A stretch of 64,000 nt of DNA from Sphingomonas sp. 67-36. Its GTDB lineage: Bacteria > Pseudomonadota > Alphaproteobacteria > Sphingomonadales > Sphingomonadaceae. This document shows, one piece after another, positions 1 to 64,000 of the stretch. Numbering within the stretch: position 1 is the stretch's first letter; each line of letters begins with the position of its first letter. The translations under genes and the position numbers were made by a program. The stretch spans positions 110,147 to 174,146 of the forward strand of contig MKSU01000017.1 of the NCBI GenBank assembly GCA_001897375.1, read 5' to 3'. The notes beneath the pieces are model-generated. The model did not search any database. It was not told the origin of the DNA and saw only the letters and a program-made list of their open reading frames with translations.

Positions 1-1411
1 GCGCCTTCAGCCACTTGTGCATCTGCGCCGCGACGTCCTGCCCGTCGCGGATCGCCCACACCACGAGGCTCGCGCCGCGCACGATGTCGCCGGCGGCGAA
101 CACGCCGTCGAGGCTGGTCATCAGCGTCCTGCTGTCGACCAGCACCGTGCCCCAGCGCGTCACGCCCAGTTCCGGCGCGTTCCACAGCCGGGGCAGTTGC
201 TCCGCGTCGAAGCCCAGCGCCTTGATGACGAGATCGGCGGGGAAGGAAACCTCGTTGCCCGGATCGACCTCCGGCGCGCGGCGGCCGCTGGCGTCGGCCG
301 CGCCCAGCCGCATCCGGCTGGCGCGGACGCTCGTCACCGTGTCGCCGTCGAACGCGAGCGGGGCGGAGAGCCAGACGAACTCGACGCCTTCCTCCTCCGC
401 ATTGGCCACCTCGCGCTGGCTGCCCGGCATATTGGCGCGGTCGCGGCGATAGAGGCATTTCACGCTCCTCGCGCCCTGCCGGATCGCGGTGCGCACGCAA
501 TCCATCGCGGTGTCGCCGCCGCCGACCACCACGACATGCTTGCCGGCCGCGTCGAGGTTGCCGTCGTCGAACGCCGGCACCGTGTCGCCGAAGCCCTTGC
601 GGTTCGAGGCGGTGAGATAGTCGAGCGCCTCGACCACGCCCTTTGCGCCGTTGCCCGGCACATCGATCGCGCGGGCGCGATAGACGCCGGTCGCGATCAG
701 GATGGCGTCATGCCGGCGGCGCAATTCCGCCAGCGTCGCGTCGCGCCCGACCTCGAAGCCCTCGTGGAAGACGATGCCACCTTCGCGCAGCCGCTCGACG
801 CGCCGCATCACCACCGGCTTCTCCAGCTTGAAGCCGGGGATGCCATAGGTCAGCAGCCCGCCCGCGCGATCGTGGCGGTCATAGACGTGCACCTCATAGC
901 CGTCGCGGCGCAGATATTCCGCCGCCGCCAGCCCGGCCGGCCCAGCGCCGATCACGCCGACCGACTGGCCGCGCGCAGGACCGGGCCGGAGCGGCTCGAC
1001 CCAGCCTTCCTCCCACGCGGTATCGGTGATGAACTTCTCGACCGAGCCGATCGTCACCGCGCCGTGGCCGGAGAATTCGATCACGCAATTGCCCTCGCAC
1101 AGGCGGTCCTGCGGGCAGATGCGCCCGCAGATTTCCGGCATGGTCGAGGTGCTGTTGCTCAGTTCATAGGCTTCCTTGAGCCGGCCCTCGGCGGTCAGCC
1201 GCAGCCAGTCCGGGATATGGTTGTGGAGCGGGCAATGCACCGAGCAATAGGGCACCCCGCATTGCGAGCAGCGCGACGCCTGATCCCGCGCCGCCGGCAC
1301 CGCATAGCGATCCGCGATCTCACGAAAGTCCGCCGCGCGCTCGGCGGCGCTGCGCTTGCCCGGATAGGACTGCGCGTCCGTGACGAATCGAAGCATCTTC
1401 TCACCAGCCAT
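1..1411 (-). CDS. gltD: Glutamate synthase small subunit (C-terminus cut by window edge)
   Basis: Small subunit of NADPH-dependent glutamate synthase (GOGAT). It oxidises NADPH through FAD and passes electrons over iron-sulfur clusters to the large subunit, in the cytoplasm. The N-terminal cysteine cluster is visible (C48, C51, C56, C60), followed by a second cluster (CGRICPQ..CEGNC, near residue 93). A first dinucleotide-binding GAGPAG lies near residue 152 and a second Rossmann motif VVVGGGDTAMD further on. About 470 codons are visible and the family is about 480, so only the last few residues are missing. The start is the ATG at 1411, giving MAGEKMLRF, a usual GltD start. The large subunit is not in this window. 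Confidence 0.95.
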   Translation of the reverse strand, partial: MAGEKMLRFVTDAQSYPGKRSAAERAADFREIADRYAVPAARDQASRCSQCGVPYCSVHCPLHNHIPDWLRLTAEGRLKEAYELSNSTSTMPEICGRICPQDRLCEGNCVIEFSGHGAVTIGSVEKFITDTAWEEGWVEPLRPGPARGQSVGVIGAGPAGLAAAEYLRRDGYEVHVYDRHDRAGGLLTYGIPGFKLEKPVVMRRVERLREGGIVFHEGFEVGRDATLAELRRRHDAILIATGVYRARAIDVPGNGAKGVVEALDYLTASNRKGFGDTVPAFDDGNLDAAGKHVVVVGGGDTAMDCVRTAIRQGARSVKCLYRRDRANMPGSQREVANAEEEGVEFVWLSAPLAFDGDTVTSVRASRMRLGAADASGRRAPEVDPGNEVSFPADLVIKALGFDAEQLPRLWNAPELGVTRWGTVLVDSRTLMTSLDGVFAAGDIVRGASLVVWAIRDGQDVAAQMHKWLKA

Positions 1412-1544
1412 AAGCCCTCCGCCGCCCGCGTTCTCACAGGCGTGGCGAGACAACAAGGCAGTAATGCTGTCCTATATGGCCGATTCGGCGATCGGATGTC
1501 TCGAAATAAAGCTCAAGCGCCCATTTTTAATGGCCGATTCGGAC

Positions 1545-2354
1545 TTACCTCATCGCAAGCGCCGCCAGCGCGACGATTCCGGCGATGATCCGGTACCAGG
1601 CGAAGGGCTGGAAGCCGTGGCGCGTCACCACCCGCATGAACCAGCGCACCACCACCATCGCCACCACGAACGAGATGACGAAACCGATCGCGATCGAGTT
1701 GAGATGCGCGCCGCTCAATTCGTGCCGCGCCTTCCACAAGGTCAGCGCGGTGGCGCCGAGCATCGTCGGGATGGCGAGGAAGAAGCTGTATTCCGCCGCC
1801 GTCTCGCGGCCCACCCCCATCGAGCGAGCGCCCATGATCGTCGCGCCCGAGCGGCTGACGCCCGGAATCATGGCGAGGCATTGCACCACGCCGATGCCCA
1901 GCGCGGTACGCCATGTCATGCTCTCGACGGAATCGGTCCGCGCGGGCGGGGCGACGCGTTCGATGAACAGGATCGCGATCCCGCCGACGATCAGCGCGAT
2001 CGCCACCACCATCGGCGCGATCACCGGCGCCTCCAGCACCGCCTTGATCGCCTTGTAGGCGACCGCGCCGACCACCGCCGCCGGCAGGAAGCCGAGCAGC
2101 ACGTTGCGGGTGAAGGCGATCGCCTGCGGATCACGCCGCAGCAGGCCGTGCGCCACCCTCACGAAGCGCCGCCAGAACAGCACCACCACGGCGAGGATCG
2201 CGCCCAGCTGGATCACGATGTCGAACACCGCGTCCGCCTCCGGCAATCCCAGCAGCGCGCCGGCGAGGATGAGGTGCCCGGTCGAGGAGACGGGCAGGAA
2301 TTCGGTCACGCCCTCGACGATCCCGAGCAGGATCACGATCAGCAGGTCGTTCAT
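1545..2354 (-). CDS. uppP: Undecaprenyl-diphosphatase (UppP/BacA)
   Basis: Integral membrane phosphatase that recycles undecaprenyl pyrophosphate to the monophosphate lipid carrier for peptidoglycan and O-antigen synthesis; its overexpression is known to give bacitracin tolerance. The two BacA signatures are present: [14 protein letters not shown] (residues 14-27) and GVSRSGAT (165-172). Several hydrophobic helices span the 269 residues, the normal family length. It follows the epimerase gene (end 2394) on the same strand with a 39-bp gap, so the two are probably co-transcribed. Confidence 0.95.
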
Positions 2355-2393
2355 GGATGGTCCTCGGTCGGCGCCCGCGGGCGCGCGGGGGGA

Positions 2394-3332
2394 TCAGGCT
2401 TGCGCGGTCGTCACGGCGAAACGGCCGGCGCGGCGATAGCGCACCAGCCAGCCGGGCGCGACCGCCGCGAGCGGCGTCGGCGTCACGCCCAGCGCGGCCA
2501 GCCCCTCGGCGCCGGGCGCCACAACGGTGTCGCGCTGGAGCAGCTTCCACTGGTCGGCGGTGATCGGCGCGCCGGGCAGGAAGCCGAATGCGGCGATCGC
2601 CTGCCCCGCGATGTCGGGCAGCGCCGGCAACGCCGGGTCGCGGCCGATCGCGCGGGCGATCCAGCGGTGCAGTTCTAGCAGAGACAGCACGTCCGGCCCG
2701 CCGAGCTCATAGACATGGCCGCCGAAGCGATCCGGTGCGGCGAGCGCCGCGACCGTCGCCGCCGCGACATCGCCGACGAACACCGGCTGGAAACGGGTCT
2801 GCGCGCGCAGCACCGGGACGACCGGCGACATCGCGATCATGCCGGCGAAGCGGTTGATGAACCGATCCTCGCGGCCGAACACGGTCGCCGGGCGCAGGAT
2901 CGTGGCATCGGGGAAGGCGTTGCGCACCGCCGCCTCCGCTTCGCCCTTGGTGCTGGCGTAGCGCGACGGCGAATTAACGTCCGCCCCGATCGCGGAGAAA
3001 TGGACGAGCGATTCCACGCCGCTCGCCCGCGCCGCCTCCGCCACCGCGCGCGCGCCGTCGACATGGATGCGCTTGAGGTCGCCGGAGAAGCTGCCGGCGA
3101 GGTTCACCACATGCTGCGCGCCTTCCACCGCGCGGGCGACGGTGTCGGGTTTCGTCACGTCGGCGGCGACGAACTGCGTCTGGCCGAGCCCGCCGAGCGG
3201 CTTCAGGAACCATGCCTCGCGCGGATCGGGCTGCGCGACCCGCACCCGAGCGCCCGCCGCGAGCAGCGCCTGCGCCACGTAGCGGCCGATGAAACCCCCT
3301 CCGCCGACGAGCGTGACCAACCTGTCCTTCAT
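2394..3332 (-). CDS. NAD(P)-binding epimerase-like protein, complex I NDUFA9-subunit type
   Basis: Atypical short-chain dehydrogenase/epimerase related to the NDUFA9 accessory subunit of mitochondrial complex I. The glycine-rich nucleotide-binding loop (GGGGFIG) begins about eight residues after the chosen start. The family is common next to uppP in sphingomonads, but its reaction is not settled. I chose the ATG at 3332 (MKDRLVTLVGG) because homologues begin there and a GGACGG sits 7 nt upstream. An in-frame ATG at 3347 would add five residues. It is transcribed away from tRNA-Leu. Confidence 0.85.
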   Translation of the reverse strand: MKDRLVTLVGGGGFIGRYVAQALLAAGARVRVAQPDPREAWFLKPLGGLGQTQFVAADVTKPDTVARAVEGAQHVVNLAGSFSGDLKRIHVDGARAVAEAARASGVESLVHFSAIGADVNSPSRYASTKGEAEAAVRNAFPDATILRPATVFGREDRFINRFAGMIAMSPVVPVLRAQTRFQPVFVGDVAAATVAALAAPDRFGGHVYELGGPDVLSLLELHRWIARAIGRDPALPALPDIAGQAIAAFGFLPGAPITADQWKLLQRDTVVAPGAEGLAALGVTPTPLAAVAPGWLVRYRRAGRFAVTTAQA

Positions 3333-3436
3333 GCGCGAGCCGTCCAAATGCGATTTTCGATGTGCCGCGCCTACCCCTGTCGCAGCCCGGTTGACAAGGC
3401 CACGCCGCGTCCACTAGAGGCGCCGGCCTACCCCGT

Positions 3437-3523
3437 GCCCAGATGGCGGAATTGGTAGACGCACCAGCTTCAGGTGCTGGCGCTCGCAAGGGCGTGGAGG
3501 TTCGAGTCCTCTTCTGGGCACCA
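3437..3523 (+). tRNA. tRNA-Leu (anticodon CAG)
   Basis: 87-nt tRNA with encoded CCA. The acceptor arms GCCCAGA (3437-3443) and TCTGGGC (3513-3519) pair fully. The anticodon stem-loop reads CCAGCTTCAGGTGCTGG with CAG at the anticodon, the long variable arm typical of leucine tRNAs is present, and the T arm is GAGGTTCGAGTCCTC. Its 3' end is the insertion site of the island that follows: the last 17 bases recur, minus one G, at 17816-17831. Confidence 0.97.
3507..3523 (+). repeat. attL: tRNA-Leu 3' end
   Basis: 17 bases TCCTCTTCTGGGCACCA form the end of the tRNA and match attR at 17816-17831 except for one missing G. Similarity continues to the right. A 28-base block at 3551-3578, containing GTCCAGCAAGCGGCTGG, recurs at 17858-17885 with two mismatches and at the same distance from the core (to within one base). 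Confidence 0.8.
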
Positions 3524-3697
3524 TTTGTTCTCCCTAGCAGCGTCCGGGGACGTCCAGCAAGCGGCTGGTTTCAAAGCACAATTTCATCGACAATCGCTGG
3601 TAACCGTCCGGGTTGATCCAGTGGATTCCAGCAGAAGATACACAAAACGTGTCTCTTCCTGTGTCTGCTGGATCGACCCGGAAAATCCGGGAAAACG

Positions 3698-4975
3698 ATG
3701 ATGCTGACTCAACTCCAAATCACCGCCGCGAAACCAAAGGCCAAACCCTACACCCTCGCTGATGGGCAAGGGCTGGCTCTTTTTGTACAGCCGTCAGGGG
3801 CGAAACTCTGGCGCTTCCGGTACCGATACGGCGGCACGGCCAAGACACTGCACATAGGGCCTTGGCCGACTGTCTCCCTCGCCGACGCCCGCGAGAAATG
3901 TCGCGAGGCTAGAAAGGCCATCGCCGCCGGACAAGACCCTGTCCTTGAGAAGAAGCGGGCAAAGGTCACCGCGAAGTTCGCCGTGGCAACGAGCTTCAAG
4001 GAAGTCGCGCTCGAGTGGATCGCGAAATGCGAGCGCGAAGGACGGGCCGAGGTTACCATCGACAAGATTCGCTGGCTGCTTGGTATGGCATACCCACTGA
4101 TCGGCTCCCACCCGATCAACGCCATCACTCCGACCGAGGCGCTGGCGGTGTTGCGCAAGGTCGAGACAAAGGGCCGCTACGAAAGCGCCCGACGGATGCG
4201 GAGCGTCCTAAGTCGAGTGTTTCGGTATGGCATTGCCACTGCTCGCTGCGACCGCGATGTTGCTGCCGATTTGCGTGGCGCACTGACGACTCCGAGAACC
4301 TCGCACCACGCCGCAATCACCGATCCGATCGAGGTCGGAGTCCTTCTGAAGTCGATCGATGATTATCCCGGGCAGGACGTCACCCGCATGGCTCTGCGGT
4401 TATCCCCGCACCTGTTTGTCCGTCCGGGCGAGCTTCGGCAGGCAGAATGGTCCGAGATCGACGTCGACAAGGGAATCTGGTGCATCCCTGTCGAGAAGAT
4501 GAAGATGCGCCGTGCCCATAGGGTACCGTTGTCGCGCCAGGCGCTAGCGATCATCGAGGAACTTCGCGAACTCACCGGGCAACGCCAACATCTCTTCCCA
4601 TGCATGGGCAGTCCCAGGCGACCGATGTCTGAGAATGGCGTGAACCAGGCGCTGCGAAGAATGGGATACGAGGGTAGCGAAATGACGGCGCATGGCTTCC
4701 GGGCAATGGCCGCAACGCTGCTCAATGAAATGGGTCGATGGAATCCCGATGCGATCGAACGGCAGCTTGCCCACCAAGAGGCATCATCCGTGCGGCGCGC
4801 CTATGCCCGCGGCGAATATTGGGACGAACGAGTGCTGATGATGCAGCACTGGTCGGACTATCTCGACAAGTTGCGCGAGGCTGCAGAAGGCCCTCGACCC
4901 GCGGCTCCTGTGCGTAAGAAGCCTAAATTGCAAAGATCGAAGGCGGGGCGGCCGCGCGGTCGCCCAAGGAGGTAG
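3698..4975 (+). CDS. Tyrosine recombinase / integrase (P4 type, DUF4102 N-terminus)
   Basis: Site-specific recombinase expected to integrate and excise the island at tRNA-Leu. The N-terminal DUF4102 domain (residues 1-85, ADGQGLALFVQPSGAKLWRFRY) is followed by a SAM-like core-binding domain and the catalytic domain. Catalytic residues are in place: R242 in VRPGELRQAEW, H332xxR335 in HGFRAM, H359 in LAHQ, and Y369 in RRAYARGEYW. The 425-residue length is normal. The basic tail (KKPKLQRSKAGRPRGRPRR) probably helps DNA binding. The gene starts 174 bp after the tRNA, the standard arrangement. It looks intact. Confidence 0.95.
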   Translation: MMLTQLQITAAKPKAKPYTLADGQGLALFVQPSGAKLWRFRYRYGGTAKTLHIGPWPTVSLADAREKCREARKAIAAGQDPVLEKKRAKVTAKFAVATSFKEVALEWIAKCEREGRAEVTIDKIRWLLGMAYPLIGSHPINAITPTEALAVLRKVETKGRYESARRMRSVLSRVFRYGIATARCDRDVAADLRGALTTPRTSHHAAITDPIEVGVLLKSIDDYPGQDVTRMALRLSPHLFVRPGELRQAEWSEIDVDKGIWCIPVEKMKMRRAHRVPLSRQALAIIEELRELTGQRQHLFPCMGSPRRPMSENGVNQALRRMGYEGSEMTAHGFRAMAATLLNEMGRWNPDAIERQLAHQEASSVRRAYARGEYWDERVLMMQHWSDYLDKLREAAEGPRPAAPVRKKPKLQRSKAGRPRGRPRR

Positions 4976-4981
4976 GGCGCG

Positions 4982-5022
4982 TACCCTGCGGGACATAGGT
5001 CCGATCTATATCCCGCAGGGTA
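4982..5022. terminator. Perfect 12-bp inverted repeat between convergent integrase and HTH genes
   Basis: TACCCTGCGGGA (4982-4993) and TCCCGCAGGGTA (5011-5022) are perfectly complementary around a 17-nt loop. The element lies between the integrase stop (4975) and the stop of the convergent HTH gene (5035), so it could terminate both transcripts. No clear T-run follows on either strand, so it may instead be a protein-binding palindrome. Confidence 0.5.
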
Positions 5023-5034
5023 ATCTTGTCCGCT

Positions 5035-5280
5035 TCATCTCTGAGTGGCGCGGCTGCCGGTCGTCAGCGCCTTCAGGCTTTCAAACTGGATAAGTGTTAC
5101 CCTGCCGACTTTGACCGTCTCCAGATCACCTGACTGGATTAGTTCATATATCCGGGACCGACTTAACCCCGTGATCCGCACCGCGGTCGCTATCCGGACG
5201 GTGAGCGGCTCAATCTTCTTTTCCCAGCCCCGCTCAATCATCTTCACCTCGACCGTCGGCGCCAGAACCCACTGACGCAT
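5035..5280 (-). CDS. Small excisionase-like HTH protein
   Basis: 81-residue protein with a MerR/excisionase-type helix-turn-helix: VRIATAVRITGLSRSRIYELIQ, then the wing GDLETVKVGRVTLI (about residues 28-65). In integrated elements such proteins act as recombination directionality factors or local repressors. It is convergent with the integrase, which fits an excision or control role, but the function is inferred from fold and place only. An alternative start at M14 (5241) has a GAGGTG upstream. Confidence 0.7.
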   Translation of the reverse strand: MRQWVLAPTVEVKMIERGWEKKIEPLTVRIATAVRITGLSRSRIYELIQSGDLETVKVGRVTLIQFESLKALTTGSRATQR

Positions 5281-5611
5281 GGCTGTGACGACGAGTTTGG
5301 CCGAGAAATCACGAGCTGGTTAGTCACTGTTCGAGGACGCGGAGTACCTTTCCAAGGTCATTCAGAATCTTGGTGCGCCCTGATTACCCCGACCGACAAA
5401 ACGACTGGTTTGTGATGGCCGCCCACCGCCTTCGACGGTTACGATCTCGCCGGTTCGATAGGGACCGATAAGGACCGTTTAGGACTTACTGAGTGTATCG
5501 AGGGTTCGAATCCCTCCCGCACAGCCGCTGTGCTGGCCATCCGACGCAGGGTGTTAAACCGCTGATTTAGAAGAAATTTCTGTTCTACGGCAGGGTGAGA
5601 CTTGAGACACG
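5281..5611. other. Non-coding 331-bp stretch with tRNA-Ser-like fragment and phased repeats
   Basis: I see no credible gene here. The stretch holds three GGAC-type repeats spaced exactly 10 bp apart (GGACCG at 5462 and 5472, GGACT at 5482), followed by a tRNA 3'-end-like segment (5495-5527, separate entry). The short minus-strand reading frame across it (5439-5645) reflects only the conserved T-arm sequence. Confidence 0.55.
5495..5527 (+). repeat. tRNA-Ser-like 3' fragment, probable att-site remnant
   Basis: The sequence contains a perfect T arm (GAGGG TTCGAAT CCCTC, 5500-5516) followed by CCGCACAGCC, resembling the 3' end of a bacterial serine tRNA. There is no matching 5' half or anticodon arm upstream, so it is not a functional tRNA. 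Such 3' copies are typical of attachment sites carried by integrases that target tRNA genes. The resident integrase targets tRNA-Leu, so this would belong to a different element. Confidence 0.55.
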
Positions 5612-6070
5612 TTACTGCCCTCCGCCTTTGATGCTCGCAATCCAAGCGATGACCTCGCCCTCACTCCATCGCGCGGCCCCGGGCGAAGGCTTATAAGGAG
5701 CCGGAAATCGGCCTTCCTGGATCATCCGGTAAACCATCGATTTGCCAACGCCAACAAGGCGGCAAACCTCCTTCAATTGGATGAACCTCTCTGCCGGTTC
5801 TCCGAAGGCATTGAACTCACCGCCTTTTGCAAGCTGACGGCCCGGCTGCGTTGCTACGAAAGGGCTGCGCTTCGGTACGAACACCCCGTCGCTCGCGAGA
5901 AATTCCGATACAATGGCCGGGATCAAGTCCTCAATGGTTATACTCTCTCCGTAGCAATCCAGATATAGTTCTGCGTATTTGTCGAGCGCTCCTCGGAGAT
6001 CGCCGGTCAAGCCGATGGTTATTTCACTCGCTCGTACATCAACCTGTTTTGGCAGTTTCAATTGCGGCAT
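5612..6070 (-). CDS. DUF2274-like / AlpA-type HTH fusion regulator
   Basis: 152-residue protein in two parts. Residues 1-75 (MPQLKLPKQVDVRASEITIG... to ..ASDGVFVPKRSP) resemble DUF2274, a domain usually encoded alone beside trbI in conjugation clusters. Residues 95-148 form an AlpA/excisionase-type HTH: LKEVCRLVGVGKSMVYRMIQ, then GRFPAPYKPSPGAARWSEGE. AlpA-like proteins activate integrase or excision genes of prophages and islands. The fusion suggests a regulator that couples a transfer-related module to DNA binding; that is inference. No trb gene is nearby. Confidence 0.65.
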   Translation of the reverse strand: MPQLKLPKQVDVRASEITIGLTGDLRGALDKYAELYLDCYGESITIEDLIPAIVSEFLASDGVFVPKRSPFVATQPGRQLAKGGEFNAFGEPAERFIQLKEVCRLVGVGKSMVYRMIQEGRFPAPYKPSPGAARWSEGEVIAWIASIKGGGQ

Positions 6071-6361
6071 CGGATTTGCCCCGCCCTTAAGGATCGCTCA
6101 ATGTCGCGATCGAAGGCACGGTTCGATGCGGCAAACTTAAACGCTGAGCAGCGCACCAGGATTTTTGGCTTCGGCGACCGATTACCGATATGCCAGAATT
6201 CACCTTAGGGTTTTAGAGTCTTTTCGGGGCCGCCGAGTATCACTTCAGGGACAAGCGCTGCAAACTTGGGCGCCTCTAACTGCAGCGATTAGGTACGCTC
6301 AATCCCCTATATAGCGTCTGCAATTGGGTCGTGAACGGACTGCAACTTTCAGGCCGCTGAG
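6071..6361. other. Non-coding gap between DUF2274/AlpA gene and qatD
   Basis: About 290 bp, more AT-rich than the chromosome, lying upstream of the DUF2274-AlpA gene and downstream of qatD (both minus strand). It should hold the promoter of the AlpA-type gene and the end of the qat transcript. I see no strong hairpin, repeat or conserved coding fragment in it. Confidence 0.4.
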
Positions 6362-7105
6362 CTAGCGCGACGCCGCACGATACGATGCCAACTGCTTTAG
6401 GTTGTCTCGTATGCGCGAAGCAAGTTCGCTACGGCCTATGCCACTGATCATCTCCAGATCTGTCAGGCAGTCATATGCCTGCCATGGCATCAGCGGGGAA
6501 TCTCCATCCCGCGCAAAAGGTGCGTCGGTTTCGGTCAGCATCCGGTCCAATGGCATGGCCGCTGCCAGCTCGCGCCCCCTCCGGGAGCGCAGCATTGCCG
6601 GTCCGACCGAAAACCAGCACCCGAGCTGGGCCGCTCGTTCCAGTTCTTTCATCGTGCCGCTGAACCAATGAAGGATCGGTGTTCCGGCATCAGCTTGGCG
6701 CTCTAGCGCGTCAAGCACCGCAGTCGCAGCTCCGCGGGAATGGATCGTCATGACGCGCCCACCTAGCATCGCGCATTCGGTGAGTATCCGATCGAAGACC
6801 GCTTTTTGCAGCTCAAGCGAGTCCCTATGCGGCGGGCTTCCGTCAATCCCGATCTCGCCCACATATCGAGCTCCTGGGAGGAGGCCACATAGCAGGGGAA
6901 CTTCCTGATGGCGCTGTGCGACAAGTTCCGGATGCAGGCCGAGAGCGACACGCACGCGCCTGCGATCACCGACCAACTTCTTCGTTCCACGCCAAGCCTT
7001 CGGCGTCGTCGTGACCGCCAGCACATAGGTTCCTCTCGCATCGACTTCATCGAGGACGGCCTGAGGGTCAGGGAAAAGATCAATATGACAGTGGAAATCA
7101 ATCAA
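6362..7105 (-). CDS. qatD: QatD: TatD-family nuclease of the Qat defence system
   Basis: Metal-dependent hydrolase of the TatD DNase family, fourth component of the Qat anti-phage system. All expected metal ligands are visible: H5 and H7 (DFHCH), E84 (VGEIGID), H122 (IHSRGA), H146 (LHWFSG) and D194 (TETDAPF). The 247-residue length is normal. Its ATG overlaps the qatC stop by four bases (ATGA, 7102-7105), showing translational coupling. Within Qat it is presumed to act on nucleic acid; its exact substrate there is not established. Confidence 0.92.
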   Translation of the reverse strand: MIDFHCHIDLFPDPQAVLDEVDARGTYVLAVTTTPKAWRGTKKLVGDRRRVRVALGLHPELVAQRHQEVPLLCGLLPGARYVGEIGIDGSPPHRDSLELQKAVFDRILTECAMLGGRVMTIHSRGAATAVLDALERQADAGTPILHWFSGTMKELERAAQLGCWFSVGPAMLRSRRGRELAAAMPLDRMLTETDAPFARDGDSPLMPWQAYDCLTDLEMISGIGRSELASRIRDNLKQLASYRAASR

Positions 7106-8382
7106 GTGACACCGAGGTGGGCGTGGAGCGTGGAGAGTTCTGCGATGCCACGCCGGACAACCTCACGATAGGGGGCAACGTCACCGAGCATTCGCGCATT
7201 CATTGCGCCGCCGATCAGCTCGTCGACGCCATGTCGGCGCACTGTTTCAATGGCCATGGCCACGGATCGAACGTCATCGAACCGGGCATGCCGCACATCA
7301 TCCTGGCCCAACGGTCCGTATTTGTAGCCGTCGGTGGTATCGTCGTTCTGGCCCCACGCGAGATACGCGCCACGTCGCACCTGACAGGGTACGCAGCGAC
7401 CGCAATGCTGGAAGCCCGTGCGAGAATAGCGCCCGCAGCTGGTCGAATCGTTGACCAGTTGAGCCAGAAGGGCTTGGTCCGTACACCCCGAGAGCATTTC
7501 ACCCTTCGTGCTGTGCACATAGGGGTTGTTCAAGCGAACCCGCAAGCCGGCCGCGTCGAGTGTCTCCTGAATGAGGCGCAGGAAATATGGGTGCGTCGTG
7601 CGCGTGCTGAGGCTCCCGGTGCGCAGAGGAGTTAGCGGCACGTTCTGGCTGATGAAGCCATTTTCGGGGATGCGCAGTTCGACCTCATCACCATCGTGAT
7701 GTCGCCGAAGGCAGGTTGCTGCCAGCACGCCGAAGCCGAGGAAGGCAATCGAGCGTGCGCGTTGGGATCGCTCTGATGTCCCGGGTGGTCGCGCATGGTG
7801 GTTGAGCTGAAGATGCAGGCTTTGGCGCGCGATGGTCTCAGCGAACATCTTCTGGTCCGCAGTATCGCCTTTGGCCATCTGGCTGACGAACAAAGGTTTG
7901 CGTCCCTCTCTGACGACATCGATTGCGCCAATCAGGCTATCCATGCCGCCCGACAGCAAACAGACTATGTCCTCATTGCGCAATCGCATCGGATCGCTGG
8001 TCGTTGGAACGGCACCGTCTCCAATGAAGTGTAGCTCCCAAATGTCTCCGGAAAGAAAGCGGAGCGCCTGAGTAACGCGGCCGCGCTGCGAGTTCCAGAA
8101 ATCTGGCGAGGAGACGGCAACCGTCAGTGCGATTTCACGCGTCCATCCATCTGGGCTGCGCTCGCGCGATACCGCCTCGTCGGCAGCGACCACGGCCATC
8201 GCGAACGAGGCGAAGTCCCAAGCGTCGATTGATGGCCGGAGGCCAAGCCGGCGGACACGTCCGGGCACTAGGTTGCCGACACGCCCGCGTCCCGCGAGAC
8301 GCGATCGGGAATACATATCGAAGCGCAGATCGGTCCCGGCCTGATCCGGGAGATCCTCGGGAAGACATGCGACTCTAATCAC
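7102..8382 (-). CDS. qatC: QatC: QueC-like ATP pyrophosphatase of the Qat system
   Basis: Homologue of 7-cyano-7-deazaguanine synthase (QueC) in the defence-specific QatC form. A PP-loop SGGMDS is at residues 144-149 and the QueC-type zinc cysteines are at C316, C327, C330 and C333 (CGRC.PC). About 135 residues precede the PP-loop; housekeeping QueC lacks these. QatC is thought to make or install a deazaguanine-type modification, possibly on protein or nucleic acid; this is not shown here. The gene is coupled at both ends by four-base overlaps (with qatB at 8379-8382, with qatD at 7102-7105). No other queuosine gene lies nearby. Confidence 0.92.
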   Translation of the reverse strand: MIRVACLPEDLPDQAGTDLRFDMYSRSRLAGRGRVGNLVPGRVRRLGLRPSIDAWDFASFAMAVVAADEAVSRERSPDGWTREIALTVAVSSPDFWNSQRGRVTQALRFLSGDIWELHFIGDGAVPTTSDPMRLRNEDIVCLLSGGMDSLIGAIDVVREGRKPLFVSQMAKGDTADQKMFAETIARQSLHLQLNHHARPPGTSERSQRARSIAFLGFGVLAATCLRRHHDGDEVELRIPENGFISQNVPLTPLRTGSLSTRTTHPYFLRLIQETLDAAGLRVRLNNPYVHSTKGEMLSGCTDQALLAQLVNDSTSCGRYSRTGFQHCGRCVPCQVRRGAYLAWGQNDDTTDGYKYGPLGQDDVRHARFDDVRSVAMAIETVRRHGVDELIGGAMNARMLGDVAPYREVVRRGIAELSTLHAHLGVT

Positions 8383-9284
8383 AGCCCGCCATCCTCCTCA
8401 AACACTTCGAAGGCCTGTTGGATCGCGTTGCGTGAAATCCGGTCGATAGCCGCGCGGCCGACAGTGCCGACCTTAGCGCGTTCCGCCGCATATTCTGCGG
8501 CTACGACTTCACGTACATAGTCCTTCATCTCTTGGAGCCGCTCCAGTCCGTCGCCCTTCGTGGGGGCTTTGGCGATGATCGATTTTCCGACATCGAGTTC
8601 AACGCGCAGGGCAACATCATATCCAAGAGTCGAGGCCGTGACCTGATCGACCTGTTGCGGTGTCAGGCTGGTGATATCGACATTCTGGTCCAGAATGTCG
8701 GATAGCGCTCTCGCTACCGAATCGCGCGTCGCCTCTGCATCCTGCGTGCCATCGAATGGTCTGATCGCATCGACGAGAGTGTCGATAAACTCCGAAGTCG
8801 ACAGTCCGACCAGGGCCTGTGGGTCGATCCCAAGTTCCTGTGGAAGAGCTTCGCCGCTCGCCAACGCGGAGAGAGCGCTGTGCAGGACACTGGCGGTCCT
8901 AGCCGAGCCAGCCATCCTGCGGGCGGCATTGCGGCTACCGCCCATGCCACTTCGCGAATAGTGGCCGAGACCACGACGCAGGTGCCTGCCGCGGTCATCG
9001 CCGCCGCTTCCGAATTTGCCGAGCGACGTCCGCACACCGCGCCAGCGGCCAGGCGTCGAGGGTTCGGGCTGCGGCTGTGGCTGAGGTTCTGGTGGCTGCG
9101 AAACCTGAGGATTGGGAGGTGGAGGGGTATGTGGCGAAGGCGACGTGGGCGGCTGCGCCGGCGCAGGCGTTGGCTGTGTCGGCTGAGGCACAGGCTGCTG
9201 AGCCGGCGGATTATCGACCCAAGGTGGCACGATTGGGATATCCGGGCCTGATCCTGGGCCGCGGCTGGAAGCGGACGTGCCCAT
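8379..9284 (-). CDS. qatB: QatB: Qat system protein with proline-rich N-terminus
   Basis: 301-residue protein. The start MGTSASSRGPGSG..IPIVPPW is the conserved QatB N-terminus. It is followed by a long low-complexity Pro/Gln segment (about residues 25-75) and a helical C-terminal domain without known catalytic motifs. QatB is required in the Qat anti-phage system but has no assigned biochemical activity. By analogy with QatC's QueC ancestry, the conserved flexible N-terminus could be a modification target; that is speculation. Its ATG shares one base with the qatA stop (TGATG at 9284) and its end overlaps qatC. Confidence 0.88.
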   Translation of the reverse strand: MGTSASSRGPGSGPDIPIVPPWVDNPPAQQPVPQPTQPTPAPAQPPTSPSPHTPPPPNPQVSQPPEPQPQPQPEPSTPGRWRGVRTSLGKFGSGGDDRGRHLRRGLGHYSRSGMGGSRNAARRMAGSARTASVLHSALSALASGEALPQELGIDPQALVGLSTSEFIDTLVDAIRPFDGTQDAEATRDSVARALSDILDQNVDITSLTPQQVDQVTASTLGYDVALRVELDVGKSIIAKAPTKGDGLERLQEMKDYVREVVAAEYAAERAKVGTVGRAAIDRISRNAIQQAFEVFEEDGGL

Positions 9285-11203
9285 CAGCCCTTCTCCTTCA
9301 TCGACTTCACGACGGCATTCTTTGTTGTAGGTGGCAGGTCACCACGCTTGTTAAAGGCGACGAGAACCTGCCGCCCCCATGGCAGCGGCGCGAGCCGCGG
9401 CACGATGGACGGTTTGATCTGGCTCGATGGCACGTCACTGAAAAAGGCGATGATCGCGCTGGCAGACGTAGGCGAGGCAGCGGCGAGAGCCTGCAACGCA
9501 TTGAGGATCGACGGGATACCCCAAGAGGTCTCCCCTCTTGCCTTTGTGATGATCTTGTCGGTTATGCGACCGATCTCTGGGTTCGACAGGCTCGCGATCT
9601 CATCGCCGACGGTCGGACTCGCAGAGTTCAACTTCAGAAGCATGTCGAGCACTTCCATCGCCTCGGAAGATAGTTCGTCGGCGCGTGAGATGATCGGGTG
9701 GCTTTCTCTGCCGACGTAGAGGGCGCCGCGCAGATCCTTATCAGCGAGTAGGGGGTCCAGCGCGAGCCAGTTCACATGAAACGCTTCGTTCCATGGTTTT
9801 TCGAGTTCGGGGGCGCTGTCGTCGCCGCGCGCACGACGCTCCATGTCACGGAGAAACGCAGCGTGGCCGTCCTCGGACTCGTTCACCGCCCGCAGCAGTT
9901 CGGCGTAGGCATCCTTGTCGCCACAGCGTTCGAACAGCAGCAGCTTGACCAGCACCTCCTCATCGACCGTCACCGACTGGATCCGTGCCATGGAACTCCG
10001 CATCGACAGGGTATTGAGGAATCGCTTGATGAGGCGCGGATTACCGCGAATCTTGGGGGAGGTTGTGAGGATCGGCGCGATGCGCTCCGCAAGCGCCAGG
10101 CGGTTCAGCAGGCCTGGCGGGCATTCCGCGTTCGGCGGACAGGTCTTGATCGTTTCGGATACGAACGTTTTGTCAACCCGCGCCCCGGTCCAGGATTGAG
10201 CAAGACGTGTGCATACGGCCTCGCGCACGCTGTCCTTAACGTCATCGCCAAGGTCCGGATCGGCATCGACGAACAGCATCATCAGATAGGCTCGGACTTC
10301 CTGCGTACCTAATGCGGGCACACGGATTGGCAGCTGGATTAGCTTGTCGAAATAGTTGGTGACTAGATCATCATCGAGCGCGGCATTCTCGAAATGCGAC
10401 CGCACTGCCTGCCGAATCATGCCTTCGTCGGCGGCGATGACGAATGCGGTGTGTTTCAGGAAGAGGAACAACCGCATTGACTCAAGCGTCGCGATTGCGG
10501 TCTTGGGCAGGCAGCGGTCCAAATCGTCGATCAGCACCACGAGTGTAACGCCAAGCTCAGTCAACGTCGCCTCTAAATCGTCGCGAAAGGCCTGGATTGC
10601 TCGGCGCGGACTATCAGGCTCTTCTTGCTCGGGCGCACTTTCAGGCTTTTTATCACCGACTAGTTCTTTCCCGCCTTCATAGGTGTCTGTCGCAAGCTTC
10701 TGGGCTTTCTTCAGGTCCGCGCCGGTGATGTCGCCGTCAAGCAAACCAGTTACGGTCCCCATTCCAGCGGCTAAAAATGGTGTAAGATGGCCGCCAGAAT
10801 AAATGTCGAGCGCTGTGGAACCTACGAGACCCAGCAGCCTCAGTTTCTTCACCCGGCCGAACAGGCTGCGGGCGTGCTTAAGCGCGGTCTCCGACAGCGA
10901 GTCCTTCTTAGCAACAGTCTGTTCGACCACGGTGGCGGCGATCGCCTCCATCAGCGCAGCACGGGCGTCATCGTAATTCTGATAGAGCCAGGCGTTGAAC
11001 TCGACGAAGCGGAATTCGACGTCTTCGTGCTTGTCGAGCGATGTGCGTAGCAGCTTCATCATCGACGATTTGCCGACACCCCAGTCACCGGAGATGCCTA
11101 CTGAGAGAGGCTCGCCTTTCGCACCGACGATCCGTTCTGCTGCGATGTCCGCGACGTGAGAGAAATTGACTAAATCACGAACAGTTTCGTTATCTGACCA
11201 CAT
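9284..11203 (-). CDS. qatA: QatA: KAP-family P-loop ATPase of the Qat system
   Basis: 639-residue KAP NTPase. Walker A is GDWGVGKSS (residues 39-47), followed by the KAP-typical NAWLY (70-74), and Walker B is LVVLIDDLDRCLP (221-233). A hydrophobic stretch at about residues 124-155 sits between the Walker motifs, where many KAP proteins have an inserted membrane segment. KAP ATPases are frequent in defence systems as sensors or assembly motors. It is the first qat gene, 86 bp after the ImmA-type protease gene on the same strand. No good ribosome site precedes the ATG, so translation or transcription from upstream is plausible. Confidence 0.92.
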   Translation of the reverse strand: MWSDNETVRDLVNFSHVADIAAERIVGAKGEPLSVGISGDWGVGKSSMMKLLRTSLDKHEDVEFRFVEFNAWLYQNYDDARAALMEAIAATVVEQTVAKKDSLSETALKHARSLFGRVKKLRLLGLVGSTALDIYSGGHLTPFLAAGMGTVTGLLDGDITGADLKKAQKLATDTYEGGKELVGDKKPESAPEQEEPDSPRRAIQAFRDDLEATLTELGVTLVVLIDDLDRCLPKTAIATLESMRLFLFLKHTAFVIAADEGMIRQAVRSHFENAALDDDLVTNYFDKLIQLPIRVPALGTQEVRAYLMMLFVDADPDLGDDVKDSVREAVCTRLAQSWTGARVDKTFVSETIKTCPPNAECPPGLLNRLALAERIAPILTTSPKIRGNPRLIKRFLNTLSMRSSMARIQSVTVDEEVLVKLLLFERCGDKDAYAELLRAVNESEDGHAAFLRDMERRARGDDSAPELEKPWNEAFHVNWLALDPLLADKDLRGALYVGRESHPIISRADELSSEAMEVLDMLLKLNSASPTVGDEIASLSNPEIGRITDKIITKARGETSWGIPSILNALQALAAASPTSASAIIAFFSDVPSSQIKPSIVPRLAPLPWGRQVLVAFNKRGDLPPTTKNAVVKSMKEKG

Positions 11204-11289
11204 TCAGGCTTACCCCACCGTTCCCCTCACGTTCCAATTTATTCTGCAGACCGTCAACCAAACACAGCACCAGATCCGATGGCTTTATT

Positions 11290-12051
11290 TCACCCGAGCA
11301 TGCCAGAATCCGTGAGGGTCAGCAGAGTCAGGATTTCTCCGCCATGCGCCTTGACCGACTGCTCGGTAAGGCGGAAGCGCGCTGCGCCCCGCTGATCGAA
11401 CCAGCTATCCGCGCCTGTCGTCTGTAAAGGCGAGCGCTCGGCATCGCCGAAAAGCACTGTAAACGCCGACGATGACGCGTCGAGATCTTCACGCGGGAAC
11501 CAATGGTCGGGAACACTGGGGCTGCGCTTAAACCAGCGTCGTCCGCCATTCCCGTGGCAGACCAACACGACCGGCCATCCTGCCAAATCGAGGCAACGTA
11601 GCGCGGTCGCCAGCCGGCTTGTCGCATAATCGTTGGCGAGTGCATCAATCGCCTCGAAGCTGGGCCGACGGTGCGCAGCGAGCGAGGGCAGGAATAGATA
11701 ACGGGGCATGAGCAGATCGGCGGCAAAGCGGTCGGCTTGGCGCTCAAGCTGACTGGCTGAGCCGGGATTGCCGATCTCGCTCGACCGGCACACCGAAGAG
11801 CGACCGCGATGGTGAGCCCAATGCCCAAGCTCGTGCCCGATCGAGAATCGTCGACGGCGTGGATCACCGCCTCGCTGGACGGTGATAATCGCGCGGTCAT
11901 TATAGCCAATGATGCGCGCCTCACAGCTTTCGAGCACGGCATCGCGCACCTTGACACCGGCTGACCACGCAATCGCCTCCAAGTCGATGTCGGCGGGTCG
12001 AGTGACGCCCAGCGAACGCAGCAAGGCTTCCGCTGGGCTGTCAGCTGTCAT
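11290..12051 (-). CDS. ImmA/IrrE-family metalloprotease
   Basis: 253-residue zinc peptidase of the ImmA/IrrE (COG2856) family. The zinc motif HELGH (H73, E74, H77) and a downstream acidic ligand region ERQADRFAADLLMP (residues 103-116) are present. Known members cleave repressors or regulators, such as ImmR in ICEBs1 and DdrO in Deinococcus, to derepress genes under stress. Its ATG overlaps the stop of the preceding 141-residue protein by four bases, so that protein or the sigma-like protein is a natural candidate substrate. It lies directly upstream of qatA. The C-terminal part (about residues 150-253) has no motif I recognise. Confidence 0.88.
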   Translation of the reverse strand: MTADSPAEALLRSLGVTRPADIDLEAIAWSAGVKVRDAVLESCEARIIGYNDRAIITVQRGGDPRRRRFSIGHELGHWAHHRGRSSVCRSSEIGNPGSASQLERQADRFAADLLMPRYLFLPSLAAHRRPSFEAIDALANDYATSRLATALRCLDLAGWPVVLVCHGNGGRRWFKRSPSVPDHWFPREDLDASSSAFTVLFGDAERSPLQTTGADSWFDQRGAARFRLTEQSVKAHGGEILTLLTLTDSGMLG

Positions 12052-12473
12052 ATGGGATTGCCCTCATCATCGATCGCACCGAGCTCCCGCAAATCGTCGA
12101 GAATAGCGTCTATCTCCTTCTCGCTGACACCCTCGCCCTTGCGCGCAGCCATCGTCAGACGACCTTTGAGCTTGGGATCGTCATTGGCGAAGCGCGTCAG
12201 CACCGCTTCGCGCCGGTCTGCACGGAGCGGCGGACGTACCACCCGCGCTTTGCGGTCGCGACTGACAGCCCTTCTCGCTGCGGCGAGCCGCGCCTGGCCG
12301 ACACGCGCAACGCCACCGGCGATCGCGCTCCGCGCGGCCGCCGCCTCCGCCTCGACATCCAAACCATCGGCAGCCAGCTCAGCGAGCAGTTCGGCGTCGC
12401 TGAGGTTCATCAAATCGTCGGCCAGTTCGTCGAGTAGTCGGTGGAGCGCAGGATCGGGCTTGTCGCCGCTCAC
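12048..12473 (-). CDS. Small conserved partner of ImmA/IrrE, unknown function
   Basis: About 141 residues, acidic and alanine-rich at the N-terminus (ALHRLLDELADDLMNLSDAELLAEL), with a basic centre (RRAVSRDRKARVVRPPLRADRR) and an acidic tail ending in EKEIDAILDDLRELGAIDDEGNP. I chose the GTG at 12473 because it forms a GTGA overlap with the upstream stop and has GGTGGA five bases before it; a GTG at 12482 would add three residues. I recall similar small proteins beside ImmA/IrrE genes. It could be an inhibitor or anti-sigma-like partner cleaved by the protease, which is inference from gene order. Confidence 0.6.
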   Translation of the reverse strand: MSGDKPDPALHRLLDELADDLMNLSDAELLAELAADGLDVEAEAAAARSAIAGGVARVGQARLAAARRAVSRDRKARVVRPPLRADRREAVLTRFANDDPKLKGRLTMAARKGEGVSEKEIDAILDDLRELGAIDDEGNPI

Positions 12474-13036
12474 GCAGTCCACCCGGCTGGATACCTCCCA
12501 TTGATCGCCCGGCGCATGCGGCGTCGAATGGTAGCATAGGCCTTATCGTCCAGGTCGTTCATGGTCATAATCTCCTCCTTCGAGTAAAATTCCAGGTCGC
12601 ACATCAGCATCAGCAACGCCTGCTCGTCGTCCGCGAACAAAGCTTCGAGAGCCATGATACGCTCCGACATGTCCTCTGCGGCCAACAGGCGCGTTTCAGC
12701 GTCGGGATCAGGATCAACGGGAACGACGAGCAGCCGCCCGTCGGTGCCTGTGGCATCGAGCGAAACCGTCTCCTTGACGCGACCGGTGGAACCGCGTGCC
12801 GCCGAGGCGATGCTGCGCATCGCTCCGATCAGGAACGGCACCAGCGCCATCGTCCGCGGGCAGACACGCGCGCCGGACAGTATCGCGGCAACGGCCTCGC
12901 CGATCAGGTCGTCGGCCTCGCATGCGAGACCGAGAGCGTAGATACGGCCGGTGCGGCGCAAACGGGCGAGATCGATGGCAGCGAGACCATCGAGTGCCGC
13001 GCGGATTTCGTCAGGGTCGAATGCGTCGCGGTTCAC
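12470..13036 (-). CDS. Sigma-70-like protein (divergent, region 2 and region 4 like)
   Basis: About 188 residues. The segment RTGRIYALGLACEADDLIGEAVAAIL followed by PFLIGAMRSIASAARG looks like sigma region 2 (compare 'ADDL..EA'). The C-terminal part, from ALFADDEQALLMLMCDLEFYSKEEI to KAYATIRRRMRRAI, looks like region 4. Similar proteins are often annotated as sigma-70 family. The start is uncertain: the longest frame opens at a TTG (13093) without a ribosome site, whereas the GTG at 13036 has GGGAG four bases upstream. It heads a co-directional block: sigma-like, small protein, ImmA protease, qatABCD. A regulatory role for that block is inferred. Confidence 0.6.
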   Translation of the reverse strand: MNRDAFDPDEIRAALDGLAAIDLARLRRTGRIYALGLACEADDLIGEAVAAILSGARVCPRTMALVPFLIGAMRSIASAARGSTGRVKETVSLDATGTDGRLLVVPVDPDPDAETRLLAAEDMSERIMALEALFADDEQALLMLMCDLEFYSKEEIMTMNDLDDKAYATIRRRMRRAINGRYPAGWTA

Positions 13037-13226
13037 GTCACTCCCAAGGGCTGCCTTTGGACGTAGGCTGACTCTGTGCGCCGCCTCGGACAAGCAGACA
13101 AAATATTCTTCAGATGTCCGCGAGAGTTGCCGCGCTCAGCCTACTCCCTTGAGCGCCAATCATGGGGTTCGGGAGCGGTGTCGCAAGCCGGCTTACCCAA
13201 TAGCGCGGGGAAGGAGGAAGACGAAC

Positions 13227-13448
13227 ATGGGCAAGAACCAGCATGTGGTACCGCACGAAGGCGGCTGGGCGGTTCGCGGAGCGGGCAACGAGCGCGCGAC
13301 GTCGGTGCACGAGACTCAGGCTGCAGCGATCGAGGCGGCACGCGGAATCGCGCAGAACCAGCACAGCGAGCTGCTGATCCATGGCCGCAATGGTCAGATC
13401 CGCGAGCGCGACAGCTTTGGCGGCGATCCCTTCCCGCCGCGCGGCTGA
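13227..13448 (+). CDS. DUF2188-type small protein
   Basis: 73-residue protein beginning MGKNQHVVPHEGGWAVRGAGN, with the DUF2188 pattern: an N-terminal 'VVPH..GWAVR' strand pair, a helix (ATSVHETQAAAIEAARGIAQ) and 'ELLIHGRNGQIRERDSFG'. The function of DUF2188 is unknown; it is common in accessory regions and often paired with another small orphan protein, as here. A strong ribosome site (GGAGG, 13213-13217) precedes the ATG by nine bases. It is transcribed divergently from the sigma-like gene, about 190 bp away. Confidence 0.85.
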   Translation: MGKNQHVVPHEGGWAVRGAGNERATSVHETQAAAIEAARGIAQNQHSELLIHGRNGQIRERDSFGGDPFPPRG

Positions 13449-13499
13449 ACAACCCTGGGGGCCGCGCACCCGCGCGGCCCCAACCGTAAGAAGAGCATC

Positions 13500-13712
13500 A
13501 TGGCAAAAGGCAGAAGTGGCGGCTCGTTCCGCAGTGCGATCAGCGGGCGCTTCGTAACGGCAAAGCACGGCAAGGCATCGCCGCGCACGACCGTCTTCGA
13601 GCGGTCGGGCGGCGGCAGCACAGGCGGCACCTACCGGAGCGCGATCAGCGGCCGGTTTGTGACGACTGCGCATGGCAAGCGTAGCCCTAACACCACGATC
13701 AAGGACAGCTGA
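13500..13712 (+). CDS. Small tandem-repeat protein (RSAISGRFVT repeats)
   Basis: 70-residue basic protein made of two copies of one unit: SFRSAISGRFVTAKHGKASPRTTV and TYRSAISGRFVTTAHGKRSPNTTI, separated by a glycine-serine linker (ERSGGGSTGG). I recall similar RSA(I/K)TGR(F/Y)V repeat proteins as widespread orphans, sometimes mis-annotated as transporters. It has no membrane segment and no known function. It lies 51 bp after the DUF2188 gene, likely in the same transcript, and is followed by a strong hairpin. Confidence 0.8.
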   Translation: MAKGRSGGSFRSAISGRFVTAKHGKASPRTTVFERSGGGSTGGTYRSAISGRFVTTAHGKRSPNTTIKDS

Positions 13713-13742
13713 AGGAAGGCGGTCGGCAACGGCCGCCTTCCT
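13713..13742 (+). terminator. Hairpin after the tandem-repeat protein gene
   Basis: AGGAAGGCGG (13713-13722) pairs perfectly with CCGCCTTCCT (13733-13742) around a 10-nt loop, starting one base after the stop codon at 13712. The T-run is weak. Its position suggests it ends the two-gene DUF2188/repeat-protein transcript. The rest of the gap to 13959 shows nothing else I can name. Confidence 0.6.
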
Positions 13743-13959
13743 GTCACCTACGAATCCTATCTTCTTTTTACCACTGGCAGCTTTTGGGAACGCCGAAAGC
13801 GGCCGTGAACGGCGACAATTGAGGCGCAATCCAGACCAGCCGCTGCCTCCCCATTGCTGCTGCAGGCGGTGGTAGACCGCCTCGACGCAAGCCATCCCCG
13901 AGCCTCAAGCAAATGGCACGACCCATTTCACCTTCCAGGCCGTATCGCTATCAAATGTC

Positions 13960-14859
13960 ATGGCATTCGGCGTTTTCATTCACCGATCTGATTCGATCTA
14001 CGACGATACGCCAGCCGAGCGATATCAGTTTCCTAGGCAGTATCTGGAGCGGGCAAAGGCCTGCGTCGGCGACTGGATCGTCTACTACGAACCTCGAAAA
14101 GTACTCGGTACCAAGGGCTACTACGCCGTTGCCAAGGTCGAACGCGTCATTCCCGATCCTTCGACACCCGACATGTATCTCGCGCTGATTGAGCCGGGGA
14201 GTTATCTGGACTTTGCAACGCCGGTCCCGTTCGCTGACGAAAGCGGCCCGATCGAACGCGGCGTACTCAATGATGTGGGGCGTATTTCAGGTCGAGCACA
14301 AGCCGCTGTCCGAGGTCTGTCGCCGAGTGACTTTGACCGGATTATTGACGCCGGTCTCGCCGACGAAAATCCCCTTCTGCCGCGAACCGGCAGCGCGACC
14401 GCAGACCACTCACTACGCGAAGAGCGCACGCCCTTCGTTTTTGATGAAGCGCGAGAGCGTGTCGCGACACTCGTATCAAGGGTTGTTCGTGACCGCGTTT
14501 TCCGGCGGATCGTCCTGCGCGCATATGATGAACGCTGCGCCGTCACCGGTTTAAAGCTGATCAACGGTGGCGGGCGAGCAGAAGTCGAGGCAGCGCATAT
14601 TCGCCCGGTTGAGGCTAACGGTCCCGACATCGTCAGCAACGGTCTCGCGCTGTCCGGAACAGCCCATTGGATGTTTGATCGCGGACTGATCGGGCTTGAT
14701 GATGATCTTCAGATTCTGGTGTCGCGACAGGCAAACGATCAGGACGGCATCCGCGGTATCATCAACAATCGCGGGCGCTTGCTTATGCCGGTGCGGGAGG
14801 CCGATCGCCCCCACCAGCAATTCGTTCGGTGGCACCGGGAGCATTGTTTCAAACATTGA
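13960..14859 (+). CDS. HNH endonuclease with N-terminal PUA/EVE-like domain
   Basis: 299-residue protein. Residues 1-95 (MAFGVFIHRSDSIYDDTPAERY..GDWIVYYEPRKV..GYYAVAKVERV) look like a PUA/EVE-type domain; some members of that superfamily read modified bases. The C-terminal part holds an HNH/McrA-like nuclease: RCAVTG, then EAAHI, then SNGLAL, then HWMFDRGLI (about residues 188-240). This layout is expected for a modification-dependent (type IV) restriction enzyme. No methyltransferase is nearby, which fits. The start lacks a clear ribosome site. The restriction role is inferred from domains and from the defence setting. Confidence 0.75.
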   Translation: MAFGVFIHRSDSIYDDTPAERYQFPRQYLERAKACVGDWIVYYEPRKVLGTKGYYAVAKVERVIPDPSTPDMYLALIEPGSYLDFATPVPFADESGPIERGVLNDVGRISGRAQAAVRGLSPSDFDRIIDAGLADENPLLPRTGSATADHSLREERTPFVFDEARERVATLVSRVVRDRVFRRIVLRAYDERCAVTGLKLINGGGRAEVEAAHIRPVEANGPDIVSNGLALSGTAHWMFDRGLIGLDDDLQILVSRQANDQDGIRGIINNRGRLLMPVREADRPHQQFVRWHREHCFKH

Positions 14860-14868
14860 AGATCCCGC

Positions 14869-15015
14869 CTATTGGGGCAGGGAATAGCTTGTACTGCGAC
14901 CGCCAGCGCCATCCTTGCGAAGGACCCCGCGATCCACCAGGTCATTGATGTCGCGCGCAGCCGTATGCGTTTGGTAATCTGAGTCGGTTGGCAAAGTGAG
15001 GCTTTGGATGCCTGG
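14869..15015 (-). pseudogene. Fragment of a winged-helix protein C-terminus (Fic-type tail)
   Basis: On the minus strand a frame ends at 14869 with ..HTAARDINDLVDRGVLRKD followed by GAGGRSTSYSLPQ-stop. This is the typical end of a winged helix-turn-helix of the kind found at the C-terminus of Fic proteins and related regulators. No start codon with a matching N-terminal domain precedes it, and the upstream side runs into the next gene's promoter region, so it appears to be a decayed remnant. The remaining bases to 15084 hold nothing else recognisable. Confidence 0.45.
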
Positions 15016-15084
15016 CATGCTTCCGTCATGTCATAAATCACGAATACATGAAGCCTCGTCGAGGGCACTACCGAGGTCTAATCA

Positions 15085-16326
15085 ATGTCGAGGGTGTTTA
15101 CCCGGGAGGAATTCTACGATCTGGTGTGGTCGAAACCCATGACCCACTTGGCGAAGGAGTTCGCGCTCTCAGACGTTGCCCTCCACAAGATCTGCAAGAA
15201 GCACGACATCCCGAACCCGCCGCTGGGATGGTGGGCGAAGAAGGCCGCGGGCAAGACGGTCAAGCAAACTCCGCTGCCAAAAGCGAAGGCTGGGACATCG
15301 GACAGAATTACGATCGCGGCTGGCGAACTTCGGCCCGAGCCCGAGTTGATCGCGACCGCACGTGAGAACGCACGACTGCTCGCATCGTCCATCGACGCGG
15401 AGGCGATCTTGCCACCAAACCCGATGGTCGATCGGACGATCTCCCAGCTCCGCAAGGCGAAGCCTTCGCCGATCAACGGGCTCGTCACAGTCGAAGGGTT
15501 GAACGTGGTCAAGGTCAACGTCGCGCCGGCCTCGATCGACCGCCTGGAACTAGCGCTCGGCCGTATCGCGGGGGCAGCGGAAGCGCTGGGGATCAAGCTG
15601 GTACGAGGCGAGAAGTCCGCGAGCTTCCAATGCGAGGGTGAGACGATCGGCTTTTCGATCAGCGAAGGTGTTCGACGCGAAAAGCATGTACCGACCGAAA
15701 AGGAGCTCGCCGAGCAGGAGGCAGCCCGAAAGCGCCGAGCCCGCCGCTGGAACAACCCCGGCAGCTGGGATGACGACGATTTCAGCTTCTCATCCTTGCG
15801 CGGTCCCGAATGGGACTATCATCCGACCGGTCAACTCGTGTTCGAACTGGAGCACTCCTATCTGCTGGGCGGCAGCCCACGGCGTTCCTTCAAGGATGCG
15901 AAGGTTCAGCGGATCGAGAACATGGCTAGCGACATCGCAGTCGGCATCGCGGTGCTGGCGGCGGCGAAGAAGGACGATCAGGTAAAGCGCGAGGAACAGG
16001 CACGGCAACGCGAGGAGGAGCGGCGATTGCGCGAGCTCGCCCTTCGCAGGGACCATATCGCCGAGCGCCGCGGCAAAGCACTGGACGAGGTGCTCGAAGA
16101 GATGGCCTCGCTCGATCGACTGAGGAGGCTGGTCGCGAATTTGCGTGGTGAGGAAATGTCGGGAAGTACCGGCCGCGTCGCCGAATTCCTCGGACTGGCC
16201 GAGCGTCGGCTGGCATCACGCGAAGCGGCGCTTTCGACCGATGGACTCGAGCAGCGGTTCGAGAAACAGAAGCTGTTTGGCGACGACGATGATCACGCCT
16301 TTCGGCCGCCCTATGGCTACTATTGA
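15085..16326 (+). CDS. Unknown island protein with N-terminal HTH-like segment and coiled coil
   Basis: 413 residues; I do not recognise a named family. The N-terminus (MSRVFTREEFYDLVWSKPMT, then HLAKEFALSDVALHKICKKHDIP) reads like a DNA-binding helix-turn-helix followed by 'NPPLGWWAKK'. Residues about 290-350 are a highly charged coiled coil (REEQARQREEERRLRELALRR). There is no signal peptide or membrane segment. A ribosome site (GAGG, 15071-15074) precedes the ATG by about eight bases. It is convergent with the Fic gene. I recall similar 'FTREEFYDLVWSKP' proteins from mobile elements but know no function. Confidence 0.7.
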   Translation: MSRVFTREEFYDLVWSKPMTHLAKEFALSDVALHKICKKHDIPNPPLGWWAKKAAGKTVKQTPLPKAKAGTSDRITIAAGELRPEPELIATARENARLLASSIDAEAILPPNPMVDRTISQLRKAKPSPINGLVTVEGLNVVKVNVAPASIDRLELALGRIAGAAEALGIKLVRGEKSASFQCEGETIGFSISEGVRREKHVPTEKELAEQEAARKRRARRWNNPGSWDDDDFSFSSLRGPEWDYHPTGQLVFELEHSYLLGGSPRRSFKDAKVQRIENMASDIAVGIAVLAAAKKDDQVKREEQARQREEERRLRELALRRDHIAERRGKALDEVLEEMASLDRLRRLVANLRGEEMSGSTGRVAEFLGLAERRLASREAALSTDGLEQRFEKQKLFGDDDDHAFRPPYGYY

Positions 16327-16373
16327 ACGATTGTTGGAAGAACACGAACCGTTTCCGTCCACCGACGGCCAAC

Positions 16374-17516
16374 TCAGGCGAGATCGGCAATCTCGACAGG
16401 CTCGATCAGGGCGATCGCGACGGGGAGCCAATAGCGCGTCCCTTTCTGCTCGCCGGTTCGCAGCAGCGCGCCGAGCCCGACCAAAGCGGCCAGGTCGCGT
16501 GTCGTCGTCGCCGTTGGGGCGCCAGTTATGGTCATATAATTGGCGGCGCTTAGGCCACCCATAAAGCCGTCCGGCCCAGCGGCGAACATCCGTAACAGCG
16601 CGCGTTCCTGACGATCGTTCAGCTTGCCGCGCAGGCCTTCCATAGTGCGGGCCTTGGCCAGGACGAACTCGACCTGCCGAAGCGTCCGACGCTGGGCTTC
16701 GATCGCCTTGGCCGCGAACCACAGCAGCCAGTTGGTAATCTCCAGCGCCCCATGGGTACGCTCGAGCGCGGCGTAATAGGCTTTGCGGTGCGCCAGCAGG
16801 GTGCTCGCCATGCCGGTGACGATCGGGGTAGGCAGGCCTTGGGCGAGCAACTTCTCGCTGATGGCGCGACCGATCCGGCCATTGCCGTCTTCATAAGGAT
16901 GGATGCTCTCGAACCAGATATGCGCAAGACCAGCCCGCGTCAGCGGCGTAATCGGTGTTGACCCGCCCGGCCGGCTTCGTTCGATCCATGTCAGGAACGC
17001 CACCATCTCCTCTTCGACCCGCGCCGCGGGCGGCGCTTCGAAATGGATCTTCGGTCGATGGATCGGCCCGGATACGATCTGCATAGGGTCACCGCCGCTT
17101 CTGTAGCGACCGATGTCTGCAAGATCAGTGCGGCCGTTGATGACATGACGATGCCATCGGTCGAGCGTGGCTCGATCCAACGGCTCGGCGACACGCTCGT
17201 AAAGATCGACCATCATCTCGGCGATGCCGGCCTCGGCCGGCTTTACCCGACGTTGATCCCCGGCGAGCCCCAGATGCCGGCGGATCGAGGATTGGACGCT
17301 GTCGCGATCGAGCGTCTCTCCTTCGATCGCCGAGGTGTCGATGGCCTCATGGCTCATCAACTCGATCTCAAGGCTGCTGCGGTCAGCTTCGTCCAGATGT
17401 CGTGATACACCGATCGCGATGCCCACACCCTCGAGGAACAAGGCTTCGGCCTTCTGCAGCCGAGGCGCATCCCACGAGAAATTCGGCCAATCAGGCTGCT
17501 GCCAGTTCCACGTCAT
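16374..17516 (-). CDS. Fic-family AMP-transferase with DUF4172 and C-terminal winged helix
   Basis: 380 residues in three parts: an N-terminal DUF4172 domain (WNWQQPDWPNFSWD..), a Fic core with HPYEDGNGRIGR (residues 206-217), and a C-terminal winged helix (about 300-375, ending GTRYWL). The core motif is HPxxDGNGR-type and complete, so adenylylation activity is expected. An inhibitory-type motif TxxxEG (TSAIEG, 61-66) matches class II Fic proteins, where this helix blocks ATP binding. SoFic of Shewanella has the same architecture and length. No separate antitoxin is visible. The start codon lies inside a palindromic operator, so autoregulation by the winged helix is plausible. Confidence 0.92.
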   Translation of the reverse strand: MTWNWQQPDWPNFSWDAPRLQKAEALFLEGVGIAIGVSRHLDEADRSSLEIELMSHEAIDTSAIEGETLDRDSVQSSIRRHLGLAGDQRRVKPAEAGIAEMMVDLYERVAEPLDRATLDRWHRHVINGRTDLADIGRYRSGGDPMQIVSGPIHRPKIHFEAPPAARVEEEMVAFLTWIERSRPGGSTPITPLTRAGLAHIWFESIHPYEDGNGRIGRAISEKLLAQGLPTPIVTGMASTLLAHRKAYYAALERTHGALEITNWLLWFAAKAIEAQRRTLRQVEFVLAKARTMEGLRGKLNDRQERALLRMFAAGPDGFMGGLSAANYMTITGAPTATTTRDLAALVGLGALLRTGEQKGTRYWLPVAIALIEPVEIADLA

Positions 17517-17552
17517 GATCGATATATAGACGATTTATCGATCATGAATCAA
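17514..17552 (-). promoter_or_regulatory. Predicted leaderless promoter of the Fic gene
   Basis: On the minus strand, TTGATT (17552-17547) is followed by an 18-nt spacer and TATATA (17528-17523). Six bases later is the A of the ATG start codon (17516), the usual distance from a -10 box to +1. No ribosome site exists upstream of the ATG. Together these predict a leaderless mRNA. The -10 box overlaps operator 1. Confidence 0.55.
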
Positions 17553-17589
17553 CCAAATCGTGATCGATAAATGGACGCGCTATCGATCA
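17516..17589. promoter_or_regulatory. Two identical-layout palindromic operators at the Fic promoter
   Basis: Two 29-bp units each read TGATCGATA, 11 bases, TATCGATCA. Operator 1 is 17516-17544 and operator 2 is 17561-17589, with 16 bp between them. The half-sites are identical in both units although the 11-bp centres differ, which points to selection on the half-sites. Operator 1 covers the -10 box and start codon; the -35 box lies in the gap between the operators. Confidence 0.75.
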
Positions 17590-18040
17590 TCCACGGCAGC
17601 GACGGCGAACTCTCACATTTTCGATTGAGCTCTCTCCAGCCTGGCTGATGCCGATATGGTCCTCGCTAGAGTATCCAAAGATGTCTCGTTGGTTGCTATG
17701 GAGCTGAGGGCTGCACTGCGGCTTGCGCGCGAGACTGTGTCTGCTAAGCTGTCTTTCAGCGAGAAGGCGGTGAAAATCGCGCTTTGAACTCAATCGCTTA
17801 GGTGTCCATCAGATTTCCTCTTCTGGCACCAATACTGGCTCTGGATACGTCCAGCAGCGTCCAGTAAGCGGCTGGTTTCACAGCATTTTCAGACCGAGAA
17901 TCGCCAGACACCGTCCGGCGAAATCCGGCTAAGGGCATCAGCGGCGTCCACAAAATGCTGCCCGCATTTGACGGGAGAATACGCATCCACGCTCGCTTCG
18001 GCGTGGACGCGTTATCCCGCGAACCGGTCAGCCAGCTCGC
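17590..18040. other. Non-coding stretch with attR and eroded left-end-like sequence
   Basis: From 17590 to 17815 I see no recognisable gene; a 43-codon frame at 17656-17787 has no ribosome site or known motif. attR is at 17816-17831. From 17832 to about 17931 the sequence resembles the island's left end, including a block at 17858-17885 that matches 3551-3578 with two mismatches. An ATGCTG near 17955 sits where an integrase start would be expected, but no integrase reading frame follows. Confidence 0.5.
17816..17831 (+). repeat. attR: copy of tRNA-Leu 3' end
   Basis: TCCTCTTCTGGCACCA, the island's right boundary, lacks one G relative to the tRNA copy. Sequence to its right (about 17832-17931) also resembles the island's left end (about 3524-3621). 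A plain attR, which should run into native chromosome, would not show this; it suggests a remnant of a related element beyond this boundary. Confidence 0.75.
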
Positions 18041-19381
18041 TCAGCGCTCCTTCCCTGCGACCGTCAGCACCGCCAGCGCCAGCGTTTCCGCGCCGCGCTT
18101 GATCGTCGGTTCCGGCACCGGCGCGAAGAATGGCGAGTGGTTGACCGGCAGCGGCTTCCCCTCCGCCTTGTAGCGCGCGATCATCGCCGGATCGTAGCCG
18201 CCGACCGCGAAGAACACCGAGGGCACGCCCGCGTCGACGAAGACCGAGAAGTCCTCGCTCGCATTGCCGCCGGGAGCGGAGGCGGGGACGAAGGTTGCGT
18301 CCTTGCCGAACGCCGCCGCCATCACCGGGGCGGTGCGCGCCGACAGCGCGGCATCGTTATGCACCGCGTTGGTGCCTTGCGGATGGGTGATCGTCGGCTC
18401 CGGCGCGCGCGCCATCTGCGCGACGGCGCGGGCGGTGCGCTCCACGCCGTCGATCAGCAGTTTGCGGGTGGCGTCGTCGTGCGAGCGCAGCGTCAGCAGC
18501 AGGTCGGCATGATCGGGGATGATGTTGTCCACCGTGCCGCCGACGAAGCTGCCGACCGTCACCACGCCGAACGCATTGGGGTCCTTCTCGCGGCTGATGA
18601 CCGTCTGCACGTCGGTGACGAAATGGCTGCCCATCACGATCGGATCGATGCTCTTGTCGGGCATGGAGCCGTGCGCGCCGACGCCGTTGAAGGTGATGTT
18701 GATCTCGTCGGAGGCGGAGCTGACCGTCCCGTCCTTGATGATCACCGTGCCCACCGGCATCGGCCCGACATGTGCGGCGAAGCCGTAATCGGGCTTCGGC
18801 CAGCGTTTGAACAGCCCGTCCTCGACCATCGCCTTGGCGCCGCCGACCGTCTCCTCGGAAGGCTGACCGATGAACATCAGCGTGCCGTGCCACTGGTCCT
18901 TCATCGCCACCAGCGCCGATGCCGCGCCGACCCACCAGGCCATGTGGCTGTCATGCCCGCAGGCGTGATCGACGAAGAAGGTCTTGCCGTTCACCACCTG
19001 CTGCGCGCGGCTGGCATAGGGGAGACCGGTCTTCTCCTCCAGCGGCAGCGCGTCCATCTCGGTGCGCACCAGCACGGTCGGCCCCTCGCCGTTCTTGTAG
19101 ATCGCGACGATCCCCGTCTTGCCGACCTTTTCCGTCACCGTGAAGCCCAGCTTGCGCATCTCGGCGGCGAGAATGCCGGCGGTGCGCACTTCCTGGAAAC
19201 CGACCTCCGGATGCTGGTGGATATCCTTGTAGAGCGCGTCGAGGTGCGGATATTGCTTGTCCAATGTCGCATCGATCCGCGCCTTCGCGGCGGCGACGTC
19301 GAAGCCCGGCGCGGCGTTGGTCTGCGCGGCCGCCGGCAGGGCGGCGAGGGCGGTGGCGAGCATCAGCACGGTCTTGCGCAT
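18041..19381 (-). CDS. Secreted M20-family metallopeptidase / amidohydrolase
   Basis: M20 peptidase (aminoacylase/carboxypeptidase type) of about 446 residues with a signal peptide (MRKTVLMLATALAALPAAAQ), so periplasmic. Metal-site motifs are present: DHACGHDSH, the catalytic-base pair in GQPSEETVGG, and NASEDFS near the C-terminus. I chose the ATG at 19381 because it starts the signal peptide and has AAGGA upstream; the longer frame from 19423 adds 14 unlikely residues. It lies downstream of a TetR gene on the same strand and next to a TonB receptor and a lipase-like gene, suggesting use of an external amide or peptide substrate. Confidence 0.9.
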   Translation of the reverse strand: MRKTVLMLATALAALPAAAQTNAAPGFDVAAAKARIDATLDKQYPHLDALYKDIHQHPEVGFQEVRTAGILAAEMRKLGFTVTEKVGKTGIVAIYKNGEGPTVLVRTEMDALPLEEKTGLPYASRAQQVVNGKTFFVDHACGHDSHMAWWVGAASALVAMKDQWHGTLMFIGQPSEETVGGAKAMVEDGLFKRWPKPDYGFAAHVGPMPVGTVIIKDGTVSSASDEINITFNGVGAHGSMPDKSIDPIVMGSHFVTDVQTVISREKDPNAFGVVTVGSFVGGTVDNIIPDHADLLLTLRSHDDATRKLLIDGVERTARAVAQMARAPEPTITHPQGTNAVHNDAALSARTAPVMAAAFGKDATFVPASAPGGNASEDFSVFVDAGVPSVFFAVGGYDPAMIARYKAEGKPLPVNHSPFFAPVPEPTIKRGAETLALAVLTVAGKER

Positions 19382-19419
19382 CGGATGATTCCTTCGGGTC
19401 TGGAGCGTGGAAAGCACGG

Positions 19420-20013
19420 TCATCGCAGCAGCGCGTCCACCAGCCGCGCGATGAAATCGTCAGTGACGGGGCGATCGATGAGGTAGCCCTGATCGATCGC
19501 GGCGGTCAGCGTGAAGATGATGTCATAGGGGCCGAGCACCGGATGCAGCCCCTGTTCGTTCAGCGCGCTGGCGAGCGTGCCGATATTGGTCTTGCGCCGG
19601 TCGCGCTGCGCCTCGCCGATCGGACGGACCAGTTCCGGCGTGACGCGCCGCGCCTCGTAGATCGCGGGCAGGCAGATGCTGACCACCGGATCGGCATAAC
19701 GGTTCCTGACGCTGAGGGAGAAGGCGATGAGGTCGGCCTTCACGTCGCCGGTGTCGCCCAGCAGCGCGTCCTCGAACCGGTCGTTGAACGCCTCGATCAG
19801 CGCGGCGACGCCGGACGGCCAGCGGCGATAGAAAGTGGGGCGCGGCACGCCGGCGTGCTGGCAGATGCGGTTGACCGACAGGCCGGCGAAGCCCTGCTCG
19901 CCGAGCAAGGCCACCGCGCTCTCCTTGATCCGCGCATCGAGCGCGGACTGCCTGGGACGGCCGGCGCCGATCGCCCGTTCGTCACTCAATCGCCTGTCTC
20001 CCCCTGTCGCCAT
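19420..20013 (-). CDS. TetR-family transcriptional regulator
   Basis: About 197 residues. An N-terminal helix-turn-helix (KESAVALLGEQGFAGLSVNR, then GVPRPTFYRRWPS) is followed by a ligand-binding domain with no family-specific motif I can name. I chose the ATG at 20013 (MATGGDRRLSDERA) because AGGA lies just upstream; the frame stays open to 20190 but the extra N-terminus is not TetR-like. The gene is divergent from the TonB receptor at 20172 and upstream of the M20 peptidase, so it probably controls both. Confidence 0.88.
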   Translation of the reverse strand: MATGGDRRLSDERAIGAGRPRQSALDARIKESAVALLGEQGFAGLSVNRICQHAGVPRPTFYRRWPSGVAALIEAFNDRFEDALLGDTGDVKADLIAFSLSVRNRYADPVVSICLPAIYEARRVTPELVRPIGEAQRDRRKTNIGTLASALNEQGLHPVLGPYDIIFTLTAAIDQGYLIDRPVTDDFIARLVDALLR

Positions 20014-20171
20014 TCCTATCCGGCAATGCCGACATGATCGACCGTGAAAATTATTATTGACGCAAGATTGTATCGATATCATCCTGCCTTGCAATACGAC
20101 AGTGACACGAAATTCACTGCGGTCCGGGAGCCGGCCGAAGCCGTGCCCAGATGTTTCAAGGGAGGTCCAGA

Positions 20172-23081
20172 ATGATACGTTTGTTCGCAACGGGTGTGTC
20201 GACGATGGCGTTGGCGGTGGCGGCGCTGCCGTTCGCGGCGCAGGCGCAGGAGGCGCCCGCCGTCGCGCCGGCCCCGGCGGCCGGGGAAGCCGCCCAGCCC
20301 GACATCGTCGTCACCGGATCGCGCGTCGCGCGCCGCGACTATCAGGCGACCAGCCCGATCGTCACCGTCAGCAGCGACGCGATCGCCGCGACGGGCAACA
20401 CCACGCTGGAAGGCGCGCTGAACCAGTTGCCGCAATTCGCGCCGGGCTCGACCGCCTTTTCGAACGGCCTCAACGACAACGGGCAGGCGACGCTGAACCT
20501 GCGCGGGCTGGGCGCGCAGCGCAACCTCGTGCTGCTCGACGGCAAAAGGCTCCAGCCGTCCAGCTCGACGCAGGTGATCGACATCAACACCATCCCGACG
20601 ATCCTCGTCGGCGGGACGGAGATCATCAGCGGCGGCGCCTCGGCGGTCTATGGCTCGGATGCGATCTCGGGCGTGGTGAACTTCAAGCTGCGCAAGATCG
20701 ATGGGATCGAGATCACCGCGCAGAACACGATCACCGAACATGGCGACGGCGGCATCCGCGATCTCGGCCTGGGCGCGGGCACCAGCTTCGCCGGCGATCG
20801 CGGCCGCGTGACCTTCGGCATCTCCTATACCGATCGCGACGCGGTGAACATCAACGCGCGCGAATTCTTCCGCCGCAGCACCGGCGTGTCGAGCTCGATC
20901 GGCGCGGGTCTCTACACCCCCAGCACCAACCCGCCGTCGCAGGCGGCGATGAACGCCGCCTTCGCGCAATATGGCATCGATCCGGGCAAGGTATCCTATT
21001 CCTCGTCGATCGGGTTGAACCCGGACGGCACGCTGTTCTCGACCGGCAAGGGCGTCTTCAACTATCGCGACACCACGCCCTATATCTACAATACCGGGCA
21101 GGCGCTGCTCCAGCTTCCGGAGAACACCTATACGCAGATCCCGCTGGAGCGCGTGTCGACCTTCGGCAAGGTCAGTTACGATCTGTCGCCCAACCTCACC
21201 TTCTACGCGCAGGGCCTCTACACCGATTACAATTCGACGACGATCGCCGACGCCGCGCCCAATGCCGGCCTGTGGATGCTCAGCGTGCCGCTCAGCAATC
21301 CGTTCGTTCCGGCGGCGTTGCGGCCGATCCTCGCCTCGCGCGCCAATGCCGCCGCGCCGTTCCTCATCACCAAACGCTATCTGGAGGCCGGGCCGCGCCT
21401 GACGCTCCACGATTCGACGACGTGGCAGGCGATGGCCGGCTTCTCCGGCAAGCTCGGCCAGCTCACCTGGGAGCTGTACGGGTCGCACGGCGAGAGCAAG
21501 CTGGCGGACAAGACCTCCGGTTCGGTCTTCGCCAGCAAGGTGCAGCAGCTCGTCTCCGCAGCCGACGGGGGGGCGGCGCTGTGCGGCGACGGCATCGGGT
21601 ACAATCCGTTCGCGGTCACCGGCTCCGCGCAATGCGCCGCCTATTTCAGCGGCACGACGGTCAACCGCACGAAGACGACGCAGGACGTCGTGGAATTCAC
21701 CGTCCAGGGCGGGTTGTTCAACCTGCCGGCGGGCGAGGTGCGCTTTGCGGCCGGCGCGGACTATCGCCGCAACAGCTTCACCTTCACGCCCGATCCGCAG
21801 CAGGTGATCGGCAATGTCGTCGGCATCACCCGCACCTCCGCGACCGGCGGCTCGACCCGTGCGATCGAAGGCTATGCCGAGCTGGTCGTGCCGCTGCTGC
21901 GCGATCTGCCGCTGATCCAGTCGCTCGAGCTGGATGCGGCCTATCGCTATTCGGATTACGACCGCAGCGGCGGCGTCTCCACCTACAAGGCCGATCTCGA
22001 CTGGAAGGTGGTGAACTGGCTCCGGCTGCGCGGCGGCTATCAGCGCGCGATCCGCGCGCCCAATGTCGGCGAATTGTTCACCGCGAGCACCGGCGTCTTC
22101 CCGACGATCGGCTCGGCGGCGCAGGGCGCGGGCGATCCGTGCGACACGCGCAGCGTCTATCGCACCGGGCCGAACGCGGCGGCGGCGCGCGCGCTGTGTC
22201 TCGCGCAGGGTGTGCCGACGGCGGTGATCGACACGTTCCAGACCAACGTCACCCAGGTCGCAGCCTATATGTCGGGCAACACCAACCTGACCCCGGAAAA
22301 GGCCGATACCTATACGGTCGGCGCGGTGTTCACCCCGCGCGCCGCCTCGCCGTGGCTGTCCGGGCTGAGCGCCTCGATCGATTATTACAACATCTCGATC
22401 AGGAACGCGATCTCGACCATCCCGGTCACGCTGTCGCTCAGCAAGTGCTTCAACGGCGACGGCAGCAACCCGACCTACGCCCAGTCGAACTATTATTGCT
22501 CGCTGATCGGGCGCGATCCCAACACCGGCGGCATCACCAACGCGCTGATGCCGTATCTCAACATCGGCGGCTATCGCACCGCGGGCATCGACGTGCAGGT
22601 CGACTGGAACCTGCGCCTCGCGGATGTCGGCGTCGGCGACGGGGGCGCGAAGTTCGGCATCTCCTCGGTGGTCAACTATCTCGACACCTACAAGGTGCAG
22701 AACCAGCCCGGCTCGCCGTTCCAGGAGTTCGGCGATACGATCGCCGGGGTCGCGACGCTGCCGCGCTGGCGCTCGACCACCTCGGTCACGCTGGGCGACA
22801 GCCGGATCGGCGGCCTGTTGCGCTGGCGGCATATCGGCGGGATGACCGACGCCTCGCACGTCACCAACCCGTCGAGCACGATCCCCGGCGTTCCGGCCTA
22901 TGACTATTTCGACCTGTCGCTGCATATCGAGGCGACCAAGCGGTTCGGTTTCCGCTTCGGCGTCAACAACCTCGGCAACCGCGAGCCGCCGGTGGTGAGC
23001 GGCGTGCTGGGGCAGACCGATACCGGCACCTATGACGTGCTCGGCCGGACCTATTATCTGTCCGCCACCGCGCGCTTCTGA
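20172..23081 (+). CDS. TonB-dependent outer-membrane receptor
   Basis: About 969 residues. A signal peptide (MIRLFATGVSTMALAVAALP..AQAQ) is followed by a plug domain beginning DIVVTGSRVARRDYQATSPI, a 22-strand-type barrel and a C-terminus YYLSATARF ending in phenylalanine, as in outer-membrane proteins. Imports an unidentified substrate using TonB energy. The start at 20172 follows a GGGAGG; a longer frame from 20151 is less likely. The lipase-like gene follows 23 bp later. Together with the divergent TetR and M20 genes this looks like one uptake-and-hydrolysis unit. Confidence 0.93.
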   Translation: MIRLFATGVSTMALAVAALPFAAQAQEAPAVAPAPAAGEAAQPDIVVTGSRVARRDYQATSPIVTVSSDAIAATGNTTLEGALNQLPQFAPGSTAFSNGLNDNGQATLNLRGLGAQRNLVLLDGKRLQPSSSTQVIDINTIPTILVGGTEIISGGASAVYGSDAISGVVNFKLRKIDGIEITAQNTITEHGDGGIRDLGLGAGTSFAGDRGRVTFGISYTDRDAVNINAREFFRRSTGVSSSIGAGLYTPSTNPPSQAAMNAAFAQYGIDPGKVSYSSSIGLNPDGTLFSTGKGVFNYRDTTPYIYNTGQALLQLPENTYTQIPLERVSTFGKVSYDLSPNLTFYAQGLYTDYNSTTIADAAPNAGLWMLSVPLSNPFVPAALRPILASRANAAAPFLITKRYLEAGPRLTLHDSTTWQAMAGFSGKLGQLTWELYGSHGESKLADKTSGSVFASKVQQLVSAADGGAALCGDGIGYNPFAVTGSAQCAAYFSGTTVNRTKTTQDVVEFTVQGGLFNLPAGEVRFAAGADYRRNSFTFTPDPQQVIGNVVGITRTSATGGSTRAIEGYAELVVPLLRDLPLIQSLELDAAYRYSDYDRSGGVSTYKADLDWKVVNWLRLRGGYQRAIRAPNVGELFTASTGVFPTIGSAAQGAGDPCDTRSVYRTGPNAAAARALCLAQGVPTAVIDTFQTNVTQVAAYMSGNTNLTPEKADTYTVGAVFTPRAASPWLSGLSASIDYYNISIRNAISTIPVTLSLSKCFNGDGSNPTYAQSNYYCSLIGRDPNTGGITNALMPYLNIGGYRTAGIDVQVDWNLRLADVGVGDGGAKFGISSVVNYLDTYKVQNQPGSPFQEFGDTIAGVATLPRWRSTTSVTLGDSRIGGLLRWRHIGGMTDASHVTNPSSTIPGVPAYDYFDLSLHIEATKRFGFRFGVNNLGNREPPVVSGVLGQTDTGTYDVLGRTYYLSATARF

Positions 23082-23104
23082 ACGACAACGAAGGAGAGGA
23101 TGCC

Positions 23105-24247
23105 ATGAAAGCCGCCCTGATCGGAATCGCCGCCCTGGCGCTCCCGCTGCCCGCGCTCGCGCAGACCACGCCGGCGGCGGGAACGATGATGCACACCGCG
23201 CCGCTCGCCGCCGATCACGGGCTGGCGGACGCGGGCAAGGCGCTGAGCATCCTTTATTCCTCCACCGACGGCGTGAAGGGGCAGGGGACCGTTCCCGTAT
23301 CGGGCGCACTGTTCTTGCCGAAGGGCACGCCGCCGAAGGGCGGCTGGCCGGTGGTGGCGTGGGCGCACGGCACGGTGGGGATCGGCGACGATTGCGCGCC
23401 CTCCCGCAACGCCCGCTCGCAGCGCGATTCCACCTATCTCAACAGCTGGCTGCGCGAGGGCTATGCCGTCGTCGCGACCGACTATCAGGGGCTGGGGACG
23501 CCGGGGCCGCACCCCTATCTCAACACGCGGGCCGAGGCTTATTCGGTGCTCGATTCGGTCCGCGCGGCGCTTGGCGCGAAGCTCGACCTCGCCAACAAGG
23601 TGCTGATCGTCGGCCAGTCGCAGGGCGCGGGCGCGGCCTTCGCCACCGCCGGCTATGCGCAGGCCTATGCGCCGAAGGTCAACCTGCTCGGCACCATCGC
23701 GACCGGCGTTCCCTATCTCAACGGCACCCTCCCCCAGCCCGACGATGTGGATCATGTCGATCGCACCATCGCCTATCTGATGTATATCGCCTCGGCCGCG
23801 CAGGCGGTCGATCCGGCGCTGAAGGCGGACGCGGCATTCACGCCCGAGGCGCAGCCGCTGGTCGCGGAATCGGAGAAGCGCTGCGTCGGCGACATGATGG
23901 GCGCGGTGGTGCACGCCGGTCTCACCCGCCGCAAGGCGCTGACGGGCGATTTCTCCGCGCTATATGCGCCCTATCTGCGCGGCACCGGCTATGCGACCGT
24001 CCATATCTCCACGCCGGTGTTCATCGGCACCGGAGAGAAGGATATCGACGTGCCGCCACCGATGCAGAAGGCGCTGGTGCGCGATGCGTGCAAAGCGGGC
24101 ACGCGCATCCAGTTCCATCTCTACAAGGGCCTCGACCATTCTGGCGCGCTCAACCCGTCCTTCGCGGATTCGCGGGTGTTCGCGCGCGACCTGCTGGAAG
24201 GGAAGCCGGTCGCGTCGAACTGCGGGACGCCTGACGCGGCGGAATGA
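23105..24247 (+). CDS. Secreted alpha/beta hydrolase, lipase-like
   Basis: 380 residues with a signal peptide (MKAALIGIAALALPLPALAQ). Alpha/beta-hydrolase features: an oxyanion region VVAWAHGTVG and a nucleophile elbow GQSQG. DYQGLGTPGPHPYLN resembles secretory lipases of the LIP type. The likely catalytic histidine is in GLDHSGAL near the end. Substrate unknown; placement directly after the TonB receptor suggests it acts on the same external compound. Its stop is 7 bp from the convergent L,D-transpeptidase stop. Confidence 0.85.
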   Translation: MKAALIGIAALALPLPALAQTTPAAGTMMHTAPLAADHGLADAGKALSILYSSTDGVKGQGTVPVSGALFLPKGTPPKGGWPVVAWAHGTVGIGDDCAPSRNARSQRDSTYLNSWLREGYAVVATDYQGLGTPGPHPYLNTRAEAYSVLDSVRAALGAKLDLANKVLIVGQSQGAGAAFATAGYAQAYAPKVNLLGTIATGVPYLNGTLPQPDDVDHVDRTIAYLMYIASAAQAVDPALKADAAFTPEAQPLVAESEKRCVGDMMGAVVHAGLTRRKALTGDFSALYAPYLRGTGYATVHISTPVFIGTGEKDIDVPPPMQKALVRDACKAGTRIQFHLYKGLDHSGALNPSFADSRVFARDLLEGKPVASNCGTPDAAE

Positions 24248-24254
24248 CCGCGCG

Positions 24255-24974
24255 CTATCGGGCGGCGGCGTTCATCACGGCCTGAAGCCGCAAGCGGGGA
24301 AACACATCCTCAAGCGGCTTCGTGTCGGGCAGCACATAGACGTAGCCGCCCTTCTTGCGGAACAGCGGGCTGAGCAGCTTGCCGTAGAACGCCTTGGGCA
24401 CGTTGATGCACCCGAAGGTGATGCGATTGTCGTCTGGCGTGGGGGACAGCATCCGCTCGCGGCGTTTTTCCCTGGCGCCGGCGTCCTTCGGGATCGGGTG
24501 GAGCGCCACCGACGTCGCATAGTCCACCCACAGCACTCGCTCGCCGCCCACCGGCACGCCGAACTTCGCGAGGAAGCGCCCTGCCGGCGTCGTCTTCTCG
24601 GCCGGGCCGAGATCGGCCAGCTTCTTGCTGCCGACGCCGGGACTGGCCTCGTCACCCGTGGCGATGCCGATCAGCACCGGGGCCGAGCCGAGCGGTTTTC
24701 CCTGCGGATCGAACAGGAACACGGCGGCATTGGTCTTGTCGACGACCGCCCAGGGCAGCGAATGATTGTCGTTCGACGCGGCCACCCATGCCGCGACGCG
24801 CGTCGCGGCTTCCGAAGGGACAATCGCTGGCGTGGTCACCGGCGCGGCTTTGCCGCCCGCCGGCCGCGCTTTCGCCGGCTTGGCCGGCTTGTGCACAGGC
24901 TTCGCGGGATGCGCGCCGGTCGCGGCCGGAACGATCAGCGCAAGCCCGGCCAGCGCCCGCAAGACTTGGATCAT
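24255..24974 (-). CDS. L,D-transpeptidase family protein (YkuD-like)
   Basis: 239 residues with an N-terminal signal/anchor segment (IQVLRALAGLALIVPAATGA) and an alanine-proline-lysine-rich linker to about residue 45. The catalytic cysteine lies in ITFGCINVPKAFY; classical YkuD proteins have SHGCIR here, so the histidine before the glycine is replaced by phenylalanine. An upstream histidine in ALHPIPKD may complete the site. Expected to act in the periplasm on peptidoglycan cross-links or lipoprotein anchoring. It is followed on the same strand by no close gene. Confidence 0.82.
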   Translation of the reverse strand: MIQVLRALAGLALIVPAATGAHPAKPVHKPAKPAKARPAGGKAAPVTTPAIVPSEAATRVAAWVAASNDNHSLPWAVVDKTNAAVFLFDPQGKPLGSAPVLIGIATGDEASPGVGSKKLADLGPAEKTTPAGRFLAKFGVPVGGERVLWVDYATSVALHPIPKDAGAREKRRERMLSPTPDDNRITFGCINVPKAFYGKLLSPLFRKKGGYVYVLPDTKPLEDVFPRLRLQAVMNAAAR

Positions 24975-25065
24975 CAGGTCGAGGCACTCGAAAAGAATCG
25001 GCCGCCCCGCTGGGGGACGACCGACAGGGAAAGACAGTCTGATTTATATGCGTCGCGGTGTGCGA

Positions 25066-25377
25066 TCAATGGCGCGGCCGCTTGGCGCGCTTCTGCTCCT
25101 GCACCGTCAGCCGCTGCTCGACGCCGTCCACCCGGCTGCCGAGCTGATCGAGCCGCTGGCCGTTGTTCTGCGCCTGGCCGGCCGCCGCCTGCGCCGCCGC
25201 GAGCGCCGATTTGGCGGTGCCGTCGGTCTCCTGCAATCTCGTTTCGAGCACGCCGACGCGCTGGCTCACGGGTTCGATCTGCTCGCGCACATAGGATTTG
25301 GTGGCGCAGCCACCGAGGCCAAGGGCGCCGGCCAGAGTCACCACGGCGAGCATGGATTTCGACGCAAAAGCGGACAT
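25066..25377 (-). CDS. Small coiled-coil lipoprotein
   Basis: 103 residues. The lipobox LGGC (residues 21-24) follows a hydrophobic signal segment, so the protein is a lipid-anchored periplasmic or outer-membrane lipoprotein. The remainder (YVREQIEPVSQRVGVLETRL.., ..NNGQRLDQLGSRVDGVEQRL) has heptad spacing typical of a trimeric coiled coil, somewhat like Lpp. It sits 92 bp upstream of the L,D-transpeptidase on the same strand; L,D-transpeptidases can anchor such proteins to peptidoglycan, which is only suggestive here as the tail ends KRAKRPRH. Confidence 0.8.
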   Translation of the reverse strand: MSAFASKSMLAVVTLAGALGLGGCATKSYVREQIEPVSQRVGVLETRLQETDGTAKSALAAAQAAAGQAQNNGQRLDQLGSRVDGVEQRLTVQEQKRAKRPRH

Positions 25378-25546
25378 CGGGTTTCTTCCAATCGTTAACT
25401 AACGGAAGCCAGCAAGCCGCGCGGCGGCTCTCCCGACAATCCGGATTCTGTCCGACTGTGCATCTTCTCCGTTCAACCGATCGCCCCCGTGGGCGCGGCG
25501 CGGTTTTGGGGCGCTTCGCCGCAGCGACGGACTCGCTTCCGTGCGG

Positions 25547-26200
25547 CTATTTCCTCTTCGGCTTCCGCGGAGGGGCCGCGAACGGATCATCCGGGATATC
25601 GTCGGACCGCGCCTTGCGGCCCGTCGTGGCGACCGGATTTTCGCGCTGGGCGGCAACGCATTTCCGCAGCGCCGCGACCGCCGCTTTGCCGCCATCGAGG
25701 CTCAGCCGCTCCACCGGCACGTCCCCGCGCGAGATGTGCAGGATTTTCGATGCCGCGAAATAGGACGGGAATTGCGCGCCGAAGCTGGTGACGAATCCCT
25801 GTTGCCCGTCCGACGCGATGCCGACGGCGAAATGCGCTGGATAGCTGCTGTTCGAAAGGCGGAAATTCAGCTTCAGCTGGTCCTTCGGCTTGATCGACCA
25901 GTTCGCGTTGAGAACCGAAAGCCGGTTCGTGCCGTCGATGTCGAGGCCGAGGAGCAGCCTCGTCCCCCCGTTCCGCTCATATTCCCGCGTCAGGAAGCAG
26001 CTCTTGCCATCCGCGCTCGCCGCCACTGTCCAGTCGCCGACATCGCGCGACGCATGATCGCGGGCGGAGGCGCGATCGCCGGCAAGGAGGCCGGCGGTGC
26101 AGGCGAGGGCGAGGAGCGCCGGCCACGCGAATGCCCGAAGCCGGGGCCGAACGAGGGGGAAGGCAGGGTCGATCGATCGTCGCGGCGTCGGCATGGGCAT
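25547..26200 (-). CDS. Secreted/anchored protein of unknown function
   Basis: About 217 residues: an N-terminal hydrophobic segment (AFAWPALLALACTAGLLAG), then a soluble domain (DVGDWTVAASADGKSCFLTR..) resembling invasion-associated-locus-B-like folds ('W.V....G..C.L'), and a basic proline-rich tail (FAAPPRKPKRK). The start is ambiguous: ATG at 26200 has GGAG four bases upstream and ATG at 26194 has it ten bases upstream; the frame stays open to 26272. Divergent from the sulfatase gene. Confidence 0.6.
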   Translation of the reverse strand: MPMPTPRRSIDPAFPLVRPRLRAFAWPALLALACTAGLLAGDRASARDHASRDVGDWTVAASADGKSCFLTREYERNGGTRLLLGLDIDGTNRLSVLNANWSIKPKDQLKLNFRLSNSSYPAHFAVGIASDGQQGFVTSFGAQFPSYFAASKILHISRGDVPVERLSLDGGKAAVAALRKCVAAQRENPVATTGRKARSDDIPDDPFAAPPRKPKRK

Positions 26201-26340
26201 GTTTCTCCACGCCGACCTTAGCCGCCGCCGCCGGCCTTGGCCACGATCGCGAGATTGCGGCCCGGCCGCCATCGCGCCTACACTCCCCGGAAAGAGCCGC
26301 GCCGCGGCGGGGGAGGAGGATCGGGCATGGGGATTTTACG

Positions 26341-28563
26341 ATGGTGAGCACGCGCGATCCGCTGGCGACGCCTCATGCGGCGCACTGGCCCAGCTCGCCG
26401 CGCGCGCCGGAGGGGGCGCCGAACATCGTCGTCATCCTGTTCGACGACGTCGGCTTCGCGGACTTCGGCTGCTACGGCTCGTCGATCCGCACCCCGGCGA
26501 TCGACGCGATCGCGGCGCGCGGGGTGCGCTATTCCGGCTTCCACACCACCGCGATGTGCTCCACCACCCGCGCCGCGCTGATGACGGGGCGCAATCACCA
26601 TTCGGTCGGCATGGGCTGCCTCGCCAATTTCGACAGCGGTTATCCCGGCTATCGCGGCAAGATCCGGCGCGAGGCGGGCACGCTGGCGGAGATGCTGCGC
26701 CCGCATGGCTACAACAGCTACATGGTCGGCAAATGGCACGTTACGCCGCTGGGCGAGACCGGGCCGGCGGGGCCGGTCGATGGCTGGCCGCTGGGGCGCG
26801 GGTTCGATCGCTTCTACGGCTTCATGGACGCCGAGACCGATCAATATGCGCCCGAGCTGGTGCGCGACAACACGGTGGTGACGCCGCCCGGCACATACGC
26901 CAGCGGCTATCACCTCACCGCCGACCTGACCGACGAGGCGATCCGCTTCGTCGCCGATCACGTCGCGGCGAAGCCCGACGCGCCGTTCCTGCTGTGGCTC
27001 GCCTATGGCGCATGCCACGCGCCGCATCAGGCGCCGCAGGAGCTGATCCGCCACTATGACGCAGAGTTCGCCCACGGCTGGGACGTAGAGCGCGAGCGCC
27101 GCCTCGCCGCGATGAAGCAGGCCGGGCTGGTGCCGCCCGACACGCTTATGCCGCCGCGCAATGATTTCGTGCAGCCGTGGGACAGCCACGGCGCGGACGA
27201 GCGCCGGCTGTTCACGCGGTTGCAGGCCGCCTATGCCGCGATGCTCGACCATGCCGACCGCCATATCGCGCGGCTGATGGCGTTCCTCGACCGCGCCGGG
27301 CTGACCGACGACACGCTCGTGCTGGTGCTATCGGACAATGGCGCGAGCCAGGAAGGCATGATGTACGGCTTCGTCAACGCGATGGGGCCGTACAACCAGC
27401 GACCCGAGCCGCTTGAGGAGAAGATCGCGCGGATCGACGATATCGGCGGGCCGGACACGCATTCCAATTTCCCGCTCGGCTGGGCGATGGCGGCGAACAC
27501 CCCGCTCCGCCGCTACAAGCAGAATACCCACGGCGGCGGCATCCGCGATCCGCTGGTGATAAGCTGGCCGTCGCGCATCGCGGCGCGCGGCGAGCTGCGC
27601 CATCAGTTCGCGCATTGCGTGGACGTGGTGCCGACCCTGCTCGACCTGATCGGCATCGCCCCGCCCGAGCGGGTGGGCGGCGTGCAGCAGATGCCGCTGG
27701 AGGGGACGAGCTTCGCCGCCAGCCTGTTCGACCCTGCCGCGCCCGCGCGCGACACGCCGCAATATTTCGAGATGTTCGGCCATCGCGGCATCATCCACCG
27801 GGGCTGGAAGGCGGTCGCCTTCCATCCGCCGGGCACGCCCTATGCCGGCGACAAATGGGAACTGTTCCACCTCGACAGCGACTTTTCCGAGACGAACGAC
27901 CTCGCGGAAGCCGAGCCGGAGAAGCTCGCCGAACTGATCGACCTGTGGTGGCGGGAGGCGGAGGCGCATGACGTGCTGCCGCTCGACGACCGTTTCGGGC
28001 CGCGCTTCGCCGAGAATGCCGCGCGGCGGCTCGGGGCGCGACGCGTCTTCACCTTCCACAGGGGGATGGGGCATATCCCGACCGATGTCGCGCCGGACCT
28101 GCGCGCGCGCAGCTACCGGATCGAGGCGCATGTGCGCATCGCCGAGGGTGACGAGGGCGTGCTGATCGCGCATGGCGACGCGACCTGCGGCTACAGCCTG
28201 TTCCTGCGCGACGGGCATCTGCATTACGACGTGAACGTGGGCACGCATCAGATCGTGCGCTCCGACGCGCCGGTCGCGCCGGGTGAGCATATCCTCGCGG
28301 TCGAGGTGACGCACGGCGCGCCGGCCACGGTGACGATGCGGGCTGGCGATTCCGCGATCGGCGGCGGGACGATCCGCCACGGCTTCGTCAACTTCATCTC
28401 CTGGTCCGGGCTGGATATCGGGCACGACCGTTCCAGCCCGGTGTCGGACTATGCCGCGCCGTTCGCCTTCACCGGCGATCTCCGCAAGGTGACGGTGACG
28501 ATCGTCGACGACGCCTCGGGCGACGACGAGGCGGCCGCGCAGGTGCTGCTCGCGCGCGAATGA
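26341..28563 (+). CDS. Sulfatase (arylsulfatase family)
   Basis: 740-residue alkaline-phosphatase-superfamily sulfatase. The metal-binding start is PNIVVILFDDVGFADFG (D35, D36), and the modification site has C73 in MCSTTRAALMTGR. The usual formylglycine signature is C-x-(P/A)-x-R; here the third position is threonine, which is unusual though the rest of the motif fits. Further motifs (GKWHVTPLGE, VLSDNGAS) are present. No clear signal peptide, so probably cytoplasmic. A C-terminal region of about 150 residues (from about 590) has no named domain. The start is the ATG at 26341 (MVSTRDP); the frame is open further upstream but without support. Confidence 0.88.
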   Translation: MVSTRDPLATPHAAHWPSSPRAPEGAPNIVVILFDDVGFADFGCYGSSIRTPAIDAIAARGVRYSGFHTTAMCSTTRAALMTGRNHHSVGMGCLANFDSGYPGYRGKIRREAGTLAEMLRPHGYNSYMVGKWHVTPLGETGPAGPVDGWPLGRGFDRFYGFMDAETDQYAPELVRDNTVVTPPGTYASGYHLTADLTDEAIRFVADHVAAKPDAPFLLWLAYGACHAPHQAPQELIRHYDAEFAHGWDVERERRLAAMKQAGLVPPDTLMPPRNDFVQPWDSHGADERRLFTRLQAAYAAMLDHADRHIARLMAFLDRAGLTDDTLVLVLSDNGASQEGMMYGFVNAMGPYNQRPEPLEEKIARIDDIGGPDTHSNFPLGWAMAANTPLRRYKQNTHGGGIRDPLVISWPSRIAARGELRHQFAHCVDVVPTLLDLIGIAPPERVGGVQQMPLEGTSFAASLFDPAAPARDTPQYFEMFGHRGIIHRGWKAVAFHPPGTPYAGDKWELFHLDSDFSETNDLAEAEPEKLAELIDLWWREAEAHDVLPLDDRFGPRFAENAARRLGARRVFTFHRGMGHIPTDVAPDLRARSYRIEAHVRIAEGDEGVLIAHGDATCGYSLFLRDGHLHYDVNVGTHQIVRSDAPVAPGEHILAVEVTHGAPATVTMRAGDSAIGGGTIRHGFVNFISWSGLDIGHDRSSPVSDYAAPFAFTGDLRKVTVTIVDDASGDDEAAAQVLLARE

Positions 28564-28635
28564 TGCGGGGTTGAGTCCGGCAAGCCATTCATCGCAAAGG
28601 CGGATCGGTGCGAGCCACCGGGGAGACGAGACGAT

Positions 28636-29952
28636 ATGGACCACGCCGCCAGCGCCGGAGCGCCCGCCACGATAAGGGAGCGGCTGCGCTCGATCGTCGG
28701 CGGGTCGGCGGGCAATCTGGTCGAATGGTATGACTGGTATGTCTATGCGGCGTTCACGCTCTATTTCGCGCCGGTCTTCTTCCCGCAGAGCGACCGCACC
28801 TCGCAGCTTCTGAACGCGGCGGCGATCTTCGCGGTCGGCTTCCTGATGCGGCCGATCGGGGCATGGGCGATGGGGCTGTATGCCGATCGCTACGGGCGGC
28901 GCGCCGGGCTGACGCTGTCGGTGATCCTGATGTGCGCCGGCTCGCTGCTGATCGCGCTGACCCCGCCGTTCGCCGCGATCGGGCTGGCCGCGCCGGTGCT
29001 GCTATTGCTCGCGCGGCTGATGCAGGGGCTGTCGGTCGGCGGCGAATATGGCGCCAGCGCGGTCTATCTCAGCGAGATGGCGGGGCAGCAGCGGCGCGGT
29101 TTTTTCTCCAGCTTCCAATATGTCACGCTGATCGCCGGGCAACTCACCGCGCTGTGCGTGCTGCTCGCTCTCCAGATGGTGCTGACGGAGGCGCAGCTTC
29201 ACGCCTGGGGCTGGCGCATCCCGTTCGCGATCGGCGGGCTGCTCGCGCTGGCGGTGTTCCGGCTGCGGCGCGGGATGGCGGAGACCGAATCCTTCCGCCG
29301 CCTGGGGGAAAAGCCGGCCGCGCGCCCGAGCGGTCTCGCCCTGATGCGCGATCACCCGCGCGAGGTGCTGGTGGTGATGGGGCTGACGGCGGGCGGCACG
29401 CTCGCCTTCTATGCCTATAGCATCTATCTCCAGAAGTTCCTGGTCAACACCTCGGGCTTCTCGGTGCAGACCGCCTCGCGGGTGATGACGGCGGCGCTGT
29501 TCATCTACATGCTGCTCCAGCCGCTTGCCGGCGCGCTGTCCGACCGGATCGGGCGCAAGCCGCTGATGGTCGGCTTCGGCATCGCGGGCGTGCTCGGCAC
29601 CGTGCCGCTGTTCCTCGCGCTGGAGAGCGTCTCGAGCCCGTTCAACGCCTTCCTGCTGGTGCTCGCGGCGCTGGTGATCGTCACCGGCTACACCTCGATC
29701 AACGCGGTGGTGAAGGCGGAGCTGTTCCCGGCCAATATCCGCACGCTCGGCGTGGCGCTGCCCTATGCGTTGGCGAACACCCTGTTCGGTGGAACCGCGG
29801 AATATGTCGCCTTGTGGTTCAAGCGCGCGGGGATGGAGCGCGGCTTCTACTGGTATGTCACCGCGATGATCGGCGTGTCGCTGATCGTCTATCTCAGGAT
29901 GCGCGAGACGCGCGAGAGCGGCGCGCTGGCGCAGGAGGAAAGCGCGCGCTGA
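28636..29952 (+). CDS. MFS transporter, metabolite:proton symporter (MHS) type
   Basis: 438 residues with about 12 predicted membrane helices. GNLVEWYDWYVYAAF near the N-terminus and DRYGRRAGLTLSVILM between helices 2 and 3 are hallmarks of the MHS subfamily (alpha-ketoglutarate, citrate, proline/betaine permeases). The second half repeats the loop as DRIGRKPLMVGFG. Substrate not determinable from sequence. It lies 72 bp after the sulfatase on the same strand and could import the sulfatase's substrate or a related organic acid. Confidence 0.9.
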   Translation: MDHAASAGAPATIRERLRSIVGGSAGNLVEWYDWYVYAAFTLYFAPVFFPQSDRTSQLLNAAAIFAVGFLMRPIGAWAMGLYADRYGRRAGLTLSVILMCAGSLLIALTPPFAAIGLAAPVLLLLARLMQGLSVGGEYGASAVYLSEMAGQQRRGFFSSFQYVTLIAGQLTALCVLLALQMVLTEAQLHAWGWRIPFAIGGLLALAVFRLRRGMAETESFRRLGEKPAARPSGLALMRDHPREVLVVMGLTAGGTLAFYAYSIYLQKFLVNTSGFSVQTASRVMTAALFIYMLLQPLAGALSDRIGRKPLMVGFGIAGVLGTVPLFLALESVSSPFNAFLLVLAALVIVTGYTSINAVVKAELFPANIRTLGVALPYALANTLFGGTAEYVALWFKRAGMERGFYWYVTAMIGVSLIVYLRMRETRESGALAQEESAR

Positions 29953-30018
29953 CCCTCCATTATCCCGCTCTTTACCGTTGCTTCGCTATGCCGCGCGGGA
30001 ACGGGAGGAACGGGGGAT

Positions 30019-31485
30019 ATGAAGGCGCAAACCGGCGGCGCGCGATCGGCGCTGATCCTGGCGGCATTGTTCGTCGCGGTGCGGCTGATCGTTCTGGCGC
30101 TCGGCCAGCGGTTCGACGCGGACAATCTGACGAGCTGGATGCAGATCGCGGACCTCGCGCTGCTGCGCGAGCATCTGTGGCGCACGCTCTGGTATCTCCA
30201 CAGCCAGCCGCCACTGTTCAACCTGATGATCGGGCTGGCGCTCAGGGCCGGGCCGGCGGCTTTCCCGTGGATCGTCGGCACGATCTACGCCGTCGTCACG
30301 CTGGGCGGCATCCTCGCGGTCCATGCGCTGCTGCGCGACATGACCGGGCGGCCGCGCCTCGCCTTCGTCGTCGCGGCGTGGCTGTGCGTGTCGCCCGCCG
30401 TGCTGCTGTTCTCGCAGAAGCTCTATTATGACGGGCTGGTGCCGTGGCTGCTGTGCATGGCGCTGTGGGGGCTGCACGCCGGGCTGGCGCGGCGCTCGGG
30501 CGGCTGGCTGGCGTTCGGCTTCGCCATGCTGGCGGTTACCACGCTGCTGCGCTCGATGATCCATCCGGTGCTGTTCGTGGCGCTGCTCGCGATCGTGCTG
30601 CTGGCGGGCGCGGGGATGCGCCGCCGCGTGCTGCTCGCCGCCGCGCTGCCGGGGGCGGCGATCGGCGCGGTGATGCTCAAGAACCTCGTGATCTTCGGCT
30701 CGACCGCGCTGAGCAGCTGGGCGCCGCTCAACGTCGATCACACCACCGTCGATCGCCTGCCGCTCGCGACGCGCGAGGCGATGATCCGCGAGGGGAAGCT
30801 GTCGCGCTTCGCGGTGGTGCAGGGCTTCTCCCCGCCGCCGGTCTATCTGGCAATGCTCCCGCCGATCCCCCCCACCGGCGAGCCGAGCCTCGACAACCTG
30901 CGCAAATCGACCGGCGAGGACAACTGGAACCACATCCTCTACACGAAGATCGGCGCGGCGCGGACGCATGATGCGCTGGTCGGGCTGGCGGCCGATCCGG
31001 CCGGGTTCGTCGGCGTGCTGGCGACCTCGCTCTATCACTTCAACCGTCCGCCGAGCGAATTCAAGGGACTGGAGCGCAACCGTGCGGTGATCGCGCCGTG
31101 GGAGCGGATCGGCAACGCCGTCGTGGGACTGCAGCCGGCGGCGTGGCTCGGCCGCATCGACGATCCGCGCCGCACCACCTCGCCGCCGCTCCAGGTGTCA
31201 CTGACCGAGCTGGCGGTGTTCCTGCTCTATGTCGGGTTCGGCATCACTGTCGCCGTGCGGCTGCTCGCGCTGTTGCGCGGCCGCGCGCTCACCGCGATGA
31301 CCCCGGCGCTGGCGAGCGACGCGGCGAACCTGCTGCTCGGCGGCTGGGTGATCGTGATCTCCAGCTCGTTCGACGTGTGGGAGAATAATCGCGCCCGCTT
31401 CGATATCGGGCCGGTGCTGCTGATCGGCGCGCTGGTCTTCGCGGCGCGCCTTCTCGAACGACGGCGGGAGCGCGCGGCGGCATAG
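30019..31485 (+). CDS. Polytopic membrane protein, GT-C glycosyltransferase-like
   Basis: 488 residues with many hydrophobic helices. FDADNLTSWMQIADL and a following loop YLHSQPPLFNL resemble the first periplasmic loop of GT-C (ArnT/GT39-type) enzymes, where an acidic residue near the membrane is catalytic; lipid-linked sugar transfer is therefore possible but not shown. A periplasmic stretch (LPLATREAMIREGKLSRF..) follows. Good ribosome site (GGGGGA) before the ATG. No polysaccharide cluster is visible next to it. Confidence 0.6.
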   Translation: MKAQTGGARSALILAALFVAVRLIVLALGQRFDADNLTSWMQIADLALLREHLWRTLWYLHSQPPLFNLMIGLALRAGPAAFPWIVGTIYAVVTLGGILAVHALLRDMTGRPRLAFVVAAWLCVSPAVLLFSQKLYYDGLVPWLLCMALWGLHAGLARRSGGWLAFGFAMLAVTTLLRSMIHPVLFVALLAIVLLAGAGMRRRVLLAAALPGAAIGAVMLKNLVIFGSTALSSWAPLNVDHTTVDRLPLATREAMIREGKLSRFAVVQGFSPPPVYLAMLPPIPPTGEPSLDNLRKSTGEDNWNHILYTKIGAARTHDALVGLAADPAGFVGVLATSLYHFNRPPSEFKGLERNRAVIAPWERIGNAVVGLQPAAWLGRIDDPRRTTSPPLQVSLTELAVFLLYVGFGITVAVRLLALLRGRALTAMTPALASDAANLLLGGWVIVISSSFDVWENNRARFDIGPVLLIGALVFAARLLERRRERAAA

Positions 31486-31588
31486 CGGCGAACGGAGCGC
31501 GCAGGCGGGAGGCAGGTGCTTGCCATCATTCGCGTTTTCCCTATCTCTTGCGCGCCATGCCGATAGCTTTTCGGCGCCAACCGCCGAG

Positions 31589-34500
31589 ATGCTGATGACC
31601 GATGCTCCCATGCGCACGATTCTGACCCGGCGGACCGGGCTGAACGCGCGGACGGCGTTGGGGCTGGCGGCGATGATCCTGTTCTTCCTCGTCAGCGGCA
31701 CGATCACCTATCGCAACGTCGGCGCGCTGGTGGACGACGCGAACCGGATCCAGCATTCGCACACGATCATCCGCGCGATCGACGACGTGCTTTCCACGAT
31801 GCAGGATGCCGAGACCGGGCAGCGCGGCTATCTGCTGACCGGCAACGACCGCTATCTCGATCCGTATCGTGACGCCGAGCGCAACATCGCCGCGCAGGTC
31901 GATCATATCGCGTCGCTCACCGCCGGCAATGTCGTCGAAACGGCGCGGCTGGCGTCGTTGCGCCGTCACATCCGCGAGAAGTTCGCCGAACTGGGCGAGA
32001 CGATCGCGATGCGCCGCGCGCAGGGCGTCGGCGCGGCGGTCGCGCTGGTCAACAGCGATCGCGGCAAGGCGGAGATGGATGCGATCCGCGAACAGCTCGA
32101 CCTGATGTTGCAGGAGGAGACCCGCCTGCGCCGTGAAGGGATCGCGGCGATGGATGTCGCGCGCGGCACGGCGCTGCTCAGCGTGCTGCTGACCAGCTTG
32201 GCCGGCGTGTTGCTGGCGCTGTTCATCGGCGTGTTGCTGCGCCGCGCCGCGCTGGCGCGCGAGCGTCGCGACTGGCTCCAGTCCGGGCAGGTCGGCATGG
32301 CGGCGGCGGTGCTCGGCGATCTCACCGAAGAGCAGGTCGGCGACAATATGCTCGCCTTCCTCGCCCGCTTCCTCGGCGCTGAGGCAGGCGCGGTGTTCAT
32401 CGGCGACGGCAGCCGCTATCGCCGCGCGGCCGTTTACGGCGTGCCGGCGGACGCGGACATCGTCACGGCCTTCACGCGCGGCGACGGCCTGCTCGGGCAG
32501 GTCGCGGCGAATGGCGAGACGCTGGTGATCGGCGACGTGCCCGACGGTTATCTCACGATCGGCTCGGCGCTCGGGCGCGACCGGCCGCGCCATCTGGTGA
32601 TCGCCCCGACGCGCGCCGACGCGATGGTGCAGGGCGTGATCGAGCTGGGCTTCCTGCGCCCGGTCGACGCCCGCGTGCTGGAATTGCTCGACGAGATATC
32701 GAACGCCGCCGGCATCGCGTTCCGCTCGGCGCGCTATCGCGGCGAATTGCAGAACCTGCTGGAGGAGACGCAGCGCCAGGCCGAGGAATTGCAGGTCCAG
32801 AGCGAGGAACTACGCGTCTCGAACGAGGAACTGGAGGAGCAGGGCCGCGCGCTACGCGAATCGCAGGGCCGGCTGGAACAGCAGCAGGCCGAGCTGGAGC
32901 AGACCAACGCCCAGCTCGAGGAGCAGGCGCAGGAGCTGGAGGTGCAGCGCGACAACCTCACCCGCTCCAACGCGGCGGTGGAGCTGAAGGCGCGCGAACT
33001 GGAGCAGGCGAGCCGCTACAAGTCCGATTTCCTCGCCAACATGTCGCACGAGTTGCGCACGCCGCTCAATTCGCTGCTGATTCTCTCCAAGCTGCTCGGC
33101 GACAACCCGGACGACAATCTCACCGACGAGCAGGTGAATTATGCCCGCACGATCCACTCGTCGGGCAACGATCTGCTCGGGCTGATCAACGATATCCTCG
33201 ATCTGTCGAAGATCGAGGCCGGGCATGTGCAGGTCCGGCCGGAGACGGTCGCGCTGGAGCGGCTCGCGACCGACCTGCGCCCGCTGTTCCAGCCGGTCGC
33301 CGACGAGCGCGGACTGCAATTCGCCATCTCCATCGCCCCCGATTGCCCCGCGACGATCGACACAGACCGGCAGCGGCTGGAGCAGATTCTCAAGAACCTG
33401 CTCGCCAACGCCTTCAAGTTCACCGAGGCGGGGAGCGTGCGCCTGTCGATCGAGTGCGCGGACGGCGACCGGCTGGCGCTGGCGGTGGCCGACACCGGCA
33501 TCGGCATCGCCGCAGACCAGCAGCGCGACATCTTCGAGGCGTTCCGTCAGGCCGACGGCACGATCAGCCGGCGTTACGGCGGCACCGGGCTGGGCCTGTC
33601 GATCTCGCGCGAGCTGGCGCGGCTGCTCGGCGGGACGATCACCCTGGCGAGCGTCGAGGGGCAGGGCAGCATCTTCACCCTCGTCATCCCGCAGCGCTAC
33701 GATCCCGCGCTGGTCGCCTCGCGTGACGTGCCGGTGCCGGCGCCGCCGTCCATCCCCGCCGTGCCACCACCGCCCGCCGCCGCGCGCCCGGTCGTGCTGC
33801 CGCGCCGTGTGGAGGACGATCGCGACAGGTTGAGCGATGCGATGCGCATCCTGCTGGTGGTCGAGGACGACGCGACCTTCGCCGGCATCGTCTGCGAGCT
33901 TTCCCGCGAGATGGGCTTCCAGTGCCTCGTCGCCGGCACGGCCGAGGAGGCGCTGGCGCTGGCGCGGCAATATCGGCCGAGCGCGCTGGTGCTCGACGTC
34001 GGCCTGCCCGATCAGTCCGGCCTCGCCGTGCTCGATCGGCTGAAGCGCGATGTCGAGACGCGGCATATCCCAGTGCATGTGGTCTCGGGCAGCGATCATA
34101 CGCAGACCGCATTGTCGCTCGGCGCGATCGGCTATCTCAAGAAGCCGGTCAAGCGCGAGGAACTCGCCGGCGTGCTCGACGCGCTGGCTTCCAAGCTCAC
34201 CCGAACCGTGCGCCGCGTGCTGATCGTGGAGGACGACCCGCGCCAGCGCGAGGCGGTCGGCAAGCTGCTCGCCACGGGCGATGTCGAGACGGTCGGCGTG
34301 GGGACGGCGGCGGAATGCCTCGAGCGGCTGAAGGAGCAGACGTTCGACTGCATGGTGCTCGATCTGTCGCTGCCCGACGCGACCGGCTTCTCGCTGCTGG
34401 AAACGCTGAGCGCGGACGACGCGCACGCCTTCCCGCCGGTGATCGTCTATACCGGGCGCGATCTTTCGCCCGACGAGGAGCAACGCCTGCGCCGCTATTC

Positions 34501-35029
34501 GGATTCGATCATCATCAAGGGCGCGCGCTCGCCCGAGCGGCTGCTCGACGAGGTGTCGCTGTTCCTGCATCAGGTGGTCAACGACCTGCCGCCCGAGCAG
34601 CAGAAGATGATCCGCAAGGCGCGCAGCCGCGACGCGATCCTCGAGGGACGGCGAATCCTGATCGTTGAGGACGATGTGCGCAACGTCTATTCGCTCACCA
34701 ACATCCTCGAGCCGCGTGGCGCGCGGGTGGAGATCGCGCGCAACGGGCAGGAGGCGCTCGACGCGCTCGGCAAGGCCGCCGGCGATCCGGCCGAGGCGAT
34801 CGACCTGGTGCTGATGGACGTGATGATGCCGGTGATGGACGGGCTGACCGCGACGCGCGAGATCCGCAAGGATGCGCGCTGGCGCAAGCTGCCGATCATC
34901 GCGCTCACCGCCAAGGCGATGCCCGACGATCAGGAGCGCTGCATCGAGGCGGGCGCGAACGACTATATGGCCAAGCCGCTCGACGTGGACAAATTGCTGT
35001 CGCTCGTCCGCGTCTGGATGCCGCGCTGA
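31589..35029 (+). CDS. Hybrid histidine kinase: CHASE3-GAF-HisKA-HATPase-REC-REC-REC
   Basis: About 1146 residues. Two membrane helices flank a periplasmic CHASE3 domain (DAETGQRGYLLTGNDRYL). Then come a GAF domain (about 240-380), a long coiled coil (385-480, EELEEQGRALRESQGRLEQQ), and HisKA with the phospho-histidine in NMSHELRTPLNS (about 487). The ATP lobe has LKNLLANAFKF (about 602) and DTGIGIA (about 634). Three receiver domains follow, with phospho-acceptor aspartates in LVLDVGLPD (about 802), MVLDLSLPD (about 923) and LVLMDVMMP (about 1074). The exact start is uncertain among ATGs at 31589, 31595 and 31610. It heads a four-gene sensory cluster. Confidence 0.93.
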   Translation: MLMTDAPMRTILTRRTGLNARTALGLAAMILFFLVSGTITYRNVGALVDDANRIQHSHTIIRAIDDVLSTMQDAETGQRGYLLTGNDRYLDPYRDAERNIAAQVDHIASLTAGNVVETARLASLRRHIREKFAELGETIAMRRAQGVGAAVALVNSDRGKAEMDAIREQLDLMLQEETRLRREGIAAMDVARGTALLSVLLTSLAGVLLALFIGVLLRRAALARERRDWLQSGQVGMAAAVLGDLTEEQVGDNMLAFLARFLGAEAGAVFIGDGSRYRRAAVYGVPADADIVTAFTRGDGLLGQVAANGETLVIGDVPDGYLTIGSALGRDRPRHLVIAPTRADAMVQGVIELGFLRPVDARVLELLDEISNAAGIAFRSARYRGELQNLLEETQRQAEELQVQSEELRVSNEELEEQGRALRESQGRLEQQQAELEQTNAQLEEQAQELEVQRDNLTRSNAAVELKARELEQASRYKSDFLANMSHELRTPLNSLLILSKLLGDNPDDNLTDEQVNYARTIHSSGNDLLGLINDILDLSKIEAGHVQVRPETVALERLATDLRPLFQPVADERGLQFAISIAPDCPATIDTDRQRLEQILKNLLANAFKFTEAGSVRLSIECADGDRLALAVADTGIGIAADQQRDIFEAFRQADGTISRRYGGTGLGLSISRELARLLGGTITLASVEGQGSIFTLVIPQRYDPALVASRDVPVPAPPSIPAVPPPPAAARPVVLPRRVEDDRDRLSDAMRILLVVEDDATFAGIVCELSREMGFQCLVAGTAEEALALARQYRPSALVLDVGLPDQSGLAVLDRLKRDVETRHIPVHVVSGSDHTQTALSLGAIGYLKKPVKREELAGVLDALASKLTRTVRRVLIVEDDPRQREAVGKLLATGDVETVGVGTAAECLERLKEQTFDCMVLDLSLPDATGFSLLETLSADDAHAFPPVIVYTGRDLSPDEEQRLRRYSDSIIIKGARSPERLLDEVSLFLHQVVNDLPPEQQKMIRKARSRDAILEGRRILIVEDDVRNVYSLTNILEPRGARVEIARNGQEALDALGKAAGDPAEAIDLVLMDVMMPVMDGLTATREIRKDARWRKLPIIALTAKAMPDDQERCIEAGANDYMAKPLDVDKLLSLVRVWMPR

Positions 35030-35040
35030 GGCTGGCGGCG

Positions 35041-35865
35041 ATGCGCGACGAGATCGAGGAGATCGAGATCGAGCTGCTGCTCGACGCGCTCTATCGCCGC
35101 TACCATTACGACTTCCGCAACTATGCGCGCACCTCGATCCGGCGCCGGCTGCGGCAGGCGCGCGAGCAGATGGGGCTGCGCAGCTTCTCGGCGATGCAGG
35201 AGGCGCTGCTGCACGATCCGGCGATGCTGGGCGCGCTGCTCGGCTATCTCACCGTGCAGGTCAGCGAGATGTTCCGCGACCCGCTCTATTTCCGCGCGAT
35301 CCGCGAGAAGGTGATCCCGCGCCTGCGCACCTATCCCTCGCTGCGCGTTTGGATCGCGGGGTGCAGCAGCGGGGAGGAGCTGTATTCGTTCGTCATCCTG
35401 TTCCGCGAGGAGGGGCTGGAGGAACGCACCCTGTTCTACGCCACCGACATCAACCCCGATGCGCTGAAGACCGCCGCCACCGGCATCTATCCGCTCGACC
35501 GGATCAAGGCCTTCACCGAGAACCACCAGCGGTCCGGCGGCAAATCCTCGCTCTCCGACTATTACAGCACCGCTTATGGCGGCGCGGCGTTCGACAAGAG
35601 CCTGCGCAACCGCGTCGTCTTCTCCGACCACAGCCTCGTCACCGACGCGGTGTTCGCCGAGATGCACCTGATCTCGTGCCGCAACGTGCTGATCTATTTC
35701 GACCGGGCGCTGCAGGACCGCGCGATCGGGCTGTTCCGCGATTCGCTGGTACGCGGCGGATTCCTCGGGCTGGGGGGCAAGGAGAGTCTGCGCTTCTCCA
35801 GTCATGCGCGCTCGTTCGGCGATTTCGTGCGCGAGGAGAAGATCTACCAGAGGCGCGAGCCGTGA
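35041..35865 (+). CDS. CheR-type methyltransferase, stand-alone
   Basis: 274 residues. The N-terminal helical CheR domain (RRYHYDFRNYARTSIRRRL) is followed by the methyltransferase core with VSEMFRDP, the SAM-binding WIAGCSSGEELYS (the usual 'ACSTGEE.YS') and FYATDIN, then SCRNVLIYF. It methylates glutamates of receptor-like proteins in chemotaxis systems. Here no chemoreceptor gene is present; similar CheR/CheB pairs accompany CHASE3/GAF hybrid kinases in stress or regulatory pathways. Starts 11 bp after the hybrid kinase and overlaps cheB by four bases. Confidence 0.92.
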   Translation: MRDEIEEIEIELLLDALYRRYHYDFRNYARTSIRRRLRQAREQMGLRSFSAMQEALLHDPAMLGALLGYLTVQVSEMFRDPLYFRAIREKVIPRLRTYPSLRVWIAGCSSGEELYSFVILFREEGLEERTLFYATDINPDALKTAATGIYPLDRIKAFTENHQRSGGKSSLSDYYSTAYGGAAFDKSLRNRVVFSDHSLVTDAVFAEMHLISCRNVLIYFDRALQDRAIGLFRDSLVRGGFLGLGGKESLRFSSHARSFGDFVREEKIYQRREP

Positions 35866-36437
35866 GCGCGGGCCCGATCGAGGCCGTGGCGATCGGCGCG
35901 TCGGCTGGCGCAGTGGAGGCGCTGTCGGCGATCCTGCCGCGCCTGCCGGCGGATTATCCGTTGCCGGTGCTGGTCGTCGTCCATGTGCCCGCCGATCGGC
36001 GCAGCGTGCTCGCCACGCTGTTCCAGTCGAAATGCCGCATCGCGGTGCGCGAGGCGGAGGACAAGGAGCCGGTCGTCCCCGGCACGGTCTATTTCGCGCC
36101 GCCCGACTATCACCTTCAGGTGGAGGCGGACCGCACGCTGTCGCTGTCGGCCGACGATCCGGTGCTGTATTCGCGCCCGTCGATCGACGTGCTGTTCGAA
36201 AGCGCCGCCGACGCTTATGGCGCCGCGCTCGCCGGGGTGGTGCTGACCGGCGCCAATCAGGACGGCGCGCGCGGGCTGGCGGCGGTGGCGGAAGCGGGCG
36301 GGATCGCGCTGGTCGAGGAGCCGGCGACAGCCAGCGCGTCGATCATGCCGGCGGCGGCGCTCGAGGCTTGCCCTGCCGCGCGGGCGCTGTCGCTTGACGC
36401 CATCGCGGCCTGTTTGCTTGATCTGGGAGAGGTATGA
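35862..36437 (+). CDS. CheB-type methylesterase catalytic domain, no receiver
   Basis: 191 residues beginning at a GTG (35862) that overlaps the cheR stop (GTGA). Catalytic triad: serine in IGASAGAVEAL, histidine in VVHVPADR, aspartate in LTGANQDGARGL. The glutamine in the last motif replaces the more usual 'LTGMG.DG' residue but leaves the aspartate. It has no N-terminal receiver domain, unlike chemotaxis CheB, so control must come from elsewhere, perhaps the adjacent kinases. Its stop overlaps the next gene's ATG (36434-36437). Confidence 0.9.
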   Translation: MSAGPIEAVAIGASAGAVEALSAILPRLPADYPLPVLVVVHVPADRRSVLATLFQSKCRIAVREAEDKEPVVPGTVYFAPPDYHLQVEADRTLSLSADDPVLYSRPSIDVLFESAADAYGAALAGVVLTGANQDGARGLAAVAEAGGIALVEEPATASASIMPAAALEACPAARALSLDAIAACLLDLGEV

Positions 36438-37615
36438 AAGCGGTTATGGAGCAGGTCCACTTTCTCCTGGTCGACGATCTGGAGGGCAATCTCCTGTCGC
36501 TGGAGGCGCTGCTGCGGCGCGACGGCCTCGTCGTGCTGAAGGCGCGGTCGGGCGAGGAGGCGCTGGAGCTGCTGCTGCGCCACGACGTCGCGCTGGCGCT
36601 GCTCGACGTGCAGATGCCGGGGATGGACGGGTTCGAGCTGGCGGAGTTCATGCGCGGCAACGAGCGCACGCGCCATATCCCGATCATCTTCGTGACGGCT
36701 GGCAGCGCGGACCGCCAGCGCCGCTTCCGCGGCTATGAGACGGGCGCGGTGGACTTCATCCAGAAGCCGATCGAGCCGGACATCCTGCGCAGCAAGGCCA
36801 ATGTGTTCTTCGATCTCCACCGCCAGCGCCAGCAGCTCGCCGCGCAACGCGACGAACTGGAGGCGGCGACCCGTGCGCTGCGTGACGCGGATCGGCACAA
36901 GGACGAGTTCCTCGCGATGCTCGGGCACGAGTTGCGCAACCCGGTGGCGGCGCTCGGCGGCGGCCTGCACCTGCTCGAACGGCGCGGCGGCGGCGAACGG
37001 GCCGAGGCGATCCGCGCGCAGATGGCGCGGCAGCTCTCCCACCTCTCGCGACTGGTTGAGGACCTGCTCGACATATCGCGGGTCAGCGAGGGCAAGCTCT
37101 CGCTCAAGCGTGAGCGCATCGAGCTGAAGGAAGTGCTGCGTTCGGCGGTGGAGGCGAACCGGCCGCATCTGGAGGCGGGCGGCCATGTCTTCGTCGAGCA
37201 GCTTCCGGCCGCGCCGGTGTGGCTGGACGCGGATCATACCCGGTTGGCGCAGGTGATCGGCAACCTGCTCAACAACGCCGCCAAATACACGCCCGCCGGC
37301 GGCCGGGTGTCGCTCACCGCACGGCAGGTGGCGGGGGATGCGGAGATCGTCGTCGCCGACACCGGCATCGGCATCCCGCAGGAGATGCAGGCGCGTATCT
37401 TCCAGATCTTCGCGCAGGTGGAGGATCACCGCACCCGCGCGCAGGGTGGGCTGGGCATCGGGCTGGCGCTGGTCAAGCAGCTCGTCGCGCTGCACGGCGG
37501 CACAATCACGGTGGAAAGCGGCGGACCGGGCGAGGGCAGCAGCTTCACGGTGCGGATTCCGCTCGCCGCCGGCGCCTCGGGCGGCGTCGATACGGGGGTC
37601 GAACGGGTCGATTGA
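36434..37615 (+). CDS. Histidine kinase with N-terminal receiver domain (REC-HisKA-HATPase)
   Basis: 393 residues. A receiver domain (residues 8-125; aspartate in LALLDVQMPGMDG, lysine in IQKPIEP) is followed by HisKA (FLAMLGHELRNPVAAL, about residue 160) and HATPase (QVIGNLLNNAAKYT, DTGIGIPQ, GGLGIGLALVKQ). No membrane segment, so cytoplasmic. Receiver-first kinases usually act as intermediate relays, here probably downstream of the hybrid kinase at 31589. Overlaps cheB by four bases. Confidence 0.92.
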   Translation: MKAVMEQVHFLLVDDLEGNLLSLEALLRRDGLVVLKARSGEEALELLLRHDVALALLDVQMPGMDGFELAEFMRGNERTRHIPIIFVTAGSADRQRRFRGYETGAVDFIQKPIEPDILRSKANVFFDLHRQRQQLAAQRDELEAATRALRDADRHKDEFLAMLGHELRNPVAALGGGLHLLERRGGGERAEAIRAQMARQLSHLSRLVEDLLDISRVSEGKLSLKRERIELKEVLRSAVEANRPHLEAGGHVFVEQLPAAPVWLDADHTRLAQVIGNLLNNAAKYTPAGGRVSLTARQVAGDAEIVVADTGIGIPQEMQARIFQIFAQVEDHRTRAQGGLGIGLALVKQLVALHGGTITVESGGPGEGSSFTVRIPLAAGASGGVDTGVERVD

Positions 37616-37642
37616 TCGCCGACGACCTGCTAGGATGACGCC

Positions 37643-38242
37643 ATGACCGCGGCGGGCATCCTTGGGCTGGCGGCAAGCGTCAGCCTCTTGAGCGGATGGC
37701 GGCTTTACATCTGTGTCTTCGTCACCGGGCTGGCGATGCACTTCGGCTGGATCGCAATGCCGGCGCACCTCCATGCGCTCGATGTGCTGGCGAACCCGTG
37801 GGTGATCGCGGTCGCGGGCGTCGGCGCGGCGGCCGAATTCCTCGCCGACAAGGTGATGTGGATCGACAGCGCATGGGACGCGGTCCACACTCTGATCCGG
37901 CCGATCGGCGGCGCGCTGCTCGCGCTCGCCATCGTCGATCCCGCCGATCCCAAATGGCAGGTGATCGCGCTGCTGCTCGGCGGCGGCGCTGCGATGCTGA
38001 CGCACGGCGCCAAGGCCGGCACGCGCGCGCTCGCCAACGCCAGCCCGGAGCCGGTGTCGAACGCGGTGCTGTCGACCGGCGGGGACATCGCGACGACCGG
38101 GCTGCTGCTCGCCGCCTTCGCCAGCCCGTGGGCGGCGGCGGTGGTCGCCATCCTCGTGCTCGGCGTGGCGATCGCCGTGCTGGTGCTGCTGCGCGGCCTC
38201 TATCGCCGGATCGCGCGGAAGAAGAAACCGGCCGCGCCCTGA
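37643..38242 (+). CDS. DUF4126 membrane protein
   Basis: 199 residues with about five hydrophobic helices and a basic end (RRIARKKKPAAP). The N-terminal GLAASVSLLSGWRLYICVFVTG and DKVMWIDSAWDAVHTLIRP fit DUF4126. Family function unknown. It follows the kinase gene by 27 bp on the same strand and is convergent with the FAS1/MaoC-like gene (3 bp gap). Confidence 0.85.
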   Translation: MTAAGILGLAASVSLLSGWRLYICVFVTGLAMHFGWIAMPAHLHALDVLANPWVIAVAGVGAAAEFLADKVMWIDSAWDAVHTLIRPIGGALLALAIVDPADPKWQVIALLLGGGAAMLTHGAKAGTRALANASPEPVSNAVLSTGGDIATTGLLLAAFASPWAAAVVAILVLGVAIAVLVLLRGLYRRIARKKKPAAP

Positions 38243-38245
38243 GGG

Positions 38246-39097
38246 TCAGCGCTCGCCGCGCGCCTGCATCACCCGCCGGCCGTCGGCGGCGAAGGCGCCC
38301 AGCTCGATCGCCTGCCCGTCCGCCTTCATCGCGAGGTGCAGCGTCTCGCCGACGATCGCGGGGGAGACGCCGCGGAAGGAGAAGGTGCGCAGCGCATGAT
38401 CCCCCAGTTCGCGCCGCGCCAGCTCCAGCAGCAGCGTCGCGGTGAGCGGGGCGTGGACGACCAGCCCGCGGTAGCCTTCTTTCGTCGTGGCATAGGGCAG
38501 GTCGTAGTGGATGCGATGGCTGTTGAAGGTGAGCGCGGAATAGCGGAACAGCAGCGGCGGTGTGGGTGCGAGCGTGCGCACCGTAGCCCATGCCCCGGTG
38601 TCGAAATTGCCGGGGCCGGGCGGGGGCGGCGACGGCGGAGCGTCGGGCGGCGAGGCCTCGCGATAGACCACGGACTGCACCTCGCGCACCGCCAGTTCGT
38701 CCGCGGCCAGCACGTCATGCGCCACGTCGATGAAGACGAGCGCGCCGGAGCTGCCTTGTTTCTGCGTCACCGAAAGGATGCGCGAGCGTCGCTCGACCAC
38801 ATCGCCAAGGCGCAGCGGGCGGAGGAATTCCATCCGGCTCGACGCCCACATGCGGCGCGGCAGCGGGACGGGCGGCAGGAAGCTGCGCGGGCCGAGATCG
38901 CGGCGCGGGTGGCCGTCCGCGCCCAGCATCGCTGTCGGCGCGTCGGGCAGGCACAGGCACCAGTGGAAGCCGGCCGGAGCGGTGCCGTCGAGCGGCGCCG
39001 CGCGGTCAAGCGTCGCGCACCAGCGCGCGACCGCGCCGGGATCGACTCGGTCGCTATGCGTCTCGGTGCGTCCGGTCCAGGCGCTCCAGTCGTCCAT
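38246..39097 (-). CDS. FAS1-like / MaoC-type enoyl-CoA hydratase (mesaconyl-C4-CoA hydratase-like)
   Basis: About 283 residues of double hot-dog type. The N-terminal FAS1-like dehydratase half (PRRMWASSRMEFLRPLRLGD) is followed by a C-terminal MaoC-like half (RYSALTFNSHRIHYDLPYA, the catalytic 'N.HRIHYD' type motif). The family hydrates short branched or dicarboxylic enoyl-CoA thioesters. I chose the ATG at 39097 (MDDWSAWTG); the frame is open upstream to 39184 but that part is not conserved-looking. Last gene of the beta-oxidation cassette. Confidence 0.85.
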   Translation of the reverse strand: MDDWSAWTGRTETHSDRVDPGAVARWCATLDRAAPLDGTAPAGFHWCLCLPDAPTAMLGADGHPRRDLGPRSFLPPVPLPRRMWASSRMEFLRPLRLGDVVERRSRILSVTQKQGSSGALVFIDVAHDVLAADELAVREVQSVVYREASPPDAPPSPPPPGPGNFDTGAWATVRTLAPTPPLLFRYSALTFNSHRIHYDLPYATTKEGYRGLVVHAPLTATLLLELARRELGDHALRTFSFRGVSPAIVGETLHLAMKADGQAIELGAFAADGRRVMQARGER

Positions 39098-39116
39098 TCT
39101 CGCTCTCCCTGCGCGC

Positions 39117-40349
39117 TCAGGCGGCGCGTTCGAACACCGCCGCGATGCCCTGTCCGCCGCCAATGCACATCGTCTCGATGCCATAGCGCCCGCCGCGCCG
39201 TTGCAGCTCGCGGGTTAGGTTGGCAAGGATGCGCCCGCCGGTCGCGCCGATCGGATGGCCGAGCGAGATGCCTGAGCCGTTGACGTTGAGGATTTCGTTG
39301 CGGCTGTCGTCGGCGCTCCAGCCCCAGCCCTTGAGGCAGGCGAGCACCTGCGGCGCGAACGCCTCGTTCAGCTCCACGAGGTCGATGTCGCTCCAGCCGA
39401 GCCCGTTGCGTGCGAACAGCCGCTCGACCGCCGGCACCGGGCCGATCCCCATCCGCGCCGGATCGCAACCCGCCGATGCCGCGCTGTGGAACCAGGCGAT
39501 CGGCTCCAGCCCCAGCTCCTCCAGTTTGTCCTCGGCAACGATGAGGCAGGCGGCGGCGGCGTCGTTCTGCTGGCTGGCGTTGCCGGCGGTGACGATCGCG
39601 CCGGGGATGGTCTTGCCGTCGATCGCCTTCAGCGCGCCCAATGTCTCCATGCTGGCGTCGGCGCGATAGCCCTCGTCATGCGCGAAGATCACCGGATCGC
39701 CCTTGCGCTGCGGCACGGGGACGGGAACCAGTTCGTCGTCGAACAGCCCGTTCTTCCACGCGGCGGCGGCGCGCTGGTGCGAGCGGACGGCATAAGCGTC
39801 GGCCTGCTCGCGGGAGATGCCGTAGTCGCGCGCGAGATTCTCCGCCGTCTCGATCATGCCGGTGATGACGCCGAACCGCTCGACCGGCTGCGACATGACG
39901 CGGCCGCGCGTCAGCCGGTCGTGGAGCATCAGCCCGCCCGCGCGCGTGCCGCGCCGGCCCTCGACGGTGTAATATTCGACGTTCGACATGCTCTCGACGC
40001 CGCCCGCGACCACCACGTCGCTCATCCCGGTCTGCACCATCAGCGCGGCGTTGACGACCGCCTGCAGCCCGGATCCGCAGCGCCGGTCGACCTGATAGCC
40101 CGGCACCTCGATCGGCAGGCCGGCGGCGAGCCACGCCCAATGGCCGATCGCCGGCGCCTCGCCGTTGCCGTAGCCTTGGCTGAACACCACGTCGTCGACC
40201 CGTGCCGGATCGATCTTCGTCCGCTCGATCAGCGCCTTCAGCACCACCGCGCCGAGCTGGCCGGCGTTCATCGCGGCGAGGCTGCCGCCGAACTTGCCGA
40301 CGGCGGTGCGGATCGGGGCGACGATGGCGGCGCGGCGCAAGCTGGTCAT
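39117..40349 (-). CDS. Acetyl-CoA acyltransferase (thiolase)
   Basis: 410-residue thiolase. The nucleophile cysteine is in DRRCGSGLQAV (about residue 90), followed by NEAFAPQ, the catalytic histidine in GHPIGATGGR and the second cysteine in MCIGGGQG. It cleaves 3-ketoacyl-CoA, the final step of the cassette. Its ATG overlaps the CoA-transferase stop by four bases (40346-40349). Confidence 0.95.
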   Translation of the reverse strand: MTSLRRAAIVAPIRTAVGKFGGSLAAMNAGQLGAVVLKALIERTKIDPARVDDVVFSQGYGNGEAPAIGHWAWLAAGLPIEVPGYQVDRRCGSGLQAVVNAALMVQTGMSDVVVAGGVESMSNVEYYTVEGRRGTRAGGLMLHDRLTRGRVMSQPVERFGVITGMIETAENLARDYGISREQADAYAVRSHQRAAAAWKNGLFDDELVPVPVPQRKGDPVIFAHDEGYRADASMETLGALKAIDGKTIPGAIVTAGNASQQNDAAAACLIVAEDKLEELGLEPIAWFHSAASAGCDPARMGIGPVPAVERLFARNGLGWSDIDLVELNEAFAPQVLACLKGWGWSADDSRNEILNVNGSGISLGHPIGATGGRILANLTRELQRRGGRYGIETMCIGGGQGIAAVFERAA

Positions 40350-41545
40350 TGGGCAATTCCTACGATGCGGGAGTCGATGAGGCGGGCGATTTCGCCCGAG
40401 GAGAGCGACAGGCGCTCGGCGAGCACCTGCTCGCTATGCTCGCCGTTGCGCGGCGCGGGGCGCGGTGGCTGGCGGTCGAGCTGCGGCACGGTGGCGAAGG
40501 CGCCGGCGGCGGGATAGGCGAAGCCGCTGGGGTTCTCCGCCGCGCCGAAGATCGGATTGTCCGCGACCAGCGCGGGATCGCGCACCGCCTCGGACATATT
40601 GCGATAGGCGGAATGGACCACCCCGCCCGCATCGAACGCGCTGGCGAGGTCGGCGTGCGCGCGGGCGGCGATCGCCTGCTCGAACAGCGGGAACAAAGCG
40701 TCGCGATGCGTGAAGCGCAGCCCGTCGTCCTTCGCGAACGACACGCCGAGCCGCGTTTCCACCGCCGCCACCGCCGCGCCGAGGCCGAGCGCGGCGACGA
40801 GGTTGCTCCACTGGCGCGGTGTCACAACGACGATCATCGTCCGCACGCCGTCGGCTGTCACGAAATCGCGCCCGAACAGGCCGTACACGGTGTTGCCGAG
40901 CCGGGGGCGATCATGCCCCTCGTACAGCACCTCCGCCATGCTGCCGAGATTGGCGACCGTGCCGATCGCCACGTCGGAGAGCGGGATGCGCACCTCGCTG
41001 CCTTCGCCGGTCTCCGCGCGGCGGCGCAACGCGGCGAGCAGCGCGAAGGAAGCATAAGCGCCGCTCAGCAGATCCCACGCCGGCAGCACATGGTTGACCG
41101 GCTCCGGCCCCGCGCCGGTGAGCATCGGATAGCCGACCGCATTGTTGACCGTATAGTCGAGCGCCGGCGAGCCGTCCGCCCAGCCCATCACGCGCACGGT
41201 GACGAGATCGGCGCGCCCCTCGGCCAGCACGTCATGCGCCATGAAACCCTTGGCGGGGAAATTGGTGATGACCTGCCCCGTCGCACGTACCAGCGCCTGC
41301 AACAGCTCCCGCCCCTCCGGCCGGGAAAGATCGAGCGCGACCGATTTCTTCGCCCGGTTGAGGTTCTCCCAATAGAGCGAATCGTTGTTGGCGGTGACCG
41401 GCCAGCGATGAAAATCCGGCCCGCCGCCGATCTGGTCGACACGGATCACCTCCGCGCCCATCTGCGCGCAATAGAGGCCGGCGGTGGGCGAGGCGACGAA
41501 CGAAGATGCCTCGATCACCGACAGGCCGGAAAGCAGGTCGTACAC
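40346..41545 (-). CDS. Class III (CaiB/BaiF) CoA-transferase
   Basis: 399 residues. Begins LSGLSVIEASSFVASPTAGLYCAQMGAEVIRVD, the CaiB/BaiF N-terminus (only partly quoted motifs: IEASSFVASP, AEVIRVDQ). The conserved catalytic aspartate is in PAWDLLSGAYA. It moves CoA from one thioester to a free acid and so can activate the pathway substrate without ATP; no acyl-CoA ligase is in the cluster. It starts 6 bp after the acyl-CoA dehydrogenase stop. Confidence 0.93.
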   Translation of the reverse strand: MYDLLSGLSVIEASSFVASPTAGLYCAQMGAEVIRVDQIGGGPDFHRWPVTANNDSLYWENLNRAKKSVALDLSRPEGRELLQALVRATGQVITNFPAKGFMAHDVLAEGRADLVTVRVMGWADGSPALDYTVNNAVGYPMLTGAGPEPVNHVLPAWDLLSGAYASFALLAALRRRAETGEGSEVRIPLSDVAIGTVANLGSMAEVLYEGHDRPRLGNTVYGLFGRDFVTADGVRTMIVVVTPRQWSNLVAALGLGAAVAAVETRLGVSFAKDDGLRFTHRDALFPLFEQAIAARAHADLASAFDAGGVVHSAYRNMSEAVRDPALVADNPIFGAAENPSGFAYPAAGAFATVPQLDRQPPRPAPRNGEHSEQVLAERLSLSSGEIARLIDSRIVGIAQ

Positions 41546-41551
41546 GGCTGC

Positions 41552-42733
41552 TCAGTCCCGCAGGCCGGCGTTGAACTCGCGCAGCATGTGCTTGGCGATC
41601 TGAAGCTGGAGGATCTGCGTGGTGCCTTCATAGATGCGGTAGATGCGCGCGTCGCGGAAGAAGCGCTCCGCGTCATATTCGGCCAGATAGCCCGCCCCGC
41701 CATAGACCTGCACGCAGCGATCCACCACGCGGCCGCACATCTCGCTGGCGAACACCTTGAACGCGGCGGCCTTGCGCAGCACGTTCTCGCCCGCGTCGGC
41801 GCGGCGCGTCACGTCCGCCATCATCGTCTCGGCGGCGTAGATCTCGATCTCGCTGTCGGCGAGCATCTGCTGGATAAGCTGGAAATTGGCGATCGGCTCG
41901 CCGAACGCCTTGCGCTCGGTGGCGTAGCGGATCGCGCTGTCGAGCGCGCGCCGGGCATAGGCCGTCGCCGCCGCGCCGACCGACATGCGGCCGTTGTCGA
42001 GGCTCATCATCGCATAGACGAAGCCCTTGCCCAGCTCGCCGCCGAGCAGCGCATCGTCGGGGATGCGCACGTCCTCCATGATGATGTCGGCGATATGGCT
42101 GCCGGACTGGCCCATCTTCTTGTCCGACTTGCCGACCGACACGCCCGGCGCGTCCATCGGCACGATGAAGGCGGAGACGTGCGCGTTCTTCGGCAGATTC
42201 TCCTTCGACGTGCGCGCCATGATCAGCGCGACCTTCGCGAAGGGGGCGTTGGTGATGTAGCGCTTGGTGCCGTTGAGCACCCAGCCGTCGCCGGTCTTGA
42301 CGGCACTGGTCTGGAGGCCGGCGGAATCCGATCCCGATCCCGGCTCGGTCAGCCCGAAGGCGGCGATCTCGCCCGCCGCGACGCGCGGCAGCCATTCGGC
42401 CTTCTGCGCCGCCGTGCCGCCGTTCTTCAGGCCTGAGCAGAACATGCCGATGTTGATCGAGATGATCGAGCGGAACGCCGGCATGGCGTAGCTCAGCGCA
42501 TGGATCGTCCGCACATATTGGCTGACGTTCATCCCCGCGCCGCCATATTCCTCCGGCATGGTGAGGCCGAACAGCCCCATCTCGCGCATCTCGCCCAGGA
42601 TGTCGGCGGGAATCTCGTCGGTCTCGATGATCTCGCGCTCGGCCGGGATCAATCGCTCGCGCACATAGCGGCGAAGCTGGTCGAGGAACTGCTCGAAGAC
42701 GTCGGCGTCCATGCCGGGGTTGGCGTTGCTCAT
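41552..42733 (-). CDS. Acyl-CoA dehydrogenase
   Basis: 393 residues. Family motifs: FGLTEPGSGSDSAGL (FAD/substrate site), NGTKRYITNAP, and the C-terminal YGGAGYLAEYDAERFFRDAR followed by IYEGTTQI. It oxidises an acyl-CoA to the enoyl-CoA. Start is the ATG at 42733 (MSNANPGMDAD), 11 bp after the SDR stop; the open frame to 42757 would overlap the SDR gene. Confidence 0.94.
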   Translation of the reverse strand: MSNANPGMDADVFEQFLDQLRRYVRERLIPAEREIIETDEIPADILGEMREMGLFGLTMPEEYGGAGMNVSQYVRTIHALSYAMPAFRSIISINIGMFCSGLKNGGTAAQKAEWLPRVAAGEIAAFGLTEPGSGSDSAGLQTSAVKTGDGWVLNGTKRYITNAPFAKVALIMARTSKENLPKNAHVSAFIVPMDAPGVSVGKSDKKMGQSGSHIADIIMEDVRIPDDALLGGELGKGFVYAMMSLDNGRMSVGAAATAYARRALDSAIRYATERKAFGEPIANFQLIQQMLADSEIEIYAAETMMADVTRRADAGENVLRKAAAFKVFASEMCGRVVDRCVQVYGGAGYLAEYDAERFFRDARIYRIYEGTTQILQLQIAKHMLREFNAGLRD

Positions 42734-42743
42734 GGGCGTTTCC

Positions 42744-43676
42744 TCAGACCGGATCATAGGGGAAGACGTGCGCCGAAACCTCGTCGGCGCGCGCGAACGA
42801 CGGGCGGAAGGCGGGGATCAGCTCGTCGGCGATCGCCTCCGCCGTCCAGCCCTCGACCTTCACCATCGAGCGGATCGGGCGCGGCTTGGAGAACAGCAAT
42901 ATCTCGTTGCGGCGCACCGCGAATATCTGGTTGGTCACGTCCGCCGAGCGATCCGACGCGAGATAGGCGACGAGCGGCGCGATCTTGTCCGCGCTCATCG
43001 ATTGCAGCCGCTCGACGCGCCGCTGCTGCTCGGGCGTGTCGGCGGGGATCGAGGCGGTCATGCGGCTCCAGGCGAAGGGCGCGATGCAGTTCGAGCGCAC
43101 GCCGACCCGCGCCATGTCCAGCGCGATCGACTGCGACATCGCGGCCAGCCCCAGCTTGGCGGCGGAATAATTGGCCTGCCCCAGATTGCCGATCAGGCCG
43201 CTGGTCGAGGTGAAGTGGATGAAGCTGCCGGATTGCTGCTCGCGGAAATAGGGCGTCGCCGCCTTCGACACGTTGAACGCGCCGGTGAGGTTGACGTCGA
43301 TGACGCTCGTCCAGTCCTCATAGCTCATCTTGTGCCAGATCGTGTCGCGCAGGATGCCGGCGTTGTTCACTACCGCGTCGATCCGCCCGAAGCGTTGCAC
43401 CGCATCCTCGATGATCGAGGCCGCTGCCTTGGGATCGGCGACATTGGCGAGATTGGCATAGGCCTTGCCGCCCGTCGCGACGATATCGGCCACCGTCGTC
43501 TCCGCCGGCCCGGCGTCGCCGCCGTCGCCGGCCTGCGCCACGCCCGGATCGTTGACCACCACCGCGGCGCCCTCGCGCGCGCAGAGCAAGGCGATCTCGC
43601 GGCCGATCCCCCGGCCCGCACCCGTGATCGCGACGACTTTTCCCTCAAGGATCCGGCTCACCGCACTCTCCCGCAT
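42744..43676 (-). CDS. SDR-family 3-hydroxyacyl-CoA dehydrogenase-like
   Basis: 310-residue short-chain dehydrogenase with GAGRGIG for NAD(P) binding (about residues 19-25) and the catalytic YSAAK (NYSAAKLGL). The C-terminal extension of about 50 residues (MVKVEGWTAEAIADELIPAF) is typical of MFE-2-like hydroxyacyl-CoA SDRs. First gene of the minus-strand cassette, divergent from the IclR regulator with an 88-bp gap. Confidence 0.9.
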   Translation of the reverse strand: MRESAVSRILEGKVVAITGAGRGIGREIALLCAREGAAVVVNDPGVAQAGDGGDAGPAETTVADIVATGGKAYANLANVADPKAAASIIEDAVQRFGRIDAVVNNAGILRDTIWHKMSYEDWTSVIDVNLTGAFNVSKAATPYFREQQSGSFIHFTSTSGLIGNLGQANYSAAKLGLAAMSQSIALDMARVGVRSNCIAPFAWSRMTASIPADTPEQQRRVERLQSMSADKIAPLVAYLASDRSADVTNQIFAVRRNEILLFSKPRPIRSMVKVEGWTAEAIADELIPAFRPSFARADEVSAHVFPYDPV

Positions 43677-43715
43677 GATTCGTTGATGCGGCCGATAGAC
43701 CTTTTGTCGGAGCCG

Positions 43716-43738
43716 TTCAACATTGAGAATTGAAATTC
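43716..43738. promoter_or_regulatory. Candidate operator between SDR and IclR genes
   Basis: The divergent intergenic region is AT-rich and holds TTCAA, nine bases, TTGAA (43716-43734), overlapping GAAT-N4-ATTC (43727-43738). IclR proteins bind palindromes in such divergent gaps, so this is a candidate binding site for the neighbouring regulator. Evidence is symmetry and position only. Confidence 0.35.
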
Positions 43739-43764
43739 ACGATATTGAAAACTACACGGAGGCG

Positions 43765-44490
43765 ATGACAGGCCCCGTCCGATCCGTTTCGCAGGCGCTG
43801 GCGATCCTGCGGCTGCTCGCGGAGACCAGCCCGATGTCGCTGTCGGACATCGCGCGGGTCGCCGGCCTCAGCCCGTCGAGCTGCCTCAATCTGCTCAAGA
43901 CCTTGGTCGAGGAAGGCGCGGTGGAGCGCGATGCGCGCACCAAACAATATCGCCTCGCGCGCGCCTGGGCGGCGTCGGACGCGCTGCGCGACGGCAATGC
44001 GCAGGGACTGATCGATCGCGCCCAGCCGCTGATGGCGCAATGCGCCGAGCAATATGACGCCGCGCTCGGGCTGTGGAAGGTGATCTCGCGCGAGCGCGTG
44101 CGACTGATCGCGCGCGCGGAAAGCAAGGCGGGGGTGCGCGTCGCGATGGCCGACGGGCAGCGCCAGCCGCTCGGCGGCGGGGCGGTCGGGCGCGCGCTGG
44201 CGGCGGCGCAGGGCGTCGGGCGGGAGGAACTGGCGCGGCGCTATGCCGGTGTGCGCTGGCAGGCGCCGCTGTCGTTCGACGATTATGCCGCGCAGGTCGC
44301 GCGCGCCGGGGCGGCGGGCTTCGCGCTCGACGAGGGCTTCACGCATCGCGGCATCTGCACGGCGGCGGTGTCGATCGCGCCGGGCTTCTGCCTGTCGGCG
44401 TCGATCTTCGCCGGCTCGCGCGATCCGGCGGAGGTGACGGCGCTGGCGGAGGCGCTGCAACGCCTCTGCGCGACATTGCTGCCGGCATGA
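43765..44490 (+). CDS. IclR-family transcriptional regulator
   Basis: About 241 residues: an N-terminal winged helix (ALAILRLLAETSPMSLSDIARVAGLSPSSCLNLLKTLVEEG; motif LSDIARVAGLSPSSC) and a C-terminal effector domain. Probably controls the divergent beta-oxidation cassette and the downstream FAH gene. The ATG at 43765 (MTGPVRSVSQ) fits family N-termini, but its GGAGG is only two bases upstream; a TTG at 43723 would extend the protein by 14 residues. Confidence 0.9.
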   Translation: MTGPVRSVSQALAILRLLAETSPMSLSDIARVAGLSPSSCLNLLKTLVEEGAVERDARTKQYRLARAWAASDALRDGNAQGLIDRAQPLMAQCAEQYDAALGLWKVISRERVRLIARAESKAGVRVAMADGQRQPLGGGAVGRALAAAQGVGREELARRYAGVRWQAPLSFDDYAAQVARAGAAGFALDEGFTHRGICTAAVSIAPGFCLSASIFAGSRDPAEVTALAEALQRLCATLLPA

Positions 44491-44559
44491 AGACGGCGCT
44501 TGCATATCCCCGGCGTGGGCGTCAGGGCGCGGCCAGACCCGCCGATGGAGCCGCCCACC

Positions 44560-45267
44560 ATGCCGAATGCCTTCGATCTGCCCGCGCCGCCGACGATCGC
44601 GATCGATGGCAGCGACGAACGCTTTCCGGTCGGGCGGATCTTCTGCGTCGGGCGCAATTACGCCGATCATGCGCGCGAGATGGGCAGCGACCCCGATCGC
44701 GAGCCGCCGTTCTTCTTCTACAAGTTCGCGCAGGCGCTGGTGCCCGGCGGCGGCACCATCCCTTATCCGCCTGAGACCGCCGACTATCATCACGAAGCCG
44801 AACTGGTCGTCGCGATCGGGCGCGAGGGCGCGGCGGTGGCGCCGGAGCGGGCGCTCGATCTGGTGTACGGCTATGCCGCCGGGCTGGACATGACGCGGCG
44901 CGACCTGCAGGCACGAGCCAAGGCCAAGGGGCGGCCGTGGGATACCGCGAAGAACTTCGCCTTCTCCGCCCCCGCCGGCTCGCTGCGCCGCGTGGCGGAC
45001 GGCAGCCATGTCGCGGCCGGGGAGATCGCGCTGACGGTGAACGGCGAGGTCCGCCAGCGCGGCGACATCAGCGACATGATCTGGAGCACCGCCGAGGTGA
45101 TCGCGCATCTGTCGCGGCTGGAGCGGCTGTTGCCGGGGGACCTGATCTACACCGGCACGCCCGCCGGGGTAGGGGCGGTGACGCCGGGCGACAGGCTGGT
45201 CGTCTCGATCGCCGGCCTTGCCCCGCTCGCCGTGACGATCGGCCCGCGCGAGGCAGATTTCGCCTGA
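44560..45267 (+). CDS. Fumarylacetoacetate-hydrolase-family protein (fumarylpyruvate hydrolase-like)
   Basis: 235 residues. The FAH fold motifs CVGRNYADHAREMG, PPFFFYKFAQALVPGG and the metal site YHHEAELVVAIG are present, with DMTRRDLQ and YTGTPAGVGAV later. Close relatives hydrolyse acylpyruvates such as fumarylpyruvate in the gentisate pathway; the true substrate is unknown. The ATG at 44560 has GGAG nine bases upstream; ATGs at 44545 and 44500 are alternatives. Follows the IclR gene on the same strand. Confidence 0.88.
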   Translation: MPNAFDLPAPPTIAIDGSDERFPVGRIFCVGRNYADHAREMGSDPDREPPFFFYKFAQALVPGGGTIPYPPETADYHHEAELVVAIGREGAAVAPERALDLVYGYAAGLDMTRRDLQARAKAKGRPWDTAKNFAFSAPAGSLRRVADGSHVAAGEIALTVNGEVRQRGDISDMIWSTAEVIAHLSRLERLLPGDLIYTGTPAGVGAVTPGDRLVVSIAGLAPLAVTIGPREADFA

Positions 45268-45575
45268 CGCGCCCACCTGTGTCGGCCCGGTCGCGGCCCC
45301 GCCAGCGATTTGATTATCCTCGCCATTTCGGTGTGATTCGGACGCAGGCTTTTCGACAAGCCTTGCGAGTCCGCTCCGTTATGTTCGGTCGATCGGCGCA
45401 TATGCCGGTGAAATGGGCGGCGATCGGTGCTGTAACCCAAATTTAATTCGGCGATCACCTTCAATTTAGATAGCACCTTCTGCGACAATAATGTTACGTC
45501 TCTAAGGGACGTGACGGGAGGATCATTTCCCACCCTGTCATGCGGGAGTAATCTGGGGTTCGGGGGGATCGTAAA
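45268..45575. other. 308-bp upstream region of the second TonB receptor
   Basis: No gene is apparent. The second half (about 45430-45520) is distinctly AT-rich and should hold the promoter of the receptor/amidohydrolase operon. It contains an 8-bp inverted repeat listed separately. The last 14 bases before the ATG (GGGGGGATCGTAAA) hold the ribosome site. Confidence 0.45.
45493..45515. promoter_or_regulatory. Inverted repeat upstream of TonB receptor, possible operator
   Basis: GTTACGTC (45493-45500) and GACGTGAC (45508-45515) are complementary at seven of eight positions around a 7-nt centre. It is 60 bp before the receptor start, next to an AT-rich promoter-like stretch. The Lrp-type regulator encoded at the far end of this cluster is a possible ligand, but that is a guess. 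Confidence 0.35.
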
Positions 45576-47894
<2,319 letters not shown>

Positions 47895-47942
47895 GGAGGC
47901 GCCGCAGGAGCAGAGGTCGATAAAATCGGGAGAGGATTTGGC

Positions 47943-49658
47943 ATGATCAAGAGGGCAGGGATCGTCCGTTCCGCGTTGCTTTTCGGCGTGGCGTCAATGG
48001 GGCTGGGCGTACCGGCGTACCTTCCGGCCCAGTCGGCCGAAAAGGTCCAGCATCCGGCGGCGGATCCTGCCCTGCCCAGCCTGCGCGGAACCTCGCTGGG
48101 TTCGGCGACGGCAGCTCCGGCGCGACAGCCGGGCGAGGGGGCGGGCCCGTTCCGCCGGCTCGTCATCCGCGGGGTCACGCTGATCGACGGATCGGGCGCG
48201 CCGCCACGCGGGCCGGTCGATATCGTGATCGAAGGCAACCGCATCGCGGACATCAAGGCGGCGGGCACGCCGGGCCTGTCCCCGAAACCGGATCGGGCGC
48301 CGCGCGATTTCGATCAGGAGATCGACGCGACCGGCATGTACGCGCTGCCGGGCTTCGTCGACATGCACGTCCACGGCTCGACCAACGACAAGGCGCCGAA
48401 CCTCAGCTATTCGTACAAATTGTGGCTGGCGCACGGCGTGACGACGGTTCGCGGCGTCGATCTCGCGCCGTTCGAGCTTTCGCTCAGCGAGCGCGCGCGC
48501 TCGGCGCGCAACGAGATCGTCGCGCCGCGCATCTTCGCCTATCAGCGGCCGGGCGAGGGCGCCGGGTGGACCAGCGGCCGCGTCAACACGCCTGAAAAGG
48601 CCCGCGCCTGGGTGCAATGGGCGGCGAAGCAGGGCATCGACGGCATCAAGCTGACCGACAGCGAGGACCAGACGCCGGAAGTGATGTCCGCGATCCTCGA
48701 CGAGGCGAAGAAGCAGAAGCTCGGCACGGTCGCGCATCTTTCGCAGATCGGCGTCGGCCGCTTCAACGCCGAGCAGGCGGGGGACGCCGGGCTGGGCACC
48801 GTCACCCACTTCTATGGCCATTTCGAATCGCTGCTGAAGAACGGGCCGGTCCAGAACTGGCGATACGATTACAATTACGCCAACGAGCAGGATCGCTTCG
48901 GCGACGTCGCCAATCTCGACGTGGAGAGTTTCGGGCCGGAATCGCCCGAATGGTGGGCGTATCTCAAGCATCAGAAGGAGAATAACGTCACCTTCGATCC
49001 GACGATGACGATCTATGTCGCCGGCCGGGACCTGATGCATTCCCGCAACGCTGACTGGCACGACAAATACACGATGCCGCAGCTCTGGGGTTTCTTCCAG
49101 TCGTCGCGCGAAAATCACGGATCGTACTTCTATGACTGGACGCTGGCGACGGAGATCAAATGGCGCAACTTCTACAAGAAGTTCATGGCGCTCATCAACG
49201 ATTACAAGAATATCGGCGGCCGCGTGACGACCGGATCGGATTCCGGCTTCATCTTCGAGCCTTATGGCTTCGGCTATATCCAGGAGCTGGAATTGTTGCA
49301 GGAAGCCGGCTTCAACCCCTCGCAGGTGGTGCGGGCGGCGACGCTGAACGGCGCGCTGACGCTCTATGAGCCGAAGGGCGAGCCGGTGCCGCCGATCGGC
49401 ACGGTGCGGGTCGGCAAGCTGGCGGATCTGGTGCTCGTCAAGGAGAACCCGCTCCAGAACTTCAAGACGCTCTACGGAACCGGGGCGTTGCGGCTCAACG
49501 AGAAGACCCAGAAGCTGGAGCGCGTCGGCGGGGTCAGCTACACGATCAAGGACGGCGTGGTCTATGACGCGAAGAAGCTGCTCGCCGACGTGGCCGAAAT
49601 GGTGAAGGCGGAAAAGCGCCGCCTCGGCATGCCCGAGGAAGGGCTGCCCCATCCCTGA
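47943..49658 (+). CDS. Secreted amidohydrolase-superfamily protein, copy 1
   Basis: 571 residues with a signal peptide (MIKRAGIVRSALLFGVASM..AQ). Amidohydrolase motifs: HxH metal pair in GFVDMHVHGS, lysine in IDGIKLTDSED, histidine in GTVAHLSQIG, and the aspartate in TTGSDSGF. The C-terminus has GKLADLVLVKENPL, the usual composite beta-sandwich return. Acts outside the cytoplasm, probably on a peptide or amide. Its neighbour (49710) is a paralogue, perhaps 60% identical by eye. The shared insert YDWTLATEIKWRNFYKKF is a subfamily trait. Confidence 0.9.
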   Translation: MIKRAGIVRSALLFGVASMGLGVPAYLPAQSAEKVQHPAADPALPSLRGTSLGSATAAPARQPGEGAGPFRRLVIRGVTLIDGSGAPPRGPVDIVIEGNRIADIKAAGTPGLSPKPDRAPRDFDQEIDATGMYALPGFVDMHVHGSTNDKAPNLSYSYKLWLAHGVTTVRGVDLAPFELSLSERARSARNEIVAPRIFAYQRPGEGAGWTSGRVNTPEKARAWVQWAAKQGIDGIKLTDSEDQTPEVMSAILDEAKKQKLGTVAHLSQIGVGRFNAEQAGDAGLGTVTHFYGHFESLLKNGPVQNWRYDYNYANEQDRFGDVANLDVESFGPESPEWWAYLKHQKENNVTFDPTMTIYVAGRDLMHSRNADWHDKYTMPQLWGFFQSSRENHGSYFYDWTLATEIKWRNFYKKFMALINDYKNIGGRVTTGSDSGFIFEPYGFGYIQELELLQEAGFNPSQVVRAATLNGALTLYEPKGEPVPPIGTVRVGKLADLVLVKENPLQNFKTLYGTGALRLNEKTQKLERVGGVSYTIKDGVVYDAKKLLADVAEMVKAEKRRLGMPEEGLPHP

Positions 49659-49709
49659 CACGCATCATCCGCGAAAGAACTTTCCCGAACTCCGGCAAGG
49701 AAGCAGGAC

Positions 49710-51401
49710 ATGAAAAGATTACTTCTCTCGACGGTGGCGCTGATCGCCGGCCTTGGCGCGTTCGGCAGCGCGGGAATCGCGCAGGACCATGACGATTGGG
49801 TGCCGGGGGGCGCGACCGGCGCCGATCCGCGCCCGGCGGGGCATTATGTTCCGGCGCCGGCGCGCACCTCGGCGGAAAGCAAGGGGCCGTTCCGCAAGCT
49901 GGTGATCCGTGGTGCCACGCTGATCGACGGCACCGGCGCGCCGCCGCGCGGGCCGATGGATATCGTGATCGAGGGCAATCGCATCACCGCCGTCACCCAG
50001 GCCGGCTGGCCGGGCCTGCCGATGAAGCAGCAGCGCGAGCCGCGTGACGCCGATTACGAACTGGACGCGACCGGCATGTATGTGCTGCCCGGCTTCGTCG
50101 ATACGCACACGCACCTGCCGGCATCCGACAAGGCGCCGGACATCAGCTATGCCTACAAGCTGTGGCTCGCGCATGGCGTCACCACGGTGCGCGGCGTGCC
50201 GCTCGCGCCGCCGGATCTCGCCAGCTCCGAGAAGAACCGTTCGGCGGCGAACGAGACCGCCGCGCCGCGCATCTTCAACTACCAGACGCTCGGCGCGGGC
50301 TGGACCGGGGGGGCGATCGATTCCACCGACAAGGCGCGCGCCTGGGTGCGCTGGGCGGCGACGCACAACATCGACGGGATCAAGTTCTTCAACCGTCCGG
50401 AGGAGACGCCCGCGATCATCGCCGCCGCGATCGACGAGGCGCACAAGAACAAGATGGGCACGCTTGCTCACCTGTCGCAGACCGGGGTCGCCAATTTCAA
50501 CGCGCGCGACGCGGGCGACGCGCATCTCGACACGGTGACGCACTATTACGGGCATCACGAGGCGCTGCTGAAGGATCACACGATCCAGAACTTTCCGCTC
50601 GATTACAATTACAACAACGAGCAGAACCGTTTCGGCGACATCGCCGAAATCTGGGATGAGGTCTATACGCCGGAATCGCCGGAGTGGATGGAGTATCTCC
50701 ATCACCAGAAGGATAATAATGTCATCTTCAATCCGACGTTCAACATCTACGCCGCCTCGCGCGACCTGATGCGGGCGCGCAACGCGGACTGGAACAACAA
50801 ATACGTTACCCCGCAGCTCTGGAATTATTTCCAGTCGACGCGCGACAACCACGGCTCCTATTTCTACGACTGGACGACCGAGAACGAGTTCGCCTGGAAG
50901 CGATTCTATTCGAACTTCTTCAAGCTGATGAACGATTACAAGAACATGGGCGGCCGCGTGACGGTGGGCACCGATTCGGGCTTCATCTTCAAGACCTACG
51001 GCTTCGCTTATGTCGAGGAGCTCGAACTGTTCCGCGAGGCGGGTTTCACCCCGCTGGAGATCGTGCGCTCGGCGACGATGTGGAGCGCGGACGAGCTGTG
51101 GCGGCAGAAGGGCGTGCCCGCGCCCGTCGGCGTCGTCCGTCCGGGGATGCTGGCTGACCTCGTGATCGTGAAGGAAAACCCGCTCGCCAACCTCAAGACG
51201 CTCTACGGCACCGGCCACCTGCGGCTGAATCCGGCGACCAACAAGCAGGAACTGGTCGGCGGGGTCAGCTACACCGTGAAGGACGGCATCATCTTCGACG
51301 CGAAGAAGCTGCTGGCCGAGGTGGCCGACATGGTGGCGTCGGAGAAGGCGCGTCTCGGCCAGGCAGGCGCGCCGCCGCCCAATCCCGGCACCGGGCAGTA
51401 A
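49710..51401 (+). CDS. Secreted amidohydrolase-superfamily protein, copy 2
   Basis: 563 residues with a signal peptide (MKRLLLSTVALIAGLGAFG..AQ). Same layout as copy 1: GFVDTHTHLPAS, IDGIKFFNRPEE, GTLAHLSQTG, TVGTDSGF and GMLADLVIVKENPL. The key residues are kept in both copies, so both are probably active and may differ in substrate. It ends 93 bp before the convergent Lrp gene, with two strong hairpins between. Confidence 0.9.
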   Translation: MKRLLLSTVALIAGLGAFGSAGIAQDHDDWVPGGATGADPRPAGHYVPAPARTSAESKGPFRKLVIRGATLIDGTGAPPRGPMDIVIEGNRITAVTQAGWPGLPMKQQREPRDADYELDATGMYVLPGFVDTHTHLPASDKAPDISYAYKLWLAHGVTTVRGVPLAPPDLASSEKNRSAANETAAPRIFNYQTLGAGWTGGAIDSTDKARAWVRWAATHNIDGIKFFNRPEETPAIIAAAIDEAHKNKMGTLAHLSQTGVANFNARDAGDAHLDTVTHYYGHHEALLKDHTIQNFPLDYNYNNEQNRFGDIAEIWDEVYTPESPEWMEYLHHQKDNNVIFNPTFNIYAASRDLMRARNADWNNKYVTPQLWNYFQSTRDNHGSYFYDWTTENEFAWKRFYSNFFKLMNDYKNMGGRVTVGTDSGFIFKTYGFAYVEELELFREAGFTPLEIVRSATMWSADELWRQKGVPAPVGVVRPGMLADLVIVKENPLANLKTLYGTGHLRLNPATNKQELVGGVSYTVKDGIIFDAKKLLAEVADMVASEKARLGQAGAPPPNPGTGQ

Positions 51402-51410
51402 CGACAGGTT

Positions 51411-51477
51411 CGCCGCCGCGCGTCATTGCGGCGGCGGAATAGGGCGCGGCGCGGGGGCGCATCCCCGCGTCGCGCCC
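51411..51477. terminator. Paired hairpins between convergent amidohydrolase and Lrp genes
   Basis: First hairpin: CGCCGCCGC (51411-51419) with GCGGCGGCG (51428-51436), 8-nt loop. Second: a 15-bp stem, 51442-51456 with 51463-51477, one G-T wobble and a 6-nt loop. They sit between stops at 51401 and 51494 and can end transcription from both sides, though no T-run follows. Confidence 0.6.
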
Positions 51478-51493
51478 GATATCCGCCGGCCGA

Positions 51494-51949
51494 TCAGATC
51501 GGCAGTTCGGTCACGTTCTTCACTTCCTCCATCACCGCATAGGTGCGCGTTTCGCGGACGCCCGGCATACTGACCAGCGAATCCGCGAGGAACGCGCGAT
51601 AGGCGACCATGTCTTTCACGCGGACCTTCAGCAGATAGTCGAAACCGCCGGCCACCATGTGGCATTCGAGGATCTCGGGCATCAGCCGTACCTCCTCGGC
51701 GAACTGGACGAAGACGTCGCCGGTGGTGCGGTCCAGCAGCACCTCGATGAAGATCAGCAGCGCGCAATCCAGCTTCACCGGATCGAGCCGCGCGACGATA
51801 TCCATGACATAGCCCTGCTCGCGCAGCTTCCGCAGCCGGTCGAAACAGGCGGAGGGAGAGAGGCCGCAGCGATTCGCCAGCTCCTGATTGGTTATTCGGC
51901 CATCTTTCTGAATCGTCCTCAGAATCTTTCGATCTATCTCGCTGAGCAT
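51494..51949 (-). CDS. Lrp/AsnC-family transcriptional regulator
   Basis: 151 residues. N-terminal HTH (LSEIDRKILRTIQKDGRITN, QELANRCGLSPSACFDRLRKL) and C-terminal RAM ligand-binding domain (ILECHMVAGGFDYLLKVRVKD). Lrp proteins respond to amino acids, which fits control of the adjacent peptide/amide-degrading cluster. The ATG at 51949 has GGGGGAG five bases upstream; the frame open to 51997 is not supported. Divergent from hemN. Confidence 0.93.
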   Translation of the reverse strand: MLSEIDRKILRTIQKDGRITNQELANRCGLSPSACFDRLRKLREQGYVMDIVARLDPVKLDCALLIFIEVLLDRTTGDVFVQFAEEVRLMPEILECHMVAGGFDYLLKVRVKDMVAYRAFLADSLVSMPGVRETRTYAVMEEVKNVTELPI

Positions 51950-52033
51950 GTGAACTCCCCCGGCTATTGTCGATTTTGCCCGAAGAATATTCACCAAGCC
52001 GGCTGGATCGCCAAGCGCCGATCATGGCAGGGC

Positions 52034-52047
52034 TTGACGGCCGTCAA
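52034..52047. promoter_or_regulatory. FNR/FixK-type box upstream of hemN
   Basis: TTGACGGCCGTCAA is a perfect 14-bp palindrome of the TTGAC-N4-GTCAA type bound by FNR/FixK regulators under low oxygen. Its centre is 41.5 bp before the hemN ATG (52082), so a standard class II activation would place the transcript start at the start codon itself. Confidence 0.75.
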
Positions 52048-52081
52048 ACCCGCCGGTCGCGGCACGGCGTAGCGGCGGGGC

Positions 52082-53401
52082 ATGTGGACCTACCATCCCG
52101 ATCTGCTCGCGACGCCGGTGCCGCGCTATACCAGCTTCCCCACCGCCGCCGAGTTCGGCGACATGGACGCGCGCGACATGGAGGAGGCGCTGGCGAGGGT
52201 CGCGCCCGATGCGGCGCTGTCGCTCTATCTCCACATTCCCTATTGTCATGAGATCTGCTGGTATTGCGGCTGCAACACCGGCGCGGCCAACCGCACGACG
52301 CGCGTCACCGCCTATCTCCAGCGGCTCGGCGAGGAAGTGGAGCTGGTCGCGCAAAGGCTCGGCGGGCGCGGGCGGATCGGGCGGATCGCCTTCGGCGGGG
52401 GCAGCCCCAACGCGCTCGCGCCGGCGCAGTTCGCCACCTTGCTCGAAAAGGTCCGCGCCGCGTTCGCCTGCCCCGATGCTTCCGTCTCGGTCGAGCTTGA
52501 TCCGCGCCGGTTCGAGCCGGAATGGGACGCGGTGTTCGCCGCCGCGCGGGTCGAGCGCGCCAGCCTCGGCGTGCAGACCTTCTCCCCGGCGCTGCAGGCG
52601 TCGATCGGCCGCATCCAGCCGACCGGGGTGATCGCCGACGTCACCGCCCGGCTGCGTGCGGCGGGGGTGCGCTCGCTCAACTTCGACCTGATGTACGGCC
52701 TGCCGGGGCAGGACGTCGCGCTGCTCATCGACACGATCGACACCGCGCTGGAGATGGCGCCGGACCGGCTGGCGGTATTCGGCTACGCTCATGTACCGCA
52801 CCTCATTCCCCGTCAGCGGCGGATCGACGCGACCGCCTTGCCCGACGCGGCGCTGCGCTTCCGTCAGGCGGAGGCGGCGCACGAGCGACTGGTCGGCGCC
52901 GGGTGGCAGCCGGTCGGCTTCGATCATTTCGCGCAGGCGCGCGACGATCTGGCGGCGGCCGCGCGGCGCGGCGCGCTGCGGCGCAACTTCCAGGGTTTCA
53001 CCGACGATCCGGCCGAAGTGCTGATCGGGCTGGGCGTATCGGCGATCAGCATGTTCCCCGGCGCGCTGATCCAGAACGAGAAGAACGCCGGCCGCTATCA
53101 CCTGCGCATCGCCAACGGGAAGCTCGCGGCGGCGCGCGGCATCCGGCGCGGGGCGACCGATCGCCGGCGCGGCGCGGCGATCGAGCAATTGCTGTGCCGG
53201 GGCAGCGCCGACCTTGCCGCGCTGCCCGACCTCGCCACGGTGCGCGCGCGGCTGGAGCCGTTCGCGGCGCGCGGCCTGATCGGCTGGAGCGATACGCGCC
53301 TCATGCTGCTGGAGGGCGCGACGCCCTATGCCCGCGCAATCGCCGCGACGATCGATCCCTATCGCCAGCACAGCGCGACGCGGTTCAGCAGTGCGGTATA
53401 G
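52082..53401 (+). CDS. hemN: Oxygen-independent coproporphyrinogen III oxidase
   Basis: 439-residue radical-SAM enzyme making protoporphyrinogen IX without oxygen, supplying haem for the cbb3 oxidase encoded next. The cluster-binding CxxxCxxC is in YCHEICWYCGCN (about residues 57-64), with GGGSPN downstream and the HemN N-terminus VPRYTSFPTA. Full length. Start ATG 52082 matches family starts; the upstream ribosome site (GGCGGGG) is weak. The last codons overlap the small secreted-protein gene. Confidence 0.95.
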   Translation: MWTYHPDLLATPVPRYTSFPTAAEFGDMDARDMEEALARVAPDAALSLYLHIPYCHEICWYCGCNTGAANRTTRVTAYLQRLGEEVELVAQRLGGRGRIGRIAFGGGSPNALAPAQFATLLEKVRAAFACPDASVSVELDPRRFEPEWDAVFAAARVERASLGVQTFSPALQASIGRIQPTGVIADVTARLRAAGVRSLNFDLMYGLPGQDVALLIDTIDTALEMAPDRLAVFGYAHVPHLIPRQRRIDATALPDAALRFRQAEAAHERLVGAGWQPVGFDHFAQARDDLAAAARRGALRRNFQGFTDDPAEVLIGLGVSAISMFPGALIQNEKNAGRYHLRIANGKLAAARGIRRGATDRRRGAAIEQLLCRGSADLAALPDLATVRARLEPFAARGLIGWSDTRLMLLEGATPYARAIAATIDPYRQHSATRFSSAV

Positions 53402-53645
53402 CCGCCCCGTCCTCGCGCTGGCGGTCGGCGCGGCGGGCGGGCTGGCGGCCGCGCCGCTCCACGCCGCACAACCGGAGGGGATCGCGATCGGCGTCTGCGG
53501 CGATCCCGGCCTCACGCTGCGCATCCCGCTCGCGCCGGGCAGGACGCCGGCGCGCGACGAGGGACCGTGGGGATGCCACGGCTGCGACCTGCGCAAGCGC
53601 GCGGGGAACGGCATCTGCGGCTGCGACGACGATGCGGGCGAGTGA
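53391..53645 (+). CDS. Small secreted cysteine-rich protein between hemN and ccoN
   Basis: 84 residues from a GTG at 53391 overlapping the hemN end by 11 bases. A signal peptide (RPVLALAVGAAGGLAAAPLHAA) is followed by a short mature part with seven cysteines, ending GCHGCDLRKRAGNGICGCDD. The spacing could bind metal or form disulfides. I know no named family. Its place between hemN and the cbb3 genes suggests an accessory role in haem or copper handling; that is inference. Confidence 0.55.
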   Translation: MRYSRPVLALAVGAAGGLAAAPLHAAQPEGIAIGVCGDPGLTLRIPLAPGRTPARDEGPWGCHGCDLRKRAGNGICGCDDDAGE

Positions 53646-53656
53646 GCCGCGGGCTT

Positions 53657-53670
53657 TTGACACGGATCAA
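53657..53670. promoter_or_regulatory. FNR/FixK-type box upstream of ccoN
   Basis: TTGACACGGATCAA (TTGAC-N4-ATCAA) matches the FNR/FixK consensus and lies 142 bp before the ccoN start. With class II spacing, transcription would begin near 53705, leaving a leader of about 108 nt that contains the hairpin at 53753-53787. It fits microaerobic induction of the whole cco operon. Confidence 0.75.
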
Positions 53671-53752
53671 GGCGGCGCCCCGTTTCGCGCCGCAACACGG
53701 ACCTGCCGGGCGCCGGGGGGCGTCAGGCACCTTTCTGGAGTACCGGAAGGGC

Positions 53753-53787
53753 GTGCGGCCGATCGCCAAGGGGGAGATCGGCCGCAC
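53753..53787 (+). promoter_or_regulatory. Strong hairpin in the ccoN leader
   Basis: GTGCGGCCGATC (53753-53764) pairs perfectly with GATCGGCCGCAC (53776-53787); the 11-nt loop is GCCAAGGGGGA. Flanking CGGAAGG and CCTTTCCG can extend the stem with a bulge. It ends 25 nt before the ccoN ATG. There is no T-run, so it looks like a leader or stability element rather than a terminator. Confidence 0.55.
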
Positions 53788-53812
53788 CACCTTTCCGTAA
53801 CGGGGTGAACCA

Positions 53813-55462
53813 ATGGCAAAGGATATCAGCGCGCCCGCCGGCTGGCTGTTCGTCGCGCTGCTTGCGTTGCTGGCGTCGGCGACCGCCGTCGACGGCGGCT
53901 TCGCCGTGCATATGGGGATCGCCGCCGTCGCGGCGTTCTTCGTCGCGGTGCGCGGGCTGGGGGCGAAGCCGAGGGACGGCATGGGGCCGCGCGTCTCGCC
54001 CGCCACGGCCGGGCAATATTATGACGACGTGATCCGCTGGGGCGTGATCGCCACGGTGTTCTGGGGCATCGTCGGCTTCCTCGTCGGCGTGTTCATCGCC
54101 GCCGAGCTGACCTTCCCGCAGCTCAACCTCGGCGAATATGTCAATTTCGGGCGCATCCGGCCGCTGCACACCTCGGCGGTGATCTTCGCTTTCGGGGGCA
54201 ATGCGCTGATCGCGACCAGCTTCTACGTCGTGCAGCGCACCTGCCGCACGCGGCTGTTCTGGCCGAACCTCGCAAATTTCGTGTTCTGGGGCTACCAGAT
54301 GTTCATCGTGCTGGCCGCCACCGGCTATGTCATGGGCATCACCGAGGCGCGCGAATATGCCGAGCCGGAATGGTATGTCGACATCTGGCTGACGATCGTC
54401 TGGGTCGCCTATCTGGTGGTGTTCGTCGGCACGCTGGTGCGCCGGTCGGAACCGCACATCTATGTCGCCAACTGGTTCTACCTGAGCTTCATCATCACGA
54501 TCGCGATGCTGCACATCGTGAACAACCTGTCGATGCCGGTGAGCATCGTCGGGTCGAAATCCTATTCCGCCTTCTCCGGCGTGCAGGATGCGCTGACGCA
54601 ATGGTGGTACGGCCATAATGCGGTGGCCTTCTTCCTCACCGTGCCGTTCCTGGCGATGATGTATTACTTCGTGCCGAAGCAGGCGGAGCGGCCGATCTAC
54701 AGCTACCGCCTGTCGATCGTGCACTTCTGGTCGCTGATCTTCCTCTACATCTGGGCCGGGCCGCACCATTTGCACTACACCGCGCTGCCGGACTGGGCGC
54801 AGACGCTCGGCATGGTCTTCTCGGTCGTGCTGTGGATGCCGAGCTGGGGCGGCATGATCAACGGGCTGATGACGCTGAACGGCGCGTGGGACAAGATCCG
54901 CACCGATCCGATCATCCGCATGATGGTGTTCGCGCTGGCCTTCTACGGCATGGCGACGTTCGAGGGGCCGATGATGTCGGTCAAGAGCGTCAACTCGCTC
55001 AGCCACTATACCAACTGGACGATCGGGCACGTCCATTCCGGCGCTTTGGGCTGGAACGGCATGATCACCTTCGCGGCGGTCTATTATCTCGCGCCACGGC
55101 TGTGGGGACGTGAGCGGCTCTATTCGCTGCGCATGGTCAACTGGCACTTCTGGTGCGCGACGCTGGGCATCGTGCTCTACGCCTCCTCGATGTGGGTGGC
55201 GGGCATCATGCAGGGGCTGATGTGGCGCGAATACGGCGACGACGGCTATCTGGTCTATTCGTTCGCCGAGGTCGTGGCCGCGCTCCACCCGTTGTATCTG
55301 ATCCGCACGCTGGGCGGGCTGCTGTTCCTGACCGGCGGTTTCCTGATGGTCTGGAACGTGTGGATGACGATCCGTGGGCGCGTGCGCGAGGAGGCGCCGA
55401 TGACCACGGCCGCCTACGATCCCGCGCGCGACCATCCGCTCGTCCCCGCCCACGCTCGCTAA
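53813..55462 (+). CDS. ccoN: cbb3-type cytochrome c oxidase subunit I
   Basis: 549 residues, about 14 membrane helices. Catalytic subunit holding haem b, haem b3 and CuB; reduces oxygen with high affinity and pumps protons. Ligand histidines: [21 protein letters not shown] (CuB), AGPHHLHYT (CuB pair) and [12 protein letters not shown] (both haems). First gene of a tightly packed ccoNOQPGHIS operon under an FNR-type box. Confidence 0.97.
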
Positions 55463-55475
55463 GGAAAGGCCGGAA

Positions 55476-56210
55476 ATGGCTACCTGGGCAAATCGCCACA
55501 AGAAGATCGAACGCAACGTCACCCTGCTGGGGGCGCTGGCGCTGGCCGTCGTCGCGATCGGCGGGATCGTCGAGATCGCGCCGCTGTTCTGGATCGAATC
55601 CACCGTGAAGCACGTCGAGGGCGTGCGGCCGTACACGCCGCTCGAGCTGGCGGGACGCAACATCTACATCCGCGAGGGCTGCTATGGCTGCCACAGCCAG
55701 ATGATCCGCCCGTTCCGCGACGAGGTGGAACGCTACGGTCACTACAGCCTCGCGGCGGAGAGCATGTACGACCACCCGTTCCAATGGGGGTCGGAGCGCA
55801 CCGGGCCCGACCTCGCGCGCGTCGGCGGGCGCTATTCGGACGAATGGCACGTCCAGCACCTGAAGGATCCGCAGTCCGTGGTGCCGGAATCGATCATGCC
55901 GAAATACGCCTTCCTCGCGCAGAAGAACCTCGACACCAGCCGCTTGGGGGCGGACCTCGCCGCGCTGCGCCGGGTCGGGGTGCCGTACACCGACGAGGAC
56001 ATCGCAAAGGCGGACGAGGACGCGCGCACGCAGGGCTTCGGGGAAGGCGACACCGCCGGCCTCGCCAAGCGCTATCCCAAGGTGCAGGCGCGCGATTTCG
56101 ACGGCGATCCCGAACGGATCACCGAGATGGACGCGCTGGTCGCTTATCTCCAGGGGCTGGGCACGCAGGTCGACTTCAAGTCCGCCTCGGCGCGGGAGGC
56201 GGCGAAGTGA
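55476..56210 (+). CDS. ccoO: cbb3 oxidase monohaem cytochrome c subunit
   Basis: 244 residues. One N-terminal membrane helix and a single c-type haem site CYGCH (about residues 69-73), with the axial methionine probably in ESIMPKY. Electrons pass from CcoP through CcoO to CcoN. Starts 13 bp after ccoN; its stop overlaps the ccoQ GTG. Confidence 0.96.
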
Positions 56211-56365
56211 CCTACGACACCATGCGCCATCTGGCCGACAGCTACGGGCTGGTCATCATGGTCGGCGTGTTCGCCGTGTTGATCGGCTGGGCCTTCCTGC
56301 CGCGCAACCGCGAGGCGAACAGCCGCGCCGCCAACAGCATCTTCGACGAGGCCGAAAATGGCTGA
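56207..56365 (+). CDS. ccoQ: cbb3 oxidase small subunit CcoQ
   Basis: 52 residues from a GTG overlapping the ccoO stop (GTGA): one membrane helix ([19 protein letters not shown]) and a short polar tail. CcoQ stabilises the complex. Its end overlaps ccoP by eight bases. Confidence 0.88.
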
Positions 56366-57305
56366 CAACAAACGCATCGACGCCGCCACCGGCACCAGCA
56401 CGGTCGGCCACGAATGGGACGGGATCGAGGAACTCGATACGCCGATGCCGCGCTGGTGGCTGGTCATCCTGTGGGCGACGGTGGTCTTCGCGATCGGCTA
56501 TTGCATCGTTTATCCGGCATGGCCGCTGATCCACGGCGCGACGCCGGGCCTCTGGGGCTGGAGCAGCCGCGGGCAGCTCGCGCAGGAGACCGCGCAGGAG
56601 AACACCCGCCGCGCGCCGATCATGGCCGCGCTGGCGAGGACGCCGATCGACCGGCTTCCGTCCGATCCCAAGCTGCTCGCGGCGGCGGTTGAGGGCGGGC
56701 GCTCCGCCTTCAAGGTCTATTGCGTGCAATGCCATGGGTCCGGCGCGGCCGGGAGCAGGGGCTATCCCAACCTCAACGACGACGATTGGCTGTGGGGCGG
56801 CGACCTCAAGACGATCCAGCAAACGATCACCGACGGCATCCGCTTCCCCGGCGACGACAAGACCCGCATGTCGCAGATGCCAGCCTTCGGGCGCGACGGC
56901 ATCCTCAATCCGGGCGAGGTGGACGACGTGGTGTCCTATGTCCGCTACGTCTCGCATCAGGAGGCGGCGAGCGCGGCGGCGAAGCGCGGCAAGACGCTGT
57001 TCGCCAACAATTGCGCGGTCTGCCACGGCGCGGACGCCAAGGGCAATCGCACGATGGGCGCGCCGAACCTGACCGACGCGATCTGGCTCTACGGCGGCGA
57101 TCGCGACACGCTGGTGCAGACCGTCACCAACGCGCGCTACGGCATCATGCCGGCCTGGGGGCACCGTCTCGATCCGGTGACGATCAAGATGCTGGCGGCC
57201 TATGTCCATTCGCTCGGCGGCGGCGAGGCCGATCCGGCGGCGCCGGCTCCGGCCGTCGCGGCGGCTCCGGCAGCGGCGCAGGCAGGCGAAAATGTCGGGC
57301 GCTGA
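56358..57305 (+). CDS. ccoP: cbb3 oxidase dihaem cytochrome c subunit
   Basis: 315 residues: CcoP N-terminal domain with a membrane helix (WWLVILWATVVFAIGYCIVY) after WDGIEELDTPMPRW, then two cytochrome c domains with CVQCH and CAVCH haem sites. The alanine-proline tail is short. Accepts electrons from soluble cytochromes and the bc1 complex. Overlaps ccoG by 14 bases. Confidence 0.96.
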   Translation: MADNKRIDAATGTSTVGHEWDGIEELDTPMPRWWLVILWATVVFAIGYCIVYPAWPLIHGATPGLWGWSSRGQLAQETAQENTRRAPIMAALARTPIDRLPSDPKLLAAAVEGGRSAFKVYCVQCHGSGAAGSRGYPNLNDDDWLWGGDLKTIQQTITDGIRFPGDDKTRMSQMPAFGRDGILNPGEVDDVVSYVRYVSHQEAASAAAKRGKTLFANNCAVCHGADAKGNRTMGAPNLTDAIWLYGGDRDTLVQTVTNARYGIMPAWGHRLDPVTIKMLAAYVHSLGGGEADPAAPAPAVAAAPAAAQAGENVGR

Positions 57306-58788
57306 CGTCGCGCCCGAGCCGAAGCCAAGGTTTTTCGAGGCGCGGCGCAAGGTTTTCCCGCGCCGCGTCGACGGCACCTTCCGCCGCCTGAAATGGGCGA
57401 TCATGGCGGTGACGCTGGCGATCTATTACGTCACGCCGTGGCTGCGCTGGCATCGCGGGGAATATGCGCCGGATCAGGCCGTGCTGGTCGATCTGGCGCA
57501 TCGACGCTTCTACATGTTCTCGATCGAGATCTGGCCGAACGAATTCTATTATGTCGTCGGCCTGCTCATCATGGCGGCGGTGGGGCTGTTCCTCGTCACC
57601 TCCGCCGTGGGGCGCGCCTGGTGCGGCTATGCCTGCCCGCAGACGGTGTGGACCGACCTGTTCGTCCATGTCGAACGCGCGATCGAGGGCGACCGCAACG
57701 CGCAGATCAGGCTCGATCGCGCATCGTGGGGCGTGGAGAAGATCGCGAAGCGCGGCACGAAATTCGTCATCTGGCTGCTGATCGCCATGACGACCGGCGG
57801 CGCGTGGATCTTCTATTTCGCCGATGCGCCGACGCTGGCGCGGGAGTTCCTTACCGGCACCGCGCCGTTCGTCGCTTATTCGACGGTCGGCATCCTCACC
57901 TTCACCACCTTCACGCTCGGCGGGCTGATGCGTGAGCAGGTGTGCATCTACATGTGCCCGTGGCCGCGCATCCAGTCCGCGATGATGGACGAGAAGTCGC
58001 TCGCCGTCACCTACAAGGACTGGCGCGGCGAGCCGCGTACCCACGGGCTGAAGCGCGCGCAGGCGCATGAGGCGGAGGTCGCGCCGTCGCTCGTCCGGCT
58101 GGCGCAGGGCGAGAAGGTCGGCGACTGCATCGACTGCAACGCCTGCGTCGCGGTCTGCCCCACCGGGATCGACATCCGCGAGGGGCCGCAGATCGGCTGC
58201 ATCACCTGCGGTCTGTGCATCGACGCCTGCGACGAGATCATGGAGAAGGTCGACCGGCCGACGCGCCTGATCGGTTATACGACCGAAGCCGACATGAAGC
58301 TCGCCCGCGCCGGCGGCACGCCGATGCCGCCGCTCAAGCGGCTGCTGCGCCCGCGCACGATCATCTATTTCCTGATCTGGGCCGGGATCGGTTGCGGCAT
58401 GCTGTTCGCGCTCGGCACGCGCACGCACATGGGGGTGAGCGTGCTCCAGACGCGCAATCCGCTCTGGGTGCGGTTGTCGGACGGGGCGATCCGCAACACC
58501 TATACGGTGAAGTTGCGCAACATGGAGGGCCGCCCGCGCAGCTTCGCGGTGTCGCTGTCCGGCATCGACGCGCGGATGTGGGCCGATGGCGGATCGCGCG
58601 AGACGGCGGGGAAGACGGTGACGATCACCGTGCCGGCCGATCGCGTCGCCAAGGCGCAGATTTTCGTCGTCGCCCCGGCGCAGGGCGCGCAACGCAGCGA
58701 ATTGCTGTTCACCGTGACGGCGCTGGACGGGCAGAAGTCCTCCGCCAGCGACGGCAGCTATTTCGAACGACCGGAGGGCAATCCATGA
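57292..58788 (+). CDS. ccoG: cbb3 oxidase assembly protein CcoG (ferredoxin-like, cupric reductase type)
   Basis: 498 residues. Five or so membrane helices, YACPQTVW and YMCPWPR motifs, and two ferredoxin-type 4Fe-4S clusters (CIDCNACVAVCPTG and CITCGLCIDAC). CcoG homologues reduce Cu(II) to Cu(I) for oxidase assembly. Start ATG 57292 (MSGADVAPEPKPRFFE) overlaps ccoP. Confidence 0.94.
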   Translation: MSGADVAPEPKPRFFEARRKVFPRRVDGTFRRLKWAIMAVTLAIYYVTPWLRWHRGEYAPDQAVLVDLAHRRFYMFSIEIWPNEFYYVVGLLIMAAVGLFLVTSAVGRAWCGYACPQTVWTDLFVHVERAIEGDRNAQIRLDRASWGVEKIAKRGTKFVIWLLIAMTTGGAWIFYFADAPTLAREFLTGTAPFVAYSTVGILTFTTFTLGGLMREQVCIYMCPWPRIQSAMMDEKSLAVTYKDWRGEPRTHGLKRAQAHEAEVAPSLVRLAQGEKVGDCIDCNACVAVCPTGIDIREGPQIGCITCGLCIDACDEIMEKVDRPTRLIGYTTEADMKLARAGGTPMPPLKRLLRPRTIIYFLIWAGIGCGMLFALGTRTHMGVSVLQTRNPLWVRLSDGAIRNTYTVKLRNMEGRPRSFAVSLSGIDARMWADGGSRETAGKTVTITVPADRVAKAQIFVVAPAQGAQRSELLFTVTALDGQKSSASDGSYFERPEGNP

Positions 58789-59243
58789 CCCGTCGCTTTA
58801 CCGGATGGCACATGACCGCGATTCTCGTCGCCTTCTTCGGCGTGGTGATCGCGGTGAACGCGACGATGGCGACCTTCGCCTCCACCACCTTCGGCGGCGT
58901 GGTGGTGGAAAACAGCTATGTCGCGAGCCAGCATTACGATCGCTGGCTGGCCGAGGCGCGCGCGCAGGACAAGGCCGGGTGGCGCGCGGTGCCGTCGGAA
59001 GCCGCCGGCCGGCTGGCGGTGGCGCTGACGCAGCGCGCCGCCGCCGTCCCCGACGTGACGCTGACCGCCACGGCGCGTCATCCGCTCGGCCGCCTGCCCG
59101 ATCGCGCGCTGACCTTGCATTGGGACGCGGCCGGCGAGCGCTATCTCGCCGACCAGCCGCTCCCCCGTGGCCGCTGGCTGATCGAGATCATCGGCGCGCG
59201 CGGCAATGAGCGGCTGCGCTTCGAGGACGAGGTTCGGATGTGA
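58785..59243 (+). CDS. ccoH: FixH-family cbb3 assembly protein
   Basis: 152 residues with one N-terminal membrane helix (WHMTAILVAFFGVVIAVN) followed by a periplasmic domain starting VVENSYVASQHYD, the FixH signature. Required for cbb3 maturation or copper delivery. Overlaps ccoG by four bases and the ccoI GTG at its end. Confidence 0.9.
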   Translation: MTRRFTGWHMTAILVAFFGVVIAVNATMATFASTTFGGVVVENSYVASQHYDRWLAEARAQDKAGWRAVPSEAAGRLAVALTQRAAAVPDVTLTATARHPLGRLPDRALTLHWDAAGERYLADQPLPRGRWLIEIIGARGNERLRFEDEVRM

Positions 59244-61366
59244 CCGCACCGGCCCGCCCGGCCGCCGCGCAGCCGCTGGCGACCTCGACCTTCGTGGTCG
59301 AGGGGATGCGGTGCGCGGCATGCATCGCCAGGCTGGAGCACGGGCTCGCCGCGCTGCCCGGCGTGGCGGCGGCGCGGGTCAATTTCACCAACCGCCGGGT
59401 GCGCGTCGATCATCTCGACGAGATCGGCGAGGACCGGCTGATCGACGCGATCGACGGGCTGGGCTTCACCGCCCACGCCTTCGCGGGGGAAACGGCGGAC
59501 GGCGGCAGGAGCGAATCGCGCCGGCTGGTGCTGGCGATGGCGGTGGCCGGCTTCGCGATGATGAACGTGATGCTGCTGTCGGTGTCGATCTGGTCCGGCG
59601 CGAACGGCGCGACGCGGCAATTGTTCCACTGGCTCTCCGCGCTGATCGCGCTGCCGACCGTCGCCTATTCCGGCCGCGTCTTCTTCGCGAGCGCGTGGAG
59701 CGCGCTGAGGCGCGGTCGCACCAACATGGACGTGCCGATCTCGATCGGCGTGCTGCTGACCCTCGCGATGAGCCTCTATGAGACGGTGCTCGGCGGCGCG
59801 CATGCCTATTTCGACGGCGTCGTCATGCTGCTGTTCTTCCTGCTCGGCGGGCGGTTCCTCGACAGCGTGATGCGCGATCGCGCGCGCGGCGGGGTGGATG
59901 CGCTGCTGCGCCGCCTGCCCGCCGAAGCGACGGTGGTCGGCCGCGACGGCGCGCACCAGCGCCGTGCGATCGCCGAGCTGGCGCCGGGGATGCGGCTGCT
60001 CGTCGCGGCGGGCGAGCGGATCGCGGCGGATGGCATTGTCGAGGACGGGGAGAGCGCGGTCGATCGCTCGCTCGTCACGGGGGAGAGCGCGCCCGAAACG
60101 GTGGTCTCCGGTGCGGAAGTGCTGGCGGGGACGGTCAATCTCTCCGCGCCGCTGGTGGTGAAGGTGACGCGCGCCGGCGAGGCGACCGCGATCGCCGATA
60201 TCGCGCGGCTGATGGAGAGCGCGGGTCAATCGAAATCGCGCTACATGCGGATCGCCGATCGCGCCTCGCGGCTCTACGCCCCGGCGGTGCATACGCTCGC
60301 GGCGCTGACGCTGGCGGGGTGGCTGATCGCGGGCGCCGGGTGGCACGTCGCGCTGACCAATGCGGTCGCGGTGCTCATCATCACCTGCCCGTGTGCGCTC
60401 GGCCTCGCGGTGCCGGTGGCGCAGGTGGTCGCGTCCGGGGCGCTGCTGCGCGCGGGGGTGCTGGTCAAGGACGGCTCCGCGCTCGAACGGCTGGCGAAGG
60501 CCGATCGCGTGCTGCTCGACAAGACCGGGACGATCACGCTCGGTCGCCCGGTGGTGACGGGCGGGCTGCCTGATGCGCCGGATGAGCGCGCGATCCTCCA
60601 TGCCCTCGCCCGCGCCAGCCGTCATCCCAGCGCGATGGCGGTCGCTGCGGCGCTGGCCGGTGAGCCGGGCGCGCCGGTCGGGGATATCGTCGAGGAAGCC
60701 GGGCTGGGCGTGCGCGGCACCGCGGGCGGCGTCGAGGCGCGGCTCGGCCGGCCGGGCTGGGCCGGGCCGGCGAGCGATAATGCCTCGATCGTCCTCCGCA
60801 TCGGCGATGCCGCGCCGCGCGCGATCCGCGTCGCCGATCAGCCGCGCGAGGACGCGGCGGCGGCGATTGCGCGGCTCGGCGCGGAGGGACTGACGCCCGA
60901 GATCCTCTCGGGAGATGCTCCGGCAGTGGTGAAGGCGCTCGCCGCCCGGCTTGGTATTCCCGGTCGGGCGCGGCTGACGCCGCAGGACAAATATGCGATC
61001 GTCCGCGCGGCGGAGGAGAGCGGGCGGCGGGTGCTGATGGTGGGCGACGGGATCAACGACGGGCCGGCGCTCAAGGCGGCCTGGGTCTCGATGGCGCCGG
61101 CCAGCGCGAGCGACGTGGGGCAGATGGCGGCGGACCTGGTGTTCGTCGGCACGCGGCTGATGCCGGTGCCGGTCGCGGTCGCCGCCGCGCGCCGCACGAT
61201 GCGCGTGGTGGCGCAGAATTTCGCGCTGGCGATCGGCTATAACGTGCTCGCCGTGCCGCTGGCCGTCGCCGGCTTCGTCACTCCGCTGATCGCGGCGCTC
61301 GCCATGTCCGGCTCGTCGCTGGTCGTCGTCGCCAATGCGATGCGCCTCAGGAGCGCGGCGCGGTGA
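59240..61366 (+). CDS. ccoI: Copper-translocating P1B-type ATPase for cbb3 assembly
   Basis: 708 residues. N-terminal heavy-metal domain with CAAC (GMRCAACIARLE), then membrane helices with the CPC metal site in ITCPCALGLAVP, the phosphorylation motif DKTGTIT, and GDGINDGPAL (usual GDGINDAPAL, one change). FixI-type exporters supply copper for the oxidase. Starts at a GTG (59240) inside the ccoH stop overlap. Confidence 0.95.
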   Translation: MTAPARPAAAQPLATSTFVVEGMRCAACIARLEHGLAALPGVAAARVNFTNRRVRVDHLDEIGEDRLIDAIDGLGFTAHAFAGETADGGRSESRRLVLAMAVAGFAMMNVMLLSVSIWSGANGATRQLFHWLSALIALPTVAYSGRVFFASAWSALRRGRTNMDVPISIGVLLTLAMSLYETVLGGAHAYFDGVVMLLFFLLGGRFLDSVMRDRARGGVDALLRRLPAEATVVGRDGAHQRRAIAELAPGMRLLVAAGERIAADGIVEDGESAVDRSLVTGESAPETVVSGAEVLAGTVNLSAPLVVKVTRAGEATAIADIARLMESAGQSKSRYMRIADRASRLYAPAVHTLAALTLAGWLIAGAGWHVALTNAVAVLIITCPCALGLAVPVAQVVASGALLRAGVLVKDGSALERLAKADRVLLDKTGTITLGRPVVTGGLPDAPDERAILHALARASRHPSAMAVAAALAGEPGAPVGDIVEEAGLGVRGTAGGVEARLGRPGWAGPASDNASIVLRIGDAAPRAIRVADQPREDAAAAIARLGAEGLTPEILSGDAPAVVKALAARLGIPGRARLTPQDKYAIVRAAEESGRRVLMVGDGINDGPALKAAWVSMAPASASDVGQMAADLVFVGTRLMPVPVAVAAARRTMRVVAQNFALAIGYNVLAVPLAVAGFVTPLIAALAMSGSSLVVVANAMRLRSAAR

Positions 61367-61512
61367 ACAGCGTCGGCATCCTCATCCCGATCGCATTGTT
61401 CCTCGGCCTGTCCGGGCTGGGGGCGTTCTTCTGGGCGGTGCGCTCCGGCCAGTATGACGACATGGATGGCGCCGCGCTGCGCATCCTCAACGACGAGGAT
61501 CCGGAGGACTGA
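61363..61512 (+). CDS. ccoS: cbb3 oxidase maturation protein CcoS
   Basis: 49 residues from a GTG (61363) overlapping the ccoI stop. One membrane helix (GILIPIALFLGLSGLGAFFW) followed by AVRSGQYDDMDGAALRILND, the conserved CcoS tail. Needed for cofactor insertion into the oxidase. Last gene of the operon. Confidence 0.93.
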   Translation: MNSVGILIPIALFLGLSGLGAFFWAVRSGQYDDMDGAALRILNDEDPED

Positions 61513-61667
61513 TCCGGCCTTAGGGCGCGTTTTTTCGGTTCGTGACAGGTTGATGACAGCGATGCCCGTTATCGGGCGCCTGTCAGACCCTCCCCGTGGC
61601 GGCTGTGCGCCGGGGAAGAAGGGCACGAATCGGAGACAGGCGAGTGCGCATCGTTGCACGGGGGAAA

Positions 61668-63275
61668 ATGAGCGCGCGCGTCGCGCGTCGGGTGATCGGG
61701 GCGGCGCTTGGCGTCGCGGCGCTGGCTGGCGGCACCGCCGCGGCGGCCGATCCGTCGATGGCGCAGGTCGACGCGATCTTCGCGCGCTGGGCGGGCAAGG
61801 ACGCGCCGGGCTGCGCGGTCGCGGTATCGCGCGAAGGCAAGCCGATCGCGGTGCGCGCCTACGGCATGGCCGATCTGGAGAGCCATGTCCCCGCCACGGT
61901 CGATTCGATCTACGAGGCGGGATCGGATTCGAAGCAGTTCACCGCCGCCGCGCTGGTGATGCTGGCGCGCGAGGGCAAGCTCTCGCTCGACGACGATGTG
62001 CGCAAATATCTTCCCGAACTGCCCGATTACGGCGCACCGGTCACGCTGCGCCATATGCTCCACCACGTCAGCGGGCTGCGCGACTGGGGCTCGGTCGCGG
62101 CGGTGGAGGGTTGGCCGCGCAACAGCCGCACGGCGAACAACCAGGACGTGCTGGATCTGGTCGCGCGGCAGAAGGAACTGAACTTCGCGCCGGGCACGCA
62201 CTATCTCTACAGCAACAGCAACTACAATCTCGCCGCGATCGTGGTGCAGCGGGTGAGCGGCCAGTCGCTCGCCGATTTCACGCGCGAGCATATCTTCAAG
62301 CCGCTCGGCATGACGCACACGAGCTGGCGCGACGATCACCGCAACATCGTTCCCGGCCGCACCGGCGCCTATGAGCGCGAGGGCGCCGGCTATGCCAACG
62401 AGCAGGTGATCGAGGATGCCTATGGCAATGGCGGGCTGCTGACCACGGTCGGCGATCTCGTCAAATGGCAGGCCGCGCTCGATGGCGACTTCTTCGGCAA
62501 GGGCTTCGTCGCCGAGATGCAGCAGCCGTTCGTGCTGAAGGACGGGACGAAGAGCGCCTATGGCCTCGCGCTCGTCGCGGGTGATCACGACGGCGTGTTC
62601 GAGGTGAGCCATTCCGGCTCGACCGGCGGCTATCGCGCGTGGATGGCGCGCTATCCGGCGCAGAAGCTGGCCGTGTCGCTGCTGTGCAACACGGGCGAGG
62701 CGGACACGCCGGTGCTCGGGCGCGAGGTGGCGGATCTCTATCTGCCGCTGCATCAGGACAAGCCCTATGCCCCGCGCGGGCCGTTGCCGACCGGCATGTG
62801 GGCCGACCGGCTGACCGGCTTCCCATGGCGCTTCGCCGCCGATGGCAAGGGCGGGCTGACCGCCAACGGTCGCGCGCTCGTGCCGGTCGGGCCGGGTCGC
62901 TGGATGCTGCGCGAGGACGTGTTCGCCTTTTCCGGTGACAGACTCGTGCGCGAGACGCGCGAGGGCGAGCGCCAGCCGCTCGACCGCGCCGAAGCGCCCG
63001 CGAACGATCTCTCGGCCTATGTCGGTCGCTTCTGCGGCGTCGATGTCGCCTCCTGCATCACGGTGACGCAAAATGGCGGCCGGCTCGTGTTCAGCGGGCC
63101 GCGCTGGCGGGGGCAGGCGCTGGAGCCGGCCTATCGCGACGTGTTCACCGGCGACGTGAAGTCGCTCGGCCTGAACCTCGTGCTCAAGTTCCGCCGCGAT
63201 GCCGCCGGGCGCATCGACACGCTGCGCGTCGGCGAGACCCGCGCCTTCGACCTCTTGTTCAAACGCGCCGGCTGA
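61668..63275 (+). CDS. Secreted serine hydrolase (beta-lactamase / class C family)
   Basis: 535 residues with a signal peptide (VIGAALGVAALAGGTAAAA). Active-site motifs: SxxK in GSDSKQFT, YxN in YLYSNSNYN, HxG in SHSGSTGGY. A C-terminal domain of about 150 residues is seen in periplasmic D-aminopeptidase or esterase members; resistance function is not implied. Alternative GTG start at 61644 has GGAG eight bases upstream. Followed by a TonB receptor, possibly one unit. Confidence 0.88.
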   Translation: MSARVARRVIGAALGVAALAGGTAAAADPSMAQVDAIFARWAGKDAPGCAVAVSREGKPIAVRAYGMADLESHVPATVDSIYEAGSDSKQFTAAALVMLAREGKLSLDDDVRKYLPELPDYGAPVTLRHMLHHVSGLRDWGSVAAVEGWPRNSRTANNQDVLDLVARQKELNFAPGTHYLYSNSNYNLAAIVVQRVSGQSLADFTREHIFKPLGMTHTSWRDDHRNIVPGRTGAYEREGAGYANEQVIEDAYGNGGLLTTVGDLVKWQAALDGDFFGKGFVAEMQQPFVLKDGTKSAYGLALVAGDHDGVFEVSHSGSTGGYRAWMARYPAQKLAVSLLCNTGEADTPVLGREVADLYLPLHQDKPYAPRGPLPTGMWADRLTGFPWRFAADGKGGLTANGRALVPVGPGRWMLREDVFAFSGDRLVRETREGERQPLDRAEAPANDLSAYVGRFCGVDVASCITVTQNGGRLVFSGPRWRGQALEPAYRDVFTGDVKSLGLNLVLKFRRDAAGRIDTLRVGETRAFDLLFKRAG

Positions 63276-63369
63276 GCCGGCCGCGACCGCCTTCCGCACC
63301 GAACCAATAACAAAGCCAGCCCCGGTTCGCGGCGAGCTGGCGGATCAAACCGACCAAAGGGATATGTGT

Positions 63370-64000
63370 ATGTCGATCCGTAGTGACAGTCTGCGCCATG
63401 CGCTCCTTCGCGGCACCGCCGGTGCCGCCCTGCTCGTCTCGCCGCTCCTCGGCGGGGTCGCGATCGCGCAGACCGCGCCCGCCCCGGCGGCCGACGCGGC
63501 TCCCGCCGCCGACGATGCGGCTCCCGATATCGTCGTCACCGGCTCGCGCATCGACAAGGCCGGCTTCGACGCGCCGACGCCGACCACGGTGGTCGGCGCG
63601 GCCGAGCTGAACCTCGGCGCCCGCCCGAGCGTGGCGCAGGCGCTCAACGACCTGCCGCAGTTCCGCGCGACGCAGACGCCGACCAGCACGGTCGCCAACA
63701 CCAATTCCTCCTCCTCCGCGATGGACCTGCGCGGCCTTGGCGTGACGCGCACGCTGACGCTGCTCAACGGCCGCCGCTTCACCGGCTCGGCGGATCTCAA
63801 CACGATCCCGCAGAACATGCTGAAGCGCGTCGAGGTCGTCACCGGCGGCGCCAGCGCGGCCTGGGGCTCGGGCGCGGTCGGCGGTGTGGTCAACCTGATC
63901 CTCGACGACAAGCTCGAGGGGCTGACGGTCGGCGCGCAGAACGGCATCTCCTCGCGCGGCGACGGCCATCGCTACAGCTTCAACGGCTCGTTCGGCACCA
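63370..64000 (+). CDS. TonB-dependent receptor (runs off the window)
   Basis: The first 210 codons are visible: a signal peptide (LLRGTAGAALLVSPLLGGVAIAQ) and plug domain (DIVVTGSRIDKAGFDAPTPT, MDLRGLGVTRTLTLLNGRRF, VVTGGASAAWGSGAVGGVV). The start is the ATG at 63370 (MSIRSD) or 63364 (MCMSIR). The barrel lies beyond the window. Confidence 0.9.
   Translation, partial: MSIRSDSLRHALLRGTAGAALLVSPLLGGVAIAQTAPAPAADAAPAADDAAPDIVVTGSRIDKAGFDAPTPTTVVGAAELNLGARPSVAQALNDLPQFRATQTPTSTVANTNSSSSAMDLRGLGVTRTLTLLNGRRFTGSADLNTIPQNMLKRVEVVTGGASAAWGSGAVGGVVNLILDDKLEGLTVGAQNGISSRGDGHRYSFNGSFGT

Follow-up and report, generated by a model that had tools for sequence, protein, structure and literature searches.

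Architecture of the locus

We analysed a 64,000-nucleotide stretch of Sphingomonas sp. 67-36 DNA (hereafter the window), in which a sigma-like gene, a 141-residue gene and an ImmA/IrrE protease gene overlap one another on the minus strand and head towards qatA. The positions that the first-pass annotation gave for these genes were confirmed, as were the overlap types (GTGA between the sigma and small genes, ATGA between the small and protease genes), the 86 bp separating the protease gene from the qatA start at 11203, and the HELGH motif of the protease. The features of the region are the following.

11290..13832, no strand assigned: whole cassette, comprising the 70-aa gene, the DUF2188 gene, two predicted promoters, sigma, partner and protease (delimited by DNA identity to relatives)
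13500..13712, plus strand: 70-aa protein with an internal repeat, likely the second cargo gene (within the 93% DNA block common to S. oleivorans)
13227..13448, plus strand: DUF2188 protein, 73 aa, likely cargo of the sigma factor (Pfam DUF2188, E 4.9e-28)
13115..13144, plus strand: predicted ECF-type promoter of the divergent DUF2188 gene, TGTCCG-N17-AGCCTAC (one of the only two exact TGTCCGN16-17MGCMTA sites in the genome)
13063..13092, minus strand: predicted ECF-type promoter of the trio, TGTCCG-N17-AGCCTAC (the other exact site)
12470..13036, minus strand: ECF-sigma-like protein, 188 aa, regions 2 and 4 (GTG at 13036, stop at 12470)
12048..12473, minus strand: small helical partner, 141 aa, putative anti-sigma factor and protease substrate (GTG at 12473)
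11290..12051, minus strand: CapP-type ImmA/IrrE metalloprotease, 253 aa, HELGH (ATG at 12051)
11220..11234, minus strand: LexA-type (SOS) box GAAC-N7-GAAC, 31 bp before qatA (sequence match in the qatA promoter region)
6362..11203, minus strand: qatABCD, neighbour outside the cassette (NCBIfam and PADLOC)
11203-9284, minus strand: QatA (NCBIfam/PADLOC Qat models, as for the next three)
9284-8379, minus strand: QatB
8382-7102, minus strand: QatC
7105-6362, minus strand: QatD

The sigma start at 13036 is favoured because a longer TTG start at 13093 would lie upstream of the predicted promoter. The small gene begins at 12482 (144 aa) in the list of open reading frames, as against the GTG at 12473 (141 aa) used here, and ends at 12048.

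Proteins of the trio

The protease combines HELGH with a full-length match to the CapP family: it matched PADLOC capP at E 1.8e-61 over residues 3-246 and Pfam Peptidase_M78 at E 8.2e-16, its profile matched the solved CapP 7t5t (E 2.6e-9), and HELGH was invariant in all four rows of its alignment (A3). A quick tree placed a single change, with a support of 98 and a long-branch warning on one canonical row, between the proteases of trio loci (37 rows) and the canonical CapH-linked CapPs (14 rows, L238 having been dropped from 15 capP matches).

The label "sigma-like" was correct, but a family profile was needed to establish it, as the single sequence matched no family in Pfam, PADLOC or NCBIfam. 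The profile of 66 family members (alignment A4, made from 72 loci without the near-copies or fragments L041, L043, L053, L083, L094, L095 and L106) matched PDB chains of the ECF sigma factor SigH at E 1.4e-6 over positions 40-184 of 194, and 17 of the 66 members matched Pfam Sigma70_r2. The AlphaFold2 model (pLDDT 85) consists of two helical parts with a low-confidence linker between them, and ranks 2-10 of its Foldseek search were ECF sigma chains (probability 0.93-1.00, E 4e-3 to 3e-2). None of the Foldseek matches had an E below 0.001, and TM-scores were low. Taken together, the profile match to SigH and the model show the ECF hallmark of regions 2 and 4 only.

No XRE-type HTH repressor of the CapH kind adjoins the protease; its neighbours are the sigma factor and a small protein without recognised HTH, whose AlphaFold2 model is all-helical (pLDDT 84.5). 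The small protein matched PADLOC capH weakly (E 3e-4), as did 38 of the 69 members of its family (E<=0.01, best 4e-6), and its residues 111-139 gave a weak winged-helix match (E 0.037). A fold search of the PDB gave nothing with an E below 1, and no known anti-sigma fold was matched. The family alignment (A5) was made from 75 loci without L037, L041, L043, L057, L094, L095 and L108. A conserved LT(L/M)AAR stretch, at residues 109-114 in the 144-aa numbering and modelled there with moderate confidence, is a candidate cleavage site. AAR was kept in 63 of the 69 loci and replaced by AFR or EHR in six, in which the protease is present; the stretch was also off-consensus in the two loci without a CapP match described below. 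Since the motif varies in loci that retain the protease, we rejected AAR as proof of where cleavage would occur.

Conservation of the trio as a cassette

The sigma alignment yielded no pattern usable for scanning the genome collection, so genome contigs were scanned with the protease alignment, and the best 80 of 202 confirmed relatives were analysed. Being picked by protease similarity, these 80 loci say nothing on how frequently sigma and partner occur without the protease. They came mostly from Alphaproteobacteria, with some from beta-, gamma- and other bacteria. Among these best 80 of 202, a sigma gene lay upstream of the protease gene in 72 and a small gene in 75, usually overlapping; of the eight loci without a sigma match, four had less than 430 bp of contig upstream. 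At one locus (L041), the sigma match was a 77-residue fragment. The gene order of the trio is not due to chance, and the trio is a conserved cassette, some copies of which lie on plasmids or near integrases.

At the DNA level, the cassette matched Sphingomonas oleivorans with 93% identity over 11294-13832 and a second genome with 91% identity over 11294-12299, where the match stopped at a contig end. Towards Qat, homology to both relatives breaks at the capP stop codon.

Two sphingomonad loci had the sigma and small genes in place and kept a strong promoter pair (see below) with no CapP match, which suggests that the sensor is exchangeable too. They face a multiubiquitin-like and a JAB-like gene, recognised by eye. 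The small gene of one of them (L158) was placed by position and alignment only. A neighbour of 448-464 aa in both loci was considered as proteasome-like; its N-terminus hinted at this, Pfam gave no support, and we make no such claim.

A divergent promoter pair between the sigma gene and its neighbour

When the window was aligned with seven close relatives, two back-to-back elements, TGTCCG-N16/17-AGCCTAC, were seen in the gap that separates the sigma gene from its divergent neighbour; the general form, again in two back-to-back copies, is TGTCCG-N16/17-[AC]GC[CA]TA. A weight matrix detected both orientations in 57 of 71 loci, compared with 7.5% per strand when order-1 Markov shuffles were scored at that threshold. 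These 71 loci comprise 66 of the 80 (best of 202), the window and four plasmid loci, L041, L083, L094, L095 and L106 and then L043 having been left out before the scan. By the same matrix the pair was not detected in 14 of the 71, and 12 of these fall among L097-L114. A matrix built from the sigma-directed elements of half the loci recovered the divergent element in 74% of the other half versus 0.6% for the reversed sequence at threshold 12 (80% versus 6.5% at threshold 10, 85% versus 14% at threshold 8), in a test that is only partly held out because the full matrix had served to locate the training elements and some loci are closely related. A plain mismatch scan allowing up to three mismatches was weaker than the matrix, with hits on both strands in 39 of 72 loci and on any strand in 56, and 14-20 in shuffles.

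The two -10 elements of one locus shared 6.0 of 7 bases, against a mean of 4.5 and a maximum of 5.0 in 5000 permutations. The type of promoter element followed the sigma tree, requiring 19 changes (54 rows), compared with a shuffled mean of 32.6 and a minimum of 29 in 200. In this genome, the exact pattern TGTCCGN16-17MGCMTA occurs at two sites, both at the trio; the reversed pattern gave six (places not shown). Both elements together were seen in none of the five canonical CapH loci tested (of 14), the best single score being 8.1. Judged from the DNA, the predicted promoters of the trio would point at the trio itself and at the divergent DUF2188 gene, and the one before the sigma gene has the bipartite form and the 16-17 bp spacer expected of an ECF factor that reads its own operon.

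The divergent genes are frequently immune operons

Among the 72 sigma-bearing loci (from the best 80 of 202), 32 carried immune clusters on the sigma side in divergent orientation, 12 of them CBASS-type and 20 ubiquitin-like, and 21 carried small-gene clusters, all divergent; neither recognised immune nor small cargo was present in 22. All 72 loci enter these counts, the near-copies L093-L095 included. The representatives of this cargo were CD-NTase, patatin phospholipase, ThiF/JAB, multiubiquitin/E2, E2-ThiF-JAB, DUF6791-ThiF, DUF3892, SAVED and DUF2188. The clusters were chosen by eye from recurrent ones, and those chosen before the locus map was viewed were ThiF/JAB, multiubiquitin, CD-NTase, patatin, SAVED, DUF2188 and a 92-aa protein. 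Within 5 kb beyond the protease, immune or small-gene clusters were found in none of the 72 loci (from the best 80 of 202), a zero that is partly by choice for the five clusters chosen after the map (E2-ThiF-JAB, DUF6791-ThiF, DUF3892, c29 and the 70-aa protein).

Trio loci thus stand beside immune operons in 32 of the 72 relatives. The window's own divergent gene encodes a DUF2188 protein, as does the divergent gene in 10 of the 72 (from the best 80 of 202). The DUF2188 gene and the 70-residue gene of the window are arranged as in S. oleivorans and L038, and the 70-aa gene, whose product matched no family above chance, sits at the same place in L036 and L038. By heuristic gene calls, 55 of 66 loci had a divergent gene before sigma and 8 had one on the same strand, with no call in 3. 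Of the 80 loci (best of 202), 31 had a co-directional gene after the protease and 44 one in the opposite direction, with no call in 5. We also asked whether cargo type follows the sigma tree and saw no signal (9 changes in 28 rows, shuffled mean 8.4). The targets of the trio are likely on the divergent side and not on the Qat side.

Qat is a separate neighbour

The adjoining operon is a complete Qat system with qatA, B, C and D in order. QatB, QatC and QatD passed the NCBIfam cut-off; QatA scored 393 against a cut-off of 600 but was strong in PADLOC. The first-pass annotation had proposed that the trio senses damage or infection and controls Qat, and co-occurrence of the two had been set beforehand as the test. 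No co-occurrence was found in either direction: QatA, B, C or D was near none of the 80 trio loci (best 80 of 202; phmmer E<=1e-3; flanks up to 10 kb, shorter at contig ends), and a trio gene was near none of 23 other Qat loci (E<=1e-3, within 2.5 to 6.7 kb upstream of qatA), so that the supposed specific tie did not hold. These 23 loci came from the order (8), the class (7) and plasmid records (8 with a match among 96). QatA was present in 8 of 296 genomes of the order (E<=1e-40) and in 8 of 385 genomes of the class, this genome included each time, and among the eight of the order only this one had a trio-type protease (E<=1e-20). One QatA genome (G652) also has a sigma-like gene (E 2.4e-34), located about 6.3 Mb away on the same contig.

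The DNA borders agree with this separation. A Qat block at 6469-11257, which shares 80% identity with a Qat locus lacking the trio, begins 54 bp upstream of qatA, and the homology blocks of the cassette and of Qat abut between capP and qatA. The earlier expectation that a terminator or separate promoter in this gap would isolate qatA was borne out in part: no terminator was found and a sigma-70 consensus scan listed no promoter there, but the 54 bp common to two Qat copies contain TTGACG and GAAC-N7-GAAC, and this conserved stretch with its LexA-type box speaks for qatA having a promoter of its own. A promoter of the TGTCCG type was not seen at qatA, where the best score was -4.5.

The alphaproteobacterial LexA box is GTTC-N7-GTTC, and a sequence match to it lies at 11220-11234 in the putative qatA promoter region. 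In this genome, two overlapping LexA-type boxes lie directly before lexA, and the pattern occurs at 75 sites versus 27 for the reversed pattern. Among 24 qatA starts, 3 had a LexA-type box within 60 bp (expectation for 24 x 60 bp, 0.03), and the remaining 21 had none from -400 to +350. Two of the three boxed starts belong to related copies, and the annotated start of some ORFs may lie too far upstream. We conclude from these sequence matches that qatA probably has its own LexA-box promoter region and that Qat is probably SOS-regulated. Qat is probably a bystander unit apart from the trio, receiving at most read-through, which is possible. The surveys in both directions and the DNA breakpoints led us to reject the trio as a component of Qat.

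A model for the trio and its alternatives

Sequence comparison defines the module, its conservation, the predicted promoter elements, the way these vary together with the sigma gene, and the borders of the cassette. Our best model, to which we give a probability of about 70%, is that the trio forms a self-contained switch controlling immune or stress genes, in which CapP cleaves the partner, a putative anti-sigma factor, and thereby frees a dedicated sigma factor, with Qat being separate. DNA damage or infection would activate the CapP-type protease, presumably through ssDNA as in known relatives, and the active protease would cleave the small partner, the probable anti-sigma factor. The ECF sigma factor, dedicated to one promoter region, would then be set free and direct RNA polymerase to the two back-to-back TGTCCG-N16/17-[AC]GC[CA]TA promoters, raising expression of the operon that encodes it as well as of the divergent cargo. 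In the window this cargo would be DUF2188 and the 70-residue protein, and in relatives often a CBASS or ubiquitin-like immune operon. We infer the anti-sigma role, the cleavage, the trigger and the expression. With the protease encoded beside an ECF sigma factor and its coupled small protein, anti-sigma cleavage is the simplest reading; against it stand the partner's lack of a known anti-sigma fold and the weak matches of 38 of 69 members to capH, a DNA-binding repressor. Further points against the model are the high E values and low TM-scores of the sigma model's Foldseek matches, the 22 of 72 loci with no recognised cargo, the 8 same-strand and 3 uncalled genes before sigma in 66 loci, the 14 of 71 loci in which the promoter pair was not detected, and the variation of the AAR motif. 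From the earlier proposal we retain, as an inference, that the trio has a regulatory function in which the protease likely acts as the sensor and the small protein likely serves as inhibitor or target; a specific tie to Qat was not supported.

The capH matches are a ground for a reading in which the partner binds DNA and represses as CapH does, the sigma-like protein being its co-factor and the whole an ordinary CapH+CapP with an extra gene. The winged-helix match at 111-139 would fit this, but the capH model also matches in 144 of 160 genomes, many of the matches covering only about 3-73, and the FFRKY-type tail of the canonical CapHs compared was not seen in the partner. Moreover, the trio proteases and canonical CapPs part on the quick tree (with its one long-branch warning), the promoter evidence indicates a sigma output, and the five canonical loci tested lack the promoter pair. 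We consider this reading unlikely. That the trio is nevertheless part of Qat, governing its expression or activity, is quite unlikely in our view: the common strand, the 86 bp gap and the absence there of a terminator or a sigma-70-scan promoter would permit read-through, but neither survey found the two together (0/80 trio loci, best of 202; 0/23 other Qat loci), their homology blocks abut between capP and qatA, the gene after capP was co-directional in just 31 of the 75 loci with a call within 1.5 kb (from the best 80 of 202), and qatA has a LexA-type box and no promoter of the sigma type.

Copies on plasmids or near integrases and the 22 of 72 loci (from the best 80 of 202) without recognised cargo could also be expected of a mobile-element switch comparable to ImmA/ImmR of ICEBs1 that governs transfer or excision, with immune operons as passengers. 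Since the promoter pair aims at immune or small cargo and the trio itself, and this genome contains no further exact promoter site, we hold such a switch to be improbable. The PDB label of the solved relative, "CapP toxin", invites yet another interpretation, a toxin-antitoxin pair with the protease as toxin and an additional sigma-like antitoxin, which the promoter architecture and the presence of sigma and small genes without capP in two genomes make hardly credible.

Relation to known systems

In the sigmaE-RseA pair, an ECF sigma factor is released from its anti-sigma factor by regulated proteolysis. The trio resembles such pairs in its two-domain sigma factor, in the predicted promoter before its own operon with 16-17 bp spacing, and in the small protein encoded directly downstream of sigma. 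It differs in that no membrane protein was seen, the proposed protease is of the ImmA/IrrE type and encoded in the same operon, and the cargo is often immune. ImmA/ImmR of ICEBs1 likewise pairs a protease with a small regulator in one operon on mobile DNA, but ImmR is an HTH repressor of transfer genes.

The closest counterpart is CapH+CapP, of which the trio appears to be a variation with sigma and partner replacing the repressor. Both have a CapP-type ImmA/IrrE protease beside immune operons such as CBASS and Bub, a presumed ssDNA trigger, and a protease acting on the product of the gene just upstream, which for the trio is our proposal. In the trio, however, an ECF sigma factor and a small helical protein take the place of the HTH repressor CapH, the output would be activation from a dedicated promoter, and the proteases form a separate branch. 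We found no report of such a variant in the literature searched and recognised none of a sigma factor with CapP or Qat; Lau 2022, reportedly the paper on the CapH+CapP regulator of immune operons, possibly contains a remark on sigma-linked CapP.

According to the available part of PMC13373217, ssDNA-activated CapP cleaves CapH, as PMC10904395 also states, the damage-responsive controllers CapW/BrxR, CapH+CapP and CapK+CapS act via repressors, and 219 of 544 Bub operons carry CapW or CapH+CapP; part of these 219 controllers might be of the sigma type. As described there, CapK+CapS is, like the trio, a damage-responsive controller of varied immune operons, but it uses a kinase and a STAS repressor, with no sigma output. 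IrrE/PprI of Deinococcus, a protease of the same family, senses ssDNA and cleaves DdrO, which is a repressor, and the available part of that source mentions no sigma factor (PMC10904395). In the available text of the Qat paper (PMC13279940), "protease" and "promoter" do not occur and "sigma" appears just as a supplier name or statistic.

We lean towards regarding the trio as an undescribed class of controller, a portable ECF sigma/anti-sigma pair gated by a CapP-type damage protease, with its own divergent promoter pair and freely swapped immune cargo. The locus also illustrates that a regulator directly upstream of a defence operon, on the same strand, need not regulate that operon. If our model is true, the repressor-based controllers of immune operons would be joined by a switch that works through a sigma factor, amplifies itself and has a readable promoter; its cargo, including DUF2188, would be findable by motif, with a testable promoter for each system. 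This would bear on how immune operons stay silent and get switched on.

Surroundings of the Qat region and a LexA-type box

The region in which the trio (genes for an ECF-sigma-like protein, its small partner and a CapP-type ImmA/IrrE protease) lies upstream of qatABCD is flanked in the window by three genes, and probably forms a defence island together with them.

3698-4975, tyrosine integrase
13960-14859, HNH nuclease related to phosphorothioate-dependent restriction
16374-17516, Fic protein

A LexA-type box lies in the qatA promoter region (11220-11234), and such a box also precedes qatA in two further Qat loci, L149 and L156. A literature search for Qat, LexA and anti-phage together found no paper. 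Judged from these sequences, Qat may be subject to SOS induction in sphingomonads.

Loci with the CapP gene missing or apparently broken

Two loci, L157 (genome G178) and L158 (genome G203), possess the sigma and partner genes while CapP is absent; in both, the promoter pair (two back-to-back predicted ECF-type elements between the sigma gene and its divergent cargo) is strong, and a multiubiquitin-like/JAB-like operon, recognised by eye, diverges from the sigma gene. Near these genes we also observed a protein of 448-464 aa whose N-terminal start resembles proteasome-like hydrolases and which gave no convincing match in Pfam, and the L158 neighbourhood holds a zeta-toxin-like kinase (Pfam 2e-9). 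At L010, on the Cereibacter sphaeroides plasmid NZ_CP012967.1, a CBASS operon diverges from the sigma gene; the small gene, of 78 aa, appears damaged, as does the ImmA/IrrE gene with its split annotation.

Divergent cargo and its predicted promoters

Two protein clusters recur as follows.

L049 8564-8842 and 11 other loci, 92-residue protein MIYSINYDLKRPGQNY... (cluster 5)
L095 7638-8801 and 5 other loci, 387-residue protein (cluster 17)

The 92-residue protein, frequent as divergent cargo, matched nothing in Pfam or PADLOC; we take it to resemble SinR/Cas2-like proteins. The 387-residue protein, with weak PADLOC matches to RTasMBL and LmuA, is accompanied by an E2-ThiF-JAB fusion, and the two look like a ubiquitin-like operon. 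In the 70-residue protein of the window (13500-13712), the internal stretch YRSAISGRFVT..HGK.SP.TT occurs twice.

The gaps between the back-to-back -35 elements, compared by eye at 57 loci, cluster near 6-7, 10-13, 20-24 and 29-32 bp, roughly corresponding to helical steps. In the DUF2188 leader (about 13150-13195), the block GGGTAAGnCGGCTTGCGAC.CCGCTCCCGA (minus strand) is nearly invariant in the window and seven relatives. At the canonical CapH-CapP locus L212, too, the facing gene is DUF2188-like as judged by eye, so DUF2188 may be cargo that damage-responsive controllers commonly share.
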